From positions 6,160,501 to 6,224,500 of the forward strand of contig NZ_CP086106.1 of NCBI RefSeq assembly GCF_016765655.2: a stretch of DNA of 64,000 nucleotides, in the 5' to 3' direction. Positions 1-64,000 of this stretch are shown here, piece after piece. The DNA comes from Skermanella mucosa (GTDB lineage Bacteria > Pseudomonadota > Alphaproteobacteria > Azospirillales > Azospirillaceae). The translations under genes were made by a program, and so were the position numbers. Every line of letters begins with the position of its first letter. The first letter of the stretch is position 1. The notes under the pieces are model-generated. The model saw only the letters and a list, made by a program, of their open reading frames with translations. It made no database searches and had not been told where the DNA came from.

Positions 1-1
1 C

Positions 2-37
2 CCGCGCATCCGGCTCGAAGGCGGGGCGACGCGATGA
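2..37 (+). CDS. C-terminal end of an ABC transporter permease (partial)
   Basis: Only the last 11 codons lie in the window; the frame reads PRIRLEGGATR and stops at the TGA at 35-37. A Pro-Arg-Ile-Arg tail is typical of DppB/OppB-type permeases, whose last helix is followed by a short DPRIR-like segment. The stop overlaps the start of the next permease (ATGA at 34-37), which shows translational coupling and supports a DppB-DppC type pair. Identity rests on eleven residues and context. Confidence 0.55.
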   Translation, partial: PRIRLEGGATR

Positions 38-1206
38 CCGCCGATCCCATGGGCACGGACCGGCTGGAACACTACGTCTCGACGGCGCCGTTCGACCCCT
101 ACTCCGTCGAGCAGATGTCGCCGGAGCAGGAACGCTATTTCATGGCGTCCCAGTGGCGCATGATGTGGTGGAAGCTGAAGCGCCACCGGCTGGCGGTGCT
201 GTCGGCGGTGGTCCTGGGGTTGATGTATTTCACCACCCTGATCTCCGAGTTCCTGTCGCCCTACGCCCTGGACAGCCGGCACATCCACCATATCTACGCG
301 CCGCCCCAGTCGGTCCACCTGTTCCACGACGGCAGCTTCGTCGGGCCGTTCGTCTACGGCTACGACTACCGGCTCGACATGGACACGCTCCAGCGCGTCT
401 ACACGGTGGACAGGACGGACGTGCAGCCGATCCGCTTCTTCTGCCGGGGGGACCCCTACGAATTCTGGGGCCTGTTCCCGGCGGACCTGCACCTGATGTG
501 CCCGGCCGAGGGCGGCACGCTGTTCCTGCTCGGCACCGACCGGCTGGGCCGCGACATGCTGAGCCGCATCCTCTACGGCACCCGCATCTCCCTGACCGTC
601 GGGCTGATCGGCATCTCCATCAGCTTCGTCCTGGGCATCGTGATCGGCGGCATCGCCGGCTATTACGGCGGCTGGATCGACAACGTGATCCAGCGCTTCA
701 TCGAGGTGCTGCGCTCCTTCCCGGAGCTGCCCCTGTGGATGGCGCTGTCGGCCGCCCTGCCGGTCACCTGGAGCCCGATCCTGATCTATTTCGGGATCAC
801 GCTGATCCTGGGGCTGCTGGACTGGACCGGCCTCGCCCGCGCCGTCCGCTCCAAGCTGCTGGCCCTGCGGGAGGAGGATTTCTGCACCGCCGCCCAGCTG
901 ATGGGCGCCAGCCCCCGGCGGATCATTGGCCGGCACCTGCTGCCCAGCTTCATGAGCCACCTGATCGCCTCGGCCACCCTGTCGATCCCCGGCATGATCC
1001 TGGGCGAGACGGCGCTGTCCTTCCTGGGCCTCGGCCTCCGGCCGCCGATCACCAGCTGGGGCGTGCTGCTGAACGAGGCCCAGAACATCAACGTCGTGGC
1101 CCTCTATCCCTGGCTGATGCTGCCGGTGGTCCCGGTGATCGTGGTGGTGCTGGCCTTCAACTTCCTGGGCGACGGGCTGCGAGACGCCGCCGATCCCTAT
1201 CGTTGA
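34..1206 (+). CDS. ABC transporter permease, DppC/OppC-like (peptide/nickel/opine class)
   Basis: Inner-membrane permease of 390 residues, one half of the transmembrane channel of a binding-protein-dependent ABC importer. A cytoplasmic N-terminus is followed by a first helix near residues 53-72, a long periplasmic segment (about 75-165) containing a GTDRLGRDMLSR motif typical of OppC/DppC proteins, and then five helices. The EAA loop (AAQLMGASPRRIIGRHLLPS, about residues 287-306), which contacts the ATPase, is well preserved. The family is usually about 300 residues; the extra length sits in the periplasmic loop between helix 1 and the core. It overlaps the stop of the preceding permease by four bases. 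No ATPase gene follows, so the rest of the operon lies upstream. Substrate cannot be read from this gene. Confidence 0.9.
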   Translation: MTADPMGTDRLEHYVSTAPFDPYSVEQMSPEQERYFMASQWRMMWWKLKRHRLAVLSAVVLGLMYFTTLISEFLSPYALDSRHIHHIYAPPQSVHLFHDGSFVGPFVYGYDYRLDMDTLQRVYTVDRTDVQPIRFFCRGDPYEFWGLFPADLHLMCPAEGGTLFLLGTDRLGRDMLSRILYGTRISLTVGLIGISISFVLGIVIGGIAGYYGGWIDNVIQRFIEVLRSFPELPLWMALSAALPVTWSPILIYFGITLILGLLDWTGLARAVRSKLLALREEDFCTAAQLMGASPRRIIGRHLLPSFMSHLIASATLSIPGMILGETALSFLGLGLRPPITSWGVLLNEAQNINVVALYPWLMLPVVPVIVVVLAFNFLGDGLRDAADPYR

Positions 1207-1210
1207 TCGT

Positions 1211-2044
1211 CTAAAGGTTGAGGACCATCCCTTCGAAGGCAACCAGGGTTCCCGGCCGCATGGCCTCCGCCTCGGCCGCGATTCCATCCATGACGCTGTC
1301 GTCGTGGTTCGGCTCGTGGTGGAAGATCACCGCCCGCCCTACCCCGGCGGCATCGGCGACCCGGCACCCCTCCTGCCAGGTCGAATGGCCCCAGCCCACA
1401 TGGCGCGGGTAGGCCGCGTCGGTGTACATGCCGTCATAGACCATCACGTCGGCCCCTCGCGCCAGGTCGAGCACCGCCGGGTCGAGCCCCTCGGCGCGGT
1501 GTTCCGTGTCGGTCACGATCGCCAGCACCCTGCCCTCGTACTCCACCCGGTAGCCGCAGCACCGGTTGGGATGGTTGAGCGGACCCGTCCTCAGGGTGAT
1601 CCCCGGCCCCGGCGTCAGCGTCGCCCCGCATTCGAAATCGTTGAAGGTGCAGGAATGGTCGAACGCGGAGAGCGGCACCGGGAACAGGGGGGCTATCATC
1701 ATGTCGCACAGCACGGACCGGATCGTCTGCGTCGGCGGCAGGTGGCCCGCCCACAGGCGCAGCCGGTTGCGCGGGTCGAAAGCCGGGGCGAAGAACGGCA
1801 GCCCCGCCACATGGTCGTAGTGGGTGTGGGTGAAGAACAGGTCGAGGTCCAGCGGCGCCTCGGCCGCCAGCAGGGTGCCGAACGGACGAATGCCCGTTCC
1901 GGCATCGAAAATCATGAGGTGATCCCCGCACCGGACCTCGATGCAGGTGGTGTTGCCGCCATATCGCGCCGTCTCGGGTCCAGGCGACGGGATGCTGCCT
2001 CGGACCCCCCAGAATCGGACGACGAAACCGGATGACGGCGGCAT
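1211..2044 (-). CDS. metallo-beta-lactamase-fold hydrolase
   Basis: A 277-residue metal-dependent hydrolase. The N-terminus has RFWGVRGSIPSPG and YGGNTTCIEV motifs seen in a family of stand-alone MBL phosphodiesterase-like proteins, followed by the metal-binding HTHYDH motif (about residues 92-97). Further ligands are likely in NHPN (about 163), TDTEH (about 184) and HHEPNHDD (about 248-255). No signal peptide is evident, so it should be cytoplasmic. It converges with the upstream permease with only four bases between stop codons. Substrate is unknown; a phosphodiester or cyclic nucleotide is the usual guess for relatives and is not shown here. Confidence 0.85.
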   Translation of the reverse strand: MPPSSGFVVRFWGVRGSIPSPGPETARYGGNTTCIEVRCGDHLMIFDAGTGIRPFGTLLAAEAPLDLDLFFTHTHYDHVAGLPFFAPAFDPRNRLRLWAGHLPPTQTIRSVLCDMMIAPLFPVPLSAFDHSCTFNDFECGATLTPGPGITLRTGPLNHPNRCCGYRVEYEGRVLAIVTDTEHRAEGLDPAVLDLARGADVMVYDGMYTDAAYPRHVGWGHSTWQEGCRVADAAGVGRAVIFHHEPNHDDSVMDGIAAEAEAMRPGTLVAFEGMVLNL

Positions 2045-2196
2045 TAAAGGCGCCGCCGATTGTTATGTCTTTCGCACATGGCTCTTAATGTGGCGAGCGG
2101 TTCGAGCGGAGTCGAGAAAAATTCCAGATAGCAACGAAACATGAACAATACTAGCCTGTTGATAATGGGAACCTGTCACTAGAGGAGCTTGGAATC

Positions 2197-2448
2197 ATGG
2201 CGAACACCGGGGCGAACACAAGTAACGACAGCCCGAAGTCAGCCGACGCCGGCACCCCGTCCAACACGGAAAAGGACCCTTCGGATTGGACCACGGGCGA
2301 TGAGGCGATGACCGGCGCGCAGGCATCCTATCTGAAGACCCTGAGCGAAGAGGCGAACGAGGAGTTCGATTCCTCGCTCAGCAAGGCCGATGCCTCGCGG
2401 CGGATCGACGAGCTGCAGAACAAGACCGGGCGCGGCAAGCAAAGCTGA
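2197..2448 (+). CDS. DUF3072 domain small protein
   Basis: An 83-residue, very hydrophilic, acidic protein. The first 30 residues are low complexity (N, S, T, D, P). The C-terminal half has the compact motif MTGAQASYLKTLSEEANEE followed by LSKADASRRIDELQ, characteristic of the DUF3072 family of short soluble proteins of unknown role. An AGAGGAGCT Shine-Dalgarno lies 6-7 bases before the ATG at 2197. A group II intron begins 31 bases after the stop on the opposite strand, so the natural 3' flank of this gene has been displaced by 1.9 kb. Function unknown. Confidence 0.8.
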   Translation: MANTGANTSNDSPKSADAGTPSNTEKDPSDWTTGDEAMTGAQASYLKTLSEEANEEFDSSLSKADASRRIDELQNKTGRGKQS

Positions 2449-2479
2449 GGGACCTTGGGAAATCGGAAGGGAAGCATTA

Positions 2480-4379
2480 ATCGCGGTAGGGACGCCCGTT
2501 ACCGGGCGCCCCCCGCACAGAACCGGACGTGCCCGATTAAGGCATCCGGCTCCCACCTTGGGTGTTTGACGCGGAAGCGGTTTCCGGGCCAGGGATGGAT
2601 GATGCGCGGCCGTGGTAGCCAGCAGTCGGCAAGGCGCGTGAGTTTGTCCCACGGTGTCTTGTCCTTCTGGCTGCGCCGACGCAGCGCCCTCATCCACAGG
2701 ACGCCGACATGGTAGCGCAGGTTGGCAAGGGCCCGGTAGTTGGTCGGGACGGCGAAGTAGGCGTAGAAGCCGCGCATCACCTGTCCCAACCACCGGCCTT
2801 GCTCCGGGATGCCCTGGTGCCAGCGCCGCCGGAGTTCCTCCTTGATTTCCTTGAGCTTGGCCTGCTTGCGCTGGCGCCGGGTCTGGCGTCGCAGCAGGAA
2901 GCCGCCACGCCGGGACCGCCCACAGATGTGGGTGAAGCCCAGGAAGTCGAAGGTCTCCGGTTTGCCCGCGCCGCGCTTGGCCCGGTCGGCAGTTGCCTGC
3001 CGGCCGAACTCGATCAGGCGGGTCTTGTCGGCGTTCAGTTCCAGGGCGAACCGCGCCAGGCGCTCCCGCAGGTCCGCGAGGAACCGCTCGGCGTCCGACC
3101 GGTGCTCGAACCCGACGACGGTGTCGTCGGCGTAGCGCACCATGACCATGGTCCCGGTCGCGTGGCGATGGCGCCACTGCCGGGTCCACAGGTCGTAGAC
3201 ATAGTGGAGATAGACGTTGGCCAGCAGTGGCGATGCCACCGCCCCTTGCGGGCTGCCGGCCGTCGCCGGCTGCCGTTTCCCCGTCTCGTCCACCACGCCT
3301 ACCGTCAGCCACTTGCGGATCAGCCGCAGGACGCGGGCATCGCCGATCCGGTGTTCCAGGAACCGCATGATCCACATGTGGTCGATGCTGTCGAAGAACG
3401 CCCGGATGTCCGCATCCAGGATCCAGTTCACCCGGCACTCGCCGATCGCCACCGCCAACGCGTCGAGCGCGTCGTGCTGCCCCCGTCCCGGCCGGAAGCC
3501 GTAGGAGAAGCCGAGGAAGTCTTCCTCGTAGATGGCGTTCAGCACCTCCACCAGCGCCCGCTGGACGATCTTGTCCTCCAGTGCCGCGATCCCGAGCGGC
3601 CGCATCCGGCCGTCCGGCTTGGGAATGAAATGCCGGCGTGACGGGTGCGCCCGGTAGCGGCCGGAATGCACGCGGTCCTTCAGGTCCGCCAGCCGTTCCT
3701 CCAGCCCCTCCGCGTACTCCCGCCACGTCATTCCGTCCACACCCGGAGCCGCGTCCCGCTTCAATGCCCGATAGGCAAAGCGCAGCAGGTCGGTATCCAC
3801 GTGCGTCAGAAGGGTGGTGAACCGCTCCTCCTTTCGCTCCCGTGCCGCTTGACGTATGCGCTCCAGCCCCGAGAGCACGGGTGCCCGGTCCTGAGCCCGG
3901 CCCGTGTGCGGCGGAGACGCATTCCCCTCGGCCCCACCCCTTCCCTCCACCGGCTCCGCGTCCGCGTTCGCCGACTTCACAGGTACTATGGATGGGTCTG
4001 ACCTCTTCGGCGCGTGCGTCACCGGCTACGGCTCCTCGCCTTCCCGGTGCGGACCAGACGGCCATCGGCCTCTGGTCACGCCGAAGATCTCCCGGTTCCC
4101 GCGCAAGGAGCGTCCGCACATGCCAGGGTCTCTGACCACGCCGGACCGCCGGGGTGCTCGCATGACGCACCCCGCCGTATCGCCTTCCAGGCACAGAACC
4201 CTGTCGGCATCCGGGATCGAGATTCTTACGCGGCTCAATGGCTGGCCTATGCGCTCCCCTGTCAACGCTTCGCCGACAGCCTCACGACCGCCGCCGCATG
4301 ACTCGGGGCCGGTGTGGGGCGCTACTCCTTCACCGTACAGGACTTTCACCCGCTACTCCTTGCCGGTCTCCCGGCGCTC
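2480..4379 (-). mobile_element. group II intron, copy 1 (complete, 1900 bp)
   Basis: Retrotransposing ribozyme read on the minus strand, 5' end at 4379 and 3' end at 2480. The 5' end is GAGCG (consensus GUGYG) and the 3' end is CCTACCGCGAT. Domain V is recognisable at 2552-2520, a 33-nt hairpin starting GAGCCGGAUG and closing with CGUCCGGUUC. Domain VI follows, with a candidate branch-point A eight bases before the 3' splice site. Exact boundaries come from the second copy, where removing the intron restores a palindromic repeat. The intron lies antisense between a DUF3072 gene and a candidate sRNA promoter, so it cannot splice out of plus-strand transcripts. EBS1 (TCTGTG, minus strand, 4197-4192) pairs perfectly with IBS1 CACAGA in the 5' exon. 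Confidence 0.93.
2499..4022 (-). CDS. ltrA: group II intron reverse transcriptase/maturase, copy 1
   Basis: A 507-residue intron-encoded protein that helps the intron RNA splice and reverse-transcribes it into new DNA sites. About 70 variable N-terminal residues are followed by RT blocks 0-7: GVDGMTWREY (about 115), RHFIPKPDGRMRPLGI (about 149), SYGFRPGRGQHDALDAL (about 195), GSPQGAVASPLLANVYLH (about 276) and the catalytic YADD (about 318). The maturase X domain follows (about 410-500). No HNH endonuclease domain is present. The frame stays open through ribozyme domain V and stops inside domain VI (TAA at 2501-2499), so its last residues are encoded by the catalytic core. The encoded protein is identical to the copy at 23431-24954. 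Confidence 0.95.
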   Translation of the reverse strand: MTHAPKRSDPSIVPVKSANADAEPVEGRGGAEGNASPPHTGRAQDRAPVLSGLERIRQAARERKEERFTTLLTHVDTDLLRFAYRALKRDAAPGVDGMTWREYAEGLEERLADLKDRVHSGRYRAHPSRRHFIPKPDGRMRPLGIAALEDKIVQRALVEVLNAIYEEDFLGFSYGFRPGRGQHDALDALAVAIGECRVNWILDADIRAFFDSIDHMWIMRFLEHRIGDARVLRLIRKWLTVGVVDETGKRQPATAGSPQGAVASPLLANVYLHYVYDLWTRQWRHRHATGTMVMVRYADDTVVGFEHRSDAERFLADLRERLARFALELNADKTRLIEFGRQATADRAKRGAGKPETFDFLGFTHICGRSRRGGFLLRRQTRRQRKQAKLKEIKEELRRRWHQGIPEQGRWLGQVMRGFYAYFAVPTNYRALANLRYHVGVLWMRALRRRSQKDKTPWDKLTRLADCWLPRPRIIHPWPGNRFRVKHPRWEPDALIGHVRFCAGGAR

Positions 4380-4391
4380 TCTGTGTTAACC

Positions 4392-4423
4392 TTAATCCGG
4401 TGTTAACCAATACGGCCTATAAC
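4392..4423 (+). promoter_or_regulatory. candidate CtrA-box promoter
   Basis: A perfect match to the CtrA recognition sequence, TTAA-N7-TTAAC, lies at 4392-4407, followed ten bases later by a TATAAC -10-like hexamer at 4418-4423. In Caulobacter-type promoters the CtrA box commonly occupies the -35 region, as this spacing allows. The site starts 12 bases outside the group II intron. No plus-strand protein gene follows before the terminator at 4470-4506, so the most direct reading is a promoter for a short RNA. Function is inferred; only the motifs are seen. Confidence 0.45.
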
Positions 4424-4429
4424 GAGGAC

Positions 4430-4506
4430 ATCGCATCTGTGGTGCGGTTCCTCCATGTAAAGCAACCTTCGGCTCCGTCGGCATCGGTCGACGGAGCCGA
4501 TTTTTT
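4430..4506 (+). ncRNA. candidate small RNA (about 75 nt)
   Basis: The stretch between a CtrA-box/-10 promoter candidate (4392-4423) and a strong intrinsic terminator (4470-4506) has no convincing reading frame. It contains an unpaired GGTTCCTCC element at about 4446-4454, complementary to Shine-Dalgarno sequences, a feature of several alphaproteobacterial regulatory sRNAs. The 5' end is set by assuming initiation about seven bases after the -10. It may instead be only the relic 3' end of the DUF3072 transcript, separated from its gene by the intron. No known sRNA family is claimed. Confidence 0.35.
4470..4506 (+). terminator. Rho-independent terminator
   Basis: An 11-bp perfect stem (CGGCTCCGTCG paired with CGACGGAGCCG) with an 8-nt loop is followed by A and six T on the plus strand. 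The opposite strand has no T-run after the stem, so this terminator is directional. It would end either the candidate sRNA or, before intron insertion, the DUF3072 transcript. It lies two bases before the end of the convergent PAP2 gene. Confidence 0.85.
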
Positions 4507-4507
4507 G

Positions 4508-5299
4508 TCACGCCTGCCGAATACGGCCCGGAGGCTGTATGGCCCCGGTCTCCCGCAGGCGCCGCAGGGTCCGGCCGGCCGCCAGGGGAAGCACGAGCCC
4601 CGGCCAGAGAAGACGGTACGATCCCCCGCTGCCCCGGTGGAAGACCCACCCCCGCGACGTGAACCAGCCGCGCAGACAATAGGTCGTCACGACCGCCAGG
4701 GCGCCGCCCCCGACGACGTCGGTCATGAAATGGGCGTTCACCATGATGCGGCTGAGCCCGATCAGGCAGGCTGCGGCTAGCAGCGCGCCGCGCCAGCTCG
4801 GGACGATGAACGACACCGCCAGGGCGAAGGCCACCGCCGTGTTGGTGTGGCCGGATGGGAAGGAGTGGAAGTTCGCGTTCAGGATCATCGGATCGAACCC
4901 GAGGAAACCCGCCTGCTCCAGCAGCTTCGGCCGCGCCCGCCCGACGATGACCTTAACGATGTTGACGGCGATCCCGGACAGGGCGACCGACGCGAAGACG
5001 AACATGAATGCCGATCCGGCCCAACGGGTCATCGCGGCGGCACGCCGGCCGGCCAGGATGAACCATCCCGCGGCGATCAGCCCGAGCCCGAGCACGCCCG
5101 TCGGCACCAGGGTCCATTTGCTGTCCCCCGCCTCCGTGATGGCGCGGAAAATATCCAGCAGGCCCGGATCGGCGGACCGCGCCAGCTCGGACGCGGTGCG
5201 GTCGAGATGGTTCAGCAGCATATGGCCGAACAGGAACAGCAGGAACCAGAGGGAATACCGGACCGGCCGCGGCTGGTCTTCGGTGAACGGATTTCGCAT
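4508..5299 (-). CDS. PAP2-family membrane phosphatase
   Basis: A 263-residue integral membrane protein with several hydrophobic helices and the three-part lipid-phosphate phosphatase signature: KVIVGRARP (motif 1), FPSGH (motif 2) and SRIMVNAHFMTDVVGG (motif 3, with the catalytic His). Relatives dephosphorylate undecaprenyl diphosphate, phosphatidate or lipid A. The frame could begin at 5368, but the ATG at 5299 puts a short polar N-terminus before the first helix, as usual for the family. It lies next to a lipid-linked glycosylation cluster on the same strand, which suggests a role in envelope lipid metabolism. The substrate is not determined. Confidence 0.88.
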   Translation of the reverse strand: MRNPFTEDQPRPVRYSLWFLLFLFGHMLLNHLDRTASELARSADPGLLDIFRAITEAGDSKWTLVPTGVLGLGLIAAGWFILAGRRAAAMTRWAGSAFMFVFASVALSGIAVNIVKVIVGRARPKLLEQAGFLGFDPMILNANFHSFPSGHTNTAVAFALAVSFIVPSWRGALLAAACLIGLSRIMVNAHFMTDVVGGGALAVVTTYCLRGWFTSRGWVFHRGSGGSYRLLWPGLVLPLAAGRTLRRLRETGAIQPPGRIRQA

Positions 5300-5402
5300 C
5301 GTGGTCCCGCCGTTGCCGACGATCTGACAAAAGGGCCGAAGTCGCAGCTCCGCCCCGTGGCAGGACACTAGTAAAGGTAAGTTATTACCAAGGAGTTACG
5401 AC

Positions 5403-7082
5403 TTAGCGACGATATAAGGTCATCATCAGCTTCGTACCGCGCGAATAATTAAGACCACTAATTGTTTCTATGGCAATCGGATGGAATCCCTTGGCTTCGG
5501 CTTCGGCCAGGAAGGCGTCGTCCTGCGGCAGGTCGACCAGGGCCAGTGCGCAGGCATCGTCCGCCAGGCGGTGGGCAGCCGCCCGGCCGTCGCCCGAAAG
5601 CACCGTCCCGGTCCCCACCAGGAAGACGAGGCTGGGTTCGGTGAAGCCGATGGACACCAGGGTCGAGTCGGGACAGGGCCGCGCCGCCGCGACCGCGGCG
5701 GCGACCCTGGGGCTGATCCAGATCTTCTCGATGCGGGGCAGGACGACCTGGAAGGCGAGCAGATACATCCCGAGCGACCCGGCGCTCACCACCGCGACCG
5801 AGCGACGCAGCCCGCCTCGGTGGAACAGCAGGGCGCCGTAGCCGAGCACCGCCGACACGGCGACAGCCAGCGGCAGGGCCGCCGGATCCAGCGTCCATTC
5901 GATCACCGCGTGCAGGGCGGCCAACCCGGCGGCGAGCACCGCGGCGATCAGGAGGAACAGCAGGATCGAGAGCAGGCGAAGCCATCGCCGCTCCCCTCCG
6001 AAACCGTCCAGCGCCGCGCGCGCGGTCAGCAGCGCCAGCGCCGGATAGGCCGGAAGCACGTAGTGAAACAGCTTGGTCGGCACCGCCTCGAAGACGATCC
6101 AGGTCGGAACGGCCCAGGCGAGGCAGAACAGCACCGCCGGATCCCGCCGGTTGGCCCAGACCCAGGGGATCGCCGGGATCGCCAGCAGGGACCAGGGCCA
6201 GAAGGTGACCGGAAACAGCAAGGTGTAGTAGCCGGGCGGGAACCCCTTGGATTCCTGCCCGCCGGCGACTTTGGCCAGCATGTCGTGGCCGACCGACTCG
6301 GCGAAGAAGGCGCCCTGGGTCTTGACGGTGATCAGGATCAGCCAGGGCGCCACGATCAGGAGGAGCACGGGCAGGCCCAGCCGGGGCCGCAGCGCGGCCA
6401 GCCAGCCGACCCGCCGCCCGGCGAGCGCCAAGCCCAGCGCGGTGCCGCCGACCACCAGCAGGATGATCGGTCCCTTCAGCAGGATGCCGATCCCGAGAGA
6501 GCACCAGAACAGCAGCGCCAGGCCGGTGGACAGGGCCTCCCGCCCGTTCCGCCGAAGCCAGGCCTCCGCCAGCGCCGCCTGCGCGCCCAGCACGGTCGCC
6601 AGCAGGGCCGCGTCCGTCTTGGCGGTGCGCGCCTCGACCGCGAGCAGGACGGTGCCGGCCAGCATCGCCGCGGCGAGAAACCCGGCGCGCTCGCCCGCCA
6701 GGGAACCGAACAGGGTGGTGCCGATCCGGAAGGTCAGCAGCACGGCGAGGACGGCCCCGGCGAGCGACGGCAGGCGGTAGGCCCAGATGGCGGCCTGCTC
6801 CGGCCCGCCCGCCAGCGTCACCGCCACCGACTGCATCCAGTAGATGCCGACCGGCTTCTTGTGCCTCGCCTCGTCCTGGAAGCGGATATCGACGAAATCG
6901 CCGCTCTCCAGCATCTGCCGGGTCGCCTGGGCGAAGCGGGCCTCGTCCCGGTCGGTCGGCGGCAGCACGAAGAAGCCCGGCAGGAACAAGGCCAGGCAGA
7001 GCGCCGCCAGCGCCGCCATCAGCCCGATCCGCCTGAGCAATGCCGGGAGGGAGCGGCCGGAGGGCGTGTCCGCGACGCTCAC
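5403..7082 (-). CDS. ArnT-like polyprenyl-phosphate-sugar transferase (GT83)
   Basis: A 559-residue multi-helix glycosyltransferase. After the first helix comes the acidic PPTDRDEARFAQATRQM motif (about residues 36-52) of the GT39/GT83 PMT/ArnT superfamily, then HKKPVGIYWMQS, which is also typical of ArnT. These enzymes move a sugar from undecaprenyl phosphate to lipid A or another periplasmic acceptor. The GTG start at 7082 overlaps the TGA of the preceding gene (GTGA), so it is translationally coupled; the frame is open further upstream but that reads out of frame through the LAB_N gene. It is the third gene of a GT2, LAB_N, GT83 operon. Acceptor and sugar are unknown. Confidence 0.88.
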   Translation of the reverse strand: MSVADTPSGRSLPALLRRIGLMAALAALCLALFLPGFFVLPPTDRDEARFAQATRQMLESGDFVDIRFQDEARHKKPVGIYWMQSVAVTLAGGPEQAAIWAYRLPSLAGAVLAVLLTFRIGTTLFGSLAGERAGFLAAAMLAGTVLLAVEARTAKTDAALLATVLGAQAALAEAWLRRNGREALSTGLALLFWCSLGIGILLKGPIILLVVGGTALGLALAGRRVGWLAALRPRLGLPVLLLIVAPWLILITVKTQGAFFAESVGHDMLAKVAGGQESKGFPPGYYTLLFPVTFWPWSLLAIPAIPWVWANRRDPAVLFCLAWAVPTWIVFEAVPTKLFHYVLPAYPALALLTARAALDGFGGERRWLRLLSILLFLLIAAVLAAGLAALHAVIEWTLDPAALPLAVAVSAVLGYGALLFHRGGLRRSVAVVSAGSLGMYLLAFQVVLPRIEKIWISPRVAAAVAAARPCPDSTLVSIGFTEPSLVFLVGTGTVLSGDGRAAAHRLADDACALALVDLPQDDAFLAEAEAKGFHPIAIETISGLNYSRGTKLMMTLYRR

Positions 7083-7396
7083 GATGCCGACGCGCGCCCG
7101 ATGTCGTCGGCGACCGCGTCGTCGCCGCACCTCGCGGCTTTGCGCTTGTCGCGCCAGATCATCCAGATGTTGCGGGAATAGATCACCAGCCCAAGCCCCT
7201 GCCCCAGGATGAACACGGGATCCTCCCGATGGATCGCGTAGGCCAGCAGCGTCACGCCGCCGGCGATGCTGAAATACCAGAAGGCCTCCGGCACGAAGCT
7301 GCGCTTGAGGCGCTCGCTCTGTATCCACTGGATCAGGAAGCGCATGGAGAACAGCGCCTGTCCCAGAAAACCGATCGCCGTCCAGACGATGACCAT
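7079..7396 (-). CDS. LAB_N-domain small membrane protein
   Basis: A 105-residue protein with three predicted helices and the motif FLGQALFSMRFLIQWIQSE followed by VPEAFWYFS, the lipid A biosynthesis N-terminal domain (LAB_N). Stand-alone LAB_N proteins usually sit between a DPM1-like glycosyltransferase and an ArnT-like transferase, as here. They are thought to help translocate the polyprenyl-phosphate sugar across the inner membrane, but that role is inferred. It is coupled to the next gene by a GTGA overlap. Confidence 0.87.
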   Translation of the reverse strand: MVIVWTAIGFLGQALFSMRFLIQWIQSERLKRSFVPEAFWYFSIAGGVTLLAYAIHREDPVFILGQGLGLVIYSRNIWMIWRDKRKAARCGDDAVADDIGRASAS

Positions 7397-7441
7397 CGAA
7401 TCACCCGATAGAGCCTGTATCGATGCCGCGCCATCGACCGA

Positions 7442-8248
7442 TCAGCGGACCTGCCCGGCAAAGTCCTCGAGGACGGAGTCAGGCAGGCGGGTACGGCGCT
7501 TCAACCACAGGACACCCATCAGGTCGACTATGCCGATGGCCGCACGTCCCAGATTGCCGTATTTCGAGACGCCGCGACGGCGCGCCCGATGATTGACCTC
7601 GACGAAGGCGACGCCATGCCCGTGGATCTGGAACAGGGCGGGAAGGAACCGGTGCATGGCCCCGAAATAAGGCAGATCCAGGAAGGCGTCGCGGCGGAAC
7701 ACCTTGATGCCGCACCCGGTGTCGGCGCAGCCGTCGTTCAGGACGGCCTGGCGCAAGCCGTTGGCGATCCGCGTGGCGACCCGCTTGGACCATATGTCGC
7801 GGCGCTTGCGCCGGATCCCGCCGACCAGCGCCGGCGCGCCGGGCATCATCGCCAGGTCCAGCAGGTTGGGAATGTCGGCGGGATCGTTCTGCCCGTCGCC
7901 GTCGAGCGTCGCGATCCAGGTCCCCCGGGCGGCCCGGACGCCGGTGCGCACGGCGGCGCTCTGGCCCGATCGGGTGGAATGCCGGACGACGCGCACGGCG
8001 CCCGGTTCCGCGGCGAGCCGTCCGGCGGTGCCGTCGTCGCTGCAGTCATCGACGAAGATCACCTCGTACTCCACGGACGCGGCGAGCGCCGCCCGGATCT
8101 CCCCCAGCAGAGGCGCGACGTTTTCCGCCTCGTTGTAGACGGGGACGACCACCGAGAGCCGCGGCTCCGAAGGGAAGTAGGCCGACTGGCCGGCGGCAGG
8201 CGCCGCGGCGGCGGGGGACTCGGCGGTGGGTAAGACGGCGGTGACCAT
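7442..8248 (-). CDS. GT2 glycosyltransferase, DPM1/ArnC-like
   Basis: A 268-residue family 2 glycosyltransferase with SVVVPVYNEAENV (about 31-43), VIFVDDCSDDGT (about 65-76) and TLDGDGQNDPADIP (about 118-131, DxD region), the signature of enzymes that load sugars from nucleotide donors onto polyprenyl phosphate. No long C-terminal membrane helices are evident, so it resembles the soluble or peripheral DPM1 form. The start at 8248 follows an AGGGG Shine-Dalgarno; a longer frame to 8341 has an atypical leader. It heads the three-gene lipid-linked sugar operon. Confidence 0.88.
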   Translation of the reverse strand: MVTAVLPTAESPAAAAPAAGQSAYFPSEPRLSVVVPVYNEAENVAPLLGEIRAALAASVEYEVIFVDDCSDDGTAGRLAAEPGAVRVVRHSTRSGQSAAVRTGVRAARGTWIATLDGDGQNDPADIPNLLDLAMMPGAPALVGGIRRKRRDIWSKRVATRIANGLRQAVLNDGCADTGCGIKVFRRDAFLDLPYFGAMHRFLPALFQIHGHGVAFVEVNHRARRRGVSKYGNLGRAAIGIVDLMGVLWLKRRTRLPDSVLEDFAGQVR

Positions 8249-8415
8249 GGAACCCCTGAGGCATGGCGGCAGGTTGGCCGCATCATAACCATACCCGGGA
8301 TAGAAGAAAGTAAATTGGAGGATCCCAAATATAGATAACAAAAATTTAACGGTAGTTACTTGGACGCGGCAAAGCGCCGCACAGCCTTTTATTCAGCTCC
8401 CACTTCCCGGACTGG

Positions 8416-9105
8416 TTACGGAATCAGCCGGTACCCTCCCGGTTCGGTTACCAGGATCTCCGCATGGGAAGGATCGCGCTCGATCTTCTGGCGCAGGCGA
8501 TAGACATGGGTTTCCAGCGTGTGGGTGGTGACCCCGGCATTGTAGCCCCAGACCTCGCCCAGAAGGGTGTCGCGGCCGACCACCTTCTCGCCGGCGCGGT
8601 AGAGGAACTTGAGGATCGCCGTCTCCTTCTCGGTCAGCCTGATCTTGCGGTTGCCGGCCTCGTTCATCAGGAGCTTGACGCTGGGGCGGAAGGTGTAGGG
8701 GCCGATGGAGAAGACCGCGTCCTCGCTCTGCTCGTACTGGCGCAGCTGGGCGCGCAGCCGGGCCAGCAGCACGCTCAGCCGGAACGGCTTCGTCACATAG
8801 TCGTTGGCGCCGCTGTCGAGGCCCAGGATGGCGTCGCTGTCGGTGCCGGCCGCCGTCAGCATGATGATCGGGCTGCGCACGCCTTCGCGCCGCATCAGGC
8901 GGCACAGCTCGCGCCCGTCCATGTCGGGCAGGCCGACGTCGAGCAGGACGGCGTCGAACACGCCGTGGCGGATCAGGTTCAAGGCGGCCGAGGCGTCGTC
9001 CGCCTCGGCCGTCTCGAACTCCTCGAGGAGATGAAGCTGTTCGGCCAGCGACTGGCGCAGCGCCACGTCGTCATCGACCAGCAGGATCTTCTTGCCCGGC
9101 GTCAT
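8416..9105 (-). CDS. OmpR/PhoB-family DNA-binding response regulator
   Basis: A 229-residue two-component regulator. The receiver domain (1-120) has the acidic pocket VDDD at 10-13, the phosphoacceptor Asp56 in LLDVGLPDMDG, Thr in MLTAAGT, and Lys in DYVTKPF. The C-terminal winged helix carries LTEKETAILKFLYRA and HTLETHVYRLRQKIE. The start at 9105 has AGGGGA upstream; the frame continues further upstream only into untypical sequence. It resembles the alphaproteobacterial CenR-like branch of envelope regulators, a weak assignment from sequence character. No cognate histidine kinase is in the window, so it is an orphan by context. Confidence 0.9.
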   Translation of the reverse strand: MTPGKKILLVDDDVALRQSLAEQLHLLEEFETAEADDASAALNLIRHGVFDAVLLDVGLPDMDGRELCRLMRREGVRSPIIMLTAAGTDSDAILGLDSGANDYVTKPFRLSVLLARLRAQLRQYEQSEDAVFSIGPYTFRPSVKLLMNEAGNRKIRLTEKETAILKFLYRAGEKVVGRDTLLGEVWGYNAGVTTHTLETHVYRLRQKIERDPSHAEILVTEPGGYRLIP

Positions 9106-9181
9106 CGCATCCCCTGTTAGGGTCCCGTTCGGCACCTGGGCGCCCAGCACCGGCCCCGGCGGGGACGCGGATGCGGGATCC

Positions 9182-9466
9182 TCAGCGCTGGACCTCGACT
9201 CCCCGCCAGAACGCGACATGATCCCTGATGGCCGCCGCCGCTTCCTTGGGTTCCGGATAATACCATGCGGCATCGCGGTTTTCGACGCCATCAACCACGA
9301 GCGTGTGGTAATGGGCGGTACCCTTCCAGGGGCAGACGGTCGTGGTGGAGGATGGTTTGAAATAATCGCGCCTGAGCGCAGCCGGCGGAAAATACACGTT
9401 GCCTTCGACCAGCTCGAAGCTGTCCGACTCCGCGATCACTGCGCCGTTCCAGAGTGCCTTGGCCAT
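9182..9466 (-). CDS. DUF427 domain protein
   Basis: A 94-residue protein covering one complete DUF427 domain: AKALWNGAVIAESDSFELVEGNVYFP at the start, TTTVCPWKGTAHYH in the middle, and AWYYPEPKEAA near the end. The CPWKG(T)A(H/S)Y core is the family hallmark. The fold is a small beta barrel of unknown biochemical role. The start at 9466 follows GGGAGGAC at ideal distance; the longer open frame to 9631 runs across the region before tRNA-Leu and is rejected. Function unknown. Confidence 0.88.
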   Translation of the reverse strand: MAKALWNGAVIAESDSFELVEGNVYFPPAALRRDYFKPSSTTTVCPWKGTAHYHTLVVDGVENRDAAWYYPEPKEAAAAIRDHVAFWRGVEVQR

Positions 9467-9587
9467 GTCCGTCCTCCCGCGTCGATGCCGTACCGCGTGC
9501 CGGTACCGGGAGAGACATAGGCCGATCGGAGCGGCGGGGGAGACCCGCGATCCGTTACCGCGCCGCTTTGAAGCCACCCTCGGAGGA

Positions 9588-9674
9588 TGGTGCCCAGGAG
9601 AAGACTCGAACTTCCACGACATTTCTGCCACAGGTACCTGAAACCTGCGCGTCTACCAATTCCGCCACCTGGGC
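9588..9674 (-). tRNA. tRNA-Leu (anticodon CAG)
   Basis: An 87-nt class II tRNA with encoded CCA. The 7-bp acceptor stem pairs GCCCAGG with CCTGGGC. The D-arm reads GGCGGAATTGGTAGACGCG, as in other leucine tRNAs; the anticodon stem CAGGT/ACCTG encloses TTCAGGT, giving anticodon CAG for CUG codons. A long variable arm and a GTTCGAGTC T-loop follow. It lies 12 bases beyond the stop of the methyltransferase gene on the same strand, so it could be reached by readthrough or have its own promoter. Confidence 0.97.
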
Positions 9675-9686
9675 AGCGCGGACCGG

Positions 9687-10532
9687 CTAGATACTGTGAC
9701 CGGCGGCGGCTGTCAAAGGCTTTCGGCGCGGTTCCGCGAAAATATCGACATGGCCGACCAGGGCCTCCAGGACGCCCGCTTGCGCGGCCGCGCGGCGGCG
9801 TTCCGCCCAGCCCTCGATCGCCGGGGAACAGCCGTCCGGCGCGATCTCCCGGGCAGCACCCCGATAGCCTTCGATCAGGGCCAGATGCATGGCGACGTCG
9901 GCCGGCCCGATGGTCCAGTCGCTGGCGGCGGTCTCGACCGCGAAGCCGTTGGCCCGCAGGGCATCGGCCAGCCGCGTCGGGGCTTCCGGCCCGAGGGCGG
10001 GGCCGAAGCCCTTGTCGGTCGCCTGATGCCGCTCGATCCAGCCGCGCATCGCGGCGTCCTGCGGGTCTTCGGGCGACCAGCGGAGCCGCCCGTCGACGCT
10101 CAGCGTGACAAGCACCGGTCTGGGCGCCCCCGCCAGGGCGGCGACGAAGCGGTCCATCCAGGCGGCTGAAACGAGGTCGAACAGGGCCGTCGCGACGATG
10201 GCGTCGAACTGCCGGAAATCCAGGGTCTCCAGGTCGCTCGACAGATCGACGCTGCGGGTCTCGAAGGCGGGCAGGGGATGCGCGCCGACAGCCAACTCCT
10301 CCGCGACCGCGCCGAGCAGGACGGGATCATGGTCGGCCAGCACCCAGCGCTGGCCCGGACGCCGGAGGCGCGGCGACAGGTGGCGCAGGTTCGCGCCGGT
10401 GCCGGCGGCGAGATCGAGCAGGCGCGGGCTGTCCGGCAGCGCCGCGGCGAAGCGCCGGGTCAGCGATCCGTCCCGGGCGGCATCGTCGAACGGCGCCCGC
10501 AGGCGCAGCCAGTCCCGGTCGAAGCCGCCCAT
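9687..10532 (-). CDS. class I SAM-dependent methyltransferase
   Basis: A 281-residue protein with a Rossmann SAM-binding core. Motif I is LLDLAAGTGANLRHL (about residues 38-52), followed by WVLADHDPVLL (acidic end of strand 2), and FDAIVATALFDLVSAAW further on as motif IV. It is the last gene of a five-gene minus-strand unit, 18 bases after the glycosyltransferase stop. No particular substrate class is recognisable. Context suggests it methylates a product of the flavin/pterin-like pathway or its glycoside, which is inference. Confidence 0.8.
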   Translation of the reverse strand: MGGFDRDWLRLRAPFDDAARDGSLTRRFAAALPDSPRLLDLAAGTGANLRHLSPRLRRPGQRWVLADHDPVLLGAVAEELAVGAHPLPAFETRSVDLSSDLETLDFRQFDAIVATALFDLVSAAWMDRFVAALAGAPRPVLVTLSVDGRLRWSPEDPQDAAMRGWIERHQATDKGFGPALGPEAPTRLADALRANGFAVETAASDWTIGPADVAMHLALIEGYRGAAREIAPDGCSPAIEGWAERRRAAAQAGVLEALVGHVDIFAEPRRKPLTAAAGHSI

Positions 10533-10550
10533 GTCCTGTCTCCCGGATGC

Positions 10551-11636
10551 TCAATCGCCCGTGGCGCACAAGCGCAGCCGGGGCTCCAGGCCGGCCAGCT
10601 CGGCGGCGAAACGGTCGGCCGCGTCGTCCCAGGTCGGCAGGCACCGGGCCGCGGACCGCGCCGCCGAGGTCAGCCGGGACCGCAACCCGCCGTCCGTCAG
10701 CAACAGCCGCAGCGCGTCTCGGAGCGCCGCGGCGTCGCCGGGCGGGACCAGGATCGCGGCATCCTCCGGCACGGTGGTCGGAATGGCGCCGGCGCGGGTG
10801 CTGACGATCGGCAGCCCGTGGGACAGCGCCTCCGCCAGCGCCATGCCGTATCCCTCGTAGTAGGAGGGCAGCACGAACAGGTCGGCGCCATGGTACTGGC
10901 TGGGCATCGCCGCGGGGCCGATCTCGTCCATCAGGGCGATCCTGCCGGTCAGCCCGTGGCGCAAGATCGCGTCCTGCACCGCCGCGGCGGCCCCGGCATC
11001 GCGCCTGGTGCTGCCGATGCAGGTGAGTTTCCAGGGCAGGTCGGCAAGGCCGGCCAGGGCTTCGACCAGCAGCAGGTGGCCCTTGCGCGGCGTGACGGTG
11101 GCGACGCACAGCAGGTTCGGCTCCGGCGTCCCGGAGCCGGCGGCCGGCCCCTCGGGCCGGTCGGTCCCGGGCTCGACGACGCCCAGACGGTCCGGCGTCA
11201 CGTGGAACCCGGACAGCAGAGCTTGCGCGGTGTAGGGGCTGGTCACGACCACGCGGTGGACACGGGCGAGGCAGCCTTGTTCCAGTTGCCGCAGGGTGCG
11301 CGCCTGCGCCTCGTCCAGCCCGGTTTCCAGCGACAGGGGATGGTGGACCAGCGCCATCAGGCGCAGCCGGTGGTTCTCGATCATCAGGCTGCCGGCGACG
11401 CCCGGCAGCGCCAGCCCGTCGATCACCACCAGGGCGCCGTCGGGCAGGCGGGACAGCACGCGGTCCGCCTCGTAGATCGCTTCCTGGTCGACGATCGGGT
11501 AGGGGCCGGGCAGCTCGTGGACATGGACCGGGATACCGCGCGCCCGCAGGCCCGCGACGATGCGGGCGTCGTAGATGTAGCCGCCGGTCTTCTGGTCGAG
11601 GCGGCCGGGCAGAACCAGATGGACGTCCAGGCTCAT
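10551..11636 (-). CDS. GT4-family glycosyltransferase
   Basis: A 361-residue GT-B glycosyltransferase. The N-terminus has the [17 protein letters not shown] acceptor-side segment. The C-terminal donor domain has [20 protein letters not shown] and the EX7E motif in [12 protein letters not shown] (about residues 260-271), then [16 protein letters not shown]. The start at 11636 overlaps the stop of the PTPS-like gene by four bases (ATGA), so the two are coupled. A longer open frame upstream runs through that gene and is discarded. The acceptor is unknown; its place among nucleotide-derived-cofactor enzymes is unusual. Confidence 0.85.
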
Positions 11637-12049
11637 CGAGCCGCATCCCCCTGGAGCGGACCCTCGAACGTGGCCCAGGCGATATGGGACTCGTGAAGGG
11701 TGACCTTGAGGCTGTCGAGGCCCAGCCCGCCCTCGCCCAGCGCGCCGTCCAGGATGCGGGCGCCCAGGCGGCGGTGGATCTCGCCGCACAGGAACTCGGT
11801 CGTCGTGTTGACGCCGGAAAGCTCCTCGACCTCGTCCAGGTTCCGGTAGTTCAGCGGCTTCAGGACCTCGGCGAGCAGGGCGGCGGCCATCCCGATATCG
11901 ACCACGAGGCCGTCGGCGTCGAGTTCGCGCCGGCGCATCTCCAGGTCGCATATGAAGGTGGCGCCATGGAGCTTCTGGGCGGGGCCGAACACCGCGCCCT
12001 TGAAGCTGTGCGCGATCATGATGTGATCCCGCACGGTCAGGCTGTACAT
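11633..12049 (-). CDS. PTPS/QueD-family protein with altered active site
   Basis: A 138-residue member of the 6-pyruvoyl-tetrahydropterin synthase / 6-carboxytetrahydropterin synthase fold. The family frame is clear (IAHSF at 12-16, KLHGATF at 26-32, C-terminal LHESH). However, the usual CxxxHGH metal/catalytic motif reads AxxxHGA: Ala24 replaces the catalytic Cys and Ala30 replaces the second His of HGH. The usual LDHHYLN is LNYRNLD, losing the catalytic Asp-His pair. The C-terminal Glu (HES) is kept. It is therefore unlikely to carry out ordinary QueD or PTPS chemistry. It lies 25 bases after the MDR dehydrogenase and overlaps the GT4 gene. Confidence 0.82.
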
Positions 12050-12074
12050 CGGCGAAGTCCTCCGTTCCGGTTCG

Positions 12075-13106
12075 TCATCGGGCGCCGCCGTAGCGGACCA
12101 GATGGCAGATCTGATTTGCGGGCTGATCGCCGGGCGTCAGCGCGAGTTTGGGAAAAATATCTGTTAGGTCAGCAAACAAACATGATCCGGTCAAGAGGAT
12201 ATCCGGCCTTGAATCCTTCAGCAGGTCGAGGGCCAGGGTCAAGCGGTCGCGGTAACTCCAGCGCGACCGCATGGCCGGTGCCACCGCCCCGACCTGGCTG
12301 GACACCAGGCGGAGCCGGCGCGGATGGAAGGCGGCGCCGAGGGGTGCCGCGACCGGCCGGGTGCCGTACCAGCTGGCCTCCACCACCGTCGCCTCGAACC
12401 CGGCGAGCGCCAGCGCCGTGACGAGGCCGTCGGGATTGCCGCTGGCATGGATCACTATGTCGCAGTCCCCCGACGCCGCCTCCGGCAGCGCGAACCCGAC
12501 GCCCAGCGCCTCGGCCACGGCGGCGCGGGCCGGATCGACGTCGATCAGCTCGACCCGGGCGGCGGGGATCCGGGCCGCCAGCCAGGCCGTCAGGCAGCCG
12601 ACGACGCCGCCGCCGATCACCGCGATCCGGCTGCCGACCGGGGGCAGGGCGTCCCACAGGATGTTGACCGCCGTCTCCATGTTGGCGGCCAGCGCGGCGC
12701 GATCGGCCGGCACGCCGTCCGGGACCGGCACGACGGCGTCGGCGGGAACGACGAACCGGTCCTGGTGCGGGTGCAGGCAGAACACCCGCCGGCCCGCCAG
12801 CGCGGCCGGACCCCGCTCGACCACGCCGACCATGCAGTAGCCGTACTTGACCGGGCCGGGGAAGTCGCCTTCCTGGAACGGGCAGCGCATGGTGTCGAAC
12901 AACTCCGGCGGCACCTTGCCCTGGAACACCAGGCTCTCGGTGCCGCGGCTGACGGCGCTGACCTCGGCGCGGACCAGCACCTCGCCGGGACCGGGGCCGG
13001 GCAGGGGCGCCTCGCGCAGCTCCCCCCGGCCGGGGGCCACGGTCCAGAACGCGGTGGCGGTATCGGTCGGCGGGTCGTTCGGGATGGGATCAGCCACGCA
13101 GGTCAC
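12075..13106 (-). CDS. MDR-superfamily dehydrogenase lacking zinc ligands
   Basis: A 343-residue medium-chain dehydrogenase/reductase. The GroES-like N-terminal half includes [18 protein letters not shown], and the Rossmann half has [15 protein letters not shown] and [10 protein letters not shown] for NAD(P) binding. The position of the first catalytic-zinc Cys (usually C-GTD/S) is Ser in AVSRGTE, and the GHE motif is replaced by PVKYGY, so a catalytic zinc is not expected; the four-Cys structural lobe is also missing. It overlaps the RibD-like gene by 17 bases and precedes the PTPS-like gene, so it belongs to that pathway. Substrate unknown. Confidence 0.82.
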
Positions 13107-13941
13107 AATCGAACAGGATGTCCGTTCCCAGGACGAAATGGCGCGACTTCGGCCGCAGTCCGCCGTCGATCGTCTCGATCTCCGGCAAGGTGAAGCTGGG
13201 CCGGCCGGATCCCAGGATCAGCGGCGCCACGGTGACCTGGAGCCGGTCGAGGCAGCCGGCCTGGAGGAAGCGGGACACGGTCACGCCGCCGCCCTCGATG
13301 AAGACGAACTCCAGGCCCCGGTCGGCCAGCAGCGCCAGGATGCCGCCGGGATCGAGCCCGGCGCCGCACCGGGGCAGCCCGAGCACTTCGGCGGCGCCGA
13401 CGCGCTCGCCGGGCCGCGCCCGGTCGTGGGCGCACAGCAGCAGCGTCGGCGCGGCGCCGTCGTGGAAAATCCCCTGGCTGCCGTCGAGCCGGCGGTTGGT
13501 GTCGACCACGACCCGCACCGGGTTGCGCCCCTCGCACAGCCGGACGGTCAGCTTGGGATCGTCGTGCCGCACGGTGCCGGCCCCGACCAGGACGGCGTCC
13601 GACAGCGCGCGCATGCGGTGATTGTGCAGGATGTCCTCGGGACCGGTCACCCACTGGGAGGCGCCGCACAGGGTCGCGATCCTGCCGTCCAGGCTCTGCC
13701 CCAGATGGGCGACGGCATAGCGCCCGGGCGGCCTTCCTGCGCACAGGGGAAGATAGAGGTCGCACAGGAGGAGGCTTTCGCCATCCGCCGGCCCGATGCC
13801 GCCCCGGATGGCGTCCGCGGTCGGCGGCATGGCCGGGCCGGGTCCCCCGCGGCCATGCCGGAGGTCGAGGATCGCCCGCCAGAGCCGGTCCGGATCGGAA
13901 GCGGGCGAGGAGCCCGCGAGGGAGGGTTCGGTACTATCCAT
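13090..13941 (-). CDS. RibD C-terminal-type (DHFR-fold) pyrimidine reductase
   Basis: A 283-residue protein whose residues from about 75 onward are a complete RibD reductase domain: [47 protein letters not shown] and [12 protein letters not shown]. The deaminase domain of bacterial RibD is absent; the first 75 residues are a poorly conserved leader. In archaea and fungi, stand-alone reductases of this kind reduce the ribosyl side chain of the GTP cyclohydrolase II product before deamination. ATG at 13941 (preceded by TAGGG) is preferred over a TTG two codons earlier. It is first in the minus-strand operon, divergent from the CDP-alcohol transferase and RibA-like unit. Confidence 0.85.
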
Positions 13942-14050
13942 GATCAAGCCCTACCAATTGCCCTCTCCGTCCCGCTTTACCAGTCCCCCGTTCAAGGTAA
14001 TTCCCGCGGGCCTCCATCGACAGGACCCGAGCCCTTTACCATCGCATTTT

Positions 14051-14908
14051 ATGCACCAATTATCGTCAATGGCTTACGGATCGACCGACAGCGCCCACAG
14101 GGAACCCGGGCAGGGAATGCCGGCGACGGCCCGGCTCTTCCTCAGCGTCGCCCTGCACATGGCGGCGGGCGGCGTGCTGACGGCCGCCGCCGCGGTGGCG
14201 CTGGGCGATCTGGCCGGCCTGCCCGGCATCTATCCCCTGACCGCCATGGGCTGCTACGCGATCGTCGCGGTGCTGATGCTGCTCCACCTGCGCGGGCACG
14301 CGCCCCATGCCCGTTTCGGCGCCGCCAACCGGGTGACGCTGCTGCGCGGCGTGATCGCCAGCCTGATCGGCGGGACGATCCCGGTGATCCGGCATCTCTC
14401 GCCCGAAGCGCTTTGGGTCGTCTCGCTGGCGGCTCTGCTGGCGCTGGTGCTGGACGGGGTGGACGGCTGGGTCGCCCGGCGGACGCGGATGGCGACCCCG
14501 TACGGCAAGCAGCTGGACATCAATTTCGACACGGTCCTGATGGGCATCCTCGCGGTGCTGGCATGGCAGGACGGCAAGGCGGGCGCATGGGTGCTGGCGA
14601 TCGGGCTGGCGCGCTACGGCTTCGTCGCCGCCGGCTGGGTCTGGCCCATGCTGAACGCCGAGCTGCCGTTCAGCCAGCGGCGCCGGGTCATCTGCGTCGT
14701 GCAGATCGCGGTCCTCCTGGCCTGCATCCTGCCGGTGGTCCAGCCGCCGCTCAGCAGCCTTGCGGCCGCAGCGGCACTTGGCCTTTTGCTTTTCTCCTTC
14801 GCGGTCGATACGCTTTGGCTGGTGAAGGCCGGCGTGGACGATGGCACGCGGACGGACGGGTATCGCGACAGGGACCCCGCCGCCGAGCCTACCCGGACCG
14901 ACATCTGA
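14051..14908 (+). CDS. CDP-alcohol phosphatidyltransferase family protein
   Basis: Polytopic membrane enzyme with the full CDP-alcohol phosphotransferase signature, D-x2-DG-x2-AR-x9-G-x3-D-x3-D (DGVDGWVARRT, then GKQLDINFD), so the catalytic aspartates are intact. Six or so hydrophobic helices are visible. Homologues transfer a phosphoalcohol from a CDP-linked lipid or CDP-activated polar group. The start is uncertain: ATG at 14051, 14069 and 14117 are all possible; the last has AGGG only one base away. It is divergent from the RibD-like operon (109 bp between) and 39 bases before the RibA-like gene, so it belongs to the same cluster. Confidence 0.85.
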   Translation: MHQLSSMAYGSTDSAHREPGQGMPATARLFLSVALHMAAGGVLTAAAAVALGDLAGLPGIYPLTAMGCYAIVAVLMLLHLRGHAPHARFGAANRVTLLRGVIASLIGGTIPVIRHLSPEALWVVSLAALLALVLDGVDGWVARRTRMATPYGKQLDINFDTVLMGILAVLAWQDGKAGAWVLAIGLARYGFVAAGWVWPMLNAELPFSQRRRVICVVQIAVLLACILPVVQPPLSSLAAAAALGLLLFSFAVDTLWLVKAGVDDGTRTDGYRDRDPAAEPTRTDI

Positions 14909-14947
14909 CAGCCCGCTCCACTTTCCACGGACATCAAGAAAAGAACA

Positions 14948-16108
14948 ATGACCTCCCCCAGTCTCGCCAAACTGACGGACGACCTGTCCCAACCCCTCGA
15001 TCAGACGGCCCTGCGGTCGGTCGATCGTGCGATCGGCGAGCTGCGGCGCGGCGATCCCGTCCTGGTGGAGGATCTGGAGGGGAGCCTCGCCCTGGCGCTG
15101 TCGGTGGAAGCGGTGACGGCGGAGGCGCTGGACGGTCTCAGGAAATCGGCCGGAGCATCCCCTGTGCTCGCGGTCACCCGGCCGCGCGCCGCGGCGATCG
15201 GGCTGTCCGGGCAGCAGGCGCCGGTGGTCACGCTGGCGCTGAGCGGCGGCCTGGATGCCGACGCGATCCACACGCTGGTAGATCCGACGCGGCGGACGCC
15301 CCAGGGTCCCGTCCCGGCCCTGAGCGTGGCGCCGGCCGAGCTGGGAACCCGCGAGGGAGCGGCCGTGGCGCTGGCCAAGCTGGCGCGCCTGCTGCCGGCC
15401 GCCGTCGTCGCTCCGGTCCGGCTGCCGCGCGGGACCACGGCGGTGACCTGGGCCGCCAAGCACGACCTGATGCTGGTGCGGGCGCGGGACATCCTGGACT
15501 ACCAGACCCATGCGGCGCGGACGCTGACCCTGGTCGGCGACGCCGCGGTGCCGCTGGTCGATGCCGAGAACACGCGGGTGCTGGCATTCCGTCCGCCCGA
15601 CGGCGGAGTCGAACATCTGGCGATCGTGATCGGCGATCCCTCCGCCGAAGACGGCCCGGCGCTGGTCCGGCTGCATTCGGAATGCTTCACCGGCGACCTG
15701 CTGGGCTCGCTCCGCTGCGACTGCGGCGACCAGCTCCGCGGCGCCATCGCGGAGATTGCCCGGCAGGGCAGCGGCATCGTGTTCTACCTGGCGCAGGAGG
15801 GCAGGGGTATCGGGCTGGTCAACAAGCTGCGGGCCTACCAGCTTCAGGACGACGGGTTCGACACGGTCGAGGCCAACGAGATGCTGGGCTTCGACGCCGA
15901 CGAGCGGATATATCTTCCGGCGGCGGAGATGCTGCGCCAGCTGGGGTTCTCCCAGGTGCGGCTGCTGACCAACAACCCGGACAAGCTGCGCCAGCTGGCG
16001 CGCTGCGGGATCGAGGTGGTCGACCGGGTGCCCCATGTCTTCCCCAGCAACGGCCACAACGAAGCCTATCTGAAGACCAAGGCCGAACGCAGCGGCCACA
16101 TGTTCTGA
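14948..16108 (+). CDS. ribA: GTP cyclohydrolase II with vestigial RibB-like N-terminal domain
   Basis: A 386-residue RibBA-type two-domain protein. The C-terminal domain (about 210-386) is an intact GTP cyclohydrolase II: zinc Cys in HSECFTGDLLGSLRCDCG (C-x10-C-x-C), YLAQEGRGIGL, DTVEAN and LLTNNPDK. It should open the GTP ring to the diaminopyrimidinone phosphate. The N-terminal domain aligns by length with DHBP synthase, but the DDEDRENEGDL metal motif reads EDLEGSLALAL and the GHTEAAVDLA motif reads GTREGAAVALA, so DHBP synthase activity is unlikely. The normal riboflavin gene is probably elsewhere. Context with a reductase, PTPS-like protein and transferases suggests a specialised GTP-derived pathway. 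Confidence 0.9.
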   Translation: MTSPSLAKLTDDLSQPLDQTALRSVDRAIGELRRGDPVLVEDLEGSLALALSVEAVTAEALDGLRKSAGASPVLAVTRPRAAAIGLSGQQAPVVTLALSGGLDADAIHTLVDPTRRTPQGPVPALSVAPAELGTREGAAVALAKLARLLPAAVVAPVRLPRGTTAVTWAAKHDLMLVRARDILDYQTHAARTLTLVGDAAVPLVDAENTRVLAFRPPDGGVEHLAIVIGDPSAEDGPALVRLHSECFTGDLLGSLRCDCGDQLRGAIAEIARQGSGIVFYLAQEGRGIGLVNKLRAYQLQDDGFDTVEANEMLGFDADERIYLPAAEMLRQLGFSQVRLLTNNPDKLRQLARCGIEVVDRVPHVFPSNGHNEAYLKTKAERSGHMF

Positions 16109-16135
16109 GCGTCGAGGGGACGGAAATAACCGGAC

Positions 16136-16168
16136 GGAAAAACCCGCCGGCGTCACCACCGGCGGGTT
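16136..16168 (-). terminator. intrinsic terminator for the bactofilin gene
   Basis: A 10-bp perfect stem (AACCCGCCGG at 16141-16150 with CCGGCGGGTT at 16159-16168) and an 8-nt loop. Read on the minus strand, it is followed by a T-run, TTTTT, which makes it a terminator for the bactofilin gene ending at 16194. On the plus strand the 3' side is CTCCATT, so it could only weakly terminate the convergent ribA-like gene. Confidence 0.75.
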
Positions 16169-16193
16169 CTCCATTCCGATCAGGCCCGGAAGC

Positions 16194-16922
16194 TTACTCG
16201 GCGCCGCCGGAATGCGCGGCCGGGTAGGGGGAAGCCTGGGTCACCTCGGGAGCCGCCGGCGGCTCGGCCGGGGTCGTCGGCATCCGCGCGATGGAGGCCG
16301 AATTGGCTGTCAGCACCTGGATCTCGCCGATCAGCTGGCCGCCGGCCTCGACCTCCAGCTCGCCGTAGCGGATCGCGCCGTTGATCTTGCCGGTGGAGCG
16401 CAGGCGCAGGCGGCCGCGCACGCTGATGTCGCCCTCGAACCGGCCGGCGATGTCCGCCTCGTCGATCTCGACGCTGCCCTTGAACAGGCCGGACTCGGCG
16501 ATCTCGATGTTGCGGCCGTCCCGCAGCTTGGCTTCGACCGTCCCTTCGACCACCAGCACGTCGCAGGCGGTGATCTCGCCCGAGAGCGAAATGTCGCGGC
16601 CGACGATCAGCTTGCGCATCTCGGTGGCGCCGGTGGACAGGGACGAGCCGGAAACCGAGGAGCCGGTCGAAGGCGCCGCCAGACCCTCGCCCAAGGGGCG
16701 GCGCGCCGGGGCACCCGGAATCTCGACCACGCGGCGCGGAATTTCGGGCTTGAAGGAGGTGCTGGAAGACGGCGGTTTGATCGGCGACATATCTTGTCCC
16801 TTATCGGCAAACGGGGAACGCACCGGCGGCTCGGTGGCCACCGCTTCGGGCGCGGCCGGCTCGACCGGCATGGCGCCTTCGGGTTTCAGCGGTCCGGCGG
16901 GCGGTGACTTGCGTCGAAACAT
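16194..16922 (-). CDS. bactofilin (polymer-forming cytoskeletal protein)
   Basis: A 242-residue protein with a Pro/Ser-rich disordered N-terminus (about 1-105) and a right-handed beta-helical bactofilin domain (about 105-215), seen as short repeating strands: LIVGRDISLSGEITACDVLVV, then IEIAESGLFKGSVEIDEADIAGRFEGDISVRGRL. The tail is again low complexity. Bactofilins form filaments without nucleotide and position peptidoglycan or chromosome-segregation factors; some alphaproteobacterial ones work near ParABS, interesting here beside parAB. The start at 16922 gives MFRRKSPP; a longer frame is less likely. A CtrA-like half-matched site lies 76 bases upstream. Confidence 0.9.
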   Translation of the reverse strand: MFRRKSPPAGPLKPEGAMPVEPAAPEAVATEPPVRSPFADKGQDMSPIKPPSSSTSFKPEIPRRVVEIPGAPARRPLGEGLAAPSTGSSVSGSSLSTGATEMRKLIVGRDISLSGEITACDVLVVEGTVEAKLRDGRNIEIAESGLFKGSVEIDEADIAGRFEGDISVRGRLRLRSTGKINGAIRYGELEVEAGGQLIGEIQVLTANSASIARMPTTPAEPPAAPEVTQASPYPAAHSGGAE

Positions 16923-17011
16923 GGGCGATGGCCCCCAAAGGCAGGGTGGATGACGGCTGGCCACAAAACGGCTGGCCATAAAAATGAGCCGTCATGGTTA
17001 ACTCTTTATTA

Positions 17012-17698
17012 CTATTTGGCAGCTCGGTGCAAGTTTCCTGTGAGCCCATAGAAAATGTGCACCATGAAGGCCGTCGCCACAACGGGAACCAGCAGATTGA
17101 CCAAAGGTATCGTCGAAAAGAAGGCGACGATGACTCCGGCAAGGAACAGCCTGGCACTGTTTGCCTTGCGCAGCGTCCGGGCCGCTGACGGTTTCATCCG
17201 CCGGAGTGCCACGAGTTCGAAGTACTCGCGGCTCAGCAGGTAGCCGTTCAGGATGTAGAAGACCGCGATGTTGACGCCCGGGAACAGGTAGACCGGCAGG
17301 ACGAGCAGGTTGAGGAACACGACGATCGCGAGGAACTTGATCGCGTTCCAGATCTCGGCCCCCAGGCCCTGGCCCTCGGCGGGCGGCAGGCCCGGATAGT
17401 ACCGCCGCTCGACGGACACGGCCACGCGCTCCAGCAGGAGGCCGGAGATGGTCACCACGACGGCCGGGAAGAACAGGTAGGCCAGGGCGAACACGCCCAG
17501 GCCGCCCAGTACGTCTATGGTTGTGTCCAGCCAGGGCAGTTCCGTGAGCTGGGTCTGGAAAAGCAGGATCCAGGCCAGACCGGCCATGGTGAGGAAGCCC
17601 AGGATGGCGCCGAAGACGCTCAACCAGACGACCTTGCGGACCGGAGGGTCGGAGAGCTGGCCGATGGCGCGGACGAGGGCAGGGATCATGTGAAGCAT
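17012..17698 (-). CDS. EI24-domain inner-membrane protein
   Basis: A 228-residue membrane protein with four to five hydrophobic segments (about 24-48, 62-88, 120-150, 185-215) and the EI24/CysZ-like motif FYILNGYLLSREYFELVALRR (seen in shorter pieces as NGYLLSREYFE). CysZ relatives move sulfate into the cell, but the domain is broader and sulfate transport is not shown here. It has no partner gene in the window. An ATG three codons in is an alternative start. The gene ends just upstream of the bactofilin promoter region. Confidence 0.8.
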   Translation of the reverse strand: MLHMIPALVRAIGQLSDPPVRKVVWLSVFGAILGFLTMAGLAWILLFQTQLTELPWLDTTIDVLGGLGVFALAYLFFPAVVVTISGLLLERVAVSVERRYYPGLPPAEGQGLGAEIWNAIKFLAIVVFLNLLVLPVYLFPGVNIAVFYILNGYLLSREYFELVALRRMKPSAARTLRKANSARLFLAGVIVAFFSTIPLVNLLVPVVATAFMVHIFYGLTGNLHRAAK

Positions 17699-17722
17699 CG
17701 CGATCAGGTTCGAGGGCCGGAC

Positions 17723-17750
17723 TTGTACGGAGGTCGCCGGCCGTTATACT
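17723..17750 (+). promoter_or_regulatory. sigma70-like promoter of the PfkB kinase gene
   Basis: TTGTAC at 17723-17728 and TATACT at 17745-17750 are separated by 16 bases, close to the housekeeping consensus and well placed, 52 bases before the ATG at 17803. No operator-like symmetry was seen. Confidence 0.5.
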
Positions 17751-17802
17751 CCGGCCGCACTAATCCTCAAAACCTTCCCCGCAAGAACCCACCGGAACAA
17801 GG

Positions 17803-18807
17803 ATGCAGCCCCGCATGTCCCAGGCCACCCTAGACGTTGTCGGCATCGGCAACGCCATCGTCGATGTCATCGCCCATGCCGACGATGATTTCATCGAAGC
17901 CAACGGCCTGGAAAAAGGCGCCATGACCCTGATCGATGCCGACCGGGCCGAAGAGCTTTACGGCAGGATGGGTCCGGGTATCGAGATGTCCGGCGGTTCC
18001 GCCGGCAACACCATGGCCGGCATCGCCTCCCTGGGCGGCAAGGGCGCCTATATCGGCAAGGTGAAGGACGACCAGCTCGGCACCGTGTTCCGCCATGACA
18101 TCCGGGCCGTCGGGGTCAGCTTCGACAGCAAGCCGGCGACGGAAGGCGCCCCCACGGCCCGCTGCCTGATCCTGGTGACGCCCGACGCCCAACGGACCAT
18201 GAACACCTATCTCGGCGCCTGCGTCGAGCTGGGTCCCGACGACATCGACGCGGACCTGATCCGGAGCGCCCAGGTGACCTACCTGGAAGGCTATCTCTGG
18301 GACCGGCCGCTCGCCAAGGAAGCCTTCCTCAAGGCCGCCGAGCTGGCCCACGCCGGCGACCGCAAGCTGTCCCTGACCCTGTCCGACAGCTTCTGCGTCA
18401 ACCGCCACCGGGCGGAGTTCGCCGACCTGGTCGACAACCACGTGGACATTCTGTTCGGCAACGAGCACGAGATCATGGCGCTCTACCAGGTGGACAGCTT
18501 CGACCAGGCGCTGGCCGCAATCCGCGGACGGTGCGAGACCGCCGTGCTGACCCGCAGCGAAAAGGGATCGGTCGTCGTGACGGAGCGGGACGTGTTCGAG
18601 ATCCCGGCCGACCCCATCGACCACCTTGTCGATACCACGGGGGCGGGCGACCTGTTCGCCGCCGGCTTCCTGCATGGCTACACCCATGGCCGCAGCCTGC
18701 CCGACTGCGCCCGGATCGCCGCCATATCGGCGGCCGAGGTGATCAGCCATGTCGGCGCGCGTCCGGAGGTCAATCTGGCGGATCTGGTGGCCCGGAAGCT
18801 GGGCTGA
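17803..18807 (+). CDS. PfkB-family sugar/nucleoside kinase (adenosine-kinase-like)
   Basis: A 334-residue ribokinase-fold kinase. The N-terminal signature VVGIGNAIVDVIAHAD and the SGGSAGNTMAGIASLGGKG substrate loop (about 65-83) lead to the C-terminal ATP/anion-hole motif DTTGAGDLFAAGFL (about 281-294), whose GAGD Asp is the catalytic base. This subgroup in alphaproteobacteria is usually annotated adenosine kinase. ATG at 17803 is chosen with AAGG upstream; ATG four codons later is possible. It stands alone between its own promoter and a pair of hairpins, converging on parB. Confidence 0.88.
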   Translation: MQPRMSQATLDVVGIGNAIVDVIAHADDDFIEANGLEKGAMTLIDADRAEELYGRMGPGIEMSGGSAGNTMAGIASLGGKGAYIGKVKDDQLGTVFRHDIRAVGVSFDSKPATEGAPTARCLILVTPDAQRTMNTYLGACVELGPDDIDADLIRSAQVTYLEGYLWDRPLAKEAFLKAAELAHAGDRKLSLTLSDSFCVNRHRAEFADLVDNHVDILFGNEHEIMALYQVDSFDQALAAIRGRCETAVLTRSEKGSVVVTERDVFEIPADPIDHLVDTTGAGDLFAAGFLHGYTHGRSLPDCARIAAISAAEVISHVGARPEVNLADLVARKLG

Positions 18808-18819
18808 GACATCCTGGAG

Positions 18820-18859
18820 GGGCGGCGTCCCGCCGCCCAAGGTGCGCGGGACGCGCACC
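18820..18859. terminator. tandem GC hairpins between pfkB kinase and parB
   Basis: Two adjacent hairpins, GGGCGGCG/CGCCGCCC (18820-18838) and GGTGCGC/GCGCACC (18841-18859), fill the 59-bp gap between convergent genes. Neither is followed by a T-run, so they could be Rho-assisted or RNA-stabilising ends rather than classical intrinsic terminators. Confidence 0.4.
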
Positions 18860-18866
18860 CTCCGAC

Positions 18867-19796
18867 CTACTTTCCCGTCAGACGCTGGATCACTTCATCA
18901 AGCTGGTCCAGCGTCTGGTACTGGATGCTCAGGGTGCCGCCCTGCCCCTGGGCGCTGATGCTGACGCGCAGCCCCAGGCGGCCGGTGATGTCCTGCTCCA
19001 GGGCCAGGGTGTCGGGGTCCTTGCCGGGACGGGCCGGTGCCGTGCCTCGTGACACCGGGGCGGATCCGCCGATCGGCGCGGGCGGCGCCGGCTCCTCCCT
19101 CGGGTTCTGGGCATCGCGGGCGAGCTGCTCGACCTGCCGGACGTTCAGGCCCTTCTCCACCACCTGATGGGCGGCCGCCACCGGATCGGGGACCGACAAC
19201 AGGGCCCGCGCATGGCCAGCGGTGATCGAGCCGTCCTGGACCAGCTGCTTCACCTGCAACGGCAGGGTCAGCAGCCGGAGCATGTTGGCGATATGGCTGC
19301 GGCTCTTGCCCAGCGCCTTCGCCAGGGCGTCCTGGGTGTGGCCGAACTCGTCCATCAGCCGCTTGTAGCCTTCGGCCTCTTCCAGGGCGGTCAGGTCCTG
19401 CCGCTGGATATTCTCGATCAGCGCGATTTCCAGCGCTTCCCGGTCCGTGAACTCGCGGACGACGACCGGAACCTGATGCAGCCCGGCGAGCTGGGCGGCC
19501 CGCCAGCGGCGCTCGCCGGCGATGATCTCGTAGATCTTGGGGTCGTCCGGATGCTGACGGACCAGCAGCGGCTGAAGGATGCCGCGCTCGCGCACGGAGT
19601 CCACGAGGCTCTGGATCGCTTCCTGGTCGAACCGGCGCCGCGGCTGGAACTTGCCGGGCGTGACGAACTCGATCGGCATCTGGCGGGACTGCTTGCCCCC
19701 CTTGTCCACGGTCTCCACCAGATCGTCGGCGGCGGCCTCGCCGAACAGCGCGTTGAGGCCGCGGCCGAGGTTCGAGCGGCGCTTGTTGTCTTCCAT
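18867..19796 (-). CDS. parB: chromosome partition protein ParB
   Basis: A 309-residue CTP-dependent clamp that loads at parS and spreads. Residues 1-20 hold the ParA-stimulating segment (NLGRGLNALFGE). The N-terminal domain has the CTP-binding GERRWRA (box II, about 94-100) and ENIQRQDL. The HTH domain carries ALGKSRSHIANMLRLL, which contacts parS. A Pro/Ala-rich linker precedes the C-terminal dimerisation domain (about 265-309). It overlaps parA by one base. Three parS sites lie within 12.1 kb upstream. Confidence 0.97.
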   Translation of the reverse strand: MEDNKRRSNLGRGLNALFGEAAADDLVETVDKGGKQSRQMPIEFVTPGKFQPRRRFDQEAIQSLVDSVRERGILQPLLVRQHPDDPKIYEIIAGERRWRAAQLAGLHQVPVVVREFTDREALEIALIENIQRQDLTALEEAEGYKRLMDEFGHTQDALAKALGKSRSHIANMLRLLTLPLQVKQLVQDGSITAGHARALLSVPDPVAAAHQVVEKGLNVRQVEQLARDAQNPREEPAPPAPIGGSAPVSRGTAPARPGKDPDTLALEQDITGRLGLRVSISAQGQGGTLSIQYQTLDQLDEVIQRLTGK

Positions 19797-20581
19797 CAGG
19801 CGATCAGCCTCTTCTTCTCACGCTTCAGGACTTCGCTCGCCAGGTGGATATAGGCCTGGGAGCCCGGGCAGCGCAGATCGTAGATCAGCACCGGCTTCCC
19901 GTGGGAGGGGGCCTCCGACACCTTGACGTTCCGCGGGATGACCGTGTCGTAGACCTTCTCCCCGAAGAACCCGCGGACGTCGGCGGCGACCATGTCGGAC
20001 AGGTTGTTGCGCTTGTCGAACATGGTCAGCACGACGCCATGGATATCCAGGCCGGGATTGAAGGCGCGCTTGACCCGCTCGATGGTCCGGATCAGGTGGC
20101 TGAGGCCTTCGAGGGCGTAGAACTCGCACTGGAGAGGCACCATGACCGCGTCGCTCGCGACCAGGGCGTTCAGCGTCAGCAGGCCGAGCGCCGGCGGGCA
20201 GTCGATCAGGACATAGTCGTAGTTCAGGGCGCTGTGGGCGAGCGCCATGCGCAGCCGGTACTCCCGCTGTTCGGCGCCCACAAGCTCGATCTCCGCGCCC
20301 GACAGGTCCTGGGAGGAGGTGACGACCCACAGGTTGGGAACCGGGGTCTCGATCGCGGCGTTCTCGACCCGGACCTCGGCGAAGATCACGTCGTAGGTGC
20401 CGACCGTGCGGCTAGACCGCTCGATGCCGAGACCGGTCGAAGCGTTGCCCTGGGGGTCCAGGTCCATGATCAGGACGCGCTTGCCGACGGCGGCGAGAGC
20501 GGTGGCAAGGTTGACGGTCGTGGTCGTCTTGCCGACGCCGCCCTTCTGGTTGGCAACGGAGATGACGCGGGCGCGGGACAT
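19796..20581 (-). CDS. parA: chromosome partition ATPase ParA (Soj)
   Basis: A 261-residue deviant-Walker P-loop ATPase that drives segregation of the ParB-parS complex. Walker A KGGVGKTTTTVNLA (about 11-24), LDPQGNAS (switch I) and YVLIDCPPALGLLTLNAL (switch II) are all intact. ATG at 20581 is chosen because AGAGG lies five bases upstream; the frame extends upstream to a GTG at 20626 that would overlap rsmG. The gene order rsmG-parA-parB is that of most alphaproteobacterial origins. Confidence 0.97.
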   Translation of the reverse strand: MSRARVISVANQKGGVGKTTTTVNLATALAAVGKRVLIMDLDPQGNASTGLGIERSSRTVGTYDVIFAEVRVENAAIETPVPNLWVVTSSQDLSGAEIELVGAEQREYRLRMALAHSALNYDYVLIDCPPALGLLTLNALVASDAVMVPLQCEFYALEGLSHLIRTIERVKRAFNPGLDIHGVVLTMFDKRNNLSDMVAADVRGFFGEKVYDTVIPRNVKVSEAPSHGKPVLIYDLRCPGSQAYIHLASEVLKREKKRLIA

Positions 20582-20618
20582 CTTGGCCTCTGGAGCGACG
20601 GTGGAAATGCGGGTGACA

Positions 20619-21227
20619 TCAGGCACGGGACACCTCGCTCACGCGGAGAATGCTGGCGCTGGAGTCGGTGACACTCTGTATCCGATCGACGGTGATATTC
20701 CAAGTCTTCGAAGCGATCGATACTTCATCTTGGGCCTGCTGGCCTTTGGGGAACAGGCAAATCGAGCCCGGCGCCAGAAAAGGGGCGGCGAACCCAAGCA
20801 GATCGACCAGCGGAGCCAGCGCCCGGGCGGTCACCACATCGGCAGGGAAGGGTTCGACCTGCTCGAGTCGGACCGCATGGACGGTCGCGGCGGCGCCGGT
20901 GGCGCGGGCGACCTCCCGCAGGAAGGCGGCCTTGCGCTGATCGCTTTCGATCAAGTGGACCTCGGGAACTCCCAGGATCGCCAGCACCAATCCCGGGAAG
21001 CCCGCCCCGCTGCCGAAGTCCACGAGGGTCCGGGCACCCGGCGGGACCAGGGGATGGAGCTGGGCGGAGTCGGCGAAGTGCCGGGTCCACAGATGGGGCA
21101 GGGTGCGGGGGCCGACCAGATTGATCGCCGGCTGCCATTTCCGCAAAAGGTCCGCATAGACCTGGAGGCGGTCGCGTGTTTCACGTGAAACACCGGCAAG
21201 AACGTCCTCAGGCGCTGAGGCGGGCAT
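20619..21227 (-). CDS. rsmG: 16S rRNA (guanine-N7) methyltransferase RsmG
   Basis: A 202-residue SAM methyltransferase that modifies the 530-loop guanine of 16S r[16 protein letters not shown] (about 29-41) and the SAM motif [17 protein letters not shown] (about 67-83) are characteristic, followed by [13 protein letters not shown]. Its 5' end overlaps the 3' end of mnmG by 20 bases. Codons 13-18 (VSRET region) contain a full parS site, a well-known arrangement in this gene. C-terminal residues after about 175 are divergent. Confidence 0.95.
21177..21192. other. parS site 1 (perfect)
   Basis: TGTTTCACGTGAAACA, a perfect 16-bp palindrome and exact match to the chromosomal parS consensus bound by ParB. 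It lies inside the rsmG reading frame near its 5' end. Confidence 0.97.
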
Positions 21228-23073
21228 CGCGGCGCTTCACGTGACGGAGCAAGGCGACCACCGCGGCCGGGGTGACGCCCGGAATGCGGGCAGCCGCCCC
21301 AAGGGTCGCCGGCCGAGCCTGACGCAGTTTCTGCCGGATCTCGGTGGACAGGCTGCCGATGGAATCGACGTCCAGGTCTTCCGGCAGCAGCAGGGACTCG
21401 TCCTTGCGGAAGGCGCGGATATCGGCCTCCTGCCTGTCGAGATACCCGGAGTAGCGGGCATCGATCTCGATCTGCTCGGCGATGTCTGCCGGCAGTTCGG
21501 AAAGCTCCGGCCAGAGCCGGGCGAGCTTGCCCAGGTCCATGTCGGGATAGCGGAGGAGGTCCGAAGCGCTGCGGCGCACGCCGTCATGATTGACGTTGAA
21601 GCCCTGGCGCGACAGCTCGTTGGGAGTTGCCTGAAGACGGCCCACCAAGGCGCGGGCGACTTCCAGGCCCGCCGCCTTCTCGGCGAACCGCTCCGACCGT
21701 AGGCTCCCGACGCAGCCGATCGCCATGCCCTTCGCGGTCAGGCGCTGATCGGCATTGTCGGCCCGCAGCAGCAGCCGGTACTCGGCGCGCGACGTGAACA
21801 TGCGGTAGGGCTCTGTGGTGCCGCGGGTGATCAGGTCGTCGATCAGGACCCCGATATAGGCGTCGGCCCGGTCCAGCACGAAAGTGCCGCCGCCGGCGCA
21901 ACGCAGCGCAGCGTTGATCCCGGCCATCAGCCCCTGGGCCGCCGCTTCCTCGTACCCCGTCGTGCCGTTGATCTGTCCGGCCAGGAACAGGCCGGGCAGG
22001 CGGCGGGTCTCCAGCGTCGGGGTCACCTCGCGCGGATCGACATAATCGTACTCGATCGCGTAGCCTGGGCGGATCATGACCGCGTGCTCAAGCCCGGGAA
22101 TGGCCTCGAGAACGGCGAGTTGGACGTCGCGGGGCAGGGAGGTCGAGATCCCGTTGGGATAGACCGTATCGTCGTCCAGCCCTTCCGGCTCCAGGAAGAT
22201 CTGATGCCGTTCCTTGTCGGCGAAGCGGACGATCTTGTCCTCGATCGACGGGCAGTAGCGCGGCCCGACGCCCTGGATCTGACCCGAATACATCGGCGCC
22301 CGGTGAAGGTTCGCGCGGATCGCCTCGTGCGCGGCCGGGGTCGTCCAGGTCACGTGGCAAGGAACCTGGGGCGTCGTGATCCGGTCGGTCAGGGTCGAGA
22401 ACGGGGGAGGCGGGTCGTCGCCCGGCTGGCACTCCAGCCCGGCCCAGTCGATGGTGCGGCCGTCCAGGCGCGGCGGCGTACCGGTCTTCAACCGGCCCAG
22501 CGGGAAGCCGGCGCGCGACAGCGTCTCCGAAAGACCGAGAGCGGGAGCCTCGCCGACGCGGCCCGCCGGGATCTTCTCCTCGCCCAGGTGGATCATGCCG
22601 CGCAGGAACGTCCCGGTGGTCAGGATCACGGCTCCGGCCCGGATCTCCCGACCGGTGCCGGTGACGACGCCGGCCACCGCACCGTCGGCACCGATGACCA
22701 GATCCTCCACCGCGTCGCCCAGCATGTCCAGGCCAGACTGCTCCGCCAGCACCGCCTGCATGGCCTCGCGATAGAGCTTGCGGTCGGCCTGCGCGCGAGG
22801 ACCGCGGACGGCGGGTCCCTTGCTGCGATTCAGGATACGGAACTGGATGCCGGAACGATCGATCACCCGGCCCATGACACCGTCCAGGGCGTCGATCTCG
22901 CGAACGAGATGGCCCTTGCCCAACCCGCCGATGGCAGGGTTGCACGACATCTCGCCGACGGTTTCCAGCTTGTGGGTCAGCAGCAGGGTACGCGCACCCA
23001 TGCGCGCCGACGCCGCGGCAGCCTCACAGCCCGCGTGGCCACCGCCGACCACGATCACATCATAATTCCGCAT
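21208..23073 (-). CDS. mnmG: tRNA uridine-5-carboxymethylaminomethyl synthesis enzyme MnmG (GidA)
   Basis: A 621-residue FAD enzyme that with MnmE modifies U34 of certain tRNAs. The N-terminus starts with the dinucleotide motif [16 protein letters not shown], then [25 protein letters not shown] and [16 protein letters not shown]. Further signatures are [12 protein letters not shown] and [17 protein letters not shown] (written here in short pieces: [13 protein letters not shown]). The C-terminal RNA/MnmE-binding domain is complete. The ATG at 23073 sits directly before the FAD motif; a longer frame to 23154 is rejected. mnmE is separated from it by the repeats and the second intron. Confidence 0.97.
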
Positions 23074-23147
23074 GCCGCGCACTTTATTGACTGAACGGGT
23101 TGAGGTCAAAGCCGGATTGCCGGGGAGCGGGTGTTCGGCCGCGTGAA

Positions 23148-23237
23148 GGATCACGGATGCACACGGATCTGACCGGCATCGGCTCCGCCCGGCATGTATC
23201 CGTGCCCATCCGATCCATCCGTGTGCTTCCGTGATCC
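23148..23237. repeat. palindromic repeat unit A
   Basis: Two 21-nt arms, 23148-23168 (starting GGATCACGGATGCACACGG) and 23217-23237, pair with one mismatch and enclose about 48 bases of GGCATCGGCTCCGCCCGGCAT-type sequence. A near copy (unit B) lies 86 bases further on and carries the group II intron. The long palindrome with conserved core looks like a REP/MITE-type dispersed element. It lies in the mnmG-mnmE gap (23074-25372), which holds only repeats, the intron and parS site 2. Confidence 0.75.
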
Positions 23238-23411
23238 CTTGAACTTCCCGGACCGGCGCGGCTCACATGAAGAAGCGTCGCTTCCCGACGCCAGCCGGGA
23301 AGCGGGTGTTTCCGAGCGTAAAGGATCACGGATGAACACGGATAAACAGGATGAACACGGATCTGGCCGGCATCGGCTCCGCCCGGCATCTATCCGTGCC
23401 CATCCGATCCA

Positions 23412-25311
23412 ATCGCGGTAGGGACGCCCGTTACCGGGCGCCCCCCGCACAGAACCGGACGTGCCCGATTAAGGCATCCGGCTCCCACCTTGGGTGTTTG
23501 ACGCGGAAGCGGTTTCCGGGCCAGGGATGGATGATGCGCGGCCGTGGTAGCCAGCAGTCGGCAAGGCGCGTGAGTTTGTCCCACGGTGTCTTGTCCTTCT
23601 GGCTGCGCCGACGCAGCGCCCTCATCCACAGGACGCCGACATGGTAGCGCAGGTTGGCAAGGGCCCGGTAGTTGGTCGGGACGGCGAAGTAGGCGTAGAA
23701 GCCGCGCATCACCTGTCCCAACCACCGGCCTTGCTCCGGGATGCCCTGGTGCCAGCGCCGCCGGAGTTCCTCCTTGATTTCCTTGAGCTTGGCCTGCTTG
23801 CGCTGGCGCCGGGTCTGGCGTCGCAGCAGGAAGCCGCCACGCCGGGACCGCCCACAGATGTGGGTGAAGCCCAGGAAGTCGAAGGTCTCCGGTTTGCCCG
23901 CGCCGCGCTTGGCCCGGTCGGCAGTTGCCTGCCGGCCGAACTCGATCAGGCGGGTCTTGTCGGCGTTCAGTTCCAGGGCGAACCGCGCCAGGCGCTCCCG
24001 CAGGTCCGCGAGGAACCGCTCGGCGTCCGACCGGTGCTCGAACCCGACGACGGTGTCGTCGGCGTAGCGCACCATGACCATGGTCCCGGTCGCGTGGCGA
24101 TGGCGCCACTGCCGGGTCCACAGGTCGTAGACATAGTGGAGATAGACGTTGGCCAGCAGTGGCGATGCCACCGCCCCTTGCGGGCTGCCGGCCGTCGCCG
24201 GCTGCCGTTTCCCCGTCTCGTCCACCACGCCTACCGTCAGCCACTTGCGGATCAGCCGCAGGACGCGGGCATCGCCGATCCGGTGTTCCAGGAACCGCAT
24301 GATCCACATGTGGTCGATGCTGTCGAAGAACGCCCGGATGTCCGCATCCAGGATCCAGTTCACCCGGCACTCGCCGATCGCCACCGCCAACGCGTCGAGC
24401 GCGTCGTGCTGCCCCCGTCCCGGCCGGAAGCCGTAGGAGAAGCCGAGGAAGTCTTCCTCGTAGATGGCGTTCAGCACCTCCACCAGCGCCCGCTGGACGA
24501 TCTTGTCCTCCAGTGCCGCGATCCCGAGCGGCCGCATCCGGCCGTCCGGCTTGGGAATGAAATGCCGGCGTGACGGGTGCGCCCGGTAGCGGCCGGAATG
24601 CACGCGGTCCTTCAGGTCCGCCAGCCGTTCCTCCAGCCCCTCCGCGTACTCCCGCCACGTCATTCCGTCCACACCCGGAGCCGCGTCCCGCTTCAATGCC
24701 CGATAGGCAAAGCGCAGCAGGTCGGTATCCACGTGCGTCAGAAGGGTGGTGAACCGCTCCTCCTTTCGCTCCCGTGCCGCTTGACGTATGCGCTCCAGCC
24801 CCGAGAGCACGGGTGCCCGGTCCTGAGCCCGGCCCGTGTGCGGCGGAGACGCATTCCCCTCGGCCCCACCCCTTCCCTCCACCGGCTCCGCGTCCGCGTT
24901 CGCCGACTTCACAGGTACTATGGATGGGTCTGACCTCTTCGGCGCGTGCGTCACCGGCTACGGCTCCTCGCCTTCCCGGTGCGGACCAGACGGCCATCGG
25001 CCTCTGGTCACGCCGAAGATCTCCCGGTTCCCGCGCAAGGAGCGTCCGCACATGCCAGGGTCTCTGACCACGCCGGACCGCCGGGGTGCTCGCATGACGC
25101 ACCCCGCCGTATCGCCTTCCAGGCACAGAACCCTGTCGGCATCCGGGATCGAGATTCTTACGCGGCTCAATGGCTGGCCTATGCGCTCCCCTGTCAACGC
25201 TTCGCCGACAGCCTCACGACCGCCGCCGCATGACTCGGGGCCGGTGTGGGGCGCTACTCCTTCACCGTACAGGACTTTCACCCGCTACTCCTTGCCGGTC
25301 TCCCGGCGCTC
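23412..25311 (-). mobile_element. group II intron, copy 2 (complete, 1900 bp)
   Basis: Same length as the intron at 2480-4379 (constant offset of 20932 bases) and no base difference was noticed where compared; the encoded proteins are identical, which implies recent movement. Its insertion in the right arm of a palindromic repeat allows the empty site to be reconstructed. The 5' exon on the minus strand ends CACGGA, pairing with EBS1 TCTGTG through one G-U pair. In both copies the first 3'-exon base is T. It stands between parS sites 1 and 2. Confidence 0.95.
23431..24954 (-). CDS. ltrA: group II intron reverse transcriptase/maturase, copy 2
   Basis: A 507-residue protein identical throughout to the copy at 2499-4022: RT blocks with catalytic YADD, maturase X domain, no HNH endonuclease. 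As there, the frame remains open through domain V and ends in domain VI (TAA at 24954 minus 1523, i.e. 23433-23431). Lacking an endonuclease, mobility would rely on nicked or single-stranded DNA, for example at replication forks; the site lies about 23 kb from the presumed oriC. Confidence 0.95.
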   Translation of the reverse strand: MTHAPKRSDPSIVPVKSANADAEPVEGRGGAEGNASPPHTGRAQDRAPVLSGLERIRQAARERKEERFTTLLTHVDTDLLRFAYRALKRDAAPGVDGMTWREYAEGLEERLADLKDRVHSGRYRAHPSRRHFIPKPDGRMRPLGIAALEDKIVQRALVEVLNAIYEEDFLGFSYGFRPGRGQHDALDALAVAIGECRVNWILDADIRAFFDSIDHMWIMRFLEHRIGDARVLRLIRKWLTVGVVDETGKRQPATAGSPQGAVASPLLANVYLHYVYDLWTRQWRHRHATGTMVMVRYADDTVVGFEHRSDAERFLADLRERLARFALELNADKTRLIEFGRQATADRAKRGAGKPETFDFLGFTHICGRSRRGGFLLRRQTRRQRKQAKLKEIKEELRRRWHQGIPEQGRWLGQVMRGFYAYFAVPTNYRALANLRYHVGVLWMRALRRRSQKDKTPWDKLTRLADCWLPRPRIIHPWPGNRFRVKHPRWEPDALIGHVRFCAGGAR

Positions 25312-25352
25312 TCCGTGTGCATCCGTGATCCCATGAACTTCCCAAACCGGCG

Positions 25353-25368
25353 CGTTTCACGTGAAACA
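25353..25368. other. parS site 2
   Basis: CGTTTCACGTGAAACA: the 14-bp palindrome GTTTCACGTGAAAC is perfect; only the first outer base differs from the consensus TGTTTCACGTGAAACA. It lies four bases beyond the stop codon of mnmE, in the mnmE-mnmG gap. Confidence 0.95.
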
Positions 25369-25372
25369 GCGG

Positions 25373-26701
25373 TCACTTCCCGATGCAGAAGTCCCGGAAG
25401 ATCACGTCGAGCAGATCTTCCACATCCACCCGGCCGGTGATCCGCCCCAATGCCCGGATCGCGATCCGGACATCCTCGGCAGCCAGTTCTGGCAACGGCG
25501 CCGAAAGTGCCCGCTCAAGCGACGCCACGCACTCCTCCAACGCGGACCGGTGGCGGGCGCGGGTGAGTGCCGGCACTCCGGGCGCCTCGAACCGCCGCGC
25601 CACGCCGGCGGTCAACTTCTCCAGCAACTCGGCGAGGCCGGAACCCGTAACGGCGGAAACCGCCAACGTCGCGCGCCCCCCGACCGTCATCTCCGGCGAG
25701 GCGACGCGGTCGCTCTTGTTCAGGACGACCAGCGTATCCTCGTCCACGATCTCCAGCGTCTGGGCGTCCAGGTCGGGCAGGGAGGTCGCGTCGAACACCG
25801 CGAGCTTCAGGTCGGCTTGCGCGGCCCGCGCCAACGCGCGCCGGATGCCCTCGGACTCGATCTCGTCGGCCGCCTCGCGCAGGCCGGCGGTGTCGGCCAG
25901 GACGACGGGATAGCCGCCCAGGTCGAGGTGGACTTCCACAACGTCCCGCGTGGTGCCCGCCCGTTCGGAGACGATCGCCGCCTCCCGCCGGGCCAGCGCG
26001 TTCAGCAGGCTCGACTTGCCGGCGTTCGGCGCACCCAGGATCGCGATGTGGATTCCGTCGCGCAGCCTCTCGCCCCGACGCTTGTCATCGAGGTGTGCCC
26101 GCAGGCCGGTGATCAGGGACTCCAGCACCGGGCGCACCTGGTCGGAAACGCCCTCGGGCAGGTCCTCGTCGGGAAAGTCGATGTCCGCTTCCAGATGGGC
26201 CAGGGCATGGGTCAGGCGACGGCGCCAATCCTCGTAGAGCCGGCCCAGCTCGCCTTCCATCTGGCGCAGGGCCTGCCGGCGCTGGGCGGAGGTCTCGGCA
26301 TCCACCAGATCGGCGATGGCCTCGGCGGCGGTCAGGTCGAACTTGCCGTTCTCGAACCCGCGCCGGCTGAATTCCCCGGGTTCGGCGATCCGGAAGTCCT
26401 GCAGGGCGGACAGGGAGTCGATCAACCCGGCAACCACGGCACGGCCGCCATGCACGTGGAATTCGGCTACGTCCTCGCCGGTGAAGCTGCGCGGCCCCGG
26501 GAACCACAGCACCACCCCCTGGTCGAGGAACTCCCCGCTGCGGGGATCGGCAAGCCGGACGACGGTGGCGGTGCGCGGAGCGGGCAGGGGGCGGGCGGTC
26601 AGGATCGTAAGGGCAACGCCGGCCCGCGGTCCGGAGACCCGGACGATGGCGACGCCCCCGCGCCCCGGCGCCGTGGCCGGGGCGAAGATGGTCGGGATCA
26701 C
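25373..26701 (-). CDS. mnmE: tRNA modification GTPase MnmE (TrmE)
   Basis: A 442-residue GTPase partner of MnmG. The N-terminal tetrahydrofolate-binding domain begins TIFAPATAPGRGGVAIVRVSG and includes SFTGEDVAEFHVHGG. The G domain has GAPNAGKSSLLNAL (G1, about 222-235), TTRDVV (G2), DTAGLREA (G3) and NKSD (G4). The C-terminus FCIGK carries the catalytic Cys. All elements are intact and length is normal. Transcribed toward parS site 2. Confidence 0.97.
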   Translation of the reverse strand: MIPTIFAPATAPGRGGVAIVRVSGPRAGVALTILTARPLPAPRTATVVRLADPRSGEFLDQGVVLWFPGPRSFTGEDVAEFHVHGGRAVVAGLIDSLSALQDFRIAEPGEFSRRGFENGKFDLTAAEAIADLVDAETSAQRRQALRQMEGELGRLYEDWRRRLTHALAHLEADIDFPDEDLPEGVSDQVRPVLESLITGLRAHLDDKRRGERLRDGIHIAILGAPNAGKSSLLNALARREAAIVSERAGTTRDVVEVHLDLGGYPVVLADTAGLREAADEIESEGIRRALARAAQADLKLAVFDATSLPDLDAQTLEIVDEDTLVVLNKSDRVASPEMTVGGRATLAVSAVTGSGLAELLEKLTAGVARRFEAPGVPALTRARHRSALEECVASLERALSAPLPELAAEDVRIAIRALGRITGRVDVEDLLDVIFRDFCIGK

Positions 26702-26705
26702 CGGA

Positions 26706-27077
26706 TCAGGCGGGAGCGACGGAACGCGCCTCGGACCGGGGCTCCGTCTGGTCCGGCATCAGCATCAGCCGCTCGACCCGCCCGCCGTCGATCACGTGGG
26801 TCTGCAGGATCTCGTCGATGTCTTCCTGGGACGTGAAGGTGTACCAGACGCCTTCGGGATAGATCACCAGGGCAGGCCCCAACTCGCACCGCTCCAGGCA
26901 GCCGGCCGAGTTGATACGGACCTTGGGCTCAAGACCCAGTTCCTTGGCGCGGGCCTTCATGTAATTGCGGAGCTTCTCCGAGCCCTTCGCGGCGCAGGAC
27001 CCGCGCTTGGCCCCCTCGGGACGCAGGTTCGTGCAGCAGAAGACATGGCTGCTGTAGATCAGTTCCGGATCGCTCAC
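26706..27077 (-). CDS. (2Fe-2S) ferredoxin domain protein, thioredoxin-fold type
   Basis: A 123-residue protein with the cysteine pattern of thioredoxin-like [2Fe-2S] ferredoxins: HVFCCTNLRPEGAKRGSC in the N-terminal part and INSAGCLERCELGP further on, then VIYPEGVWYT. The GTG start at 27077 overlaps the TGA of the preceding gene, so these two are coupled; the frame is open further upstream but over that gene. It lies four bases before mnmE, on the same strand. Electron-carrier function is by family; partner unknown. Confidence 0.85.
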   Translation of the reverse strand: MSDPELIYSSHVFCCTNLRPEGAKRGSCAAKGSEKLRNYMKARAKELGLEPKVRINSAGCLERCELGPALVIYPEGVWYTFTSQEDIDEILQTHVIDGGRVERLMLMPDQTEPRSEARSVAPA

Positions 27078-27325
27078 TTCTTTCCATCCTTGCCCATGGC
27101 GTTGGTCATCTGGGTCCAGAAGATCTTCTGCATCTGCTCGAAACCCTGCAGGCCGGCAGGCAGCCAGGTCTTCAGCATCGCTTCCGGTTCCATGGCCTGC
27201 AGGTTGGCACTCATGCGGTCCTGAATCTGTTGCATCAGGGCATCCTGCATCGGCTTCACATCCGGCAGACCGAAGAAATGCCGGGCTTCTTCGGGGGTAC
27301 AATCGATGTCGACGGTGATCTTCAT
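27074..27325 (-). CDS. DUF6489-like small protein
   Basis: An 83-residue protein starting MKITVDIDCTPEEARHFFGLPDV (read in pieces: VDIDCTPEEAR, FFGLPDV), with a helical remainder rich in Met and Gln (MQDALMQQIQDRMSANLQAM). This pattern is that of a conserved alphaproteobacterial protein family of unknown function, often beside a ferredoxin-like gene. ATG at 27325 follows GAGAGG at a usable distance; an upstream GTG at 27346 is less likely. Function unknown. Confidence 0.75.
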   Translation of the reverse strand: MKITVDIDCTPEEARHFFGLPDVKPMQDALMQQIQDRMSANLQAMEPEAMLKTWLPAGLQGFEQMQKIFWTQMTNAMGKDGKK

Positions 27326-27490
27326 GCTCGGAACCTCTCGGGCCACGTCCCCCGCCGGGGTAGCCCCACACAGATTGGGGTTGAGCGCACTCGTCGGCGC
27401 GCTTCACTATACAGATAGGATGTGCAAGCGCAACGACAGCACCCGTTCTTTGCCGCAATGCCGCAACCCTCTCAGATAAAGGCGAGCACC

Positions 27491-29527
27491 ATGTCCGCAA
27501 ACATGCTGGGCCATGAGACCAGCCCCTACCTGCTCCAGCACAGGGACAACCCGGTGCACTGGATGCCCTGGGGAGATGAGGCCTTCGACCGCGCGCGGAA
27601 AGAGGGGAAGCCGATCCTGCTGTCGGTCGGCTACGCGGCCTGCCACTGGTGCCACGTGATGGCCCATGAGAGTTTCGAGAATCCCGCGATCGCCGAGGTG
27701 ATGAACGAACTGTTCGTCAACATCAAGGTCGACCGGGAGGAGCGGCCCGATCTCGACACCATCTACCAGTCCGCCCTCGCGCTGCTCGGACAGTCCGGCG
27801 GCTGGCCCCTGACCATGTTCCTGACGCCGGACGGCGAGCCGTTCTGGGGCGGGACCTACTTCCCGCCGGCGTCGCGCTACAGCAGGCCCGGTCTGCCGGA
27901 GGTGCTGCGCGGCGTGGCGGCGACGTACCATGAAGAGCCGGAGAAGGTGACGCGCAACGTCACGGCTCTGAAGGACAGTCTGGAGAAGCTGGCGGAGAAC
28001 CATTCCGGCGGCGCGATCACGCCGGGCGTCTTCAACCAGGTGGCCGACCGGCTGGCCCGCGAGGTCGATCCCTTCAACGGCGGCATCGGGTCGGCGCCCA
28101 AGTTCCCCCAGACCTCCCTGTTCACCCTGCTGTGGCACGCCTGGAAGCGGACGGGCAGGGAACCCTACAAGACCGCCGTGACCAACACGCTTCGCCATAT
28201 GTGCCAGGGCGGCATCTACGACCATCTTGGCGGAGGCTTCGCGCGCTACTCCACCGACGACCACTGGCTGGCCCCGCATTTCGAGAAGATGCTCTATGAC
28301 AACGCCCAGTTGATCGACCTGCTGACCCTGGTCTGGCAGGAGACCGGCGAGCCGCTGTTCAAGGTCCGCGTCGCCGAGACGGTGGACTGGGTCCTGCGCG
28401 AGATGCTGGCGGAGGATGCCGAAGGCGGGCGTGTCGCCGGGTTCGCCAGCACGCTCGACGCCGACAGCGAGGGCGAGGAGGGGCGCTTCTACGTCTGGTC
28501 GGAACGGGAGATCGACGACATCCTCGGCCCGGACGCCGCGGTCTTCAAGTCGGCCTACGACGTCACCCGGCAGGGCAACTGGGAAGGCACCAACATCCTG
28601 AACCGCACCGCCAAGCCGGAGTTGGGCGACGAGGACCACGAGGCGAGCCTTGCCCGGATGCGGGCCATCCTGTGGCAGGCGCGCGAGCGCCGCATCCATC
28701 CCGGATGGGACGACAAGGTACTGGCCGACTGGAACGGTCTGATGATCGCGGCGCTCGCCCGGTCCGGCTTCGTGTTCGGCCGGCCGGACTGGATCGCCGC
28801 GGCTGCGGCGGCATTCGACTTCGTGGCTGGAACCATGATCCGGGACGGCCGGCTGTTCCACACCTGGCGCCGGGGACAGCTGAAGAACCCGGCCTCGCTC
28901 GACGACTACGCCAACATGGCGCGCGGAGCGCTGGCCTTGTACGAGGTGACCGGGGAGCCGCGCTATCTCGACCAGACCCGCGGCTGGGTCGAGGTGCTGG
29001 ACCGGCACTACTGGGACCAGGAGAGCGGGGGCTACTTCTTCACCGCCGACGATGCCGAGCGCCTGATCGTGCGGACCAAGACCTCCCACGACAACGCGGT
29101 TCCCGCCGGCAACGGCACCCTGGTCGGCGTGCTGGGCCGGCTGTTCAGCATGACCGGGGACGACAGCTATCACCAGCGGGCCGAGGCGGTGGTCCAGGCC
29201 TTCTCCGGCGAGCTGACCCGCAACTTCTTCCCCCTTTCCACGCTGCTCAACAATACCGAACTGCTCTATACTGCGATCCAGCTCGTGGTGGTGGGGAACA
29301 AGGGAGCCGCCGACACCGAAGCCCTGCTCGACACGGTCCGGGCGACCTCGTCGCCATCCGTGGTGATGACCCTGCTGTCCCCGGAGACCGATCTCCCGGA
29401 CGGACACCCGGCAAAGGGCAAGGGCATGGTGGCAGGCAAGGCGACCGCCTATGTCTGCGCGAACATGACCTGCTCCGCCCCGATCACCGACGCTGCCGAC
29501 CTCAAGATCAACCTGACGAGGAAGTGA
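27491..29527 (+). CDS. DUF255 thioredoxin-domain protein (YyaL/SPATA20 family)
   Basis: A 678-residue protein. Residues 1-165 form a thioredoxin-like domain starting [17 protein letters not shown] with the CHWCHVM motif at about 50-56, then [11 protein letters not shown] and [21 protein letters not shown]. The remainder is an alpha/alpha toroid related to sugar epimerases and glycoside hydrolases ([36 protein letters not shown]). The biochemical role of the family is not established. ATG at 27491 fits the family N-terminus; the open frame before it is 23 codons longer. It is followed closely by ogt. Confidence 0.9.
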
Positions 29528-29531
29528 CGGC

Positions 29532-29996
29532 ATGGGACGCCTGACCATCGAAAGCCCCCTGGGACGCCTTAACCTCACCAGCCTGGACGGCGCGCTGACG
29601 GCGCTGGACTGGGACACGGGCGAGACCGCGGCCGACCGCGACAGCGTGCTGGACGAGGCGGCGCGCCAGCTCCGGCAATATTTCGACGGGCACCGCACGG
29701 TCTTCGACCTACCGATGCGCCCGCACGGTACCCTGTTCCAGCAGCGGGTCTGGGCGGCGATGGTGGAGATCCCGTGCGGCAGGACCGCGACCTACGGCGA
29801 CCTCGCCCGCCAGCTCGATTCCGCCCCCCGCGCCGTCGGCGGGGCCTGCGGGCGCAACCCGCTGCCCATCGTGATCCCCTGCCATCGCGTCGTCGGCGGG
29901 GCGGGGAAGGGAGGCTATTCGGGCTTCGGCGGACTGACCACCAAGGACTGGCTGCTGAACCACGAGGCCGTCCTGGTGCATGCCCCCGTGGCGTGA
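29532..29996 (+). CDS. ogt: methylated-DNA--protein-cysteine methyltransferase
   Basis: A 154-residue suicide DNA-repair protein that removes alkyl groups from O6-guanine. The N-terminal domain is short; the DNA-binding winged helix has FQQRVWAAMVEIPCGRTATYGDLA (in parts) and the active-site motif PIVIPCHRVVG with acceptor Cys117. The GGYSGFGGLTTKDWLLNHE end is typical. It begins four bases after the DUF255 gene stop and is probably cotranscribed with it. Confidence 0.93.
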   Translation: MGRLTIESPLGRLNLTSLDGALTALDWDTGETAADRDSVLDEAARQLRQYFDGHRTVFDLPMRPHGTLFQQRVWAAMVEIPCGRTATYGDLARQLDSAPRAVGGACGRNPLPIVIPCHRVVGGAGKGGYSGFGGLTTKDWLLNHEAVLVHAPVA

Positions 29997-30134
29997 CGCG
30001 GCGCGACCTGAGTACACCGGTATCGTGACAAGGCGCCACCGCGCCTATATCGTGTCGTCGCCAGCACGGCCTGAGGTCATGCCTCGGGCCGGAACCCATG
30101 ACCCACGGCACAGTCCAAGAAAGAGAAGGGTGGA

Positions 30135-30833
30135 ATGACCGACGTTACGATCAACGCGGCCGACGGCGGCACCTTTACCGGATATCTCGCGAAGCCTGCC
30201 GGAGGCACCGGACCCGGCATCGTCGTGATCCAGGAAATCTTCGGCGTCAACCAGGTGATGCGGGAGATCTGCGACGATCTGGCCGCGCAGGGCTATCTCG
30301 CCCTTTGCCCCGACTTGTTCTGGCGCCAGGAACCCGGTATCCAGATCACCGACAAGACCGACGAGGAATGGGCAAAGGCCTTCGAGCTCTACAAGGGCTT
30401 CAGCGAGGTCAAGGGTGTGAACGACCTGATCGCGACCCTGGGCGTCCTGCGCGAGACCGAGGGCTGCAACGGCTTGGTCGGCACGCTGGGATATTGCCTG
30501 GGCGGCAAGCTCGCCTACCTGATGGCGACCCGGTCCAACGCCGACTGCTCCGTCTCCTATTATGGCGTCGGGATCGAGAAGAACCTGGACGAGGCGAGCG
30601 CCATCACCAAGCCCTATCTCGCCCATATCGCCGAGAAGGACCAGTTCGTCCCGCCGCCGGCCCAGCAGCAGATCCGCGACGCGCTGTCCAAGATCTCCTG
30701 CGTCACCGCCCATACCTATCCCGGCTGCGACCACGCCTTCGCCCGCGTCGGCGGCGCCCACTACGACAAACAGGCCGCCGACCTGGCGAACCAGCGCACG
30801 GCCGCTTTCCTGAAAGAGCATCTGACGGCCTGA
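30135..30833 (+). CDS. dienelactone hydrolase family protein
   Basis: A 232-residue alpha/beta hydrolase with the DLH catalytic set: Glu34 in VIQEIFGVN, nucleophile Cys121 in GTLGYCLGG, Asp in AEKDQFVPP (about 172) and His in YPGCDHAFA (about 203). The Cys (not Ser) nucleophile is typical of carboxymethylenebutenolidases, though most relatives act on unknown esters. AAGGG lies before the ATG. It sits 36 bases upstream of the quinone oxidoreductase gene on the same strand, so the two may share a transcript. Confidence 0.9.
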   Translation: MTDVTINAADGGTFTGYLAKPAGGTGPGIVVIQEIFGVNQVMREICDDLAAQGYLALCPDLFWRQEPGIQITDKTDEEWAKAFELYKGFSEVKGVNDLIATLGVLRETEGCNGLVGTLGYCLGGKLAYLMATRSNADCSVSYYGVGIEKNLDEASAITKPYLAHIAEKDQFVPPPAQQQIRDALSKISCVTAHTYPGCDHAFARVGGAHYDKQAADLANQRTAAFLKEHLTA

Positions 30834-30869
30834 AGCGGCACGACAAGAACGAGAGGGAGTCCGAAAACA

Positions 30870-31847
30870 ATGGTTCACGCCATCCGCTTTCATCAGGCCG
30901 GCGGACCCGAGGTCCTGAAATGGGAAGAGGTCGAAGTCGGCGGTCCAGGACCAGGACAGGTGAAGATCCGGCAGTCGGCGATCGGGCTCAACTTCATCGA
31001 TACCTACCATCGCAGCGGCCTTTACCCGGTCCCCGACCTTCCCTGCATCCCCGGCATGGAAGGGGCGGGCGTCGTCGAATCGGTCGGCCCCGGGGTTACC
31101 AGCTTCAGCCCCGGTGACCGCGTCGCCTATGCGGGCGGGCCGATCGGTGCCTATGCCGAGGTTCGCCTGATGCCGGCCGACAGGCTGGTCCCGCTGCCGA
31201 GCTGGATCGACGACAAACAGGCCGCGGCGATGATGCTCCAGGGCATGACCGCCCAGTTCCTGCTGCGGTCATGCCACAAGGTCATGCCGGGCGAGACCAT
31301 CCTGGTCCATGCCGCGGCGGGCGGCGTCGGCCTGATCCTCTGCCAGTGGGCCCGCAAGCTGGGTGCCACCGTCATCGGGACCGTCGGGTCGGACGAGAAG
31401 GCGGAACTGGCCCGGGAGAACGGCTGCACGCACCCGATCGTTTACAGCCGCGAGAACTTCGTCGAGCGGGTGAAGGAGATCACCGATGGGGCCGGCGTGC
31501 CGGTGGTCTACGACTCGGTCGGAAAGGACACCTTCATGAACAGCCTGGACTGCCTGCAGCCGCGTGGCCTGATGGTCCTGTTCGGACAGTCCTCGGGTGC
31601 GGTGCCTCCGGTCGATCTCGGGGTCCTGGCCGCGAAGGGCTCGCTCTATGTGACCCGGCCGATGCTGTTCTCCTACACGGCGAAGCGCGAAGACCTGATG
31701 ACCAGTGCCGCCGACCTGTTCGACGTGGTCCATAGCGGCGACGTGAAGATAGAGGTTCGCCAGACCTTCCCGCTCCGCGACGCCGCCGAAGCCCACCGGG
31801 CCCTGCATGCCCGCGCCACCAAGGGGTCGTCGCTCCTGCTGCCGTGA
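30870..31847 (+). CDS. NADPH:quinone oxidoreductase (Qor-like MDR)
   Basis: A 325-residue zinc-free medium-chain reductase. The N-terminus begins HAIRFHQAGGPEVLKWEEVEV, followed by GLNFIDTYHRSGLYP, both typical of QOR. The nucleotide-binding motif is VHAAAGGVGLILCQWA (about 148-163), with GTVGSDEKAELAREN after it. Family members reduce quinones or enones using NADPH. It ends (TGA at 31845-31847) immediately before parS site 3. An AGAGGGAG Shine-Dalgarno precedes the ATG. Confidence 0.92.
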   Translation: MVHAIRFHQAGGPEVLKWEEVEVGGPGPGQVKIRQSAIGLNFIDTYHRSGLYPVPDLPCIPGMEGAGVVESVGPGVTSFSPGDRVAYAGGPIGAYAEVRLMPADRLVPLPSWIDDKQAAAMMLQGMTAQFLLRSCHKVMPGETILVHAAAGGVGLILCQWARKLGATVIGTVGSDEKAELARENGCTHPIVYSRENFVERVKEITDGAGVPVVYDSVGKDTFMNSLDCLQPRGLMVLFGQSSGAVPPVDLGVLAAKGSLYVTRPMLFSYTAKREDLMTSAADLFDVVHSGDVKIEVRQTFPLRDAAEAHRALHARATKGSSLLLP

Positions 31848-31863
31848 CGTTTCACGTGAAACA
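31848..31863. other. parS site 3
   Basis: CGTTTCACGTGAAACA: the 14-bp core palindrome is perfect and, as at site 2, only the outermost base departs from the consensus. It begins on the base after the stop codon of the quinone oxidoreductase gene and lies about 15.8 kb from the presumed oriC, the nearest of the three sites. Confidence 0.95.
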
Positions 31864-31911
31864 CGGTGGTCCCGGCATTCCAGCGGTCAGCGCCCCGGTC
31901 CAGCGCCTGGG

Positions 31912-32331
31912 TCAGCGGGGTGCCGGGACCACCGCCACGCAGGTTTCCACGATCGTGCCGCACGATTCCAGGTCGCGGCCCTGGTTGTAATCCAGGCTTT
32001 CGACGATGCCGTCCCGCATGGTGAAGGTTGCCTCGCACTGGAAGTTCTGGCGGTGGACCGTCGTCCGTGGTCGGATGAAGCGCCGTCCACCGATCCCGAT
32101 ATCGTCAAAGTCGGTCTCGACCTGCGTGAAGGTCATCCCGCCCACATAGGTCAGGAGCTCGGTGTCGCCGACCTGCTGGGTACGGTCGGGGACCCCGGCG
32201 CAGGAATAAAGCAGCTCCTTCGGCATCCCGATCAGCGCCGTATTGGCCCGGGCCGCCGCTTCGATCCGCGGATTGGCGCACCCCGCCAGCACGGTCGCCG
32301 CCAGCGCCAGCATGACTATGGACCGGATCAT
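31912..32331 (-). CDS. predicted lipoprotein of unknown function
   Basis: A 139-residue protein with a classical lipoprotein signal: MIRSIVMLALAATVLAGC, lipobox LAGC, modified Cys at 18. The mature part reads MPKELLYSCAGVPDRTQQVGDTELLTY (in parts), resembling small outer-membrane SmpA/OmlA-like lipoproteins in which a GMPxxxLLxCxGxP turn recurs. Further Cys residues (CEATF, ESCGTIVETC) may form disulfides. GGGAGG lies seven bases before ATG 32331; a longer frame to 32370 lacks this. Function unknown. Confidence 0.78.
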   Translation of the reverse strand: MIRSIVMLALAATVLAGCANPRIEAAARANTALIGMPKELLYSCAGVPDRTQQVGDTELLTYVGGMTFTQVETDFDDIGIGGRRFIRPRTTVHRQNFQCEATFTMRDGIVESLDYNQGRDLESCGTIVETCVAVVPAPR

Positions 32332-32427
32332 CGCTGCCTCCCTTGTCACCCGACTCAACAGGGTGATCATGCCATTGGTGCCGGTCCGGGTGCCTGACGC
32401 TTCCGGAGCAGCGCGTCGAACGGAAAC

Positions 32428-32778
32428 CTACCGGTTCAGCACTTCCAGAAGCCGGTCGATGGTCGCCTCGTCGAGCGAGCGGATGCGGTCGGCCAGCAGG
32501 TTCGCGACCAGGGTCGCCTTGGGCGTCAGGCCGGACGTATCGACCACGATGCGCGGGTGGCTCATCTCGGCGAGCCGTTCCAGCGCCTCGGCCTCGTCCC
32601 AGAAGATCTGGAAATAGGCGCAGATCTGCCGGACCAGCATGATCGACGGCTGGCCGCGCTTGCCATGTTCCAGGGCGGAGAGGTAGGCCGACGACACTTC
32701 CAGCTCATCGGCCATCTGCTTCAGGGTGACGCCGCGCTTGGCGCGCAGCTCGCGGATATGGGCACCGAAGGGAGTCAC
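32428..32778 (-). CDS. XRE-family helix-turn-helix regulator
   Basis: A 116-residue DNA-binding protein. The HTH spans about 8-62: IRELRAKRGVTLKQMADELEVSSAYLSALEHGKRGQPS, with the recognition helix at SSAYLSALEHG (given in pieces). The C-terminal 50 residues are helical and may dimerise (LADRIRSLDEATIDRLLEVL). It lies three bases after the Smr gene and is probably cotranscribed with it. Targets unknown. Confidence 0.88.
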   Translation of the reverse strand: MTPFGAHIRELRAKRGVTLKQMADELEVSSAYLSALEHGKRGQPSIMLVRQICAYFQIFWDEAEALERLAEMSHPRIVVDTSGLTPKATLVANLLADRIRSLDEATIDRLLEVLNR

Positions 32779-32781
32779 GAA

Positions 32782-33378
32782 TCAACGCCGTCGTTTCAGC
32801 AGGACATAGAGCGCGCCGTCGCCGCCGTCCTTCGGCTGGGCGCGCTGGATCGCAAGCACCAGCGGGCGGAGCGGCGATTCGTTCAGCCAGCGCGGAACCA
32901 CCTGGCGCAGGATGCCGGCGCCCTGGCCGCCTGACCCCTTTCCGGCCGATCCCTTGCCGGTGATGACCAGGACCATCCGGCGCTGCTCGTGCCAGCCGCG
33001 CAGGATGAACGAGTTGAGGGCGGCGTGGGCCTGGGACTGGGTCATGCCGTGGAGGTCGATCCGGCCCTCGATGCCGAGACGGCCCCGGCGCAGCCGGTCG
33101 TCGGTCCGGCGGTCGAGCCCAGGCGGCGACGCGGGGTCCAGGGCGGGCAGCCGGTTGCGGTGGCCGGATGCCGGGAGACCGGCACCGCGCCCCGCCAGGC
33201 CGTCCGGCACGGCCGGGCCGGCGATCTCGACCGGGAGGTCCCCGGCCGCCGGGGAGGGTGCCGGCGGATCGGGGATCTCCCGGCCGGGCAGGGGGTCGGT
33301 GTCGCGCATCGCCATGCGCCAGAGGCTGTGCTCGTCGGACGTCACGGTGCGGCGGCGGCGTGGGGGCGTTCTGTTCAT
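32782..33378 (-). CDS. Smr-domain protein (MutS2-like small nuclease domain)
   Basis: A 198-residue protein. A Pro-rich, charged N-terminus (1-100) leads into a Smr domain: RIDLHGMTQSQAHAALNSFI (starting about 106), VLVITGKG, and a C-terminal GGDGALYVLLKRR. The DLHGM and TGKG motifs mark Smr domains that nick nucleic acid in MutS2 and relatives. In related genomes a Smr gene commonly follows mltA; here the lutABC operon lies between them. It is 24 bases after lutC. Confidence 0.88.
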   Translation of the reverse strand: MNRTPPRRRRTVTSDEHSLWRMAMRDTDPLPGREIPDPPAPSPAAGDLPVEIAGPAVPDGLAGRGAGLPASGHRNRLPALDPASPPGLDRRTDDRLRRGRLGIEGRIDLHGMTQSQAHAALNSFILRGWHEQRRMVLVITGKGSAGKGSGGQGAGILRQVVPRWLNESPLRPLVLAIQRAQPKDGGDGALYVLLKRRR

Positions 33379-33402
33379 CTGGTCTCCACGTCGCCCGCCG
33401 CC

Positions 33403-34083
33403 TCAGACGCCCGCGCCGTCGATCAGCAGGATGTGGAGTCGCCGCGGGCCGTGCGCCCCGAGCTGGATGGTCTGCTCGATGTCGCCGGTGCGGGAAGGTC
33501 CGGTGATGAAGTTGACGGTCCGGGGCAAATCCTGCCCGCGCCGCCGCACGGCATCCCAGCCGTCCTCGTAGCTGCCGACGATCTGGTCGGCCCGCAGCAC
33601 GACGATATGGGTGTCCGGCATCATGTTCAGCGTGGTGGGATGCTCGGGACCCGACAGCATCATCAGGGTGCCGGTCTCGGCGATGCCGGCGAAGGCGGCG
33701 GTCACGCTGGTGAGGTCGCGGTCCGCCGCCCGGCCCCGGTCCACCGTCAGGGTCGGCCGCTTGTTCCATGGAACCCCGTCGAGCTGCGGGTCGGGGGCGA
33801 CCTTCACCTCGGCCGGCAGGTTCTGGCTCGCCAGGTAATCGGCCACCGCGTGGGGAACCCGCGCCAGGTTCGGCAGGCGGTCCACCGTGGCGGCCACCTC
33901 GGTCACCATGGAGACGAACAGGTCCACCTTGTCCGACGCCGACAGGTCGGTCCGGTCGGGCACCAGGTTGCGCCGGTGCTCCTTCAGCCGGCCGTCCACG
34001 GCGGCGGCCATCTCCGGGCTGGCGCCGTCGCGCTTCAGGGAACGGCGGATGCTGGTCAGGATCTGGGTGCGGGCTTCGGACAT
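33403..34083 (-). CDS. lutC: lactate utilization protein LutC
   Basis: A 226-residue LUD-domain protein, third component of the iron-sulfur L-lactate dehydrogenase complex that converts L-lactate to pyruvate. Typical motifs are the anion-binding GIAETGTLMMLSGPEHP (about 133-149) and ITGPSRTGDIEQTIQLGAHGP (about 191-211, in pieces). It begins three bases after the lutB stop. Together with LutA and LutB it forms one operon transcribed toward the Smr gene. Confidence 0.93.
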   Translation of the reverse strand: MSEARTQILTSIRRSLKRDGASPEMAAAVDGRLKEHRRNLVPDRTDLSASDKVDLFVSMVTEVAATVDRLPNLARVPHAVADYLASQNLPAEVKVAPDPQLDGVPWNKRPTLTVDRGRAADRDLTSVTAAFAGIAETGTLMMLSGPEHPTTLNMMPDTHIVVLRADQIVGSYEDGWDAVRRRGQDLPRTVNFITGPSRTGDIEQTIQLGAHGPRRLHILLIDGAGV

Positions 34084-34086
34084 GGC

Positions 34087-35544
34087 TCAGGCCGCCTTCC
34101 TGCCGGAGGCTTGGCCTTGCTGGCCCTGGCGGGCCTGGCGCTGCGCCCAGAGCTGCTGGAAGGTCTTGCCCTCGGGTGCCGGCATGTCGCGCCAGTCGGT
34201 CCAGCCCCGGGCCAGCGGCAGCGACCGGAAGCGGCCCTTGCGGCGGCCGAGGGTGCCCAGCGCGCCCATCATCATGTTGGCCCCCAGGCGGTACAGCTTG
34301 GGCCGCTTGGCGAACCAGGCCCACAGGCCCAGCCCGTACCGGTAGGCCTGCGGCGCCATCTTGTTCTGGTACTCGCGCTCGCGCCAGTGCCGCATCATGC
34401 GGGGCAGGGGGATGCGCATGGGGCAGACGCTCTCGCACTTGCCGCAGAAGGTCGAGGCGTTCGGCAGATGCCCCGCCTCCTGCACGCCGATCAGGCTGGG
34501 CGTCAGGACCGACCCCATCGGCCCGGGATAGACCCAGCCATAGGCATGGCCTCCCACGGCGCCATAGACGGGGCAGTGGTTCATGCAGGCGCCGCAGCGG
34601 ATGCAGCGGAGCATGTCCTGGAACTCGGTGCCCAGCATGCCCGTGCGGCCGTTGTCCAGCAGCACCACGTGGAACTGCTCCGGCCCGTCCAGGTCTTCCG
34701 GCCGACGCGGCCCGGTCGAGAAGGTCGTGTAGGAGGAGAACTCCTGGCCGGTCGCCGAGCGGGCCAGGACGCGCAGGATGGTCGATGCATCCTCCAGCGT
34801 CGGGACGATCTTCTCCAGGCTGGCCAGCACGATATGCACCTTGGGCAGCGTCTGCGTCAGGTCGCCGTTGCCCTCGTTGGTCACGATCACGGTGGAGCCG
34901 GTCTCGGCGATCAGGAAGTTGGCCCCGGTGATGCCGACGTCGGCCGCCAGGAACTTCTGGCGCAGCATCTCGCGCGCCTCGTTGACCAGCGCCCGCGGCT
35001 CCTCCAGGGAGCGATTCGGGTCCAGGCCCGCGTGGGTCTTCATGAAGGTCGCGGCCACGTCCTCCTTGTTCAGGTGGACGGCCGGCGCGATGATATGGCT
35101 GGGCGCTTCCTTGCGGAGCTGGATGATGTACTCGCCCAGGTCGGTCTCGACCGGCTCCAGGCCGTTCTTCTCCAGATGGTCGTTGAGCTCGATCTCCTCC
35201 GCGATCATCGACTTGCCCTTGGTCACGACCTTGGCATCGACCGAGCGGCAGATCCGCAGGATCGCGTCGCGCGCCTCGCCCGGCGTGCGGCACCAGTGGA
35301 CGTGGCCGCCATTGGCCGTGACCTTGTCCTCGAACCGTTCGAGATAGAGGTCGAGATGGTCGAGCACATGGTTCTTGATGTCGCGCGACTGGTCGCGCAG
35401 CCGGTCGAACTCCGGCAGGCGGCCGACCGCCCGCGTCCGCTTGTCCTGGAACCCGACCTTCATCTTGCCCAGCGCCTTCTGGAGGCGTTCGTCCGCCAGT
35501 GCGCCGTGGGCATTGTCCTTGAAGGCGTGACTCGTGCTCTGCAT
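34087..35544 (-). CDS. lutB: lactate utilization iron-sulfur protein LutB
   Basis: A 485-residue protein with an N-terminal LUD domain (about 60-290, including TGANFLIAETGSTVIVTNEGN) and a ferredoxin-like pair of [4Fe-4S] motifs: CIRCGACMNHCPVYGAVGG (about 306-324) and FCGKCESVCPMRIPLPRM (about 357-374). A C-terminal extension of about 90 residues follows. It transfers electrons from lactate oxidation within LutABC. Located between lutA (62-bp gap) and lutC (3-bp gap). Confidence 0.95.
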   Translation of the reverse strand: MQSTSHAFKDNAHGALADERLQKALGKMKVGFQDKRTRAVGRLPEFDRLRDQSRDIKNHVLDHLDLYLERFEDKVTANGGHVHWCRTPGEARDAILRICRSVDAKVVTKGKSMIAEEIELNDHLEKNGLEPVETDLGEYIIQLRKEAPSHIIAPAVHLNKEDVAATFMKTHAGLDPNRSLEEPRALVNEAREMLRQKFLAADVGITGANFLIAETGSTVIVTNEGNGDLTQTLPKVHIVLASLEKIVPTLEDASTILRVLARSATGQEFSSYTTFSTGPRRPEDLDGPEQFHVVLLDNGRTGMLGTEFQDMLRCIRCGACMNHCPVYGAVGGHAYGWVYPGPMGSVLTPSLIGVQEAGHLPNASTFCGKCESVCPMRIPLPRMMRHWREREYQNKMAPQAYRYGLGLWAWFAKRPKLYRLGANMMMGALGTLGRRKGRFRSLPLARGWTDWRDMPAPEGKTFQQLWAQRQARQGQQGQASGRKAA

Positions 35545-35606
35545 CTCAGGCGTTCCTCAACTCTCGACCGGTATTCTCTCGTCCCGGGCCAATCATATAC
35601 CGCAAA

Positions 35607-36386
35607 TCACCGGGCGCGGGTGTCGCCGATCGGCGGCGTTTCGCCGGTCATGCCGGCCAGCACCTCCGCGACGTGCCGGACCTTCACCGCGGCGCCCTCG
35701 CGCTTCAGCTTGCCCGCCATGTTCAGCAGGCAGCCCATGTCGCCGGCGAGCAGCGTGTCCGCCCCGGTCCGCTGGATGTCGGCGATCTTCTCGCCCACCA
35801 TCTTGTTGGAGATTTCCGGGTACTTGATGCAGAAGGTGCCGCCGAAACCGCAACACACCTCGGCTCCCGGCAGTTCCGCCACCGTCAGCCCCTCGACCGA
35901 GCGCAGCAGCGCGCGGGGCTGCTGCTTCACCCCCAGCTCGCGCAGGCCGGAGCAGCTGTCATGGTACGTGACGGTGCCGTCGTAGCGGGCGTCGACCCCG
36001 TCCAGCCCCATGACGTCGACGAGGAACGAGACCAGCTCGTAGGTCCTGTGCTTCAGGTGGGCGGCGCGCTGGGCCCAGTCCGGCTCGTCCGCGAACAGCT
36101 CGCCGTAATGCTCCTTGATCATGCCCGCGCACGACCCGCTGGGGGCCACCACATAGTCGAAGCCCTCGAACGCCTCGATCACGCCGCGGGCGATCTCCTT
36201 GGTGTCGGCTCGGGCGCCCGAGTTGTAGGCCGGCTGGCCGCAGCAGGTCTGGGAGGCCGGCACCTCCACCGAGCAACCGGCGTCCTCCAGCAGCTTGACC
36301 GCGGCGAAGCCCACGGTCGGCCGGAACAGGTCGACCAGGCAAGTGACGAAAAGCCCCACGCGGGGCGTCTTTATCGCGCTGTCCAT
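35607..36386 (-). CDS. lutA: lactate utilization protein LutA (CCG-domain Fe-S protein)
   Basis: A 259-residue protein with two CCG cysteine-rich domains: VPASQTCCGQPAYNSG in the first half and AEVCCGFGGTFCIKYPEIS in the second, with CSGLRELGVKQQPR before it. These bind an unusual iron-sulfur cluster as in heterodisulfide reductase and GlpC. First gene of lutABC. The upstream 131 bp before mltA contains no other gene and probably carries the promoter. Confidence 0.95.
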   Translation of the reverse strand: MDSAIKTPRVGLFVTCLVDLFRPTVGFAAVKLLEDAGCSVEVPASQTCCGQPAYNSGARADTKEIARGVIEAFEGFDYVVAPSGSCAGMIKEHYGELFADEPDWAQRAAHLKHRTYELVSFLVDVMGLDGVDARYDGTVTYHDSCSGLRELGVKQQPRALLRSVEGLTVAELPGAEVCCGFGGTFCIKYPEISNKMVGEKIADIQRTGADTLLAGDMGCLLNMAGKLKREGAAVKVRHVAEVLAGMTGETPPIGDTRAR

Positions 36387-36517
36387 TGTTTCCGTCCCTG
36401 CGGCGCTGGCCTTCCGTCTCCGGAAGTTCAGGCCGGATTGGTATCTTGTGCGATGTAACTGGTTGCCGTGTAATTAGTTGGTATTACCAGTCGTGGCAAC
36501 CGCCATCGCCCGGCGCG

Positions 36518-37717
36518 TCAGCCGACCGGCGCCACCGCGCGCGGAATCAGCAGATGGTAGCGGCCGGGGCTCCGCATCTTGCCGGCCCGCAATTCCGCTT
36601 CGGGTCCGTGGCCCCAGAACACGTCGCCGCGCACGACGCCCCGGATGGCACCGCCGGTGTCCTGCGCCACCATCAGGCGGCGGACCCGCGCCCCGGCGTC
36701 GAGCGGATCCTGGGCGTCGAGCCAGACCGGCACGCCATAGGGCACGAACGACCGGTCCACCGCCAGGCTGCGGCCCGGCGTCAGGGCGACGCCCTGGGCT
36801 CCCACGGGACCCTCGCCCGTGAGCGGCCGGAAGAAGACGAAGGACGGATTGCGGTTCATCAGGTCGGCGGCCTCGTCCGGATGGGCGTCCAGCCAGTCCC
36901 GGATCGACTGCATAGACACCGTCTCGCGGGTCAGGGCGCCGCGGGCGATCAGCTCGCGGCCGATCGCGACGTAGGGATGGCCGTTCTGGCCGTCATAGCC
37001 GACCCGGACGGTACTGCCGTCCTCCATCACCACCCGGCCCGATCCCTGGATATGCAGGAAGAAGGCGTCCACCGGATCGTCGACCCAGACCATCTCCAGG
37101 CCGCGGCCCTTCAGGGCGCCGCCCTCGATCTTCGCGCGGTCCTCGTAGGGGCGCAGCCGGCCTTCGACGACCCGCCCGGCGATCCGCTCACCCTTCAGGG
37201 TATCGCGGAACTCGCCCAGGTCGACCATCACCAGATCGTCGGGCTTGCGGTAGAGCGGCACCGAGTAGCGGCCGCCCGGCAGGGCCGAGCCGCGCAGTTC
37301 CGCCTCGTAGTAGCCGGTGAACAGTCCCTCGGGCTTGTCGTTGTCGGCCGCCGCGTAGGGCAGGAACCAGGTCTCGAAGAAAGTCCGGGCGGCGGCGTGG
37401 TCGCCGCGCGGCACCCGCGCCAGCGCCTCGCACGGGGCGATCCAGTCCGCGATCCGGCCCGCCGCCCCCAGCGCCCGGTCGGCCGGCTGTACGGTCAGCT
37501 TGCCGCAAGAGCGGGCGAAGGCGTCGAGCGCGTCGGCCTGGGTATCGGTCCGCCAGCCCGGCAGATCCTCGAACCGCGCCGGGGTCAGCGTCAGCTTGGG
37601 CGGGACGGTCTCGGCCTCCTTCGGCGCCTCCGGCGCGCAGGCTGCGAGGAGGAACGCCAGGAAGGCGGCCGGCAGCGCTGCGAACGCGGTGCCGGTCTTC
37701 ATGAAGCGGGAAAGCAT
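36518..37717 (-). CDS. mltA: membrane-bound lytic murein transglycosylase A
   Basis: A 399-residue lipoprotein that cleaves peptidoglycan glycan strands to 1,6-anhydro ends. The signal has lipobox LAAC (Cys at about 27). The MltA and 3D domains are visible: EGLFTGYYEAELRGS, PLYRKPDDLV, FFLHIQGSGRV and the catalytic Asp in MVAQDTGGAIRG near the C-terminus, followed by RGDVFWGHG. Start at 37717 or the ATG five codons on. It is 24 bases after the Tim44-like gene, and likely cotranscribed with it. Confidence 0.94.
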   Translation of the reverse strand: MLSRFMKTGTAFAALPAAFLAFLLAACAPEAPKEAETVPPKLTLTPARFEDLPGWRTDTQADALDAFARSCGKLTVQPADRALGAAGRIADWIAPCEALARVPRGDHAAARTFFETWFLPYAAADNDKPEGLFTGYYEAELRGSALPGGRYSVPLYRKPDDLVMVDLGEFRDTLKGERIAGRVVEGRLRPYEDRAKIEGGALKGRGLEMVWVDDPVDAFFLHIQGSGRVVMEDGSTVRVGYDGQNGHPYVAIGRELIARGALTRETVSMQSIRDWLDAHPDEAADLMNRNPSFVFFRPLTGEGPVGAQGVALTPGRSLAVDRSFVPYGVPVWLDAQDPLDAGARVRRLMVAQDTGGAIRGVVRGDVFWGHGPEAELRAGKMRSPGRYHLLIPRAVAPVG

Positions 37718-37741
37718 CTACCCAATCGGCCCCATGGCCCG

Positions 37742-38422
37742 TCAGTTCGGAACGCGGGTCTCGATCAGGGTCCAGTTCGGATTCCGCGAGCGGGTGTTGC
37801 GCGCGAAAGTCCAGATGTCCACGACCTCCAGCGGCTGTTCGGGATCGCCGTCGATCACCTCGCCCGCCTTGTCGCGCGTGATGTTGACCTGGTCGCTGAC
37901 GAACTTGATCGTGACGAAGGCGGTCCGGCCTTCCATGCGGGCCTCGATCACGTCCGAGTCGCGGATGCCGATCACCTGGGTCTCCAGCGTCTCGCCGGCG
38001 GCCTGCCGGTTGCGGATCGCGGCGGCGAAATTGTCGTAGACGTCGTCGCTCAGCAGCGGCCGAAGCGTCGGCGTGTCGCCCTGCGCGAAGGCGGTGACGA
38101 TCATCTCGAACGCGGCGCGGGCACCCTGGACGAAATTCTTCTCGTCGAAGGTCGGATCGTTGGCCTGGATCTGCGCGATGCCGGCCGCGAGCGAGTAGGG
38201 CTCGTCGGGAGCCGGCGGCGGCAGGTCGACGGGCAGGCGCCCGCGATCCGGCAGCGTCACGACGTTGTCTCCACCCTCCTGGCCAGGCCGCGGAGTATAC
38301 GGGTTGGGTCGCTGGCGCTCCTCACCGTGACGCCGGCCCAAAACGCCGCGCAGCCGATACACGAGAAAGGCTGCGATCATGGCGAAAATCAGGATATCGA
38401 TGAAATAAAACCCCTCGCCCAT
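37742..38422 (-). CDS. Tim44-like domain protein
   Basis: A 226-residue protein with an N-terminal membrane anchor (about 6-24, IDILIFAMIAAFLVYRL), a polar linker, and a Tim44-like domain from about 85: FVQGARAAFEMIVTAFAQGD, LRPLLSDDVYDNFAAAI, and a C-terminal EVVDIWTFAR. The family is related to mitochondrial Tim44; in alphaproteobacteria it is inner-membrane associated with an unclear role. Its neighbours fxsA, secB and mltA are the usual ones. Confidence 0.9.
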   Translation of the reverse strand: MGEGFYFIDILIFAMIAAFLVYRLRGVLGRRHGEERQRPNPYTPRPGQEGGDNVVTLPDRGRLPVDLPPPAPDEPYSLAAGIAQIQANDPTFDEKNFVQGARAAFEMIVTAFAQGDTPTLRPLLSDDVYDNFAAAIRNRQAAGETLETQVIGIRDSDVIEARMEGRTAFVTIKFVSDQVNITRDKAGEVIDGDPEQPLEVVDIWTFARNTRSRNPNWTLIETRVPN

Positions 38423-38600
38423 TGAACATGTCCTGGTCGGTTCGCCCTAGACCGTCAGCCGGGCGCGTATTAACTGTACCGCGTGAAGAGCGTATGTGTA
38501 CGGTGTCAGCCGAATCCCTGTACCGGTAATCCCCGTACCGGTTTCGACAAACGCCTCTTTTCGTAGATAGGCCGTTACCGGGGAAAGAGCAAGGACACGC

Positions 38601-39149
38601 ATGTACATCCTACTCGCATTCATCATCCTTCCGATCATAGAAATCGCCGTGTTCATCCAGGTGGGCGGCTTGATCGGCTTGTGGCCGACCCTTGCCCTGA
38701 TCCTCCTGACGGCCTTCGCCGGGGCGGCGTTGCTGCGCGTGCAAGGCTTCGCGGTCGCCCGTCGGGCCCAGGAGAGCCTGGCCCGCAACGAACTGCCGGT
38801 CGCCGAGGTGTTCGACGGTTTCTGCCTGGTCGCCGCGGGAGTGCTCCTGCTGACGCCGGGCTTCGTGACGGATACGCTCGGCGCCCTGCTTTTCATCCCG
38901 GCCTTCCGGGGTTTTCTCCGCCGCCGCCTGATCGGCATGCTGGGCAAGCGCGGCGGCATGCGCGTGTTCGTCGACGGAGCGGAGGTGAATCCCGACGATC
39001 CCTTTGCCCGCAGGACCAGCAGGCCGCCGCCCGGCGTGATCGAGGGGGAGTTCACCGATGTCACGCCCGGTCCCCCGGACCGGACCGACCTTCCGCCGCC
39101 CGACAGCCCCCCGCCCGACAGCCGGTGGCGCCCTCCCCATGACCGGTAA
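38601..39149 (+). CDS. FxsA-family membrane protein
   Basis: A 182-residue inner-membrane protein: helix 1 (about 3-22) with PIIEIAVFIQVG, helix 2 (28-46), and DGFCLVAAGVLLLTPGFVTDTLG (in parts) as the family signature around 75-95. The C-terminal 60 residues are cytoplasmic and Pro/Asp rich. FxsA was named for suppression of phage T7 exclusion in E. coli; its normal function is unknown. Divergent from the Tim44-like gene; the 178-bp gap holds repeated GTACCG motifs but no clear promoter. Confidence 0.9.
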   Translation: MYILLAFIILPIIEIAVFIQVGGLIGLWPTLALILLTAFAGAALLRVQGFAVARRAQESLARNELPVAEVFDGFCLVAAGVLLLTPGFVTDTLGALLFIPAFRGFLRRRLIGMLGKRGGMRVFVDGAEVNPDDPFARRTSRPPPGVIEGEFTDVTPGPPDRTDLPPPDSPPPDSRWRPPHDR

Positions 39150-39158
39150 CATCCCATC

Positions 39159-39716
39159 ATGCTTCTGATCCGACACGGACAGTCCGAATTCAACGCCGCC
39201 TTCGCGGTCCAGCGGGTCGATCCCGGACTGATCGACCCCGGCCTGACCGAGACCGGCCGCGCCCAGGCGCTGGCCACCGCGGCCCAGCTGTCCGACCGGG
39301 GGCTCAAGCGCCTGCTGGCGAGCCCCTACACCCGGGCGCTCCAGACCGCCTCGATCATCGCCGAGGTGCTGGAGCTGCCGATCGAGGTCCAGCCCATCCT
39401 GGGCGAGCACGCCCATTTCATGTGCGACATCGGGACGCCTCGCTCCGAACTGGAGAAGCAGTGGCCATACCTGGCGTTCGACCACGTGCCGGAGATCTGG
39501 TGGCCCGACCAGGAGGAGAACGAGGACGGCGTGATGATGCGCGCGGCCGAATTCCGCGCCATCGCCGCCGGGATGAAAGACCAGCGGCACGTCGGCGTCG
39601 TCAGCCATTGGGGCTTCATCCGCGCCCTCACGGGGGAGGAGGTGACGAACTGCGCCATCGTGGAGTTCGACCCCCGCGGGGCGCCGCGTCCGGGCCTCCC
39701 CGGGGCCGCGTCCTGA
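39159..39716 (+). CDS. histidine phosphatase superfamily protein
   Basis: A 185-residue phosphoglycerate-mutase-like phosphatase. The catalytic RHG lies almost at the N-terminus (LLIRHGQSEFNAAF), with Arg in LLASPYTRALQTASII, Glu in ILGEHAHFMCD, and the second catalytic His in VVSHWGFIRAL (about 149). Substrate unknown. It starts nine bases after fxsA, which suggests cotranscription. Confidence 0.88.
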   Translation: MLLIRHGQSEFNAAFAVQRVDPGLIDPGLTETGRAQALATAAQLSDRGLKRLLASPYTRALQTASIIAEVLELPIEVQPILGEHAHFMCDIGTPRSELEKQWPYLAFDHVPEIWWPDQEENEDGVMMRAAEFRAIAAGMKDQRHVGVVSHWGFIRALTGEEVTNCAIVEFDPRGAPRPGLPGAAS

Positions 39717-39829
39717 CGGCACCCGTTCATTGCCGTGCCCCGTGATTCCGTGCTAGCCACAGCACCAGAAGCGCAGAACCGATACGAACCGCGCATGCGC
39801 CAAATCCACGCGCTCACCAGGAGATCACC

Positions 39830-40300
39830 ATGACCGACCAGTCCGGCGCCGGCCAGAGCCGCCCCACCGCCCTGCCGATCGTCATCAACGCCCAGTACGT
39901 CAAGGACTTCTCGTTCGAGAACCCCAACGCCCCGCAGACCCTGCTGCCCGGCCAGCCGGCTCCCCAGGTCTCGGTCGGCGTCGACGTCCGCAGCCAGCAG
40001 GTCGGCGAGACGCTCTACGAGGTCGTCCTGGAGATGCGCTGCGAGGCCAAGGTCGGCGAGAACACCGCGTTCCTGGTCGAACTGTCCTATGCCGGCCTGT
40101 TCACCCTCCAGGGCCTCGCCGACGAGCATATCCGGCCGGTGCTGCTCATCGAGGGTCCGCGCCTGCTGTTCCCGTTCGCCCGGGCGATCGTCGCCGACGC
40201 GACCCGCGACGGCGGCTACCCGCCGCTGATGATCAACCCGATCGACTTCACCGACCTCTACCGCCGCCAGACCGCCCCGCAGCAGCCGACGACGGCCTGA
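39830..40300 (+). CDS. secB: protein-export chaperone SecB
   Basis: A 156-residue tetrameric chaperone that holds precursor proteins unfolded for SecA. Signature stretches are INAQYVKDFSFENPNAP, VDVRSQQVGETLYEVVLE (in parts), YAGLFTLQGL, and FPFARAIVADATRDGGYPPL with PIDFTDLY after it. An AGGAGATCACC leader precedes the ATG. A bidirectional terminator separates it from rho. Confidence 0.95.
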   Translation: MTDQSGAGQSRPTALPIVINAQYVKDFSFENPNAPQTLLPGQPAPQVSVGVDVRSQQVGETLYEVVLEMRCEAKVGENTAFLVELSYAGLFTLQGLADEHIRPVLLIEGPRLLFPFARAIVADATRDGGYPPLMINPIDFTDLYRRQTAPQQPTTA

Positions 40301-40350
40301 CGACCGTTTCCCTACCGAGAGGGACGGCGCGACGCCGCCCCTCCCGCACG

Positions 40351-40407
40351 ACATGAAAAAGGCCTTTGCCTCTCTCCGCGAGGAGGAAGCAAAGGCCTTT
40401 TTCATGT
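40351..40407. terminator. bidirectional intrinsic terminator between secB and rho
   Basis: A 19-bp perfect inverted repeat (40351-40369 with 40389-40407) whose arms carry AAAAAGGCCTTTGC and GCAAAGGCCTTTTT. The T-runs lie within the arms on both strands, so it can end secB (+) and rho (-) transcripts. The loop contains a smaller CCTC/GAGG stem. Confidence 0.9.
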
Positions 40408-40421
40408 CCGCCGGGAGCGGC

Positions 40422-41678
40422 CTACTGGTTCATCGAGTCGAAGAACTCGGAATTGCTCTTGGTGTGCTTCAGCTTGTCCAGCAGGAAGTCGACCGAGTCC
40501 GTGACGCCCATGGGCATCAGGATGCGGCGCAGCACCCACATCTTGGAAATCGTCGCCTTGTCGACCAGCAGCTCTTCCTTCCGGGTGCCCGACTTGGTGA
40601 TGTCGATCGCCGGGAAGGTGCGCTTGTCGCTGATCTTGCGGTCCAGGATGATCTCGGAATTGCCGGTGCCCTTGAACTCCTCGAAGATCACCTCGTCCAT
40701 GCGCGACCCGGTATCGATCAGCGCGGTCGCGATGATGGTCAGCGAGCCGCCTTCCTCGATGTTTCGGGCGGCGCCGAAGAAGCGCTTCGGGCGCTGCAGG
40801 GCGTTGGCGTCGACGCCGCCGGTCAGCACCTTGCCGGAGCTGGGGACGACCGTGTTGTAGGCGCGCGCCAGGCGGGTGATGCTGTCCAGAAGGATCACCA
40901 CGTCGCGCTTGTGCTCGACCAGCCGCTTGGCCTTCTCGATCACCATCTCGGCGACCTGGACGTGGCGGGCCGCCGGCTCGTCGAAGGTGGAGCTGACGAC
41001 CTCGCCGCGCACGCTGCGCGCCATGTCGGTCACTTCCTCCGGCCGCTCGTCGATCAGCAGGACGATCAGGTAGACTTCGGGATGATTCTGGGCGATCGAA
41101 TGGGCGATGTTCTGGAGCATCACCGTCTTGCCGGTGCGAGGCGGCGCCACCACCAGCGCGCGCTGGCCCTTGCCCAGCGGGACGACCAGGTCGATGATCC
41201 GGCCGGTGAAGTTCTTCTTGGTCGGATCCTCGATTTCCATGTTCAGCCGCTCTTCCGGGTAGAGCGGGGTCAGGTTGTCGAAGTTGATCCGGTGCCGGAC
41301 CTTGTCCGGGCTGTCGAAATTGATCGTGTTGACCTTGAGCAGCGCGAAATAGCGCTCCCCGTCCTTCGGCGCCCGGATCTGTCCCTCGACGGTGTCGCCG
41401 GTGCGCAGGCCGAAGCGGCGCACCTGGCTCGGGCTGACATAGATGTCGTCCGGACCAGGCAAGTAGTTGGACTCCGGCGAGCGCAGGAATCCGAAGCCGT
41501 CCTGGAGGATCTCCAGCACGCCGTCCCCGAAGATCGGTACCTCGTTGTCGGCGAGCTGCTTCAGGATGGCGAACATCATGTCTTGCTTGCGCAAGGTGCT
41601 GGCGTTCTCGATCTGTAATTCTTCGGCGAACGCCAGTAACTCGGCAGGCGTCTTACATTTCAACTCTTGGAGGTTCAT
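40422..41678 (-). CDS. rho: transcription termination factor Rho
   Basis: A 418-residue hexameric RNA helicase. N-terminal helical domain [24 protein letters not shown]-binding cold-shock domain with [29 protein letters not shown] (in parts); ATPase domain with Walker [13 protein letters not shown] (about 173-184), Walker [16 protein letters not shown] and Q-loop/R-loop segments. Length and motifs are standard. ATG at 41678 matches the family N-terminus; the frame is open 31 codons further upstream. Confidence 0.97.
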
Positions 41679-42042
41679 CGGGAGCCTGTGGGGGACGGGA
41701 GCGGCAGTTGAATGCCGGGCGCAGTTGCTTGGGCAGCGCGGCAGAGATGAGGCTATCGGCCGTCGGAGCATCCCCGGGCGGGACGCTCGAGAATATTTAG
41801 GGATTCTCGGGATTGGGCCTTCTGATGGGGATATGGTTATACGAACCGGATTGACAAGTCAAACGAAACCGGAACTGTACCGAAGCTCTATATCCGCTGA
41901 TAGGCGCCGTCCTTCCGGGCCGGCCACTGCGGCAGCCACTGCGACGGGTTGTCGCTGAGACGGTTGATGACGCACGATTGCGCTCGTGATCCCGACTGCC
42001 GAAACCAACTCAGGCAGAGAGCCAACAACCGTGGAGGACATC
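41679..42042. other. intergenic region between rho and P-type ATPase gene
   Basis: These 364 bases between divergent genes hold no convincing gene. A TTGACA hexamer at 41851-41856 faces the ATPase gene, but the matching -10 position (ACTGTA) is weak and lies far (about 160 bases) from the start codon. A rho leader promoter is expected here; rho leaders are often autoregulated, and nothing specific was recognised. Confidence 0.4.
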
Positions 42043-44805
42043 ATGACCGTCGATACCCGGCCGCGGCCGCATTCGGCACCGGATCCTGGCGGTACCGGCT
42101 CCTCCGACGCGCCGGAGGCCTGGCATGCGGTCGGCGCTCCGGACGCGCTCCGCCGGTTCGGCACGGGCGAGCAGGGGCTGAGCGCCGAGGAGGCCGCCGC
42201 CCGGCTCGCCCGGCATGGGCCGAACCGGCTGACGCCTCCTCCCCGGCGAAGCGCCCTGGTGCGCTTCCTGGTCCAGTTCAACAACGTGCTGATCTATGTG
42301 CTGCTGGCGGCGGCCGCCATGAGCGCCGCCCTGGGCGAGCTGGTCGACGCCGCGGTCATCGTCGGCGTGGTGGTGATCAACGCCCTGATCGGCTTCATCC
42401 AGGAGGGCAAGGCGGAACAGGCGCTGGACGCCATCCGCGACATGCTGTCGCCGAACGCCGCCGTGATCCGCGACGGCCGGCGCCGGACCATCCCCGCGGA
42501 GGAGCTGGTGCCCGGCGACCTGGTCCAGCTCGCCTCGGGCGACAAGGTGCCGGCGGACCTGCGCCTGATCGCCGCGCGCAACCTCCAGATCCAGGAATCG
42601 GCGCTGACCGGCGAATCGGTGCCGGTCTCCAAGTCGGTCGATCCGGTGGCCCCTGACGCCGCCCTGGGCGACCGCACCCCGGCCGCCTTTTCCGGGACGC
42701 TGGTGACCACGGGGCAGGGGACCGGGCTGGTGGTCGGCACCGGCGACCAGACCGAGATCGGCCGGATCAGCACCATGATCGCCGGGGTCGAGACCCTGAC
42801 GACGCCGCTGCTGGCCCAGATGGCCGCATTCGGCCGGTGGCTCACCGTGGGGATCCTGGCGCTGGCCGCCCTCGCCTTCGCGGTCGGTGTCTGGCTCCAG
42901 GGCTTCGCCATGGACGACATGTTCATGGCGGCGGTCGGCCTCGCGGTCGCGGCGATCCCGGAAGGGCTCCCGGCGGTCATGACCATCACGCTCGCCATCG
43001 GGGTCACCCGCATGGCCCGGCGCAACGCCATCATCCGGCGCCTGCCGGCGGTCGAGACGCTGGGAGCGGTCAGCGTCATCTGCTCCGACAAGACCGGGAC
43101 CCTGACCCGGAACGAGCTGACGGTCCGCCGCGTCGTGACATCCGGCGCCGCCTACGACGTGGACGGCATCGGCTACGAGCCGTCCGGCGGATTCACGCCC
43201 GACGGCCGGGCGGCGGATTCCCCGGCGGACCCGGCGGCCGATCCCGTCCTGGCGGAGATCGCGCGCGCCGCCCTGCTGTGCAACGACGCCTCGGTGTCCG
43301 AGCGGGACGGGGAGTGGCACCTGGAAGGCGATCCGACCGACGGCGCGCTGGTGACCCTGGCGCTGAAGGCCGGGCTCGACCAGGCCGGAACCGGCCGGGA
43401 CTGGCCCAGGGTTGACGTCATCCCATTCGAATCGGACCACAAGTTCATGGCGACGCTCCACCGCGGCAGCGGCGGCGCCCGGATCTACGTCAAGGGAGCG
43501 CCGGAGCGGATCATCGAGATGGCATCGGCGGAACGCCGGCCCGACGGCGACGCGCCGCTCGACGCCGCCGAGTGGCACCGCCGGATCGAGGCCATGGCGG
43601 CAAGCGGCCAGCGGGTGCTGGGGATCGCGGTCCGGGACGCCGGCGCCGATCAGGGGACGGTGGAGTTCGCCGACGTAACATGCGGCCTGACGCTGCTGGG
43701 GCTGGTCGGCCTGATCGATCCCCCGCGCGAGGAGGCGATCGAGGCGGTCAAGGCCTGCGCCGACGCCGGCATCCGGGTCAAGATGATCACCGGCGACCAT
43801 GCGGTCACGGCAGGGGCGATCGGCGCCGCCTTCGGCCTGGGCGGAACCCCGGTGCTGACCGGCCGCGACCTCGACCGGCTCGACGGGCGCGGCCTGCTGG
43901 AGGCGGCGCGCACCACCGACATCTTCGCCCGCACCACGCCCGAGCACAAGCTGCGGCTGGTCGAGGCGCTCCAGGCCGACGGCGCCACCATCGCCATGAC
44001 CGGGGACGGGGTGAACGACGCGCCGGCGCTGAAGCGGGCGGATGTCGGGATCGCCATGGGCCAGAAGGGGACGGAGGCCGCGAAGGAGGCGGCGGCCATG
44101 GTGCTGGCCGACGACAATTTCGCCTCGATCGCCCGCGCTGTGGCCGAGGGGCGGACGGTCTACGACAACCTGCGCAAGACCATCCTGTTCCTGCTGCCGA
44201 CCAACGCGGCGCAGGCGATGATCATCCTGGCGGCGATCCTGGCCGGCACCATGCTCCCGATCACCCCGGTGCAGATCCTGTGGGTCAACATGATCAGCGC
44301 CGTGACCCTGGGCTTGGCGCTGGCTTTCGAGCCGAGCGAGCCCGACATCATGCGCCGGCCGCCGCGCAGTGCTGCCGAGGGCATCCTGACCGGCTACATG
44401 GTCTGGCGGATCCTGTTCGTCATGGTGCTGCTGGTGATACCCGCCTTCGGCCTGTTCCTGTGGATGCAATCCTCGGGCGCGCCGCTGGAGAAGGCCCGCA
44501 CGGTCGCGGTCAACGCGCTGGTGGTCGGCGAGATCTTCTACCTGTGGAATGCCAGGGCCATCATGAACCCGGTGCTGTCCGCACGGGGCATCCTCGGCAG
44601 CCGGCCGGTGCTGATCTCCATCGCGCTGTGCCTGGCGCTCCAGCTCGCCTTCACCTACGTCCCGCTGATGCAGGACCTGTTCGGCACCGCGGCGATCGCC
44701 GGGATCGACTGGCTGATCCTCGCCGGCTTCGGCCTCGCCACCTTCCTGATCATCGAGGCGGAGAAGGCCGTGGCGCGGCGGTTCATGCGGCGGGGGAGAA
44801 GGTAG
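42043..44805 (+). CDS. cation-translocating P-type ATPase (P2-like)
   Basis: A 920-residue ion pump. N-terminal cation ATPase domain (about 40-100), actuator motif ALTGESVPVSK, M4 motif AAIPEGLPAVM, phosphorylation site CSDKTGTLTRNE (catalytic Asp about 351), and hinge MTGDGVNDAPALKRADVGIAMG (in parts). C-terminal helices complete about ten transmembrane segments. M6 reads ILWVNMISAVTLGLAL: it keeps the Asn but lacks the Asp that SERCA pumps use for calcium, so the ion is uncertain (PMA1-like bacterial subgroup). Start chosen at 42043 because GTGGAGGACATC precedes it; a longer frame begins at 41986. Confidence 0.9.
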   Translation: MTVDTRPRPHSAPDPGGTGSSDAPEAWHAVGAPDALRRFGTGEQGLSAEEAAARLARHGPNRLTPPPRRSALVRFLVQFNNVLIYVLLAAAAMSAALGELVDAAVIVGVVVINALIGFIQEGKAEQALDAIRDMLSPNAAVIRDGRRRTIPAEELVPGDLVQLASGDKVPADLRLIAARNLQIQESALTGESVPVSKSVDPVAPDAALGDRTPAAFSGTLVTTGQGTGLVVGTGDQTEIGRISTMIAGVETLTTPLLAQMAAFGRWLTVGILALAALAFAVGVWLQGFAMDDMFMAAVGLAVAAIPEGLPAVMTITLAIGVTRMARRNAIIRRLPAVETLGAVSVICSDKTGTLTRNELTVRRVVTSGAAYDVDGIGYEPSGGFTPDGRAADSPADPAADPVLAEIARAALLCNDASVSERDGEWHLEGDPTDGALVTLALKAGLDQAGTGRDWPRVDVIPFESDHKFMATLHRGSGGARIYVKGAPERIIEMASAERRPDGDAPLDAAEWHRRIEAMAASGQRVLGIAVRDAGADQGTVEFADVTCGLTLLGLVGLIDPPREEAIEAVKACADAGIRVKMITGDHAVTAGAIGAAFGLGGTPVLTGRDLDRLDGRGLLEAARTTDIFARTTPEHKLRLVEALQADGATIAMTGDGVNDAPALKRADVGIAMGQKGTEAAKEAAAMVLADDNFASIARAVAEGRTVYDNLRKTILFLLPTNAAQAMIILAAILAGTMLPITPVQILWVNMISAVTLGLALAFEPSEPDIMRRPPRSAAEGILTGYMVWRILFVMVLLVIPAFGLFLWMQSSGAPLEKARTVAVNALVVGEIFYLWNARAIMNPVLSARGILGSRPVLISIALCLALQLAFTYVPLMQDLFGTAAIAGIDWLILAGFGLATFLIIEAEKAVARRFMRRGRR

Positions 44806-44809
44806 CGGC

Positions 44810-44895
44810 GGGATACCGGGGTCAGACCACCATTTCCCTCGATGGTTGCCGTTCGGCGAAGCCTTTGGGAAATGGTGGTCTGACCCCGGTATCCC
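44810..44895. repeat. 29-bp perfect inverted repeat
   Basis: Arms 44810-44838 and 44867-44895 are perfect reverse complements (GGGATACCGGGGTCAGACC at the outer end), separated by 28 bases. It lies between the convergent P-type ATPase and hemJ genes and starts four bases after the former. Elements containing GGGGTCAGACC are dispersed palindromes in many proteobacteria. It probably also ends transcripts in both directions, although there is no T-run. Confidence 0.85.
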
Positions 44896-44930
44896 TCGTC
44901 GGAATCAACGGTCGGTATCCGCGCCCCGCG

Positions 44931-45359
44931 TCAGAACGGCTTGACGATCACGAAGATCACGATGCCGATCATCAGCAGGGTCGGCACCTCGTTCATGATG
45001 CGGAAGAAACGCTGTGGCCGCTCGTTGCGGTCCTCGGCGAACTTCCGGCGCCAGCCCGCCATCATCATGTGGATCGCGGTCAGGCCCACCACGAAGGCCA
45101 GCTTGGCGTGGATCCAGCCCATCTCGAACCAGCCCGGGTTCAGCACCAGCAGCCAGATGCCGAACACGTAGGAGGCGATCATCGCCGGGTTCATGATGGC
45201 GCGCAGCAGCCTGCGCTCCATCACCTTCAGCGTCTCCGACGTGGCCGATCCGGCGGGGGCCTCGCAGTGGTAGACGAACAGCCGCGGCAGATACAGCAGC
45301 CCCGCCATCCACGCGATGATGCTGATGACGTGGAGCGCCTTCACCCAATCGTAGAGCAA
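44931..45359 (-). CDS. hemJ: protoporphyrinogen oxidase HemJ
   Basis: A 142-residue membrane protein with four helices, the oxygen-independent type of protoporphyrinogen IX oxidase. Signatures: WVKALHVISIIAWMAGLLYLPRLFVYH (in parts; first helix, conserved His), GWIHAKLAFVVGLTAIH, and RFFRIMNEVPTLLMI. The best start is the TTG at 45359, giving MLYDWVKALH, which matches the family length; GAGGACCGGGGA precedes it and no in-frame ATG lies nearby except far inside hemH. It follows hemH by 10 bases and shares the haem operon hemE-hemH-hemJ. Confidence 0.92.
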   Translation of the reverse strand: MLYDWVKALHVISIIAWMAGLLYLPRLFVYHCEAPAGSATSETLKVMERRLLRAIMNPAMIASYVFGIWLLVLNPGWFEMGWIHAKLAFVVGLTAIHMMMAGWRRKFAEDRNERPQRFFRIMNEVPTLLMIGIVIFVIVKPF

Positions 45360-45369
45360 TCCCCGGTCC

Positions 45370-46473
45370 TCACTCGGCCGCCAGGGGGCGCTTGGCCTGC
45401 TGCCCGCCGGCGGAAGGCTGCCGGTTGGTCTGCTGGCGGGCACGCTGCGGGCAGCCCTGGAAGCCGTCCGGGCAGATCCGGCCGCCGGCCTGGGAGCACA
45501 TCGCCACCTCGCCGGCCAGCGCGCGGCGCACCAGCCCGGCGAGGCCCTGGATGAAGCTGTCCTCGACGCCGACGGTCGGCACCCGGACGAAATGGGGCAC
45601 GCCCTTCTCGTGGGCCAGCTCGCGGTACTCGACCTCGATCTCGACCAGCGTCTCCGAATGCTCGGACACGAAGGCGATCGGGACCACCACCAGCGGCACC
45701 TTGTCGACGCCCGCCCGCTCGATCTCCGAATCGGTCGAGGGGCCGATCCATTCCAGCGGGCCGACGCGGCTCTGGTAGCAGCTCACCCAGTCCAGGCCGG
45801 GCATGCCCAGCTCCTGGACGATCGCCTCGGCCGTGCGCTCGCACTGCCACTGGTAGGGGTCGCCGCCCTTGACGACCTTCTTCGGCAACCCGTGGGACGA
45901 GAACAGCACCCGCGGCTTGCCGTGGGCCGCGGCCTCCTCCACCCCGCCGCGGATCAGCCGGGCGGCAGCATTGATGAAGCCGGGCTCGGTCGGGTAGCAG
46001 CACACCGTGACCGTCGGCTTGTCGAGGCCGGCCGTCTTGGCCGCCTGGAACCACATCTTCTCGGACGAGGCCGTGGTCGTGGTGGAAAACTGGGGATAAA
46101 GCGGCAGCAGCACGATCCGGTCCGGGTCGAACCGGCGCACCTGGTCGGCGGTCTCGTCGCTCATCGGGTGCCAGTAGCGCATCGCGATGAAGGCCTTGAC
46201 CTCGCCCATGTCGGCCAGCGCCGATTCGATCGCGCGGGCCTGCGCCTGGGTATTCTCCAGAAGAGGCGACTTGCCGCCCAGGATCTCGTAGATCTCGCCC
46301 GCCGGCTTGGCACGCCGCTTGGCCAGCAGATGGGCGAGCGGCGTCCGGAACAACCCCGGGATCCGGATGATCGCCGGATCGTTGAACAGGTTGAACAGGA
46401 ACGGTCGGACGGCTTCGGGGCTGTCGGGTCCACCCAGGTTGAACAGGACGACAGCGATTTTCTGGTTCGGCAT
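45370..46473 (-). CDS. hemH: ferrochelatase HemH with Cys-containing C-terminal extension
   Basis: A 367-residue enzyme that inserts ferrous iron into protoporphyrin IX. Family signatures: VVLFNLGGPDSPEAVRPFL, MRYWHPMSDET, LYPQFSTTTTASS, LFSSHGLPKKVV (catalytic His) and FVSEHSETLVEIEVEY. The C-terminal extension has three cysteines (Cys326, 334, 341; CSQAGGRIC, then FQGC) and another CC pair lies in VTVCCYPTE. Some bacterial ferrochelatases bind a [2Fe-2S] cluster with such cysteines; here this is likely but not shown. Start at 46473 is the family N-terminus; the frame is open much further upstream across hemE. Confidence 0.95.
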   Translation of the reverse strand: MPNQKIAVVLFNLGGPDSPEAVRPFLFNLFNDPAIIRIPGLFRTPLAHLLAKRRAKPAGEIYEILGGKSPLLENTQAQARAIESALADMGEVKAFIAMRYWHPMSDETADQVRRFDPDRIVLLPLYPQFSTTTTASSEKMWFQAAKTAGLDKPTVTVCCYPTEPGFINAAARLIRGGVEEAAAHGKPRVLFSSHGLPKKVVKGGDPYQWQCERTAEAIVQELGMPGLDWVSCYQSRVGPLEWIGPSTDSEIERAGVDKVPLVVVPIAFVSEHSETLVEIEVEYRELAHEKGVPHFVRVPTVGVEDSFIQGLAGLVRRALAGEVAMCSQAGGRICPDGFQGCPQRARQQTNRQPSAGGQQAKRPLAAE

Positions 46474-46538
46474 GGTGGTGAAGCTGGTTGCATCCGGTTG
46501 ATTTGTCCAGTCCCCAATGGGGCCGGGCATGATTTCGA

Positions 46539-47606
46539 TCAGCCTTGACCTAGATCGGGCCAGGATTTGACCAGTGCGGCAAGCTGTCCGACATGCTCGG
46601 GCGGCGTCGTCTGGACCACGCCGTGGCCGAGATTGAAGACGAACGGACCGCCGGACAGGCTGCGCAGGATGCCGGCCGCGGCCTCGCGCATCGCGTCGCC
46701 GCCCGCCACCACCATGATCGGATCCAGGTTGCCCTGCACCGGCAGCTTCGTCTGAAGCTCGGACGCCGCCCATTCCGGCGGCACCGTGGTGTCGAGCCCC
46801 AGCGCCGTGACGCCGGTCGTCTCGGCGTATTCCCGGTACATCGCGCCGGCGCCGCGCGGGAACCCGATCACCGGGACGCCGGGATGCTGGGCGTTCAGCA
46901 ACTCGACCAGCCGCCTGGTCGGCTCGATCACCCATTTGCGGAACTCCGGCGCCGGCAGCACGCCGGCCCAGCTGTCGAACACCTGGACCGCCTCGGCCCC
47001 GGCATGGATCTGGGCCGAGAGATAATCCGCCGTCGTCCGCACCAGCAGGTCGATCAGGGCCTGGAAACCCTGCGGATCCCCGTAGGCGAACCGCTTGACA
47101 TGGGCGTATTCCTTCGAGCCGCCGCCCTCGACCATGTAGCAGGCGACCGTCCAGGGCGATCCCGCGAATCCGATCAGCGCCGTCGTGTCCGGAATCGCGG
47201 TCGAGAGCCGCCGCACCGTCTCGTAGACGGGGGCCAGCCGCTCGTGGAAGGCATCGGTCGACAGCCGGTTCAGGCCGGCGGCTTCCCGGATCGGGTCGAG
47301 CTGCGGCCCTTCGCCTTCCACATAGTCCAGCTTCTGCCCCAGCGCGTGCGGCACCACCAGGATGTCGGAGAACAGGATCGCGGCGTCCATGCCGTAGCGG
47401 CGGAGCGGCTGCAGGGTCACCTCGACCGCCAGCTCGGGCGCGAAGCACAGGTCCAGGAAGCTGCCCGCCTGCGCCCGCGTCGCCCGGTATTCCGGAAGAT
47501 ACCGGCCGGCCTGACGCATCAACCAGAACGGGGGCCTTGCCAGGGTCTCCCCGTTCAAGGCGCGGATGAACAACTTCTGCGAGCTTTCCAAGGTGCGAAA
47601 TTCCAT
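46539..47606 (-). CDS. hemE: uroporphyrinogen decarboxylase
   Basis: A 355-residue cytoplasmic enzyme converting uroporphyrinogen III to coproporphyrinogen III. The signatures [17 protein letters not shown] (about 23-39) and [16 protein letters not shown] (about 145) are intact, with FDSWAG and NLGHGV further on. Start at 47606 ([10 protein letters not shown]) is the usual one. It is transcribed away from the presumed oriC and heads the haem operon; hemE flanks oriC in Caulobacter and relatives. Confidence 0.96.
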
Positions 47607-48046
47607 TCCGAAAGAAGGCGGGGCGGGCGGCTCGGATAGCCTTATCCCCACTCAAGGCCAAGACCCTCTTCTATCCTGATTCTTTTTATAGAAGAAGGGT
47701 GGCTGTGGATGATCCCTGTGGAAACCGGTGATTAGATTTCATCCCCATAATGATCCACAGGCTGTGGGAAGGTCACCAGGATTTGTGGGCCTCTCCCCGG
47801 ATCGTTTGAGCGATTCCACCGGCAATGCTATAGACTCAACAACTCTGGGAGTCATGGGGATAACATGCACCGAATGGAGAGCTGTTCGCGACTCTCACAG
47901 CGACCCATGTAATTATCCGCAGCGGGGGCAGGTCACCGGCATTCCGGGGCATTACGATCACCAAGCGGACGCCATCAGGCATTGTCCCGGAAAAAGGCCG
48001 ACTTATCCCCGGTAATCATCGAGATATACACAGGCTGACCTTTGGC
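47607..48046. other. presumed chromosomal replication origin (oriC)
   Basis: 440 bases with no gene, between hemE and ppsR (the RP001 homologue), the known origin position in Caulobacter and Rickettsia. DnaA-box-like nonamers: TTATCCCCA at 47642 (+) and 47855 (-), TCATCCACA at 47704 (-), TCATCCCCA at 47739, TGATCCACA at 47751 (the Caulobacter-type G-box), TTATCCGCA at 47913 and TTATCCCCG at 48003. An AT-rich stretch CTTTTTATAGAAGAAG lies at about 47682-47697. Five GANTC (CcrM) sites occur at 47678, 47812, 47833, 47849 and 47890. No TTAA-N7-TTAA CtrA box was seen. Confidence 0.8.
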
Positions 48047-48910
48047 ATGAACTCAAGTCTGAAGCAGTTCCACCTGCATCTGGTGTCCGACGCGACGGGA
48101 GAGACGATCAACAGCGTCGCGCGCGCCTGCGTGGCCCAGTTCGACCAGGTCCAGCCGATCGAGCATTTCTGGAACCTGGTCCGGACGACGCGGCAGCTCG
48201 AGATGGTCATCGAGGGGATCAAGGATAATCCCGGCCTCGTGATGTTCACCCTGGTCGACGAGAAGCTGCGCCGCCGCCTGCAGGAGACCTGCCGCGAGCT
48301 CCAGGTGCCCTGCATCCCCGTGCTCGACCCGCTGATCAACGCGCTGGCCGCGTATCTCGGGCTGGAGAGCCAGAGCCAGCCGGGCCGCCAGCACATGCTG
48401 GACGCCGAGTATTTCGGCCGGATGGACGCCATGGACTTCGCGCTGGCCCACGACGACGGCCAGAGCACCTGGGACCTGCACGAGGCCGACGTGATCCTGA
48501 TGGGCGTCTCGCGCACCTCCAAGACGCCGACCTGCATCTACCTGGCCAACCGCGGCATCAAGGCGGCCAACGTGCCGTTCGTGCCAGGCTGCCCCCTGCC
48601 GCCCGAGCTGTCCCAGGTCACCCGGCCGCTGATCGTGGGGCTGACCAAGGACCCCGACCGCCTGATCCAGATCCGCCGCAACCGGTTGCGGCTGCTGAAC
48701 CAGGGCGAGGACACCGACTATGTCGACCCGGAGGTGGTCCGCCAGGAGGTCGCCGAGGCCCGCCGGCTCTACAGCCGCCATGGCTGGGCGGTGATCGACG
48801 TGACCCGCCGCTCGATCGAGGAGACGGCGGCCGAGATCATGATGCTGCTGGCCCGGCGCCAGACCGGCTCGCCCGCCGCCCGCGCCGCCCTGGAGAGCGG
48901 GAAGTCATGA
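48047..48910 (+). CDS. ppsR: pyruvate, phosphate dikinase / PEP synthase regulatory protein (DUF299)
   Basis: A 287-residue bifunctional kinase/pyrophosphorylase that phosphorylates and dephosphorylates a catalytic-site Thr of PEP-forming dikinases or synthases. The N-terminus FHLHLVSDATGETINSVARA and the P-loop-like LMGVSRTSKTPTCIYLANRG (about 152-171), followed by PFVPGCPLPPEL, are characteristic. It is the first gene right of oriC and the counterpart of Rickettsia RP001. It overlaps maf by four bases and opens a five-gene operon to dnaQ. Confidence 0.93.
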   Translation: MNSSLKQFHLHLVSDATGETINSVARACVAQFDQVQPIEHFWNLVRTTRQLEMVIEGIKDNPGLVMFTLVDEKLRRRLQETCRELQVPCIPVLDPLINALAAYLGLESQSQPGRQHMLDAEYFGRMDAMDFALAHDDGQSTWDLHEADVILMGVSRTSKTPTCIYLANRGIKAANVPFVPGCPLPPELSQVTRPLIVGLTKDPDRLIQIRRNRLRLLNQGEDTDYVDPEVVRQEVAEARRLYSRHGWAVIDVTRRSIEETAAEIMMLLARRQTGSPAARAALESGKS

Positions 48911-49530
48911 CGGAGCATCCGGTGTCCCTATCGGAGAATCCCGTCATCCTCGCCTCCGCCTCCAAGGCCCGCCGGACCATGCTGGAACGGGCCGGGGTCG
49001 CCGTCGTCGCCGAGGCCGCCGCGGTGGACGAGGAGGAGATCAAGCACAGCTTCCGTGTCGCCGGCCTGAAGGCGGAGGAGGTCGCGGAGGCCCTGGCCGA
49101 GCTGAAGGGCAAGCGCATATCCTCGCGCTACCCCGGCGTCCTCGTGCTGGGGGCGGACCAGATGCTGGAATGCGACGGCGCCTGGTTCGACAAGCCGGCG
49201 GACCGGGCGGAGGCCAAGGCCCACCTCCAGGCGCTGCGCGGCCGGAAGCACCGGCTGGTGTCCGGCGTGGTGGCCCTGATGAACGGCCAGCGCCAGTGGC
49301 ACCATGTGGACGTCGCCACGCTCACCATGCGCGACTTCAGCGACGCGTTCATCGACCGCTATCTTGACGCGATGGGCGACGCCGTGCTGACCTCGGTCGG
49401 CGCCTATCAGCTGGAGGGGCTGGGAAGCCAGCTCTTCAACCGCATCGAGGGCGACTACTTCACCATCCTCGGCATGCCGCTGCTGCCGGTGCTGGACTAT
49501 CTGAGACAGAGGCGAATCCTGGCATCATGA
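48907..49530 (+). CDS. Maf-family nucleotide pyrophosphatase
   Basis: A 207-residue protein cleaving non-canonical or pyrimidine nucleoside triphosphates in relatives. Signatures: [18 protein letters not shown] (N-terminus), [12 protein letters not shown] (catalytic Asp), and [25 protein letters not shown] (in parts) near the end. It overlaps both ppsR and aroE by four bases, so translation is coupled along the operon. Confidence 0.93.
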
Positions 49531-50369
49531 TCCTGACAGCGAAGGCGATGGTCGCCGGCGTGATGGGCTGGCCGGTCGGCCATTCCCGCTCGCCCCGGCT
49601 CCATGGCTGGTGGCTCGACCGCTACGGCATCGACGGCGCCTACATTCCCCTGGCCGTTCCGCCCGATCGCATCGCCGAGGCCGTCCGCGCCCTGCCGGCC
49701 CTGGGCCTGCGCGGCGCCAACGTGACCGTGCCCCACAAGGAGGCGGTGATCGCGGCCTGCGACCGGGTCGATCCGGTGGCGCGCCGCATCGGGGCCGTGA
49801 ACACGCTGGTGGTGGCGGATGACGGCACGATCGAGGGCCGCAACACCGACGGTTTCGGCTTCATGGAGAACCTGCGCGCCGACCGGCCGGACTGGCGGGC
49901 CGATGCCGGCCCGGCCGTGGTGCTGGGCGCCGGCGGCGCCGCCCGCGCGATCCTGGTGGCCCTGGCCGACGCGGGCGCCCCGGAGATCCGCCTGCTGAAC
50001 CGGACCCGCGGCCGCGCCGAGACCCTGGCGTCCGAGCTGGGCGGACCGATCCGGGTGCTGCCGTGGGAGGAACGCGCCTTCGCCCTGGCCGAGGCCGCGC
50101 TGGTGGTCAACACGACCACCCAGGGCATGGGCGGCCAGCCGGCGCTCGACCTGGACCTCGACCGGCTCCCGCCGGCGGCGCTGGTGACCGACATCGTCTA
50201 TACCCCCCTCCACACCCCGCTATTGAAGGCGGCGCTGGAGCGCGGCAATCCCGTGGTGAACGGGCTGGGCATGCTGCTCCACCAGGCCCGCCCCGGCTTC
50301 GAGGCTTGGTTCGGCCGGGTACCCGAAGTCACGCCGGAACTGCGCCGGTTCGTCCTGGAAGGCCTCTGA
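49527..50369 (+). CDS. aroE: shikimate dehydrogenase
   Basis: A 280-residue NADPH enzyme reducing 3-dehydroshikimate. Substrate motifs [14 protein letters not shown] (about 12-25) and [10 protein letters not shown] (catalytic Lys, about 70) are intact; the nucleotide motif is [16 protein letters not shown] and NRTRGRAE follows. The C-terminal NGLGMLLHQ is also standard. Overlaps maf by four bases (ATGA). Confidence 0.95.
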
Positions 50370-50382
50370 TGCCCGGGTGGCC

Positions 50383-51033
50383 ATGATCGTCCTGGGCCTG
50401 ACCGGCTCGATCGGCATGGGCAAGAGCACGGCGGCGCGGATGCTGAAGCGGCTGGGCGTCCCGGTCCATGATTCCGACGCCACGGTCCACCGCCTGCTGG
50501 GCCGGGGCGGCGGCGCCGTGCCCCTGATCGAACGGCAATTCCCCGGCACGGTGCGCGACGGCGCGGTCGACCGCCAGGCTCTCGGCGCCGTGGTGTTCCG
50601 CGATGCCCAGGCGCTGCGCCGGCTGGAGGGGATCCTGCACCCTCTGGTCCAGCGCTCCCAGCGCCGCTTCCTCGCGCGATGCGCCGCCCGGCGCGACCCC
50701 GTGGCCGTGCTGGACATTCCCTTGCTGTTCGAGACCGGCGGCGAGCGGCGGGTCGATGCCGTCGTCTGCGTCACGGCGCCGCCCGCGATCCAGCGCGCCC
50801 GCGTGCTCGCCCGGCCCGGCATGACGGCTGAGAAGCTGGCCGGCATCCTGCGGCGCCAGATGCCCGACCGGGAGAAGCGCCGCCGCGCCGATTTCGTGGT
50901 GGAAACCGGCCTCGGCCGGACCCGCACCTTGCGCGCGCTCGCCCGCATCGTCAGATTGGTCACAGGCCGGAGGTCCCGCGTCTGGCCGCCCCGCAGATAC
51001 AGTCCCGTCACGGTGAAGCACTTCCATGCGTGA
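50383..51033 (+). CDS. coaE: dephospho-CoA kinase
   Basis: A 216-residue kinase for the last step of coenzyme A synthesis. P-loop [16 protein letters not shown] (about 6-21), then [12 protein letters not shown] and the lid-region [16 protein letters not shown]. The ATG at 50383 is preferred to the GTG two codons earlier. It follows aroE by 13 bases and overlaps dnaQ by eight. The C-terminus carries an extra Arg-rich tail with no known function. Confidence 0.93.
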
Positions 51034-51718
51034 AATCGTCCTCGACACCGAAACGACCGGCTTCGATCCCCTGACCGGCCACCGCATCGTGGAGATCGGC
51101 TGCGTCGAGGCGATCAACTTCGTCCCGACCGACCGGTACCTCCACCTCTACATCAATCCGGAGCGCGACATGCCGCCGGAGGCCTTCGCGGTCCATGGCC
51201 TGTCGGAGGAGTTCCTGAGGGACAAGCCGGTCTTCGCCGAGATCTGCGGCCAGTTCCTCGACTTCATCGGCGATTCGCGGCTGGTCATCCACAATGCCGA
51301 ATTCGACATGCGGTTCATCAATGCCGAGCTGAAGCGGCTCGGCATCCCGACGTTGCCGATGAGCCGCGCGCTCGACACCGTGCAGATGGCGCGCCGCAAG
51401 TTCCCCGGCGCCCCCGCCAGCCTGGACGCGCTGTGCCGGCGCTTCAACATCGACAATTCCAACCGCACGCTCCACGGCGCGCTGCTCGACGCCCAGCTCC
51501 TGGGCGAAGTCTATCTGGAGCTCCAGGGCGGCCGGCAGCCCGACCTCGTGCTCGCCGGCAACCGGCGCGGCGCCGGCGGCGATGGGGAAGGCCCGGTCAG
51601 GATCGAGCGCGTCCGCCGCGACCCGCGCCCCCATGCCCCGACCGAGGCGGAGCTGGAGGCCCACGGCGCCCTGCTCAAGCAGCTCAAGAACCCGATGTGG
51701 CTGGCCGGCGCGTCCTGA
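51026..51718 (+). CDS. dnaQ: DNA polymerase III epsilon subunit (3'-5' proofreading exonuclease)
   Basis: A 230-residue proofreading subunit. DEDDh exonuclease motifs: Exo [15 protein letters not shown] (Asp6, Glu8), Exo [14 protein letters not shown], Exo [21 protein letters not shown] with His and Asp. The C-terminal tail after about 185 binds the polymerase subunit in relatives. Last gene of the oriC-proximal operon, overlapping coaE. Confidence 0.94.
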
Positions 51719-51743
51719 CCGGGAACTGGATTTCCGGAACCTC

Positions 51744-52289
51744 ATGACCGTCTTCTTCACCAGCGACAGCCACTTCAACGACCACCGCGTCATCTTCATG
51801 TACGGCCGGCCCTTCGACTCCACCGGTCCCATGGACGAGGCCATGGTCGCGCGCTGGAACGAGACGGTCGGCCCGGACGACACGGTCTGGCACCTGGGCG
51901 ATTTCGCGGTCCGGCTGACGGAGCGCCGGGTCGACGACCTGCTGATGCGACTGAACGGCCGCAAGCACCTGATCACCGGCAACAACGACGGTCCGGCGGT
52001 GCTCAAGTCCGCCGGCTGGGAGACCGTCTCGGCCTATGCCGAGATCACCGTCGACGGCACCCACCTCGTGCTGTGCCACTACGCCTTCCGCACCTGGAAC
52101 GGCATGCACCGGAAGTCGATCAACCTGCACGGCCACAGCCACGGCCGCTTGGCGCCCATGCTGCGCCAGTTCGACGTCGGCGTCGATGTCTGGAACCTGG
52201 CCCCGGTCACCCTGCCGCAGCTCCTCGCCAGCCGTCCGGCCCGGCGCGCCCCCGCGAAGAAAGGCGCGGTCCAGCTTCCGCTTCCCTGA
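51744..52289 (+). CDS. calcineurin-like metallophosphoesterase
   Basis: A 181-residue phosphoesterase with the YfcE/MJ0936-type motif set: FFTSDSHFNDHRVI (Asp/His), DTVWHLGDFAV, ITGNNDGPAVL (GNND in place of GNHD), LCHYAFRTW and LHGHSHGR. Two metals are expected. Phage and bacterial relatives have this GNND variant; substrate unknown. It starts 25 bases after dnaQ. The frame is open upstream inside dnaQ and that part is discarded. Confidence 0.87.
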   Translation: MTVFFTSDSHFNDHRVIFMYGRPFDSTGPMDEAMVARWNETVGPDDTVWHLGDFAVRLTERRVDDLLMRLNGRKHLITGNNDGPAVLKSAGWETVSAYAEITVDGTHLVLCHYAFRTWNGMHRKSINLHGHSHGRLAPMLRQFDVGVDVWNLAPVTLPQLLASRPARRAPAKKGAVQLPLP

Positions 52290-52372
52290 CCCTTGGCGGC
52301 GGGAGCGCCGGACATGTTGCCGAAGCTGGCAGAAATGATTATTTTGATCAAAAGGACCTGCAAGGGATTTCC

Positions 52373-52642
52373 ATGATCACCGCAAGCGCTTCGCTCTTCA
52401 AGAAGGATTTCGGCAATTACCAGCGCATGGTCCGCCGTGAGCCGATCGAGGTGGTGAACCATGGAGAGCCAACCGGCTACTTCGTGTCGCCAGAGGATTT
52501 TGCCGAGTACCAGCGCCTTCGCGCGGCGGCGTCGCGTCGCCATCTGCGGCCCGTGGACCTGTCGGACGACCAGCGGAAGGCTCTGCGGGAGTCCCGCGTT
52601 CCGCCGGAGTTCGCCGCTCCGGAAGACCTGATGGGCGATTGA
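52373..52642 (+). CDS. Phd/YefM-type antitoxin
   Basis: An 89-residue protein with an N-terminal Phd/YefM DNA-binding fold: TASASLFKKDFGNYQRMVRREPIEVVNHGEPTGYFVSPEDF (in parts; the PIEVVNHGEPTGYFVS strand is the hallmark). The C-terminal half is charged and probably disordered, as in antitoxins that wrap their toxin. AAGGGA lies six bases before ATG 52373. Followed eight bases later by the PemK-like gene, the usual antitoxin-toxin order. Confidence 0.85.
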   Translation: MITASASLFKKDFGNYQRMVRREPIEVVNHGEPTGYFVSPEDFAEYQRLRAAASRRHLRPVDLSDDQRKALRESRVPPEFAAPEDLMGD

Positions 52643-52649
52643 TCCCCGA

Positions 52650-53090
52650 ATGCCGCTTCCGCGCCCGCATCCCGGCTTGGTCATCTGCTACGAGTTTCTT
52701 TGGAGCCACGAACACGAGGCCGGGATGACGCAAGGTGAGAAGCGCCGTCCGTGCGTCATCATCCTTGCCGTACAGGACCGCCTGGGAGATACGATCGTGA
52801 CCGTGGCTCCCGTTACTCACGTAAAACCTCGCGATCCAAGGCACGGGGTGGAGATCCCGCGTCGTCTGAAGGATTACCTTGGGCTTGATCAGGCAAAGTC
52901 CTGGGTGATTGCCACGGACCTGAATGAGTTCATCTGGCCCGGCGATTACGTCTTTCCGATTCCTGGGGGCCGTCTGGACCAGTACGACTACGGCACCGTC
53001 CCTCAATCCATGTTGACGATGATCAATCGGTGTATCGATCAACTCGGGGAAAGCGATCTGCATCGCGTTCCCCGCGATGCAGATCGTTAA
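52650..53090 (+). CDS. PemK/MazF-like growth inhibitor (putative toxin)
   Basis: A 146-residue protein with a PemK-type barrel pattern: RPHPGLVICYEFLWSHE, GEKRRPCVIILAV, TIVTVAPVTHVKPRDP and KSWVIATDLNEFIWPG. In MazF/PemK proteins the RPxVI and PVTH segments carry RNA-cleavage residues. This group, often annotated as growth inhibitor, is divergent, so ribonuclease activity is an inference. Its base composition is less GC-rich than its neighbours, which hints at acquisition. Convergent with hslU, ten bases between stops. Confidence 0.72.
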   Translation: MPLPRPHPGLVICYEFLWSHEHEAGMTQGEKRRPCVIILAVQDRLGDTIVTVAPVTHVKPRDPRHGVEIPRRLKDYLGLDQAKSWVIATDLNEFIWPGDYVFPIPGGRLDQYDYGTVPQSMLTMINRCIDQLGESDLHRVPRDADR

Positions 53091-53100
53091 GGGGCATCCC

Positions 53101-54414
53101 CTACAGGATGAACTTCGACAGGTCGGCGTTCTTCGCCAGGTTGGAAACCTGGGTGCGGACATAGCCGGCGTCGATCGTGATGGTCTGGCCGCCGCGGTCG
53201 CTGGCGTTGAAGCTGATCTCCTCCAGCAGCCGCTCCATCACGGTGTGCAGCCGGCGGGCGCCGATGTTCTCCACCGAGGTGTTGATCTCCGCGGCGAGGC
53301 TCGCCAGCTCGTCGATCGCGTCGTCGGCGAATTCCAGATCGACCTCTTCCGTCTTCAGCAGCGCCTTGTACTGCTTGATCAGGCTGGCTTCCGGCTCGGT
53401 CAGGATGCGGCGGAAGTCCTCGCGCGTCAGCGCCTTCAGCTCGACCCGGATCGGCAGGCGGCCCTGCAGTTCGGGCAGCAGGTCCGACGGCTTGGAGACG
53501 TGGAACGCGCCCGACGCGATGAACAGGATGTGGTCGGTCTTGACGGTGCCGTGCTTGGTCGCGACCGACGTGCCCTCGATCAGCGGCAACAGGTCGCGCT
53601 GGACGCCCTCGCGGCTGACGTCGGCACCGCCGCGGCCCTCGGTCCGGGCGGAGATCTTGTCGATCTCGTCCAGGAAGACGATGCCGTTCTGCTCGACCGA
53701 CTGGATCGCTTCGCCGACGACCGTCTCCTGATCCAGCAGCTTGTCGGACTCCTCGGCCATCAGCACTTCGTAGCTCTCGGCCACCGACAGGCGGCGGGTC
53801 TTGGTACGGCCGCCGAATGCCTTGCCGAAAATGTCGTTCAGGTTGAGCATGCCCATCTGCGCGCCCGGCATCCCGGGCACGTCGAAGGTCGGCATCCCCG
53901 GCACGCCGGTGTCGGCCACCTGGATCTCGATCTCGCGCTCGTTCAGCGATCCCTCGCGCAGCATCTTGCGGAACTTCTGGCGCGTCTCCGGAGCCGCGTT
54001 GGTGCCGACGAGGGCGTCCAGCACGCGGTCCTCGGCGCGCAGCTCGGCCTTGGAGGCCACTTCCTTCCGCAGCTTGTCCTTGGTCATCGTGATGGCGATC
54101 TCGACCAGGTCGCGGACGATCTGCTCGACGTCGCGGCCGACATAGCCCACCTCGGTGAACTTGGTGGCCTCCACCTTCAGGAACGGGGCCTGGGCCAGCT
54201 TGGCCAGCCGGCGCGCGATCTCGGTCTTGCCGACGCCGGTCGGGCCGATCATCAGGATGTTCTTGGGCAGGACCTCCTCCCGCAGGCCTTCCGGCAGCTG
54301 GAGCCGGCGCCAGCGGTTGCGCAGCGCGATCGCGACCGCGCGCTTGGCGTCATGCTGGCCGACGATGTAGCGGTCCAGTTCCGAGACGATCTCGCGGGGG
54401 CTGAAGGAGGTCAT
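53101..54414 (-). CDS. hslU: ATP-dependent protease ATPase subunit HslU (ClpY)
   Basis: A 437-residue AAA+ unfoldase partner of HslV. N-terminus [19 protein letters not shown]; Walker [17 protein letters not shown] (about 58-73); pore motif GYVGRD; Walker [11 protein letters not shown]; sensor regions and C-terminal SKFIL, which activates HslV. ATG at 54414 gives the standard N-terminus. An upstream GTG at 54501 is in frame but would overlap hslV. Confidence 0.97.
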
Positions 54415-54497
54415 TGGCTTTTCTTCGTCAGGAGCGCCGCCGGCGCCGTTCGCTGGCAGGATAGGACTCTCGGGCCGTGATTCAAACTCCTCCGCCA

Positions 54498-55046
54498 TCA
54501 CATCTTTTCCACGATCACGTTATGGTTGGTATAGACGCAGATGTCGGCGGCGATCCGCATCGCCTTGCGGGCGATCGTCTCGGCATCCAGTCCCTCGATG
54601 TCGGCCAGCGCGCGGGCGGCCGCCAGGGCGAAGCTGCCGCCGGAGCCGATGCCGATCAGGCCGTCCTCGGGCTCCAGCACGTCGCCGTTGCCGGTCAGCA
54701 CCAGGCTGACGTTGCGGTCGGCCACGGCCATCATTGCCTCCAGCCGGCGCAGGTAGCGGTCGGTCCGCCAGTCCTTGGCCATTTCGACGCAGGCGCGGGT
54801 GAGCTGGCCGGGATGCTGCTCCAGCTTGGATTCCAGGCGCTCGAACAGGGTGAAGGCGTCGGCCGTGGCGCCGGCAAAACCGGCCATCACGTCGCCGCCG
54901 GCCAGCCGGCGCACCTTGCGCGCGTTGGACTTCATCACGGTCTGGCCCATGGACACCTGGCCGTCACCGGCGATCACCACCTCGCCTCCCTTGCGGACGC
55001 ACAGGATCGTGGTGCCGTGCCATTGGATCGGATCGTTGGAACTCAT
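54498..55046 (-). CDS. hslV: ATP-dependent protease peptidase subunit HslV (ClpQ)
   Basis: A 182-residue proteasome-like peptidase. After a short propeptide the catalytic Thr12 begins the mature chain ([10 protein letters not shown]); [24 protein letters not shown] (in parts) and [16 protein letters not shown] are typical. It precedes hslU by 83 bases on the same strand. The usual alphaproteobacterial pairing with the his genes (hisB divergent, upstream) is partly kept, with the serine protease gene in between. Confidence 0.96.
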
Positions 55047-55118
55047 CGGGGTCGGGGCCTATCGCAGAAAAATACCGTCAAATGTCCTACCGCCATGTGG
55101 GGCGAGCCGCCAATCCCT

Positions 55119-56525
55119 TCAATCCCCGATCTCCGGCCCCCCGATCTCCGGCCCGCCCACCTGAAGCCTCAGCCGGTCGAGCGCGTCGCCGATCGGGATG
55201 AAGAAGTTCAGTCCGGCCGAGGCCTGGCTGCCCGGCACGGTGCGCATCGACACGGTCAGGCCCGCCAGGTTGCCCTGGGCGTCGACCAGCGGCCCGCCGC
55301 TGTTGCCGCCCTGGACGCTGGCGTCGGCCTGGATCTCCTCGAGCCCGGTCAGGCGGTCGCGCCGCAGAGCGCTGACGATGCCGCGGGTGACGGTGCCGCG
55401 CATCCGCTCCGCCAGGGGCGCTCCCACCACGTAGATGTCCTCGCTGACGGTCAGCGGGCGGGTGCGGACGGGCAGGGCGGGCAGGCCGCGCCCCTCGATC
55501 CGGACCAGGGCCACGTCGCGCGGCTTGTGCCGGCGCTCGACCTTGCCCACGACGGCGGTGCCGTCGGCCAGCACGACCCGCACCCGTTCGGCCTCGCCGA
55601 CCACGTGGTGGTTGGTCAGCAGCAGCCCGTCCCGGCTGACCAGCACGCCGGAGCCGTGGCCCGTCCCGCCCGAGACCAGCACGGTGGCCCCGGTCACCGC
55701 CTCCGCATGGTCCTGGATCGGCGTGGTGAAGGGCGGCAGCGCCGGCAGCCGGACCGCCTGGAGGCGTGCCGCGCCATCGGTCGCCATGCCCGCGGCGGGA
55801 CCGGCCCTGCCGATCCCGCCGCCGGTCTCCAGCGCGGGCATCGTCGATCTTGCGTCCGGCGCCGCGAAGCCGGCCGCGGCGAAGCCGGGATCGGCCGCCA
55901 GGTTCGCGACCGCGCCGGCGAAGGCCTGCTCCATCGCCAGGGCCTTGCCGTCCTCGGTCGCCGCACCGCCGGCATGATATCCCCAGGTCGAAGTCCGCAG
56001 CACCATGCGCCGTTCCAGGCGGGAATAGACGGTCCAATCCACCTTGATCGAGGCCTCGACCTCCTCCCCGACGATGTCGGACTGGACCAGCCACCAGCCC
56101 ATCTTGCGGCAGACATTCATCTTGACATCGGTGATCTGGGCGGAGACCACCAGTTCGGCCCGTTCCTCGTCCTCCGCAACCTCGAACAGGCGGTTCGGAT
56201 TGCCCGCCACGTCATAGCCGGCGGTGCTCATCTCCTCATGGAACAGGTCGGCAACTTCCGCCCGGTCCATCATCGCGCGCCCGCTGGTCCAGGTGATCGG
56301 GTCGAACGGCCCGATGCATGTGAAGCCAATGACATAGCCGCCTATGACATCGCCGCGCCGCAGCTTGGCCTGCAGTTCGCCGAAGCGGACCGGCACGCGG
56401 CGGCTCTCCGGCGGCGGGGTCGGGGGCTCCGCGATCCCGGCCTTGCGGACATTGACCCCGCAGCCCGAGAGGGCGGATGCCAACAACCCAATCCCCAGAG
56501 TTATCCACAAGCGACTCGGCACCAT
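55119..56525 (-). CDS. lipoprotein with C-terminal trypsin-like serine protease domain
   Basis: A 468-residue protein. A lipoprotein signal (LSGC, Cys at about 22) is followed by a 200-residue region of unknown type (VIGFTCIGPFDPITW, VCRKMGWWLVQSD) and a trypsin-like domain from about 270: GSGVLVSRDGLLLTNHHVVG (catalytic His), RDVALVRIEG (Asp) and ASVQGGNSGGPLVDAQG (Ser, about 418). No PDZ domain follows. The C-terminus ends with the duplicated GGPEI pentapeptide. It is probably envelope-anchored with a periplasmic protease; target unknown. Confidence 0.85.
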   Translation of the reverse strand: MVPSRLWITLGIGLLASALSGCGVNVRKAGIAEPPTPPPESRRVPVRFGELQAKLRRGDVIGGYVIGFTCIGPFDPITWTSGRAMMDRAEVADLFHEEMSTAGYDVAGNPNRLFEVAEDEERAELVVSAQITDVKMNVCRKMGWWLVQSDIVGEEVEASIKVDWTVYSRLERRMVLRTSTWGYHAGGAATEDGKALAMEQAFAGAVANLAADPGFAAAGFAAPDARSTMPALETGGGIGRAGPAAGMATDGAARLQAVRLPALPPFTTPIQDHAEAVTGATVLVSGGTGHGSGVLVSRDGLLLTNHHVVGEAERVRVVLADGTAVVGKVERRHKPRDVALVRIEGRGLPALPVRTRPLTVSEDIYVVGAPLAERMRGTVTRGIVSALRRDRLTGLEEIQADASVQGGNSGGPLVDAQGNLAGLTVSMRTVPGSQASAGLNFFIPIGDALDRLRLQVGGPEIGGPEIGD

Positions 56526-56724
56526 GGGTTACTTCCGCCACGACCATGAGGGGTCCAACCCTTATCCTACGCCCGTGTGCGGTGTGAACGGGTCAATCTG
56601 CCGCGCCGTCCGCCAAAACCGTCGCGGCGCCCCCGGGCAGCGGTCCGGAAGGGCGTACGAAGTAGACGGACCGGGGGTTCATCCCCCGCTGGCATCGCCC
56701 ATCCATCCCTGCTAAAACCCCGCC

Positions 56725-57348
56725 ATGGACGCACAGCCCGACAGATCCGCGCGCCAGGCCAGCCTGCGACGCGCCACCAACGAAACCCGGATCGAGGTTT
56801 CGCTGAACCTTGACGGGACCGGCCTGTACAAGATTTCCACAGGCGTCGGTTTCCTCGACCACATGCTCGAACAGCTCTCGCGCCACAGCCTGATCGACCT
56901 GACGGTCCGGGCGGAAGGCGACCTCCATATCGACTTCCACCACACGACCGAGGATAGCGGGATCGCCATCGGCACCGCCTTCGCGCAGGCGCTGGGCGAC
57001 CGCAAGGGCATCAGCCGCTACGGCGAGGCGACCGTCCCGATGGACGAGACGCTGACCCGCGTGGCGCTGGACCTGTCCAACCGGCCGTACCTGATCTGGA
57101 AGGTCCATTTCACCCGCGACAAGCTGGGGGACATGGACACCGAGCTGTTCAAGGAGTGGTTCCAGGCCTTCGCCCAGGCCGCCGGCGTGACGCTCCACGT
57201 CGAGACCCTGTACGGCGAGAACAATCACCATATCGTGGAAAGCTGCTTCAAGGCGCTGGCCCGCGCGTTGCGCGCCGCGGTCGAGATCGACCCGCGCAAG
57301 GCCGACGCCGTGCCGTCCACCAAGGGAACGCTCGGCGGCACGCTCTGA
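56725..57348 (+). CDS. hisB: imidazoleglycerol-phosphate dehydratase
   Basis: A 207-residue manganese enzyme of histidine synthesis. Metal motifs: [14 protein letters not shown] (about 38-51), [17 protein letters not shown] (about 67-83), and [17 protein letters not shown] near the end. It lacks the phosphatase domain of the enterobacterial fusion. First gene of hisB-hisH-GNAT-hisA-hisF-hisE-HIT. Divergent from the serine protease; the 199-bp gap is a likely promoter region. Confidence 0.96.
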
Positions 57349-57387
57349 CGGGGCGCCGGGCGCAAGGCTCAGGGAATTTTTGACCAT

Positions 57388-58032
57388 ATGACCGTAGCAA
57401 TCGTCGATTACGGCTCCGGCAATCTCAGGTCCGCCGCCAAGGCTTTCGAGCGCGCGGCGCAGGAGGCCGGCGTCGGCGCCGCCATCGCCGTCACCGACGA
57501 TGCCGAGGCGGTGCGCCGGGCCGACCGCATCGTGCTGCCCGGCGTCGGCGCCTTCGCCGACTGCATGGCCGGCATCCGGTCGGTGCCGGGCCTGGTCGAG
57601 GCGATGGAGGAGGCCGTGCTGACCCGCGGCACGCCCTTCCTGGGCATCTGCGTCGGCATGCAGCTGATGGCGGAGCGCGGGGTCGAGCACGGGGTCTGGG
57701 ACGGGCTGGGCTGGATCCGGGGCGAGGTCGTCGCCCTCTCTCCCGCCGACCCGTCGCTGAAGATCCCCCACATGGGCTGGAACGACCTGCATGTCGGGCG
57801 GCCGGACCACCCGGTGCTGGCCGGCCTGCATGACGGCGACCATGCCTATTTCGTCCATTCCTACCGCTTCGCCTGCGCCGACCCCGCGACCGAGCTGGCG
57901 AGCGTCGACTATGGCGGGCCGGTCGCGGCGGTGATCGGCCGCGACAACCTGGTCGGGACCCAGTTCCACCCGGAGAAGAGCCAGGCCGCCGGGCTCCGGT
58001 TGATCGCCAATTTCCTGCGCTGGCGGCCCTGA
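57388..58032 (+). CDS. hisH: imidazole glycerol phosphate synthase subunit HisH
   Basis: A 214-residue glutaminase subunit. It begins [20 protein letters not shown], has PGVGAF as oxyanion segment, the nucleophile Cys88 in [11 protein letters not shown], and the His/Glu pair in QFHPEKSQ near residue 195. It supplies ammonia to HisF, which lies two genes downstream. 39 bases follow hisB. Confidence 0.96.
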
Positions 58033-58035
58033 GCC

Positions 58036-58611
58036 ATGGAAGAGATGGCCACCGCCGCGACCGTCGAGCGCGTCTCGAAGTTCCGCACCGCGGATCTCCA
58101 CGACCTGTGCGACGCCGCCGACCTCGCGATCCGCGACGGCGGCGGCTTCGGCTGGGTCGATCCGCCGCCCCGCGACGTGATGGAGCGATACTGGAAGGGC
58201 GTCCTGATCGTGCCGGAGCGGCACCTGTTCATCGCCCGCCTGGACGGCGTCGTGGCGGGCTCGGCCCAGCTCGTCGCGCCGCCCCGCAACAACGAGGCGC
58301 AGGCCCATTCCGCCCAGCTGACCACCTCCTTCGTGGCGCCCTGGGCGCGGGGCCACGGCCTCGCCCGCATGCTGGTCCGCGCGGTCGAGATGGCGGCCCG
58401 CGAGGCCGGCTACCGGGTGCTGAACCTGGACGTGAGGGAGACCCAGCGGGCGGCGATCGCGCTGTACGAGACGCTGGGCTTCAGGCGCTGGGGCACCCAC
58501 CCGCTCTATGCCAACGTCCGCGGCCAGAGCCTCGCCGGCCATTTCTTCTACAAGGACCTGACCTCCACCGACCTGCCGTCCCCCCAGCCCCTTACCGAAG
58601 CGCCGACATGA
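58036..58611 (+). CDS. GNAT-family N-acetyltransferase inserted in the his operon
   Basis: A 191-residue acetyltransferase. The acetyl-CoA motif is [21 protein letters not shown] (R-x-x-G-x-A type, with RGHGLA), then [29 protein letters not shown] (in parts). It begins three bases after hisH and its stop overlaps the hisA start by four bases, so it is translated as part of the operon. Substrate unknown; it has no obvious role in histidine synthesis. Confidence 0.88.
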
Positions 58612-59372
58612 TTCTGTACCCAGCGATCGACCTCAAGGATGGTGCCTGCGTCCGCCTCGTCAGGGGCGAAATGGATCAGGCCACCGTCTTCAACACCGAC
58701 CCCGGAGCCCAGGCGAAGTCCTTCGCCGACCAGGGGTTCCAGTGGCTCCACCTGGTCGATCTCAACGGCGCCTTCGAGGGCCGTCCGGTCAACGCGGCCG
58801 CGGTCGAGGGCGTGCTGTCCGCGGTCTCCATGCCGGTCCAGCTCGGCGGCGGCATCCGCGACCTGAAGACGATCGAGGACTGGCTGGAGCGCGGCATCAC
58901 CCGGGTGATCCTGGGCACCGTCGCCGTGCGCGACCCCGAACTGGTGCGCGAAGCCTGCCGGCGCTTCCCGTCCCGCGTCGCGGTCGGCATCGACGCGCGC
59001 GACGGCTTCGTCGCGGTCGAGGGCTGGGCCAAGACCTCCACCGTCAAGGCGCTCGACCTGGCGCTCCGCTTCGAGGATGCCGGCGTCGCCGCGATCATCT
59101 ACACCGACATCAACCGCGACGGCGCCATGGGCGGCGTCAATGTCGAGGCCACCGCCGACCTCGCCTTCGCCCTGACCACGCCGGTGATCGCCTCGGGCGG
59201 CGTCTCCAGCATGGCCGACCTGGAAGCGCTCAAGGAGGTCGAGCATACCGGCATCGAGGGCGTCATCTGCGGCCGGGCGCTCTATGACGGCCGGATCGAC
59301 CCGGCCGAGGCGCTGGCCTTGCTGTTGTCCCCCCTGAAGAGCGATCGCGACGATGCCGGGGAAGAGGCCTGA
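58608..59372 (+). CDS. hisA: phosphoribosylformimino-5-aminoimidazole carboxamide ribotide isomerase
   Basis: A 254-residue TIM barrel isomerase. Catalytic Asp in [17 protein letters not shown] (about residue 8), second Asp in [13 protein letters not shown] (about 168), phosphate-binding [11 protein letters not shown] and [11 protein letters not shown]. The ATG at 58608 overlaps the GNAT stop (ATGA), and the hisA stop abuts the hisF start. A longer open frame over the GNAT gene is discarded. Confidence 0.96.
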
Positions 59373-60158
59373 ATGCTCAAGATGCGCCTGATCCCCTGCC
59401 TGGACGTCAAGGACGGCCGGGTGGTCAAGGGGGTGAACTTCGTGGACCTGATCGACGCGGGCGACCCGGTCGAGCAGGCCCGGCTCTATGACCGCGAGGG
59501 GGCGGACGAGCTGACCTTCCTCGACATCACCGCCAGCGTCGAGGCCCGCGACACCCTGTACGACGTGGTCAGCCGCACGGCGGAGCAGGTCTTCATGCCG
59601 CTGACCGTCGGCGGCGGGGTTCGCGTGGTGGAGGACATCCGCAAGCTGCTGCTGGCCGGGGCCGACAAGGTCTCGATCAACACGGCCGCCGTCTCCCGGC
59701 CCGACTTCGTCCGCGAGGCGGCGGAGAAGTTCGGTTCCCAGTGCGTCGTGGTGGCGGTCGACGCCAAGTCGGTCGGGCCCGGCAAGTGGGAGGTCTTCAC
59801 CCACGGCGGGCGGAACCGCACCGGCCTCGACGTGGTCGACTGGGCGCGCCGCATGGCGGAGTACGGGGCCGGCGAGATCCTGCTGACCTCCATGGACCGC
59901 GACGGCACCAAGTCCGGCTTCGACATCGAGCTGACCCGCGCGGTCGCCGATGCCGTACGCGTCCCCGTGATCGCCTCGGGCGGCGTCGGTACGCTCGACC
60001 ACCTGGTGGCCGGCATCCGCGACGGCCACGCGACGGCGGTGCTGGCGGCCTCGATCTTCCATTTCGGCATCTTCTCCATCGGGGAGGCCAAGGCGCACAT
60101 GGCGAAGGCCGGCATCGACATCCGCGACACCTCCAAGTCCGGGCAGGCCGCGGCATGA
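59373..60158 (+). CDS. hisF: imidazole glycerol phosphate synthase subunit HisF
   Basis: A 261-residue TIM barrel cyclase that uses ammonia from HisH. Catalytic Asp in [14 protein letters not shown] (about 11) and in [12 protein letters not shown] (about 172), phosphate sites [11 protein letters not shown] and [11 protein letters not shown]. The start follows hisA without a gap. Its stop overlaps hisE (ATGA). Confidence 0.97.
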
Positions 60159-60505
60159 GCGGGCAGGGCATCGGCGCCGCCGTGCTGGACCGGCTGTACG
60201 AGACGGTTCGGTCCCGCCGCGGACAGGACCCGGAGACCTCCTACACCGCCAAGCTCTATTCCCGCGGCACGCCCAAGATCGCCCAGAAGCTGGGCGAGGA
60301 GGCGGTCGAGGCGGTGATCGAGGCGATCCGCGGCGACAAGCAGAAGCTGGCCGAGGAATCCGCCGACCTGCTCTACCATCTGATGGTGCTGTGGGCCGAT
60401 ACGGGCGTGAAGCCGGAGACCGTCTACGGCATCCTGGCCGACCGCGAAGGCATCAGCGGCATCGCCGAGAAGAAATCACGCAAGCAAGGCAGCGGGGGCA
60501 AATGA
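60155..60505 (+). CDS. hisE: phosphoribosyl-ATP pyrophosphohydrolase
   Basis: A 116-residue MazG-like pyrophosphatase, second step of histidine synthesis. [29 protein letters not shown] (in parts) with the Glu-rich metal motif GEEAVE, and [14 protein letters not shown]. It overlaps hisF by four bases and the HIT gene by four; hisI is not adjacent. Confidence 0.95.
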
Positions 60506-60867
60506 TGGCCTACGATCCCAACAACGTGTTCGCCAGGATCCTGCGCGGCGAGATCCCGTCCAGGAAGGTCCACGAGGACGAGCACACCCTGGCCTTCCAC
60601 GACATCAATCCGCTGACGCCGAGCCACATCCTGGTGATCCCCAAGGGGCCGTACGTCTCGTTCGACGACTTCTCGGAGAAGGCTTCGGACGCCGAGATCG
60701 CCGCCTTCGTCCGGGCGGTCGGCAAGGTGGCGCGCGACCAGGGGCTCGCCGGCGACGGCTACCGTATCCTCGCCAACATCGGCGAGAACGCCAACCAGGA
60801 AGTGCCCCACCTGCACGTCCACATCTTCGGCGGCAAGCGGCTCGGCCGCATGCTGCCGAAGGAGTAG
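60502..60867 (+). CDS. HIT-family nucleotide-binding protein (HINT type)
   Basis: A 121-residue histidine triad protein: NVFARILRGEIPSRKVHEDE at the start, FHDINPLTPSHILVIPKG in the middle, and the triad NQEVPHLHVHIFGG (HxHxH). Such proteins hydrolyse nucleoside phosphoramidates or lysyl-AMP. Its ATG overlaps hisE; a second ATG follows immediately. HINT genes commonly end his operons in alphaproteobacteria. Confidence 0.93.
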   Translation: MMAYDPNNVFARILRGEIPSRKVHEDEHTLAFHDINPLTPSHILVIPKGPYVSFDDFSEKASDAEIAAFVRAVGKVARDQGLAGDGYRILANIGENANQEVPHLHVHIFGGKRLGRMLPKE

Positions 60868-60921
60868 GTCGACCTTCGCGAAGCGAACGCCGACGGCACG
60901 CGCCGACGTTCCGGAACGGTG

Positions 60922-61710
60922 TCAGAAAACCGCCCGGATGGCGTCCAGGGCTTCCCGTGAAGCCGCCGCCAGCACGCGGCCGTCGAGGCGCATGACGTCG
61001 TAATCGGCACCGTCCAGGAACGACGCGGCGCCACCGACCTCGCGGCTGATCAGAACGCCCGCGGCGTGGTCCCACGGCTTCGATCCCTGGGACAGCGCGA
61101 ACTGCCGGCGGCCCAGCGCCAGGTCGATGTAGTCCAGCGCCGAGCAGCGATGGTTGCGGATCTCCCCGACGATCCCGGCGGCGGCCAGGGCCGGGTCCGG
61201 CTCCAGCCAGTCCCCGGCGTTCCAGTAGGCGGAGCCGACCGCCCGGGAGAGCGGCGTCGTCCGGTCGGCTTCCAGGCGCCGGCCGCCCGACCAGGCGCCG
61301 CCGCCCAGCACCGCCGCGACCGTGACGTCGTTGATCGGGTCGTGCAGCCAGCCGCCCCGGATCTCGCCGCGGGCCACAAAGGCCAGGATCGTCCCGAACA
61401 CCGGGATCCCCTCGGAGAAATTGAGCGTCCCGTCGACCGGATCGATCACCCAGACCGGCTTGTCCCCGAGCAGCGCGTCCAGGGCGGACGGGTCCCGGGA
61501 GACCAGCTCCTCCCCGATCACCAGCGTGTCGGGATAGGCTTCGCTCAGCAGGCCGGCCAGCATTTCCTCGGCTTCCGTGTCGGCGATCGTGACCGGGTCG
61601 CCCGGCCCCTTCTCGACGACGTCGCCGGCACGCAGGTTGCGGAACCGGGGCAGGATCTTCTCTTCCGCCGTCCGGCGGATCAGGCCGCTGACGCGGTCCA
61701 GGTCGATCAT
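60922..61710 (-). CDS. inositol monophosphatase family protein
   Basis: A 262-residue metal-dependent phosphatase. Metal motifs: VIGEELVSRD (Glu, about 66), WVIDPVDGTLNFSEGIPVFG (in parts; DPxDGT at about 92-97) and SKPWDHAAGVLISREVGG near the C-terminus. SuhB- or CysQ-like substrates are possible and the exact one is not clear. Convergent with the HIT gene. Separated from the small gene at 61751 by about 40 bases on the same side. Confidence 0.9.
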   Translation of the reverse strand: MIDLDRVSGLIRRTAEEKILPRFRNLRAGDVVEKGPGDPVTIADTEAEEMLAGLLSEAYPDTLVIGEELVSRDPSALDALLGDKPVWVIDPVDGTLNFSEGIPVFGTILAFVARGEIRGGWLHDPINDVTVAAVLGGGAWSGGRRLEADRTTPLSRAVGSAYWNAGDWLEPDPALAAAGIVGEIRNHRCSALDYIDLALGRRQFALSQGSKPWDHAAGVLISREVGGAASFLDGADYDVMRLDGRVLAAASREALDAIRAVF

Positions 61711-61750
61711 GATGGAAGCTTTCGGCTGGGAACGGGATCGGGCTTGGGGA

Positions 61751-62092
61751 TCAGGGCTGCTCGACGATCACGGTGAAGGGGTCCGGGCAGCGGGCCGCCG
61801 GCCGCATCGCCGCCGCCGGCGTCAGGGCGGCGGCCTCACCGGCGGAACAGGCCAGCGCGAAGGCCGAGTCGCCGATCCCGGGCGGAGTATCCCAGGCTCC
61901 GGGCGGCGGAAGCAACCGCTGTTCGACGCCGACCTGGGGCGCGCGGTCCGGGCGCGGGCGCCCGTCGTCGCGGCCCGGGGGCGCCGTGAAGCTTCGCAAC
62001 TCCGGCTTGGATGCCGCCTGGGCGGTCCAGCCGGGGAGGGACGCGATGACCAGGGTCGCCAAGGCGGCCGCGATGCGGATTGCGGGGATCAT
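61751..62092 (-). CDS. small secreted protein of unknown function
   Basis: A 113-residue protein with a Sec signal (AIRIAAALATLVIASLPGW, cleavage after TAQAA about residue 30), then a Pro/Arg-rich mature part with two Cys (FALACSAGEAA and AARCPDPFTV). ATG 62092 lies five bases after the stop of the MarR gene; the longer frame to 62260 runs through that gene in another frame. No family recognised. Confidence 0.65.
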   Translation of the reverse strand: MIPAIRIAAALATLVIASLPGWTAQAASKPELRSFTAPPGRDDGRPRPDRAPQVGVEQRLLPPPGAWDTPPGIGDSAFALACSAGEAAALTPAAAMRPAARCPDPFTVIVEQP

Positions 62093-62097
62093 CACGG

Positions 62098-62466
62098 TCA
62101 CGCGGACTTCGCGCGCCGCGCCTCGCGGTTCATGAGGTCGCGAAGAGTCGCGATCAGCGCGTGGCCCTTGGGCGTCAGGGAGATGATCTTGCGCCGACGC
62201 TCGCGCGGGTCCTCCTCCGCCTGGACGAGGTCGAGCCCCGGCTTGCCGAAGCTGTGCCATTTGCTCAGCGCCGCGACGTTGCGCGACGCCGAGGACTGGG
62301 CGATGCCGAGGCGTTCCGCCAGCTCCCGCATGGAGATGCCCTCGTTCTCCGCCAGGGTCAGGAACGACAGGGCATACTGGATCGGCAGGTCGGGATCGAG
62401 CTTGCGGAACTCCTCCAGCACCCGCGTCAGCGAGGTGATCTCGTCATGTCGGACGGCTCCCGCCAT
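62098..62466 (-). CDS. MarR-family transcriptional regulator
   Basis: A 122-residue winged-helix regulator. Helices: VLEEFRKLDPDLPIQYALSFL (in parts), the HTH MRELAERLGIAQSSASRNVAAL (in parts; about 50-70), and wing KIISLTPKGHALIATL. Effector unknown. Two inverted repeats at 62843-62882 and 63074-63097 in the same cluster are possible targets. It overlaps the 75-residue gene upstream by 23 bases. Confidence 0.88.
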   Translation of the reverse strand: MAGAVRHDEITSLTRVLEEFRKLDPDLPIQYALSFLTLAENEGISMRELAERLGIAQSSASRNVAALSKWHSFGKPGLDLVQAEEDPRERRRKIISLTPKGHALIATLRDLMNREARRAKSA

Positions 62467-62671
62467 TCAGGACTCCCCGCGATGTTCCGGCCTTTCCGGG
62501 CGACCATCGCGCCGGTGTGTAGATCGCGTGCCAGCGGCCGAGCCAGAGCAGAAGCTCGCCGCGCTCGCGCCGGACCTCGATCCAGGTGCCGGGCCAGGCG
62601 CCGGGCCGGGTCCAGCGGGCATATTCCACATAGAGCTTAGGTCCGCGCTTCAGCGTCAGGTAGATCGGCAT
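62444..62671 (-). CDS. hypothetical 75-residue protein
   Basis: Begins MPIYLTLKRGPKLYVEYARW and is rich in Trp and Arg (WTRPGAWPGTW, LLLWLGRWHAIY), with a plausible beta-strand pattern. Its stop lies 23 bases inside the MarR gene, a coupling that supports a real gene. A CGGGTGTCGAG leader precedes the start. Codon use resembles that of neighbours. No family recognised. Confidence 0.5.
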   Translation of the reverse strand: MPIYLTLKRGPKLYVEYARWTRPGAWPGTWIEVRRERGELLLWLGRWHAIYTPARWSPGKAGTSRGVLNGGSRPT

Positions 62672-62807
62672 CTCGACACCCGGGAGATCTCAAGGATTCG
62701 AAGAGGACTGCGTCGGTCGCGGCGACCATGCCGGCCGGCTTGTTCATCGAGGCGGTAGCCTGACGGTAAAATCCGCTTTGGCGGGTGCTTCGGTGAATGG
62801 CGAGCAT
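62637..62807 (-). CDS. hypothetical 56-residue protein
   Basis: Starts MLAIHRSTRQSGFYRQATASM, preceded by a good GAGGAG Shine-Dalgarno about eight bases upstream. The 3' end overlaps the 75-residue gene by 35 bases, which is more than usual and lowers confidence. The frame is open upstream without a better start. No family recognised. Confidence 0.4.
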   Translation of the reverse strand: MLAIHRSTRQSGFYRQATASMNKPAGMVAATDAVLFESLRSPGCRDADLPDAEART

Positions 62808-62842
62808 GGATCGTCTCCTCGGGTATCGGTGCGTCGGATGGA

Positions 62843-62882
62843 CGCTTGCATCTATCGCCGAACTCCGGGATAGATGCAAGCG
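62843..62882. repeat. 14-bp perfect inverted repeat (possible operator)
   Basis: Arms CGCTTGCATCTATC (62843-62856) and GATAGATGCAAGCG (62869-62882) with a 12-base spacer lie directly after the DUF1127-like gene and 36 bases before the start of the 56-residue gene. No T-run follows on either strand, so an operator is more likely than a terminator. The binding protein is unknown; the nearby MarR protein is a candidate. Confidence 0.55.
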
Positions 62883-62883
62883 C

Positions 62884-63039
62884 TTAAATCTTCCGACCTC
62901 GGATGCGTTCGAGCGTCAAAACGGGATCTTCGGCCATCAAGCCGATGTCCTTCTTCACATGGTCGGGCAGGTGATGAAGCGTCGCCGCCGTCCCCGCCTC
63001 GCGCCACAGGCGCAGCAGGGCGCGCAGAATGCCAAGCAT
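62884..63039 (-). CDS. DUF1127-like small protein
   Basis: A 51-residue protein: MLGILRALLRLWREAGTAAT, then LHHLPDHVKKDIGLMAEDP and a basic end. The L-x-D-h-x-x-D-I-G-L pattern is that of DUF1127/YjiS small proteins, several of which affect phosphate uptake, carbon metabolism or RNA turnover in alphaproteobacteria. GGAGG lies ten bases before the start at 63039. A palindrome at 63074-63097 is just upstream. Confidence 0.7.
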   Translation of the reverse strand: MLGILRALLRLWREAGTAATLHHLPDHVKKDIGLMAEDPVLTLERIRGRKI

Positions 63040-63073
63040 GGCCGTATCCTCCGGTAGATCAGTGCAGAGGTGC

Positions 63074-63097
63074 AATACATCCGCTATCGGATGTATT
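63074..63097. promoter_or_regulatory. palindromic operator candidate upstream of DUF1127-like gene
   Basis: AATACATCCG (63074-63083) and CGGATGTATT (63088-63097) form a perfect 10-bp inverted repeat with a 4-base centre, 35 bases before the DUF1127-like start on the minus strand. Size and symmetry fit a dimeric TetR- or MarR-type operator. Regulator unknown. Confidence 0.55.
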
Positions 63098-63176
63098 TTG
63101 TCAACGGTCATGACGATCGGGCACCGGCCATACGGGGCCACCGGCGGGAAGCGGCTTCCCGCCGGCAGGACCGATG

Positions 63177-64000
63177 CTATTTCACGAGCCCCAGGTCGGT
63201 CAGGGTGCCCTCGATCTGGGTGCGCTCCGTCTTCAGGAACTCGGCGAACTTCTCCGAGGGAAGGTAAAGGTCGATCCAGCCGCGCTGCTTGGCCAGGTCC
63301 TTCCATTCGGCGCTGGACGTCACCTTGGTCATCAGCGCGTCATACTCCTTCAGCTCCGCAGGCTTCAGGTTGCCGGGAGCGAAGATGCCGCGCCAATTGA
63401 CGAATTCCAGGTCGATGCCCTGTTCCTTCAGGGTCGGCGTGTCGACTCCGGGCAGCCGCTCGGGCGACGAGACGGCCAGCGCCCGCAGCTTGCCGGCCTG
63501 GATCTGCGGCGCGAACTCGTTGTAGCCGCTGACCGCCGTGGTGATATGCCCGCCCAGCACCGCGGCCAGCACCTCGCCGCCGCCGGCCGTCGCGACATAG
63601 TTCACCTTGGACGGCTCGACGCCGGCTTCCTTGGCGATCAGCCCGGCCAGGATCTGGTCGCTGCCGCCGGCCGACCCGCCGCCCCAGGACACCGATCCGG
63701 GTTCGGCCTTCAGCTTGGCGAGCAGGTCGTCGAGCGACTTCAGCGGGCTGTCCACCGGAACCACCACCGCGGAATATTCGCCGGTCAGCCGGGCCAGCGG
63801 GGTCACCTGGTCGAGCGTCACCGCCGATTTGTTGGTAATGATCGCCCCCAGCATGATCTGGCCGCCGACCAGCAGGGTCGGCGTCCGCTTCCTGCCGGTG
63901 ACGAACTGCGCCAAGCCGATGGTGCCGCCCGCGCCGGGGACGTTCACGACCTGGACGTTCGGGACCAGCTTCTGGTTCTGAAGCACCTGCTGGACCGTGC
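63177..64000 (-). CDS. tripartite tricarboxylate transporter substrate-binding protein (TctC/Bug), 5' end missing
   Basis: The last 274 codons or so of a periplasmic Bug-family receptor; the start lies beyond the window. Visible: VVNVPGAGGTIGLAQFV (family P-G-A-G-G motif), SAVVVPVDSPLKSLDDLLAKLKAEPGSVSWGGGSAGGSDQI (in parts) and NWRGIFAPGNL near the end. Relatives bind dicarboxylates, tricarboxylates or aromatic acids. No tctA or tctB gene is in the window. Ligand unknown. Confidence 0.9.
   Translation of the reverse strand, partial: TVQQVLQNQKLVPNVQVVNVPGAGGTIGLAQFVTGRKRTPTLLVGGQIMLGAIITNKSAVTLDQVTPLARLTGEYSAVVVPVDSPLKSLDDLLAKLKAEPGSVSWGGGSAGGSDQILAGLIAKEAGVEPSKVNYVATAGGGEVLAAVLGGHITTAVSGYNEFAPQIQAGKLRALAVSSPERLPGVDTPTLKEQGIDLEFVNWRGIFAPGNLKPAELKEYDALMTKVTSSAEWKDLAKQRGWIDLYLPSEKFAEFLKTERTQIEGTLTDLGLVK

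Follow-up and report, generated by a model that had tools for sequence, protein, structure and literature searches.

The window analysed here, a stretch of 64,000 nucleotides from Skermanella mucosa, contains a real conserved locus, which forms a unit common to Pseudomonadota and Actinomycetota. Its conserved core consists of three genes, encoding an MDR dehydrogenase, a protein of the PTPS fold and a GT4 glycosyltransferase. The variable members are a RibD-type reductase, a methyltransferase, a CDP-alcohol transferase, a GTP cyclohydrolase II, and genes for a creatininase-family and a flippase-like protein. We give about an even chance to the proposal that these conserved genes encode a dedicated biosynthetic pathway, branching from GTP at the first intermediate of riboflavin synthesis. 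The product class looks like a pyrimidine or pterin derived from GTP, bearing sugar and methyl groups and perhaps attached to the membrane. The original prediction of a GTP-derived pathway therefore survives in part: the locus is a conserved unit and is not the riboflavin operon, but a constant set of seven genes and the likeness to toxoflavin clusters did not hold up, and the PTPS/QueD-like protein is not expected to be a working PTPS or QueD.

Gene layout and distribution

The genes of the locus are listed in Table 1. All seven open reading frames lie where they had been predicted, and their families agree with the results from Pfam and NCBIfam. The predicted overlaps can be read directly from the sequence: the start of the GT4 gene and the stop of the PTPS gene share ATGA (11633-11636), and the RibD and MDR genes overlap at 13090-13106, or 17 bp as predicted, with GTG as the MDR start. 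The divergent gap, bounded by start codons (ATG) at 13941 and 14051, does measure 109 bp. Given that the latter ATG is absent from two of five aligned sequences of the genus, the CDP-alcohol gene may start at 14069, which would make the gap 127 bp. The same alignment shows conserved blocks in the divergent region. A riboswitch search turned up only a tRNA, so that control by an FMN riboswitch was ruled out. A defence system was likewise ruled out, the sole match being a weak hit of the methyltransferase to mad2.

Table 1. Features of the locus, in window coordinates.
Feature	Position	Strand	Basis
Methyltransferase (MT), class I SAM-dependent	9687..10532	-	Methyltransf_12 and AlphaFold/Foldseek
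GT4 glycosyltransferase, core gene	10551..11636	-	Pfam Glyco_trans_1_4
Core protein of the PTPS/QueD fold, SCO6650 family, active site remodelled	11633..12049	-	Pfam PTPS
MDR dehydrogenase, BchC-like, core gene	12075..13106	-	NCBIfam BchC, below cut-off
RibD_C-type reductase (RIBD), no deaminase domain; substrate-selecting site resembling that of archaea and fungi	13090..13941	-	Pfam RibD_C
Divergent intergenic region	13942..14050	.	Alignment of five genus sequences
CDP-alcohol phosphatidyltransferase (CDPPT)	14051..14908 (start may be 14069)	+	Pfam 1e-13
GTP cyclohydrolase II (RIBA) with partial RibB-like N-terminal part	14948..16108	+	Pfam 6e-58

Orthologues of the MDR dehydrogenase were found in 27 of 398 sampled Pseudomonadota genomes (the window genome included), and the PTPS-fold protein occurs in the identical 27, a joint occurrence far above chance. 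The two genes are adjacent in all 26 loci fetched. Among Actinomycetota, 8 of 296 genomes, counting the search centre, carry the cluster at E below 1e-40, and the same layout is found in Streptomyces and Halomonas. The cluster is thus present in at least two major bacterial groups. This suggests that about 7% of the sampled Pseudomonadota and some Actinomycetota share a conserved metabolite, and the hosts include tractable laboratory organisms. A literature search found no account of the pathway or its product; subscription papers lay mostly outside this search, which makes it weak evidence of absence.

It had been expected that the seven genes would stay together, and they do not: the 26 sampled loci hold PTPS in 26, GT4 in 25, RibD in 22 and MT in 18, with the CDP-alcohol gene in only 12 and ribA in only 11. 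The 80 named loci represent the top matches to MDR, which biases them towards similarity; they contain PTPS in 76, GT4 in 75, CDPPT in 72, MT in 70, the flippase-like gene in 56, creatininase in 53, RIBA in 52 and RIBD in 41 (two of these being low-scoring non-orthologues). Four of the 80 have MDR without PTPS, GT4 or MT. The all-against-all comparison covered 70 loci, most Streptomyces being left out. Alignment A1 holds the window and 14 of 17 relatives (L046 has a split frame, and L047 and L048 are truncated at contig ends), and A2 the window and 14 of 16 (leaving out L042, with a stop at the chosen end, and L048). Alignments A3, A4, A5 and A6 were thinned to the window plus 31 of 69, 30 of 70, 26 of 61 and 20 of 40 usable rows, respectively.

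Cluster enzymes and their active sites

Gene families, conservation and the state of the active sites could be established from the sequences. The reductase matches RibD_C at 1e-39 (open reading frame 13090-13947) and has no deaminase domain, and its best PDB matches, 2azn and 6p8c, are archaeal-type reductases. At the position of the bacterial Lys (E. coli RibD 152), which selects the substrate, it has His, compared with Asn in archaea and Thr in fungi. The Lys, which would mark a bacterial RibD reductase, is present in E. coli RibD and in the window genome's own RibD, and in none of the 70 RIBD hits that have a residue at this site (row L120 carries none). A reductase domain standing alone with a residue other than Lys is the pattern of the archaeal and fungal DARPP reductases (ArfC/RIB7), to which the window protein would belong. 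In yeast RIB7, the change T35K moves the preference towards the deaminated substrate (PMC3631187). Given the missing Lys and the archaeal resemblance, RIBD therefore probably reduces the non-deaminated intermediate, and the proposal of a RIB7-like reductase fits well. This reduction is not obligatory, because there are loci without RIBD (35 of 41 in actinobacteria, 8 of 14 among the relatives and 4 of the 26 sampled), and the idea that their genomes hold a cluster-type RIBD elsewhere was ruled out in 13 of 13 searched. RibD_C hits near another GTP cyclohydrolase II in G063, G079 and G082 score 73-77 bits, against at least 374 for the cluster type, and that of G063 lies outside its locus L062.

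The PTPS-like protein matches Pfam PTPS at 2e-19, and its family profile finds 3d7j (SCO6650) as the only PDB relative at E<=1e-5. In comparison with E. coli QueD, Cys27, His33 and His71 are lost in 93 of 93 orthologues (C27A, H33A, and H71 gone), while Glu110, which binds the ring, is retained in all 93; His9 is a newly acquired invariant residue. PTPS and QueD are characterised by a catalytic Cys, a catalytic His and three His that bind zinc. The window protein lacks this full set, and because the catalytic residues are gone it is not expected to work as either by known chemistry. The original description as PTPS/QueD-like is right as regards the Pfam match and the ring-binding Glu, but the family has abandoned the known catalytic residues.

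The MDR dehydrogenase passes no Pfam cut-off. Among NCBIfam profiles it fits BchC best (5e-14), but its score of 52 bits falls short of the BchC cut-off, which is 291. GT4 matches Glyco_trans_1_4 at 3e-26. The MT falls below the Pfam cut-off by sequence (Methyltransf_12, 1.6e-5), and its AlphaFold model (pLDDT 95) has the methyltransferase 3mgg as top Foldseek match (6.9e-13), indicating class I SAM. CDPPT matches CDP-OH_P_transf at 1e-13, and combines a helical membrane fold with the motif DxxDGxxAR...GxxxDxxxD, invariant in 27 sequences, as a CDP-alcohol phosphotransferase should. Its model resembles CDP-diacylglycerol enzymes, with all structural matches above E 0.001, the nearest being the PGP synthase 7drk (Foldseek E 0.003, target TM 0.72).

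GTP cyclohydrolase II, riboflavin and the Streptomyces members

RIBA gives a strong match to GTP_cyclohydro2 and a partial one to DHBP_synthase (RibB-like; 26.7 bits against a cut-off of 26.4, over positions 117-191 of the 191 in the profile). It keeps the three zinc cysteines, QEGR and Tyr105 (E. coli numbering), and is thus predicted to be a canonical, DARPP-forming GTP cyclohydrolase II. Flavin genes had been described as absent; among the seven window proteins Pfam indeed detects no RibD deaminase, lumazine synthase or riboflavin synthase domain, but RibB is represented by the partial match. A full riboflavin operon (ribD, riboflavin synthase, RibBA and ribH) lies elsewhere in the same genome, at G000:C1:5507661-5512440, confirming that the locus is not that operon. 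The operon RibBA has lost two of its three zinc cysteines and the QEGR motif, and because its cyclohydrolase domain is dead, no GTP cyclohydrolase II that looks intact was found in this genome other than the window ribA.

In a tree of 38 chosen rows, with Met-type RIBAs left out, the window ribA clusters with ribA of relatives that have no cluster (82/77, weak to moderate support), nine of which have orthologues of it. It therefore probably also feeds riboflavin; it is probably the housekeeping ribA, needed for riboflavin, and this one gene probably serves both pathways. The window ribA should thus not be taken as a gene of the cluster pathway alone. The original prediction had named as contrary evidence a ribA that is the only GTP cyclohydrolase II of the genome and is needed for riboflavin. 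The former applies, for intact copies, and the latter is probable from the tree. This does not refute the pathway, because in other lineages the cluster has a GTP cyclohydrolase II of its own. In the tree, seven RIBA rows of the cluster type group apart from the rest (98/97). Cluster-type RIBA is found in genomes with another intact copy (G049 and G013), and Halomonas has a cluster RIBA plus a further intact ribA. The search for further copies covered 29 of 30 entries (all but L054). Two cluster genomes, G059 and G072, have only one degenerate and one divergent GTP cyclohydrolase II, and in G064, whose MDR locus lacks PTPS, GT4 and MT, the only match is degenerate.

The usual order in Streptomyces is PTPS-GT4-MT-flippase-creatininase-RIBA, which by its numbering would fit SCO6650 to SCO6655 of S. 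coelicolor. A Streptomyces cluster PTPS aligns closely with SCO6650 (PDB 3d7j) along the full length of the latter. SCO6655 is said, by Spoonamore and Bandarian, to form FAPy owing to a Met in place of Tyr105; the window RIBA has Tyr and so falls outside this type. The cluster thus gives a genomic context to two orphans, the solved structure SCO6650 and the reportedly FAPy-forming SCO6655. Met at this site is found in 34 loci (the RIBA fragment L009 has no residue there), which may count as one event because all are Streptomyces. All 34 have RIBA together with a creatininase gene, as do 15 of 29 Tyr-type loci, ruling out that creatininase occurs only with Met-type RIBA. Cluster proteins of two relatives match the creatininase Pfam family, which includes a proven FAPy formamidase: BrbF (Sinorhizobium SMc02977), first annotated as a creatininase, acts on FAPy and feeds riboflavin (PMC9478397). 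PMC2853524 gives SCO6655 as a GTP cyclohydrolase II, and passages from PMC3239331, PMC7288161, PMC13028884 and PMC7017516 contain nothing further on it. The numbering suggests that SCO6652 is the cluster methyltransferase; in PMC3610822 it is 4.3 and 4.1 log2 up at stages taken as aerial hyphae and spores.

Candidate pathway, alternatives and known systems

In the proposed pathway, GTP cyclohydrolase II would convert GTP to 2,5-diamino-6-ribosylamino-4(3H)-pyrimidinone 5'-phosphate (DARPP). In Streptomyces-type clusters the Met variant would probably yield the formyl compound FAPy, from which a creatininase-family formamidase would strip the formyl group. In loci that have it, the RibD-type protein would leave the amino group in place and reduce DARPP to its ribityl form. 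The PTPS-fold protein, with its remodelled site, may then bind the 2-amino-4-oxo ring through its conserved Glu, the side chain being rearranged or cyclised, and the BchC-like dehydrogenase may oxidise a side-chain hydroxyl. GT4 would add a sugar and the SAM methyltransferase a methyl group, and CDPPT, with the flippase-like protein in many relatives, would attach a phospho-alcohol or lipid. We infer the order of these steps, and every chemical step after DARPP. A more specific proposal, which we regard as doubtful, is that the product belongs to a new class of molecule, a glycosylated, methylated 8-ribityl-pterin-like or diaminopyrimidine compound on a membrane phospholipid, a relative of flavins and pterins serving redox or light protection, with GTP opened in one way in Streptomyces and in another in Proteobacteria. 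If this is true and SCO6652 is the cluster methyltransferase, aerial hyphae and spores would be the main sites of its synthesis in Streptomyces.

A pathway from GTP is favoured by the separate cluster-type RIBA group, the constant pairing of Met-type RIBA with creatininase, the presence of RIBD in most sampled loci, the invariant Glu110, and the CDPPT motif and lipid-enzyme-like model. Against it are the absence of RIBA from 15 and of RIBD from 4 of the 26 sampled loci, the 15 Tyr-type RIBAs accompanied by a creatininase although they should have no use for a formamidase, the four loci with MDR but without PTPS, GT4 or MT, and the genomes G064, G059 and G072 with their degenerate or divergent GTP cyclohydrolase II. 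The missing RIBA could also be read as a sign of a glycolipid or polar-lipid pathway (MDR, PTPS fold, GT4, MT, CDP-alcohol transferase and flippase) whose substrate is not GTP-derived, with ribA, and in some lineages ribD, as neighbours by chance or shared regulation and the PTPS fold co-opted for another ring or sugar. The ribA orthologues in cluster-less relatives, the lost PTPS catalytic residues, the lipid-like CDPPT and the rarity of RIBD in actinobacteria agree with this. It has difficulty in explaining why cluster-type RIBA persists as a group of its own beside other intact copies (G049, G013 and Halomonas), why Met-type RIBA always comes with creatininase, why RIBD has a consistently altered substrate residue, and why the ring-binding Glu is invariant; we consider it unlikely, though with an appreciable chance.

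It is improbable that the locus is an accessory flavin route, in which DARPP and its ribityl form would supply additional precursor for riboflavin or for a flavin derivative that is secreted. The sole intact GTP cyclohydrolase II, the RIBD-type reductase and the Sinorhizobium precedent (PMC9478397) would suit it, but the window proteins lack the deaminase and both synthase domains and have RibB only in part, a full riboflavin set lies elsewhere, no FMN riboswitch was found, and the steadiest partners are PTPS, MDR and GT4 rather than flavin enzymes. A classical pterin or 7-deazapurine pathway, of biopterin or queuosine type with the PTPS-like protein acting as PTPS or QueD, is strongly disfavoured and very improbable. 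The Pfam PTPS match speaks for it, but the catalytic Cys, the third zinc His and the catalytic His are lost in every orthologue, on which ground queuosine and biopterin synthesis were rejected; the window genome also has a separate QueD-like protein with a CxxxHGH motif, and none of the seven window proteins has a GTP cyclohydrolase I domain.

Toxoflavin-type clusters contain GTP cyclohydrolase II, a methyltransferase and a bifunctional deaminase-reductase. The window locus shares the first two, but its reductase has no deaminase domain, and it has in addition a PTPS fold, GT4 and a CDP-alcohol enzyme; the originally suggested comparison is therefore not borne out, and it is not a cluster of this type. 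The 8-azaguanine cluster was set aside because it is built on a putative GTP cyclohydrolase I gene (PMC7109123). Compared with the Streptomyces members, whose RIBA is short and Met-type, the window RIBA is longer, Tyr-type and probably housekeeping, and the window locus has RIBD but no creatininase or flippase genes. BrbF has its likeness in the creatininase-family gene of relatives' clusters, but the known BrbF serves riboflavin and the window locus has no such gene. The archaeal riboflavin/F420 upper pathway (ArfA, ArfB, ArfC), together with fungal RIB7, resembles the cluster in having a reductase without deaminase and with a non-Lys site, and the archaeal pathway also resembles it in the creatininase-family gene of cluster relatives; the window cluster differs in opening GTP by GTP cyclohydrolase II and not III, in lacking lumazine synthase, and in adding PTPS-fold, MDR, GT4 and lipid-type enzymes. 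Finally, in Aeromonas and Shewanella the GTP cyclohydrolase domain of a RibBA-like protein is dead, and the activity comes from a separate ribA (PMC10012899). The window genome shows the same RibBX/ribA arrangement of Proteobacteria, with a dead domain in the operon RibBA and a separate ribA, but this ribA sits inside the cluster.

Genes of the cluster and its surroundings

The seven open reading frames were examined by reading the sequence and with Pfam and NCBIfam. They encode a methyltransferase (MT), a GT4 glycosyltransferase (GT4), a PTPS/QueD-fold protein (PTPS), an MDR dehydrogenase (MDR), a RibD_C-type reductase (RIBD), a CDP-alcohol phosphatidyltransferase (CDPPT) and a GTP cyclohydrolase II (RIBA). 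Their predicted positions, both gene overlaps and the divergent gap were borne out, and Pfam finds the deaminase domain missing from RIBD. MT has a weak Pfam match, but the structure predicted for it has a mean pLDDT of 95.2 and is that of a class I SAM methyltransferase. An alignment of 27 CDPPT sequences shows the complete catalytic motif throughout; the structures closest to the CDPPT model (pLDDT 87) are PGP synthase, AF2299, phosphatidylserine synthase and PIP synthase, with a best E of 0.003 and none below 0.001. The true start of CDPPT may be at 14069 instead of 14051, because the ATG at 14051 is missing in two of five aligned sequences from the genus.

Features flanking the cluster (window positions)
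Feature	Position	Strand	Remarks
GT2 glycosyltransferase, small membrane protein and ArnT/PMT-like cassette	5403-8341	-	GT2 by Pfam, other two by eye
Response regulator	8416-9294	-	OmpR-type by eye; follows the cluster
tRNA-Leu (CAG)	9588-9674	-	12 bp downstream of MT
Bactofilin gene	16194-16979	-	faces the ribA end

The response regulator is matched in 9 of 17 relatives' loci and is a possible regulator of the cluster; in the same loci the GT2 and PMT-like proteins are matched in four congeners only. A long DUF427 reading frame (9182-9631) probably has its start placed too early, since this falls inside the tRNA-Leu gene.

Conservation of the locus

Orthologues of MDR, at 55-94% identity, are found in the genus, its family and one other family of the same class. 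In the window and 14 relatives' loci, MDR is accompanied by PTPS, GT4 and MT in every case (15/15 each), by RIBA in 11, CDPPT in 9 and RIBD in 7; none of these loci has a creatininase or flippase-like gene. When a species-level genome collection was scanned, at least 584 MDR-encoding stretches were obtained; the best 80 (the named loci, biased to similarity) come from Streptomyces, Halomonas, Thauera, Variovorax, Thioalkalivibrio, Niveispirillum and one acidobacterial MAG, among others. The order of genes is strikingly constant: among these best 80, CDPPT is divergent from MDR in all 72 loci that carry it, and PTPS is on the same strand as MDR in 76 of 76. RIBD, at a cut-off of 100 bits, is absent from 35 of the 41 actinobacterial loci in this set and present in 33 of the 39 others. 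A TenA/PQQC-family gene (family from one representative) lies near the cluster in 8 of the 80, including L122, L075 and L091.

A less biased sample was provided by 398 Pseudomonadota genomes (cut-offs E<=1e-40 for MDR and E<=1e-15 for the PTPS variant). MDR is present in 27, counting the Skermanella genome, and the PTPS variant in the same 27 plus one weak extra (5e-16). The two genes are adjacent in all 26 newly fetched loci, which also contain GT4 (25), RIBD (22), MT (18), CDPPT (12), RIBA (11), flippase-like (11), FkbM methyltransferase (8) and creatininase (6) genes. The core is thus MDR-PTPS-GT4, mostly with RIBD, MT or both, MT being left out of it because it is rarer than RIBD; the remaining genes are variable. 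Four loci (L065, L067, L078 and L063) have MDR without PTPS, GT4 or MT; three of these keep the divergent CDP-alcohol gene, and in L065 a sulfatase-like membrane protein adjoins. In genome G016, MDR (locus L046, about 9340-10298, minus strand) matches as two overlapping pieces in different frames, which is a frameshift or sequencing error.

RIBA and the proposed pathway

The original prediction held that the cluster is not the riboflavin operon, and a separate operon (ribD, riboflavin synthase, RibBA and ribH) is indeed present elsewhere in the genome. This genome (98.6% complete) has two matches to PF00925, the GTP cyclohydrolase II Pfam, namely the window ribA and the operon RibBA. In the latter (locus L049, 8186-9373, minus strand) the GTP cyclohydrolase II domain is degenerate: just one of the three zinc cysteines is left and QEGR is missing. 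It resembles the RibBX proteins reported in other Proteobacteria (PMC10012899); in the window ribA all residues examined are intact. Nine of ten family genomes with no MDR orthologue retain an intact RIBA, the best tblastn match being 55-69% identical to that of the window, and the tenth (G011) gives weaker matches only. In a midpoint-rooted tree of 38 rows, the window ribA falls, with moderate support (82/77), in a group of 24, mostly genes from genomes of its own taxonomic family with and without the cluster. A separate group of seven (98/97) holds RIBA from Halomonas-type, Thauera (one gene twice), Methyloversatilis, G013 and G049 clusters, with L043 and L044 as long branches; the RIBA of the L070 cluster is unplaced. 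A second intact RIBA copy is found in genomes G049 and G013, and also in Halomonas and Streptomyces genomes. Taken together, these results make it most likely that the window ribA encodes a housekeeping enzyme that is shared with the pathway and whose gene lies next to the cluster or inside it.

The observations consist entirely of protein families, conservation and residue states. In the proposed pathway, GTP would be converted to the first riboflavin intermediate, 2,5-diamino-6-ribosylamino-4(3H)-pyrimidinone 5'-phosphate (DARPP), and beyond this we infer every step: DARPP would be reduced to its ribityl form in loci with RIBD, the PTPS-fold protein and MDR would then remodel the side chain, and the product would be glycosylated, methylated and joined to a phospho-alcohol or lipid. 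The strongest counter-evidence is that RIBA and RIBD are often absent from loci that keep the core. Cluster-type RIBD was found elsewhere in the genome in none of 13 RIBD-less genomes searched. Further results also speak against a GTP origin. In Thiocapsa (G064, one of four loci without PTPS) the sole PF00925 match is degenerate. The clusters of G059 and G072 have RIBD and lack RIBA, and these genomes hold a degenerate RibBA together with a divergent GTP cyclohydrolase II-like protein (L251 and L250, respectively) that is longer, at about 440 residues, and carries C...CxC and KEGR. Genome G070 has one degenerate PF00925 match and another with intact cysteines and HEGR.

Probable substrates and comparison with known enzymes

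All 93 PTPS orthologues have Ala for Cys27 and His33 of E. coli QueD and have lost the catalytic His71; they retain His16, His31, Glu86 and Glu110 (QueD numbering) and have a new invariant His9. The residue roles are those generally accepted for QueD. In pterin enzymes the retained Glu holds the 2-amino-4-oxo ring, and its conservation agrees with a non-deaminated substrate. The sole PDB relative found was SCO6650, which a Streptomyces cluster PTPS matches closely.

The window RIBD matches the archaeal-type reductases 2azn and 6p8c in the PDB better than bacterial RibD. Lys152 of E. coli RibD, which is also Lys in the Skermanella RibD, is replaced in all 70 cluster RIBD proteins with a residue there (Gln 52, His 14, Ser 2, Arg 2), the two with Ser being low-scoring non-orthologues. 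The corresponding residue is Asn in archaea, and in yeast RIB7 its exchange for Lys (T35K) tilts the enzyme towards the deaminated substrate (PMC3631187). The cluster RIBD therefore probably reduces the 2-amino compound.

The papers searched contained no description of the cluster. A metabolic model paper places SCO6655 under riboflavin metabolism (PMC2853524). SCO6652, a hypothetical protein whose numbering suggests the cluster methyltransferase, is given as 0.8, 4.3 and 4.1 log2 for second versus first mycelium (PMC3610822), the columns presumably being 24, 48 and 72 h, i.e. substrate, aerial and spore stages. In three Streptomyces genomes (contigs G063:C15, G079:C29 and G082:C25) a further GTP cyclohydrolase II lies near a RibD_C protein of low score, and the pair may belong to another pyrimidine cluster that is likewise uncharacterised.

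SCO6655 of S. coelicolor reportedly forms the formyl compound FAPy owing to Met at the Tyr105 site of the E. coli enzyme. A Sinorhizobium creatininase-like enzyme removes the formyl group from FAPy (PMC9478397). Tyr is found at this site in 29 RIBA proteins, with a creatininase gene in 15 of their loci and none in 14, including the window; a creatininase beside a Tyr-type RIBA is unexplained by the FAPy reading. Outside the window, the Skermanella genome carries creatininase-family genes at three places (L132, L133 and L134), one of them about 11 kb past the window's end. Met is found in 34 RIBA proteins, all from Streptomyces, with a creatininase-family gene in 34 of 34 loci. For Streptomyces, a Met-type RIBA working with a creatininase formamidase is a good fit, although the pairing may reflect a single evolutionary event.
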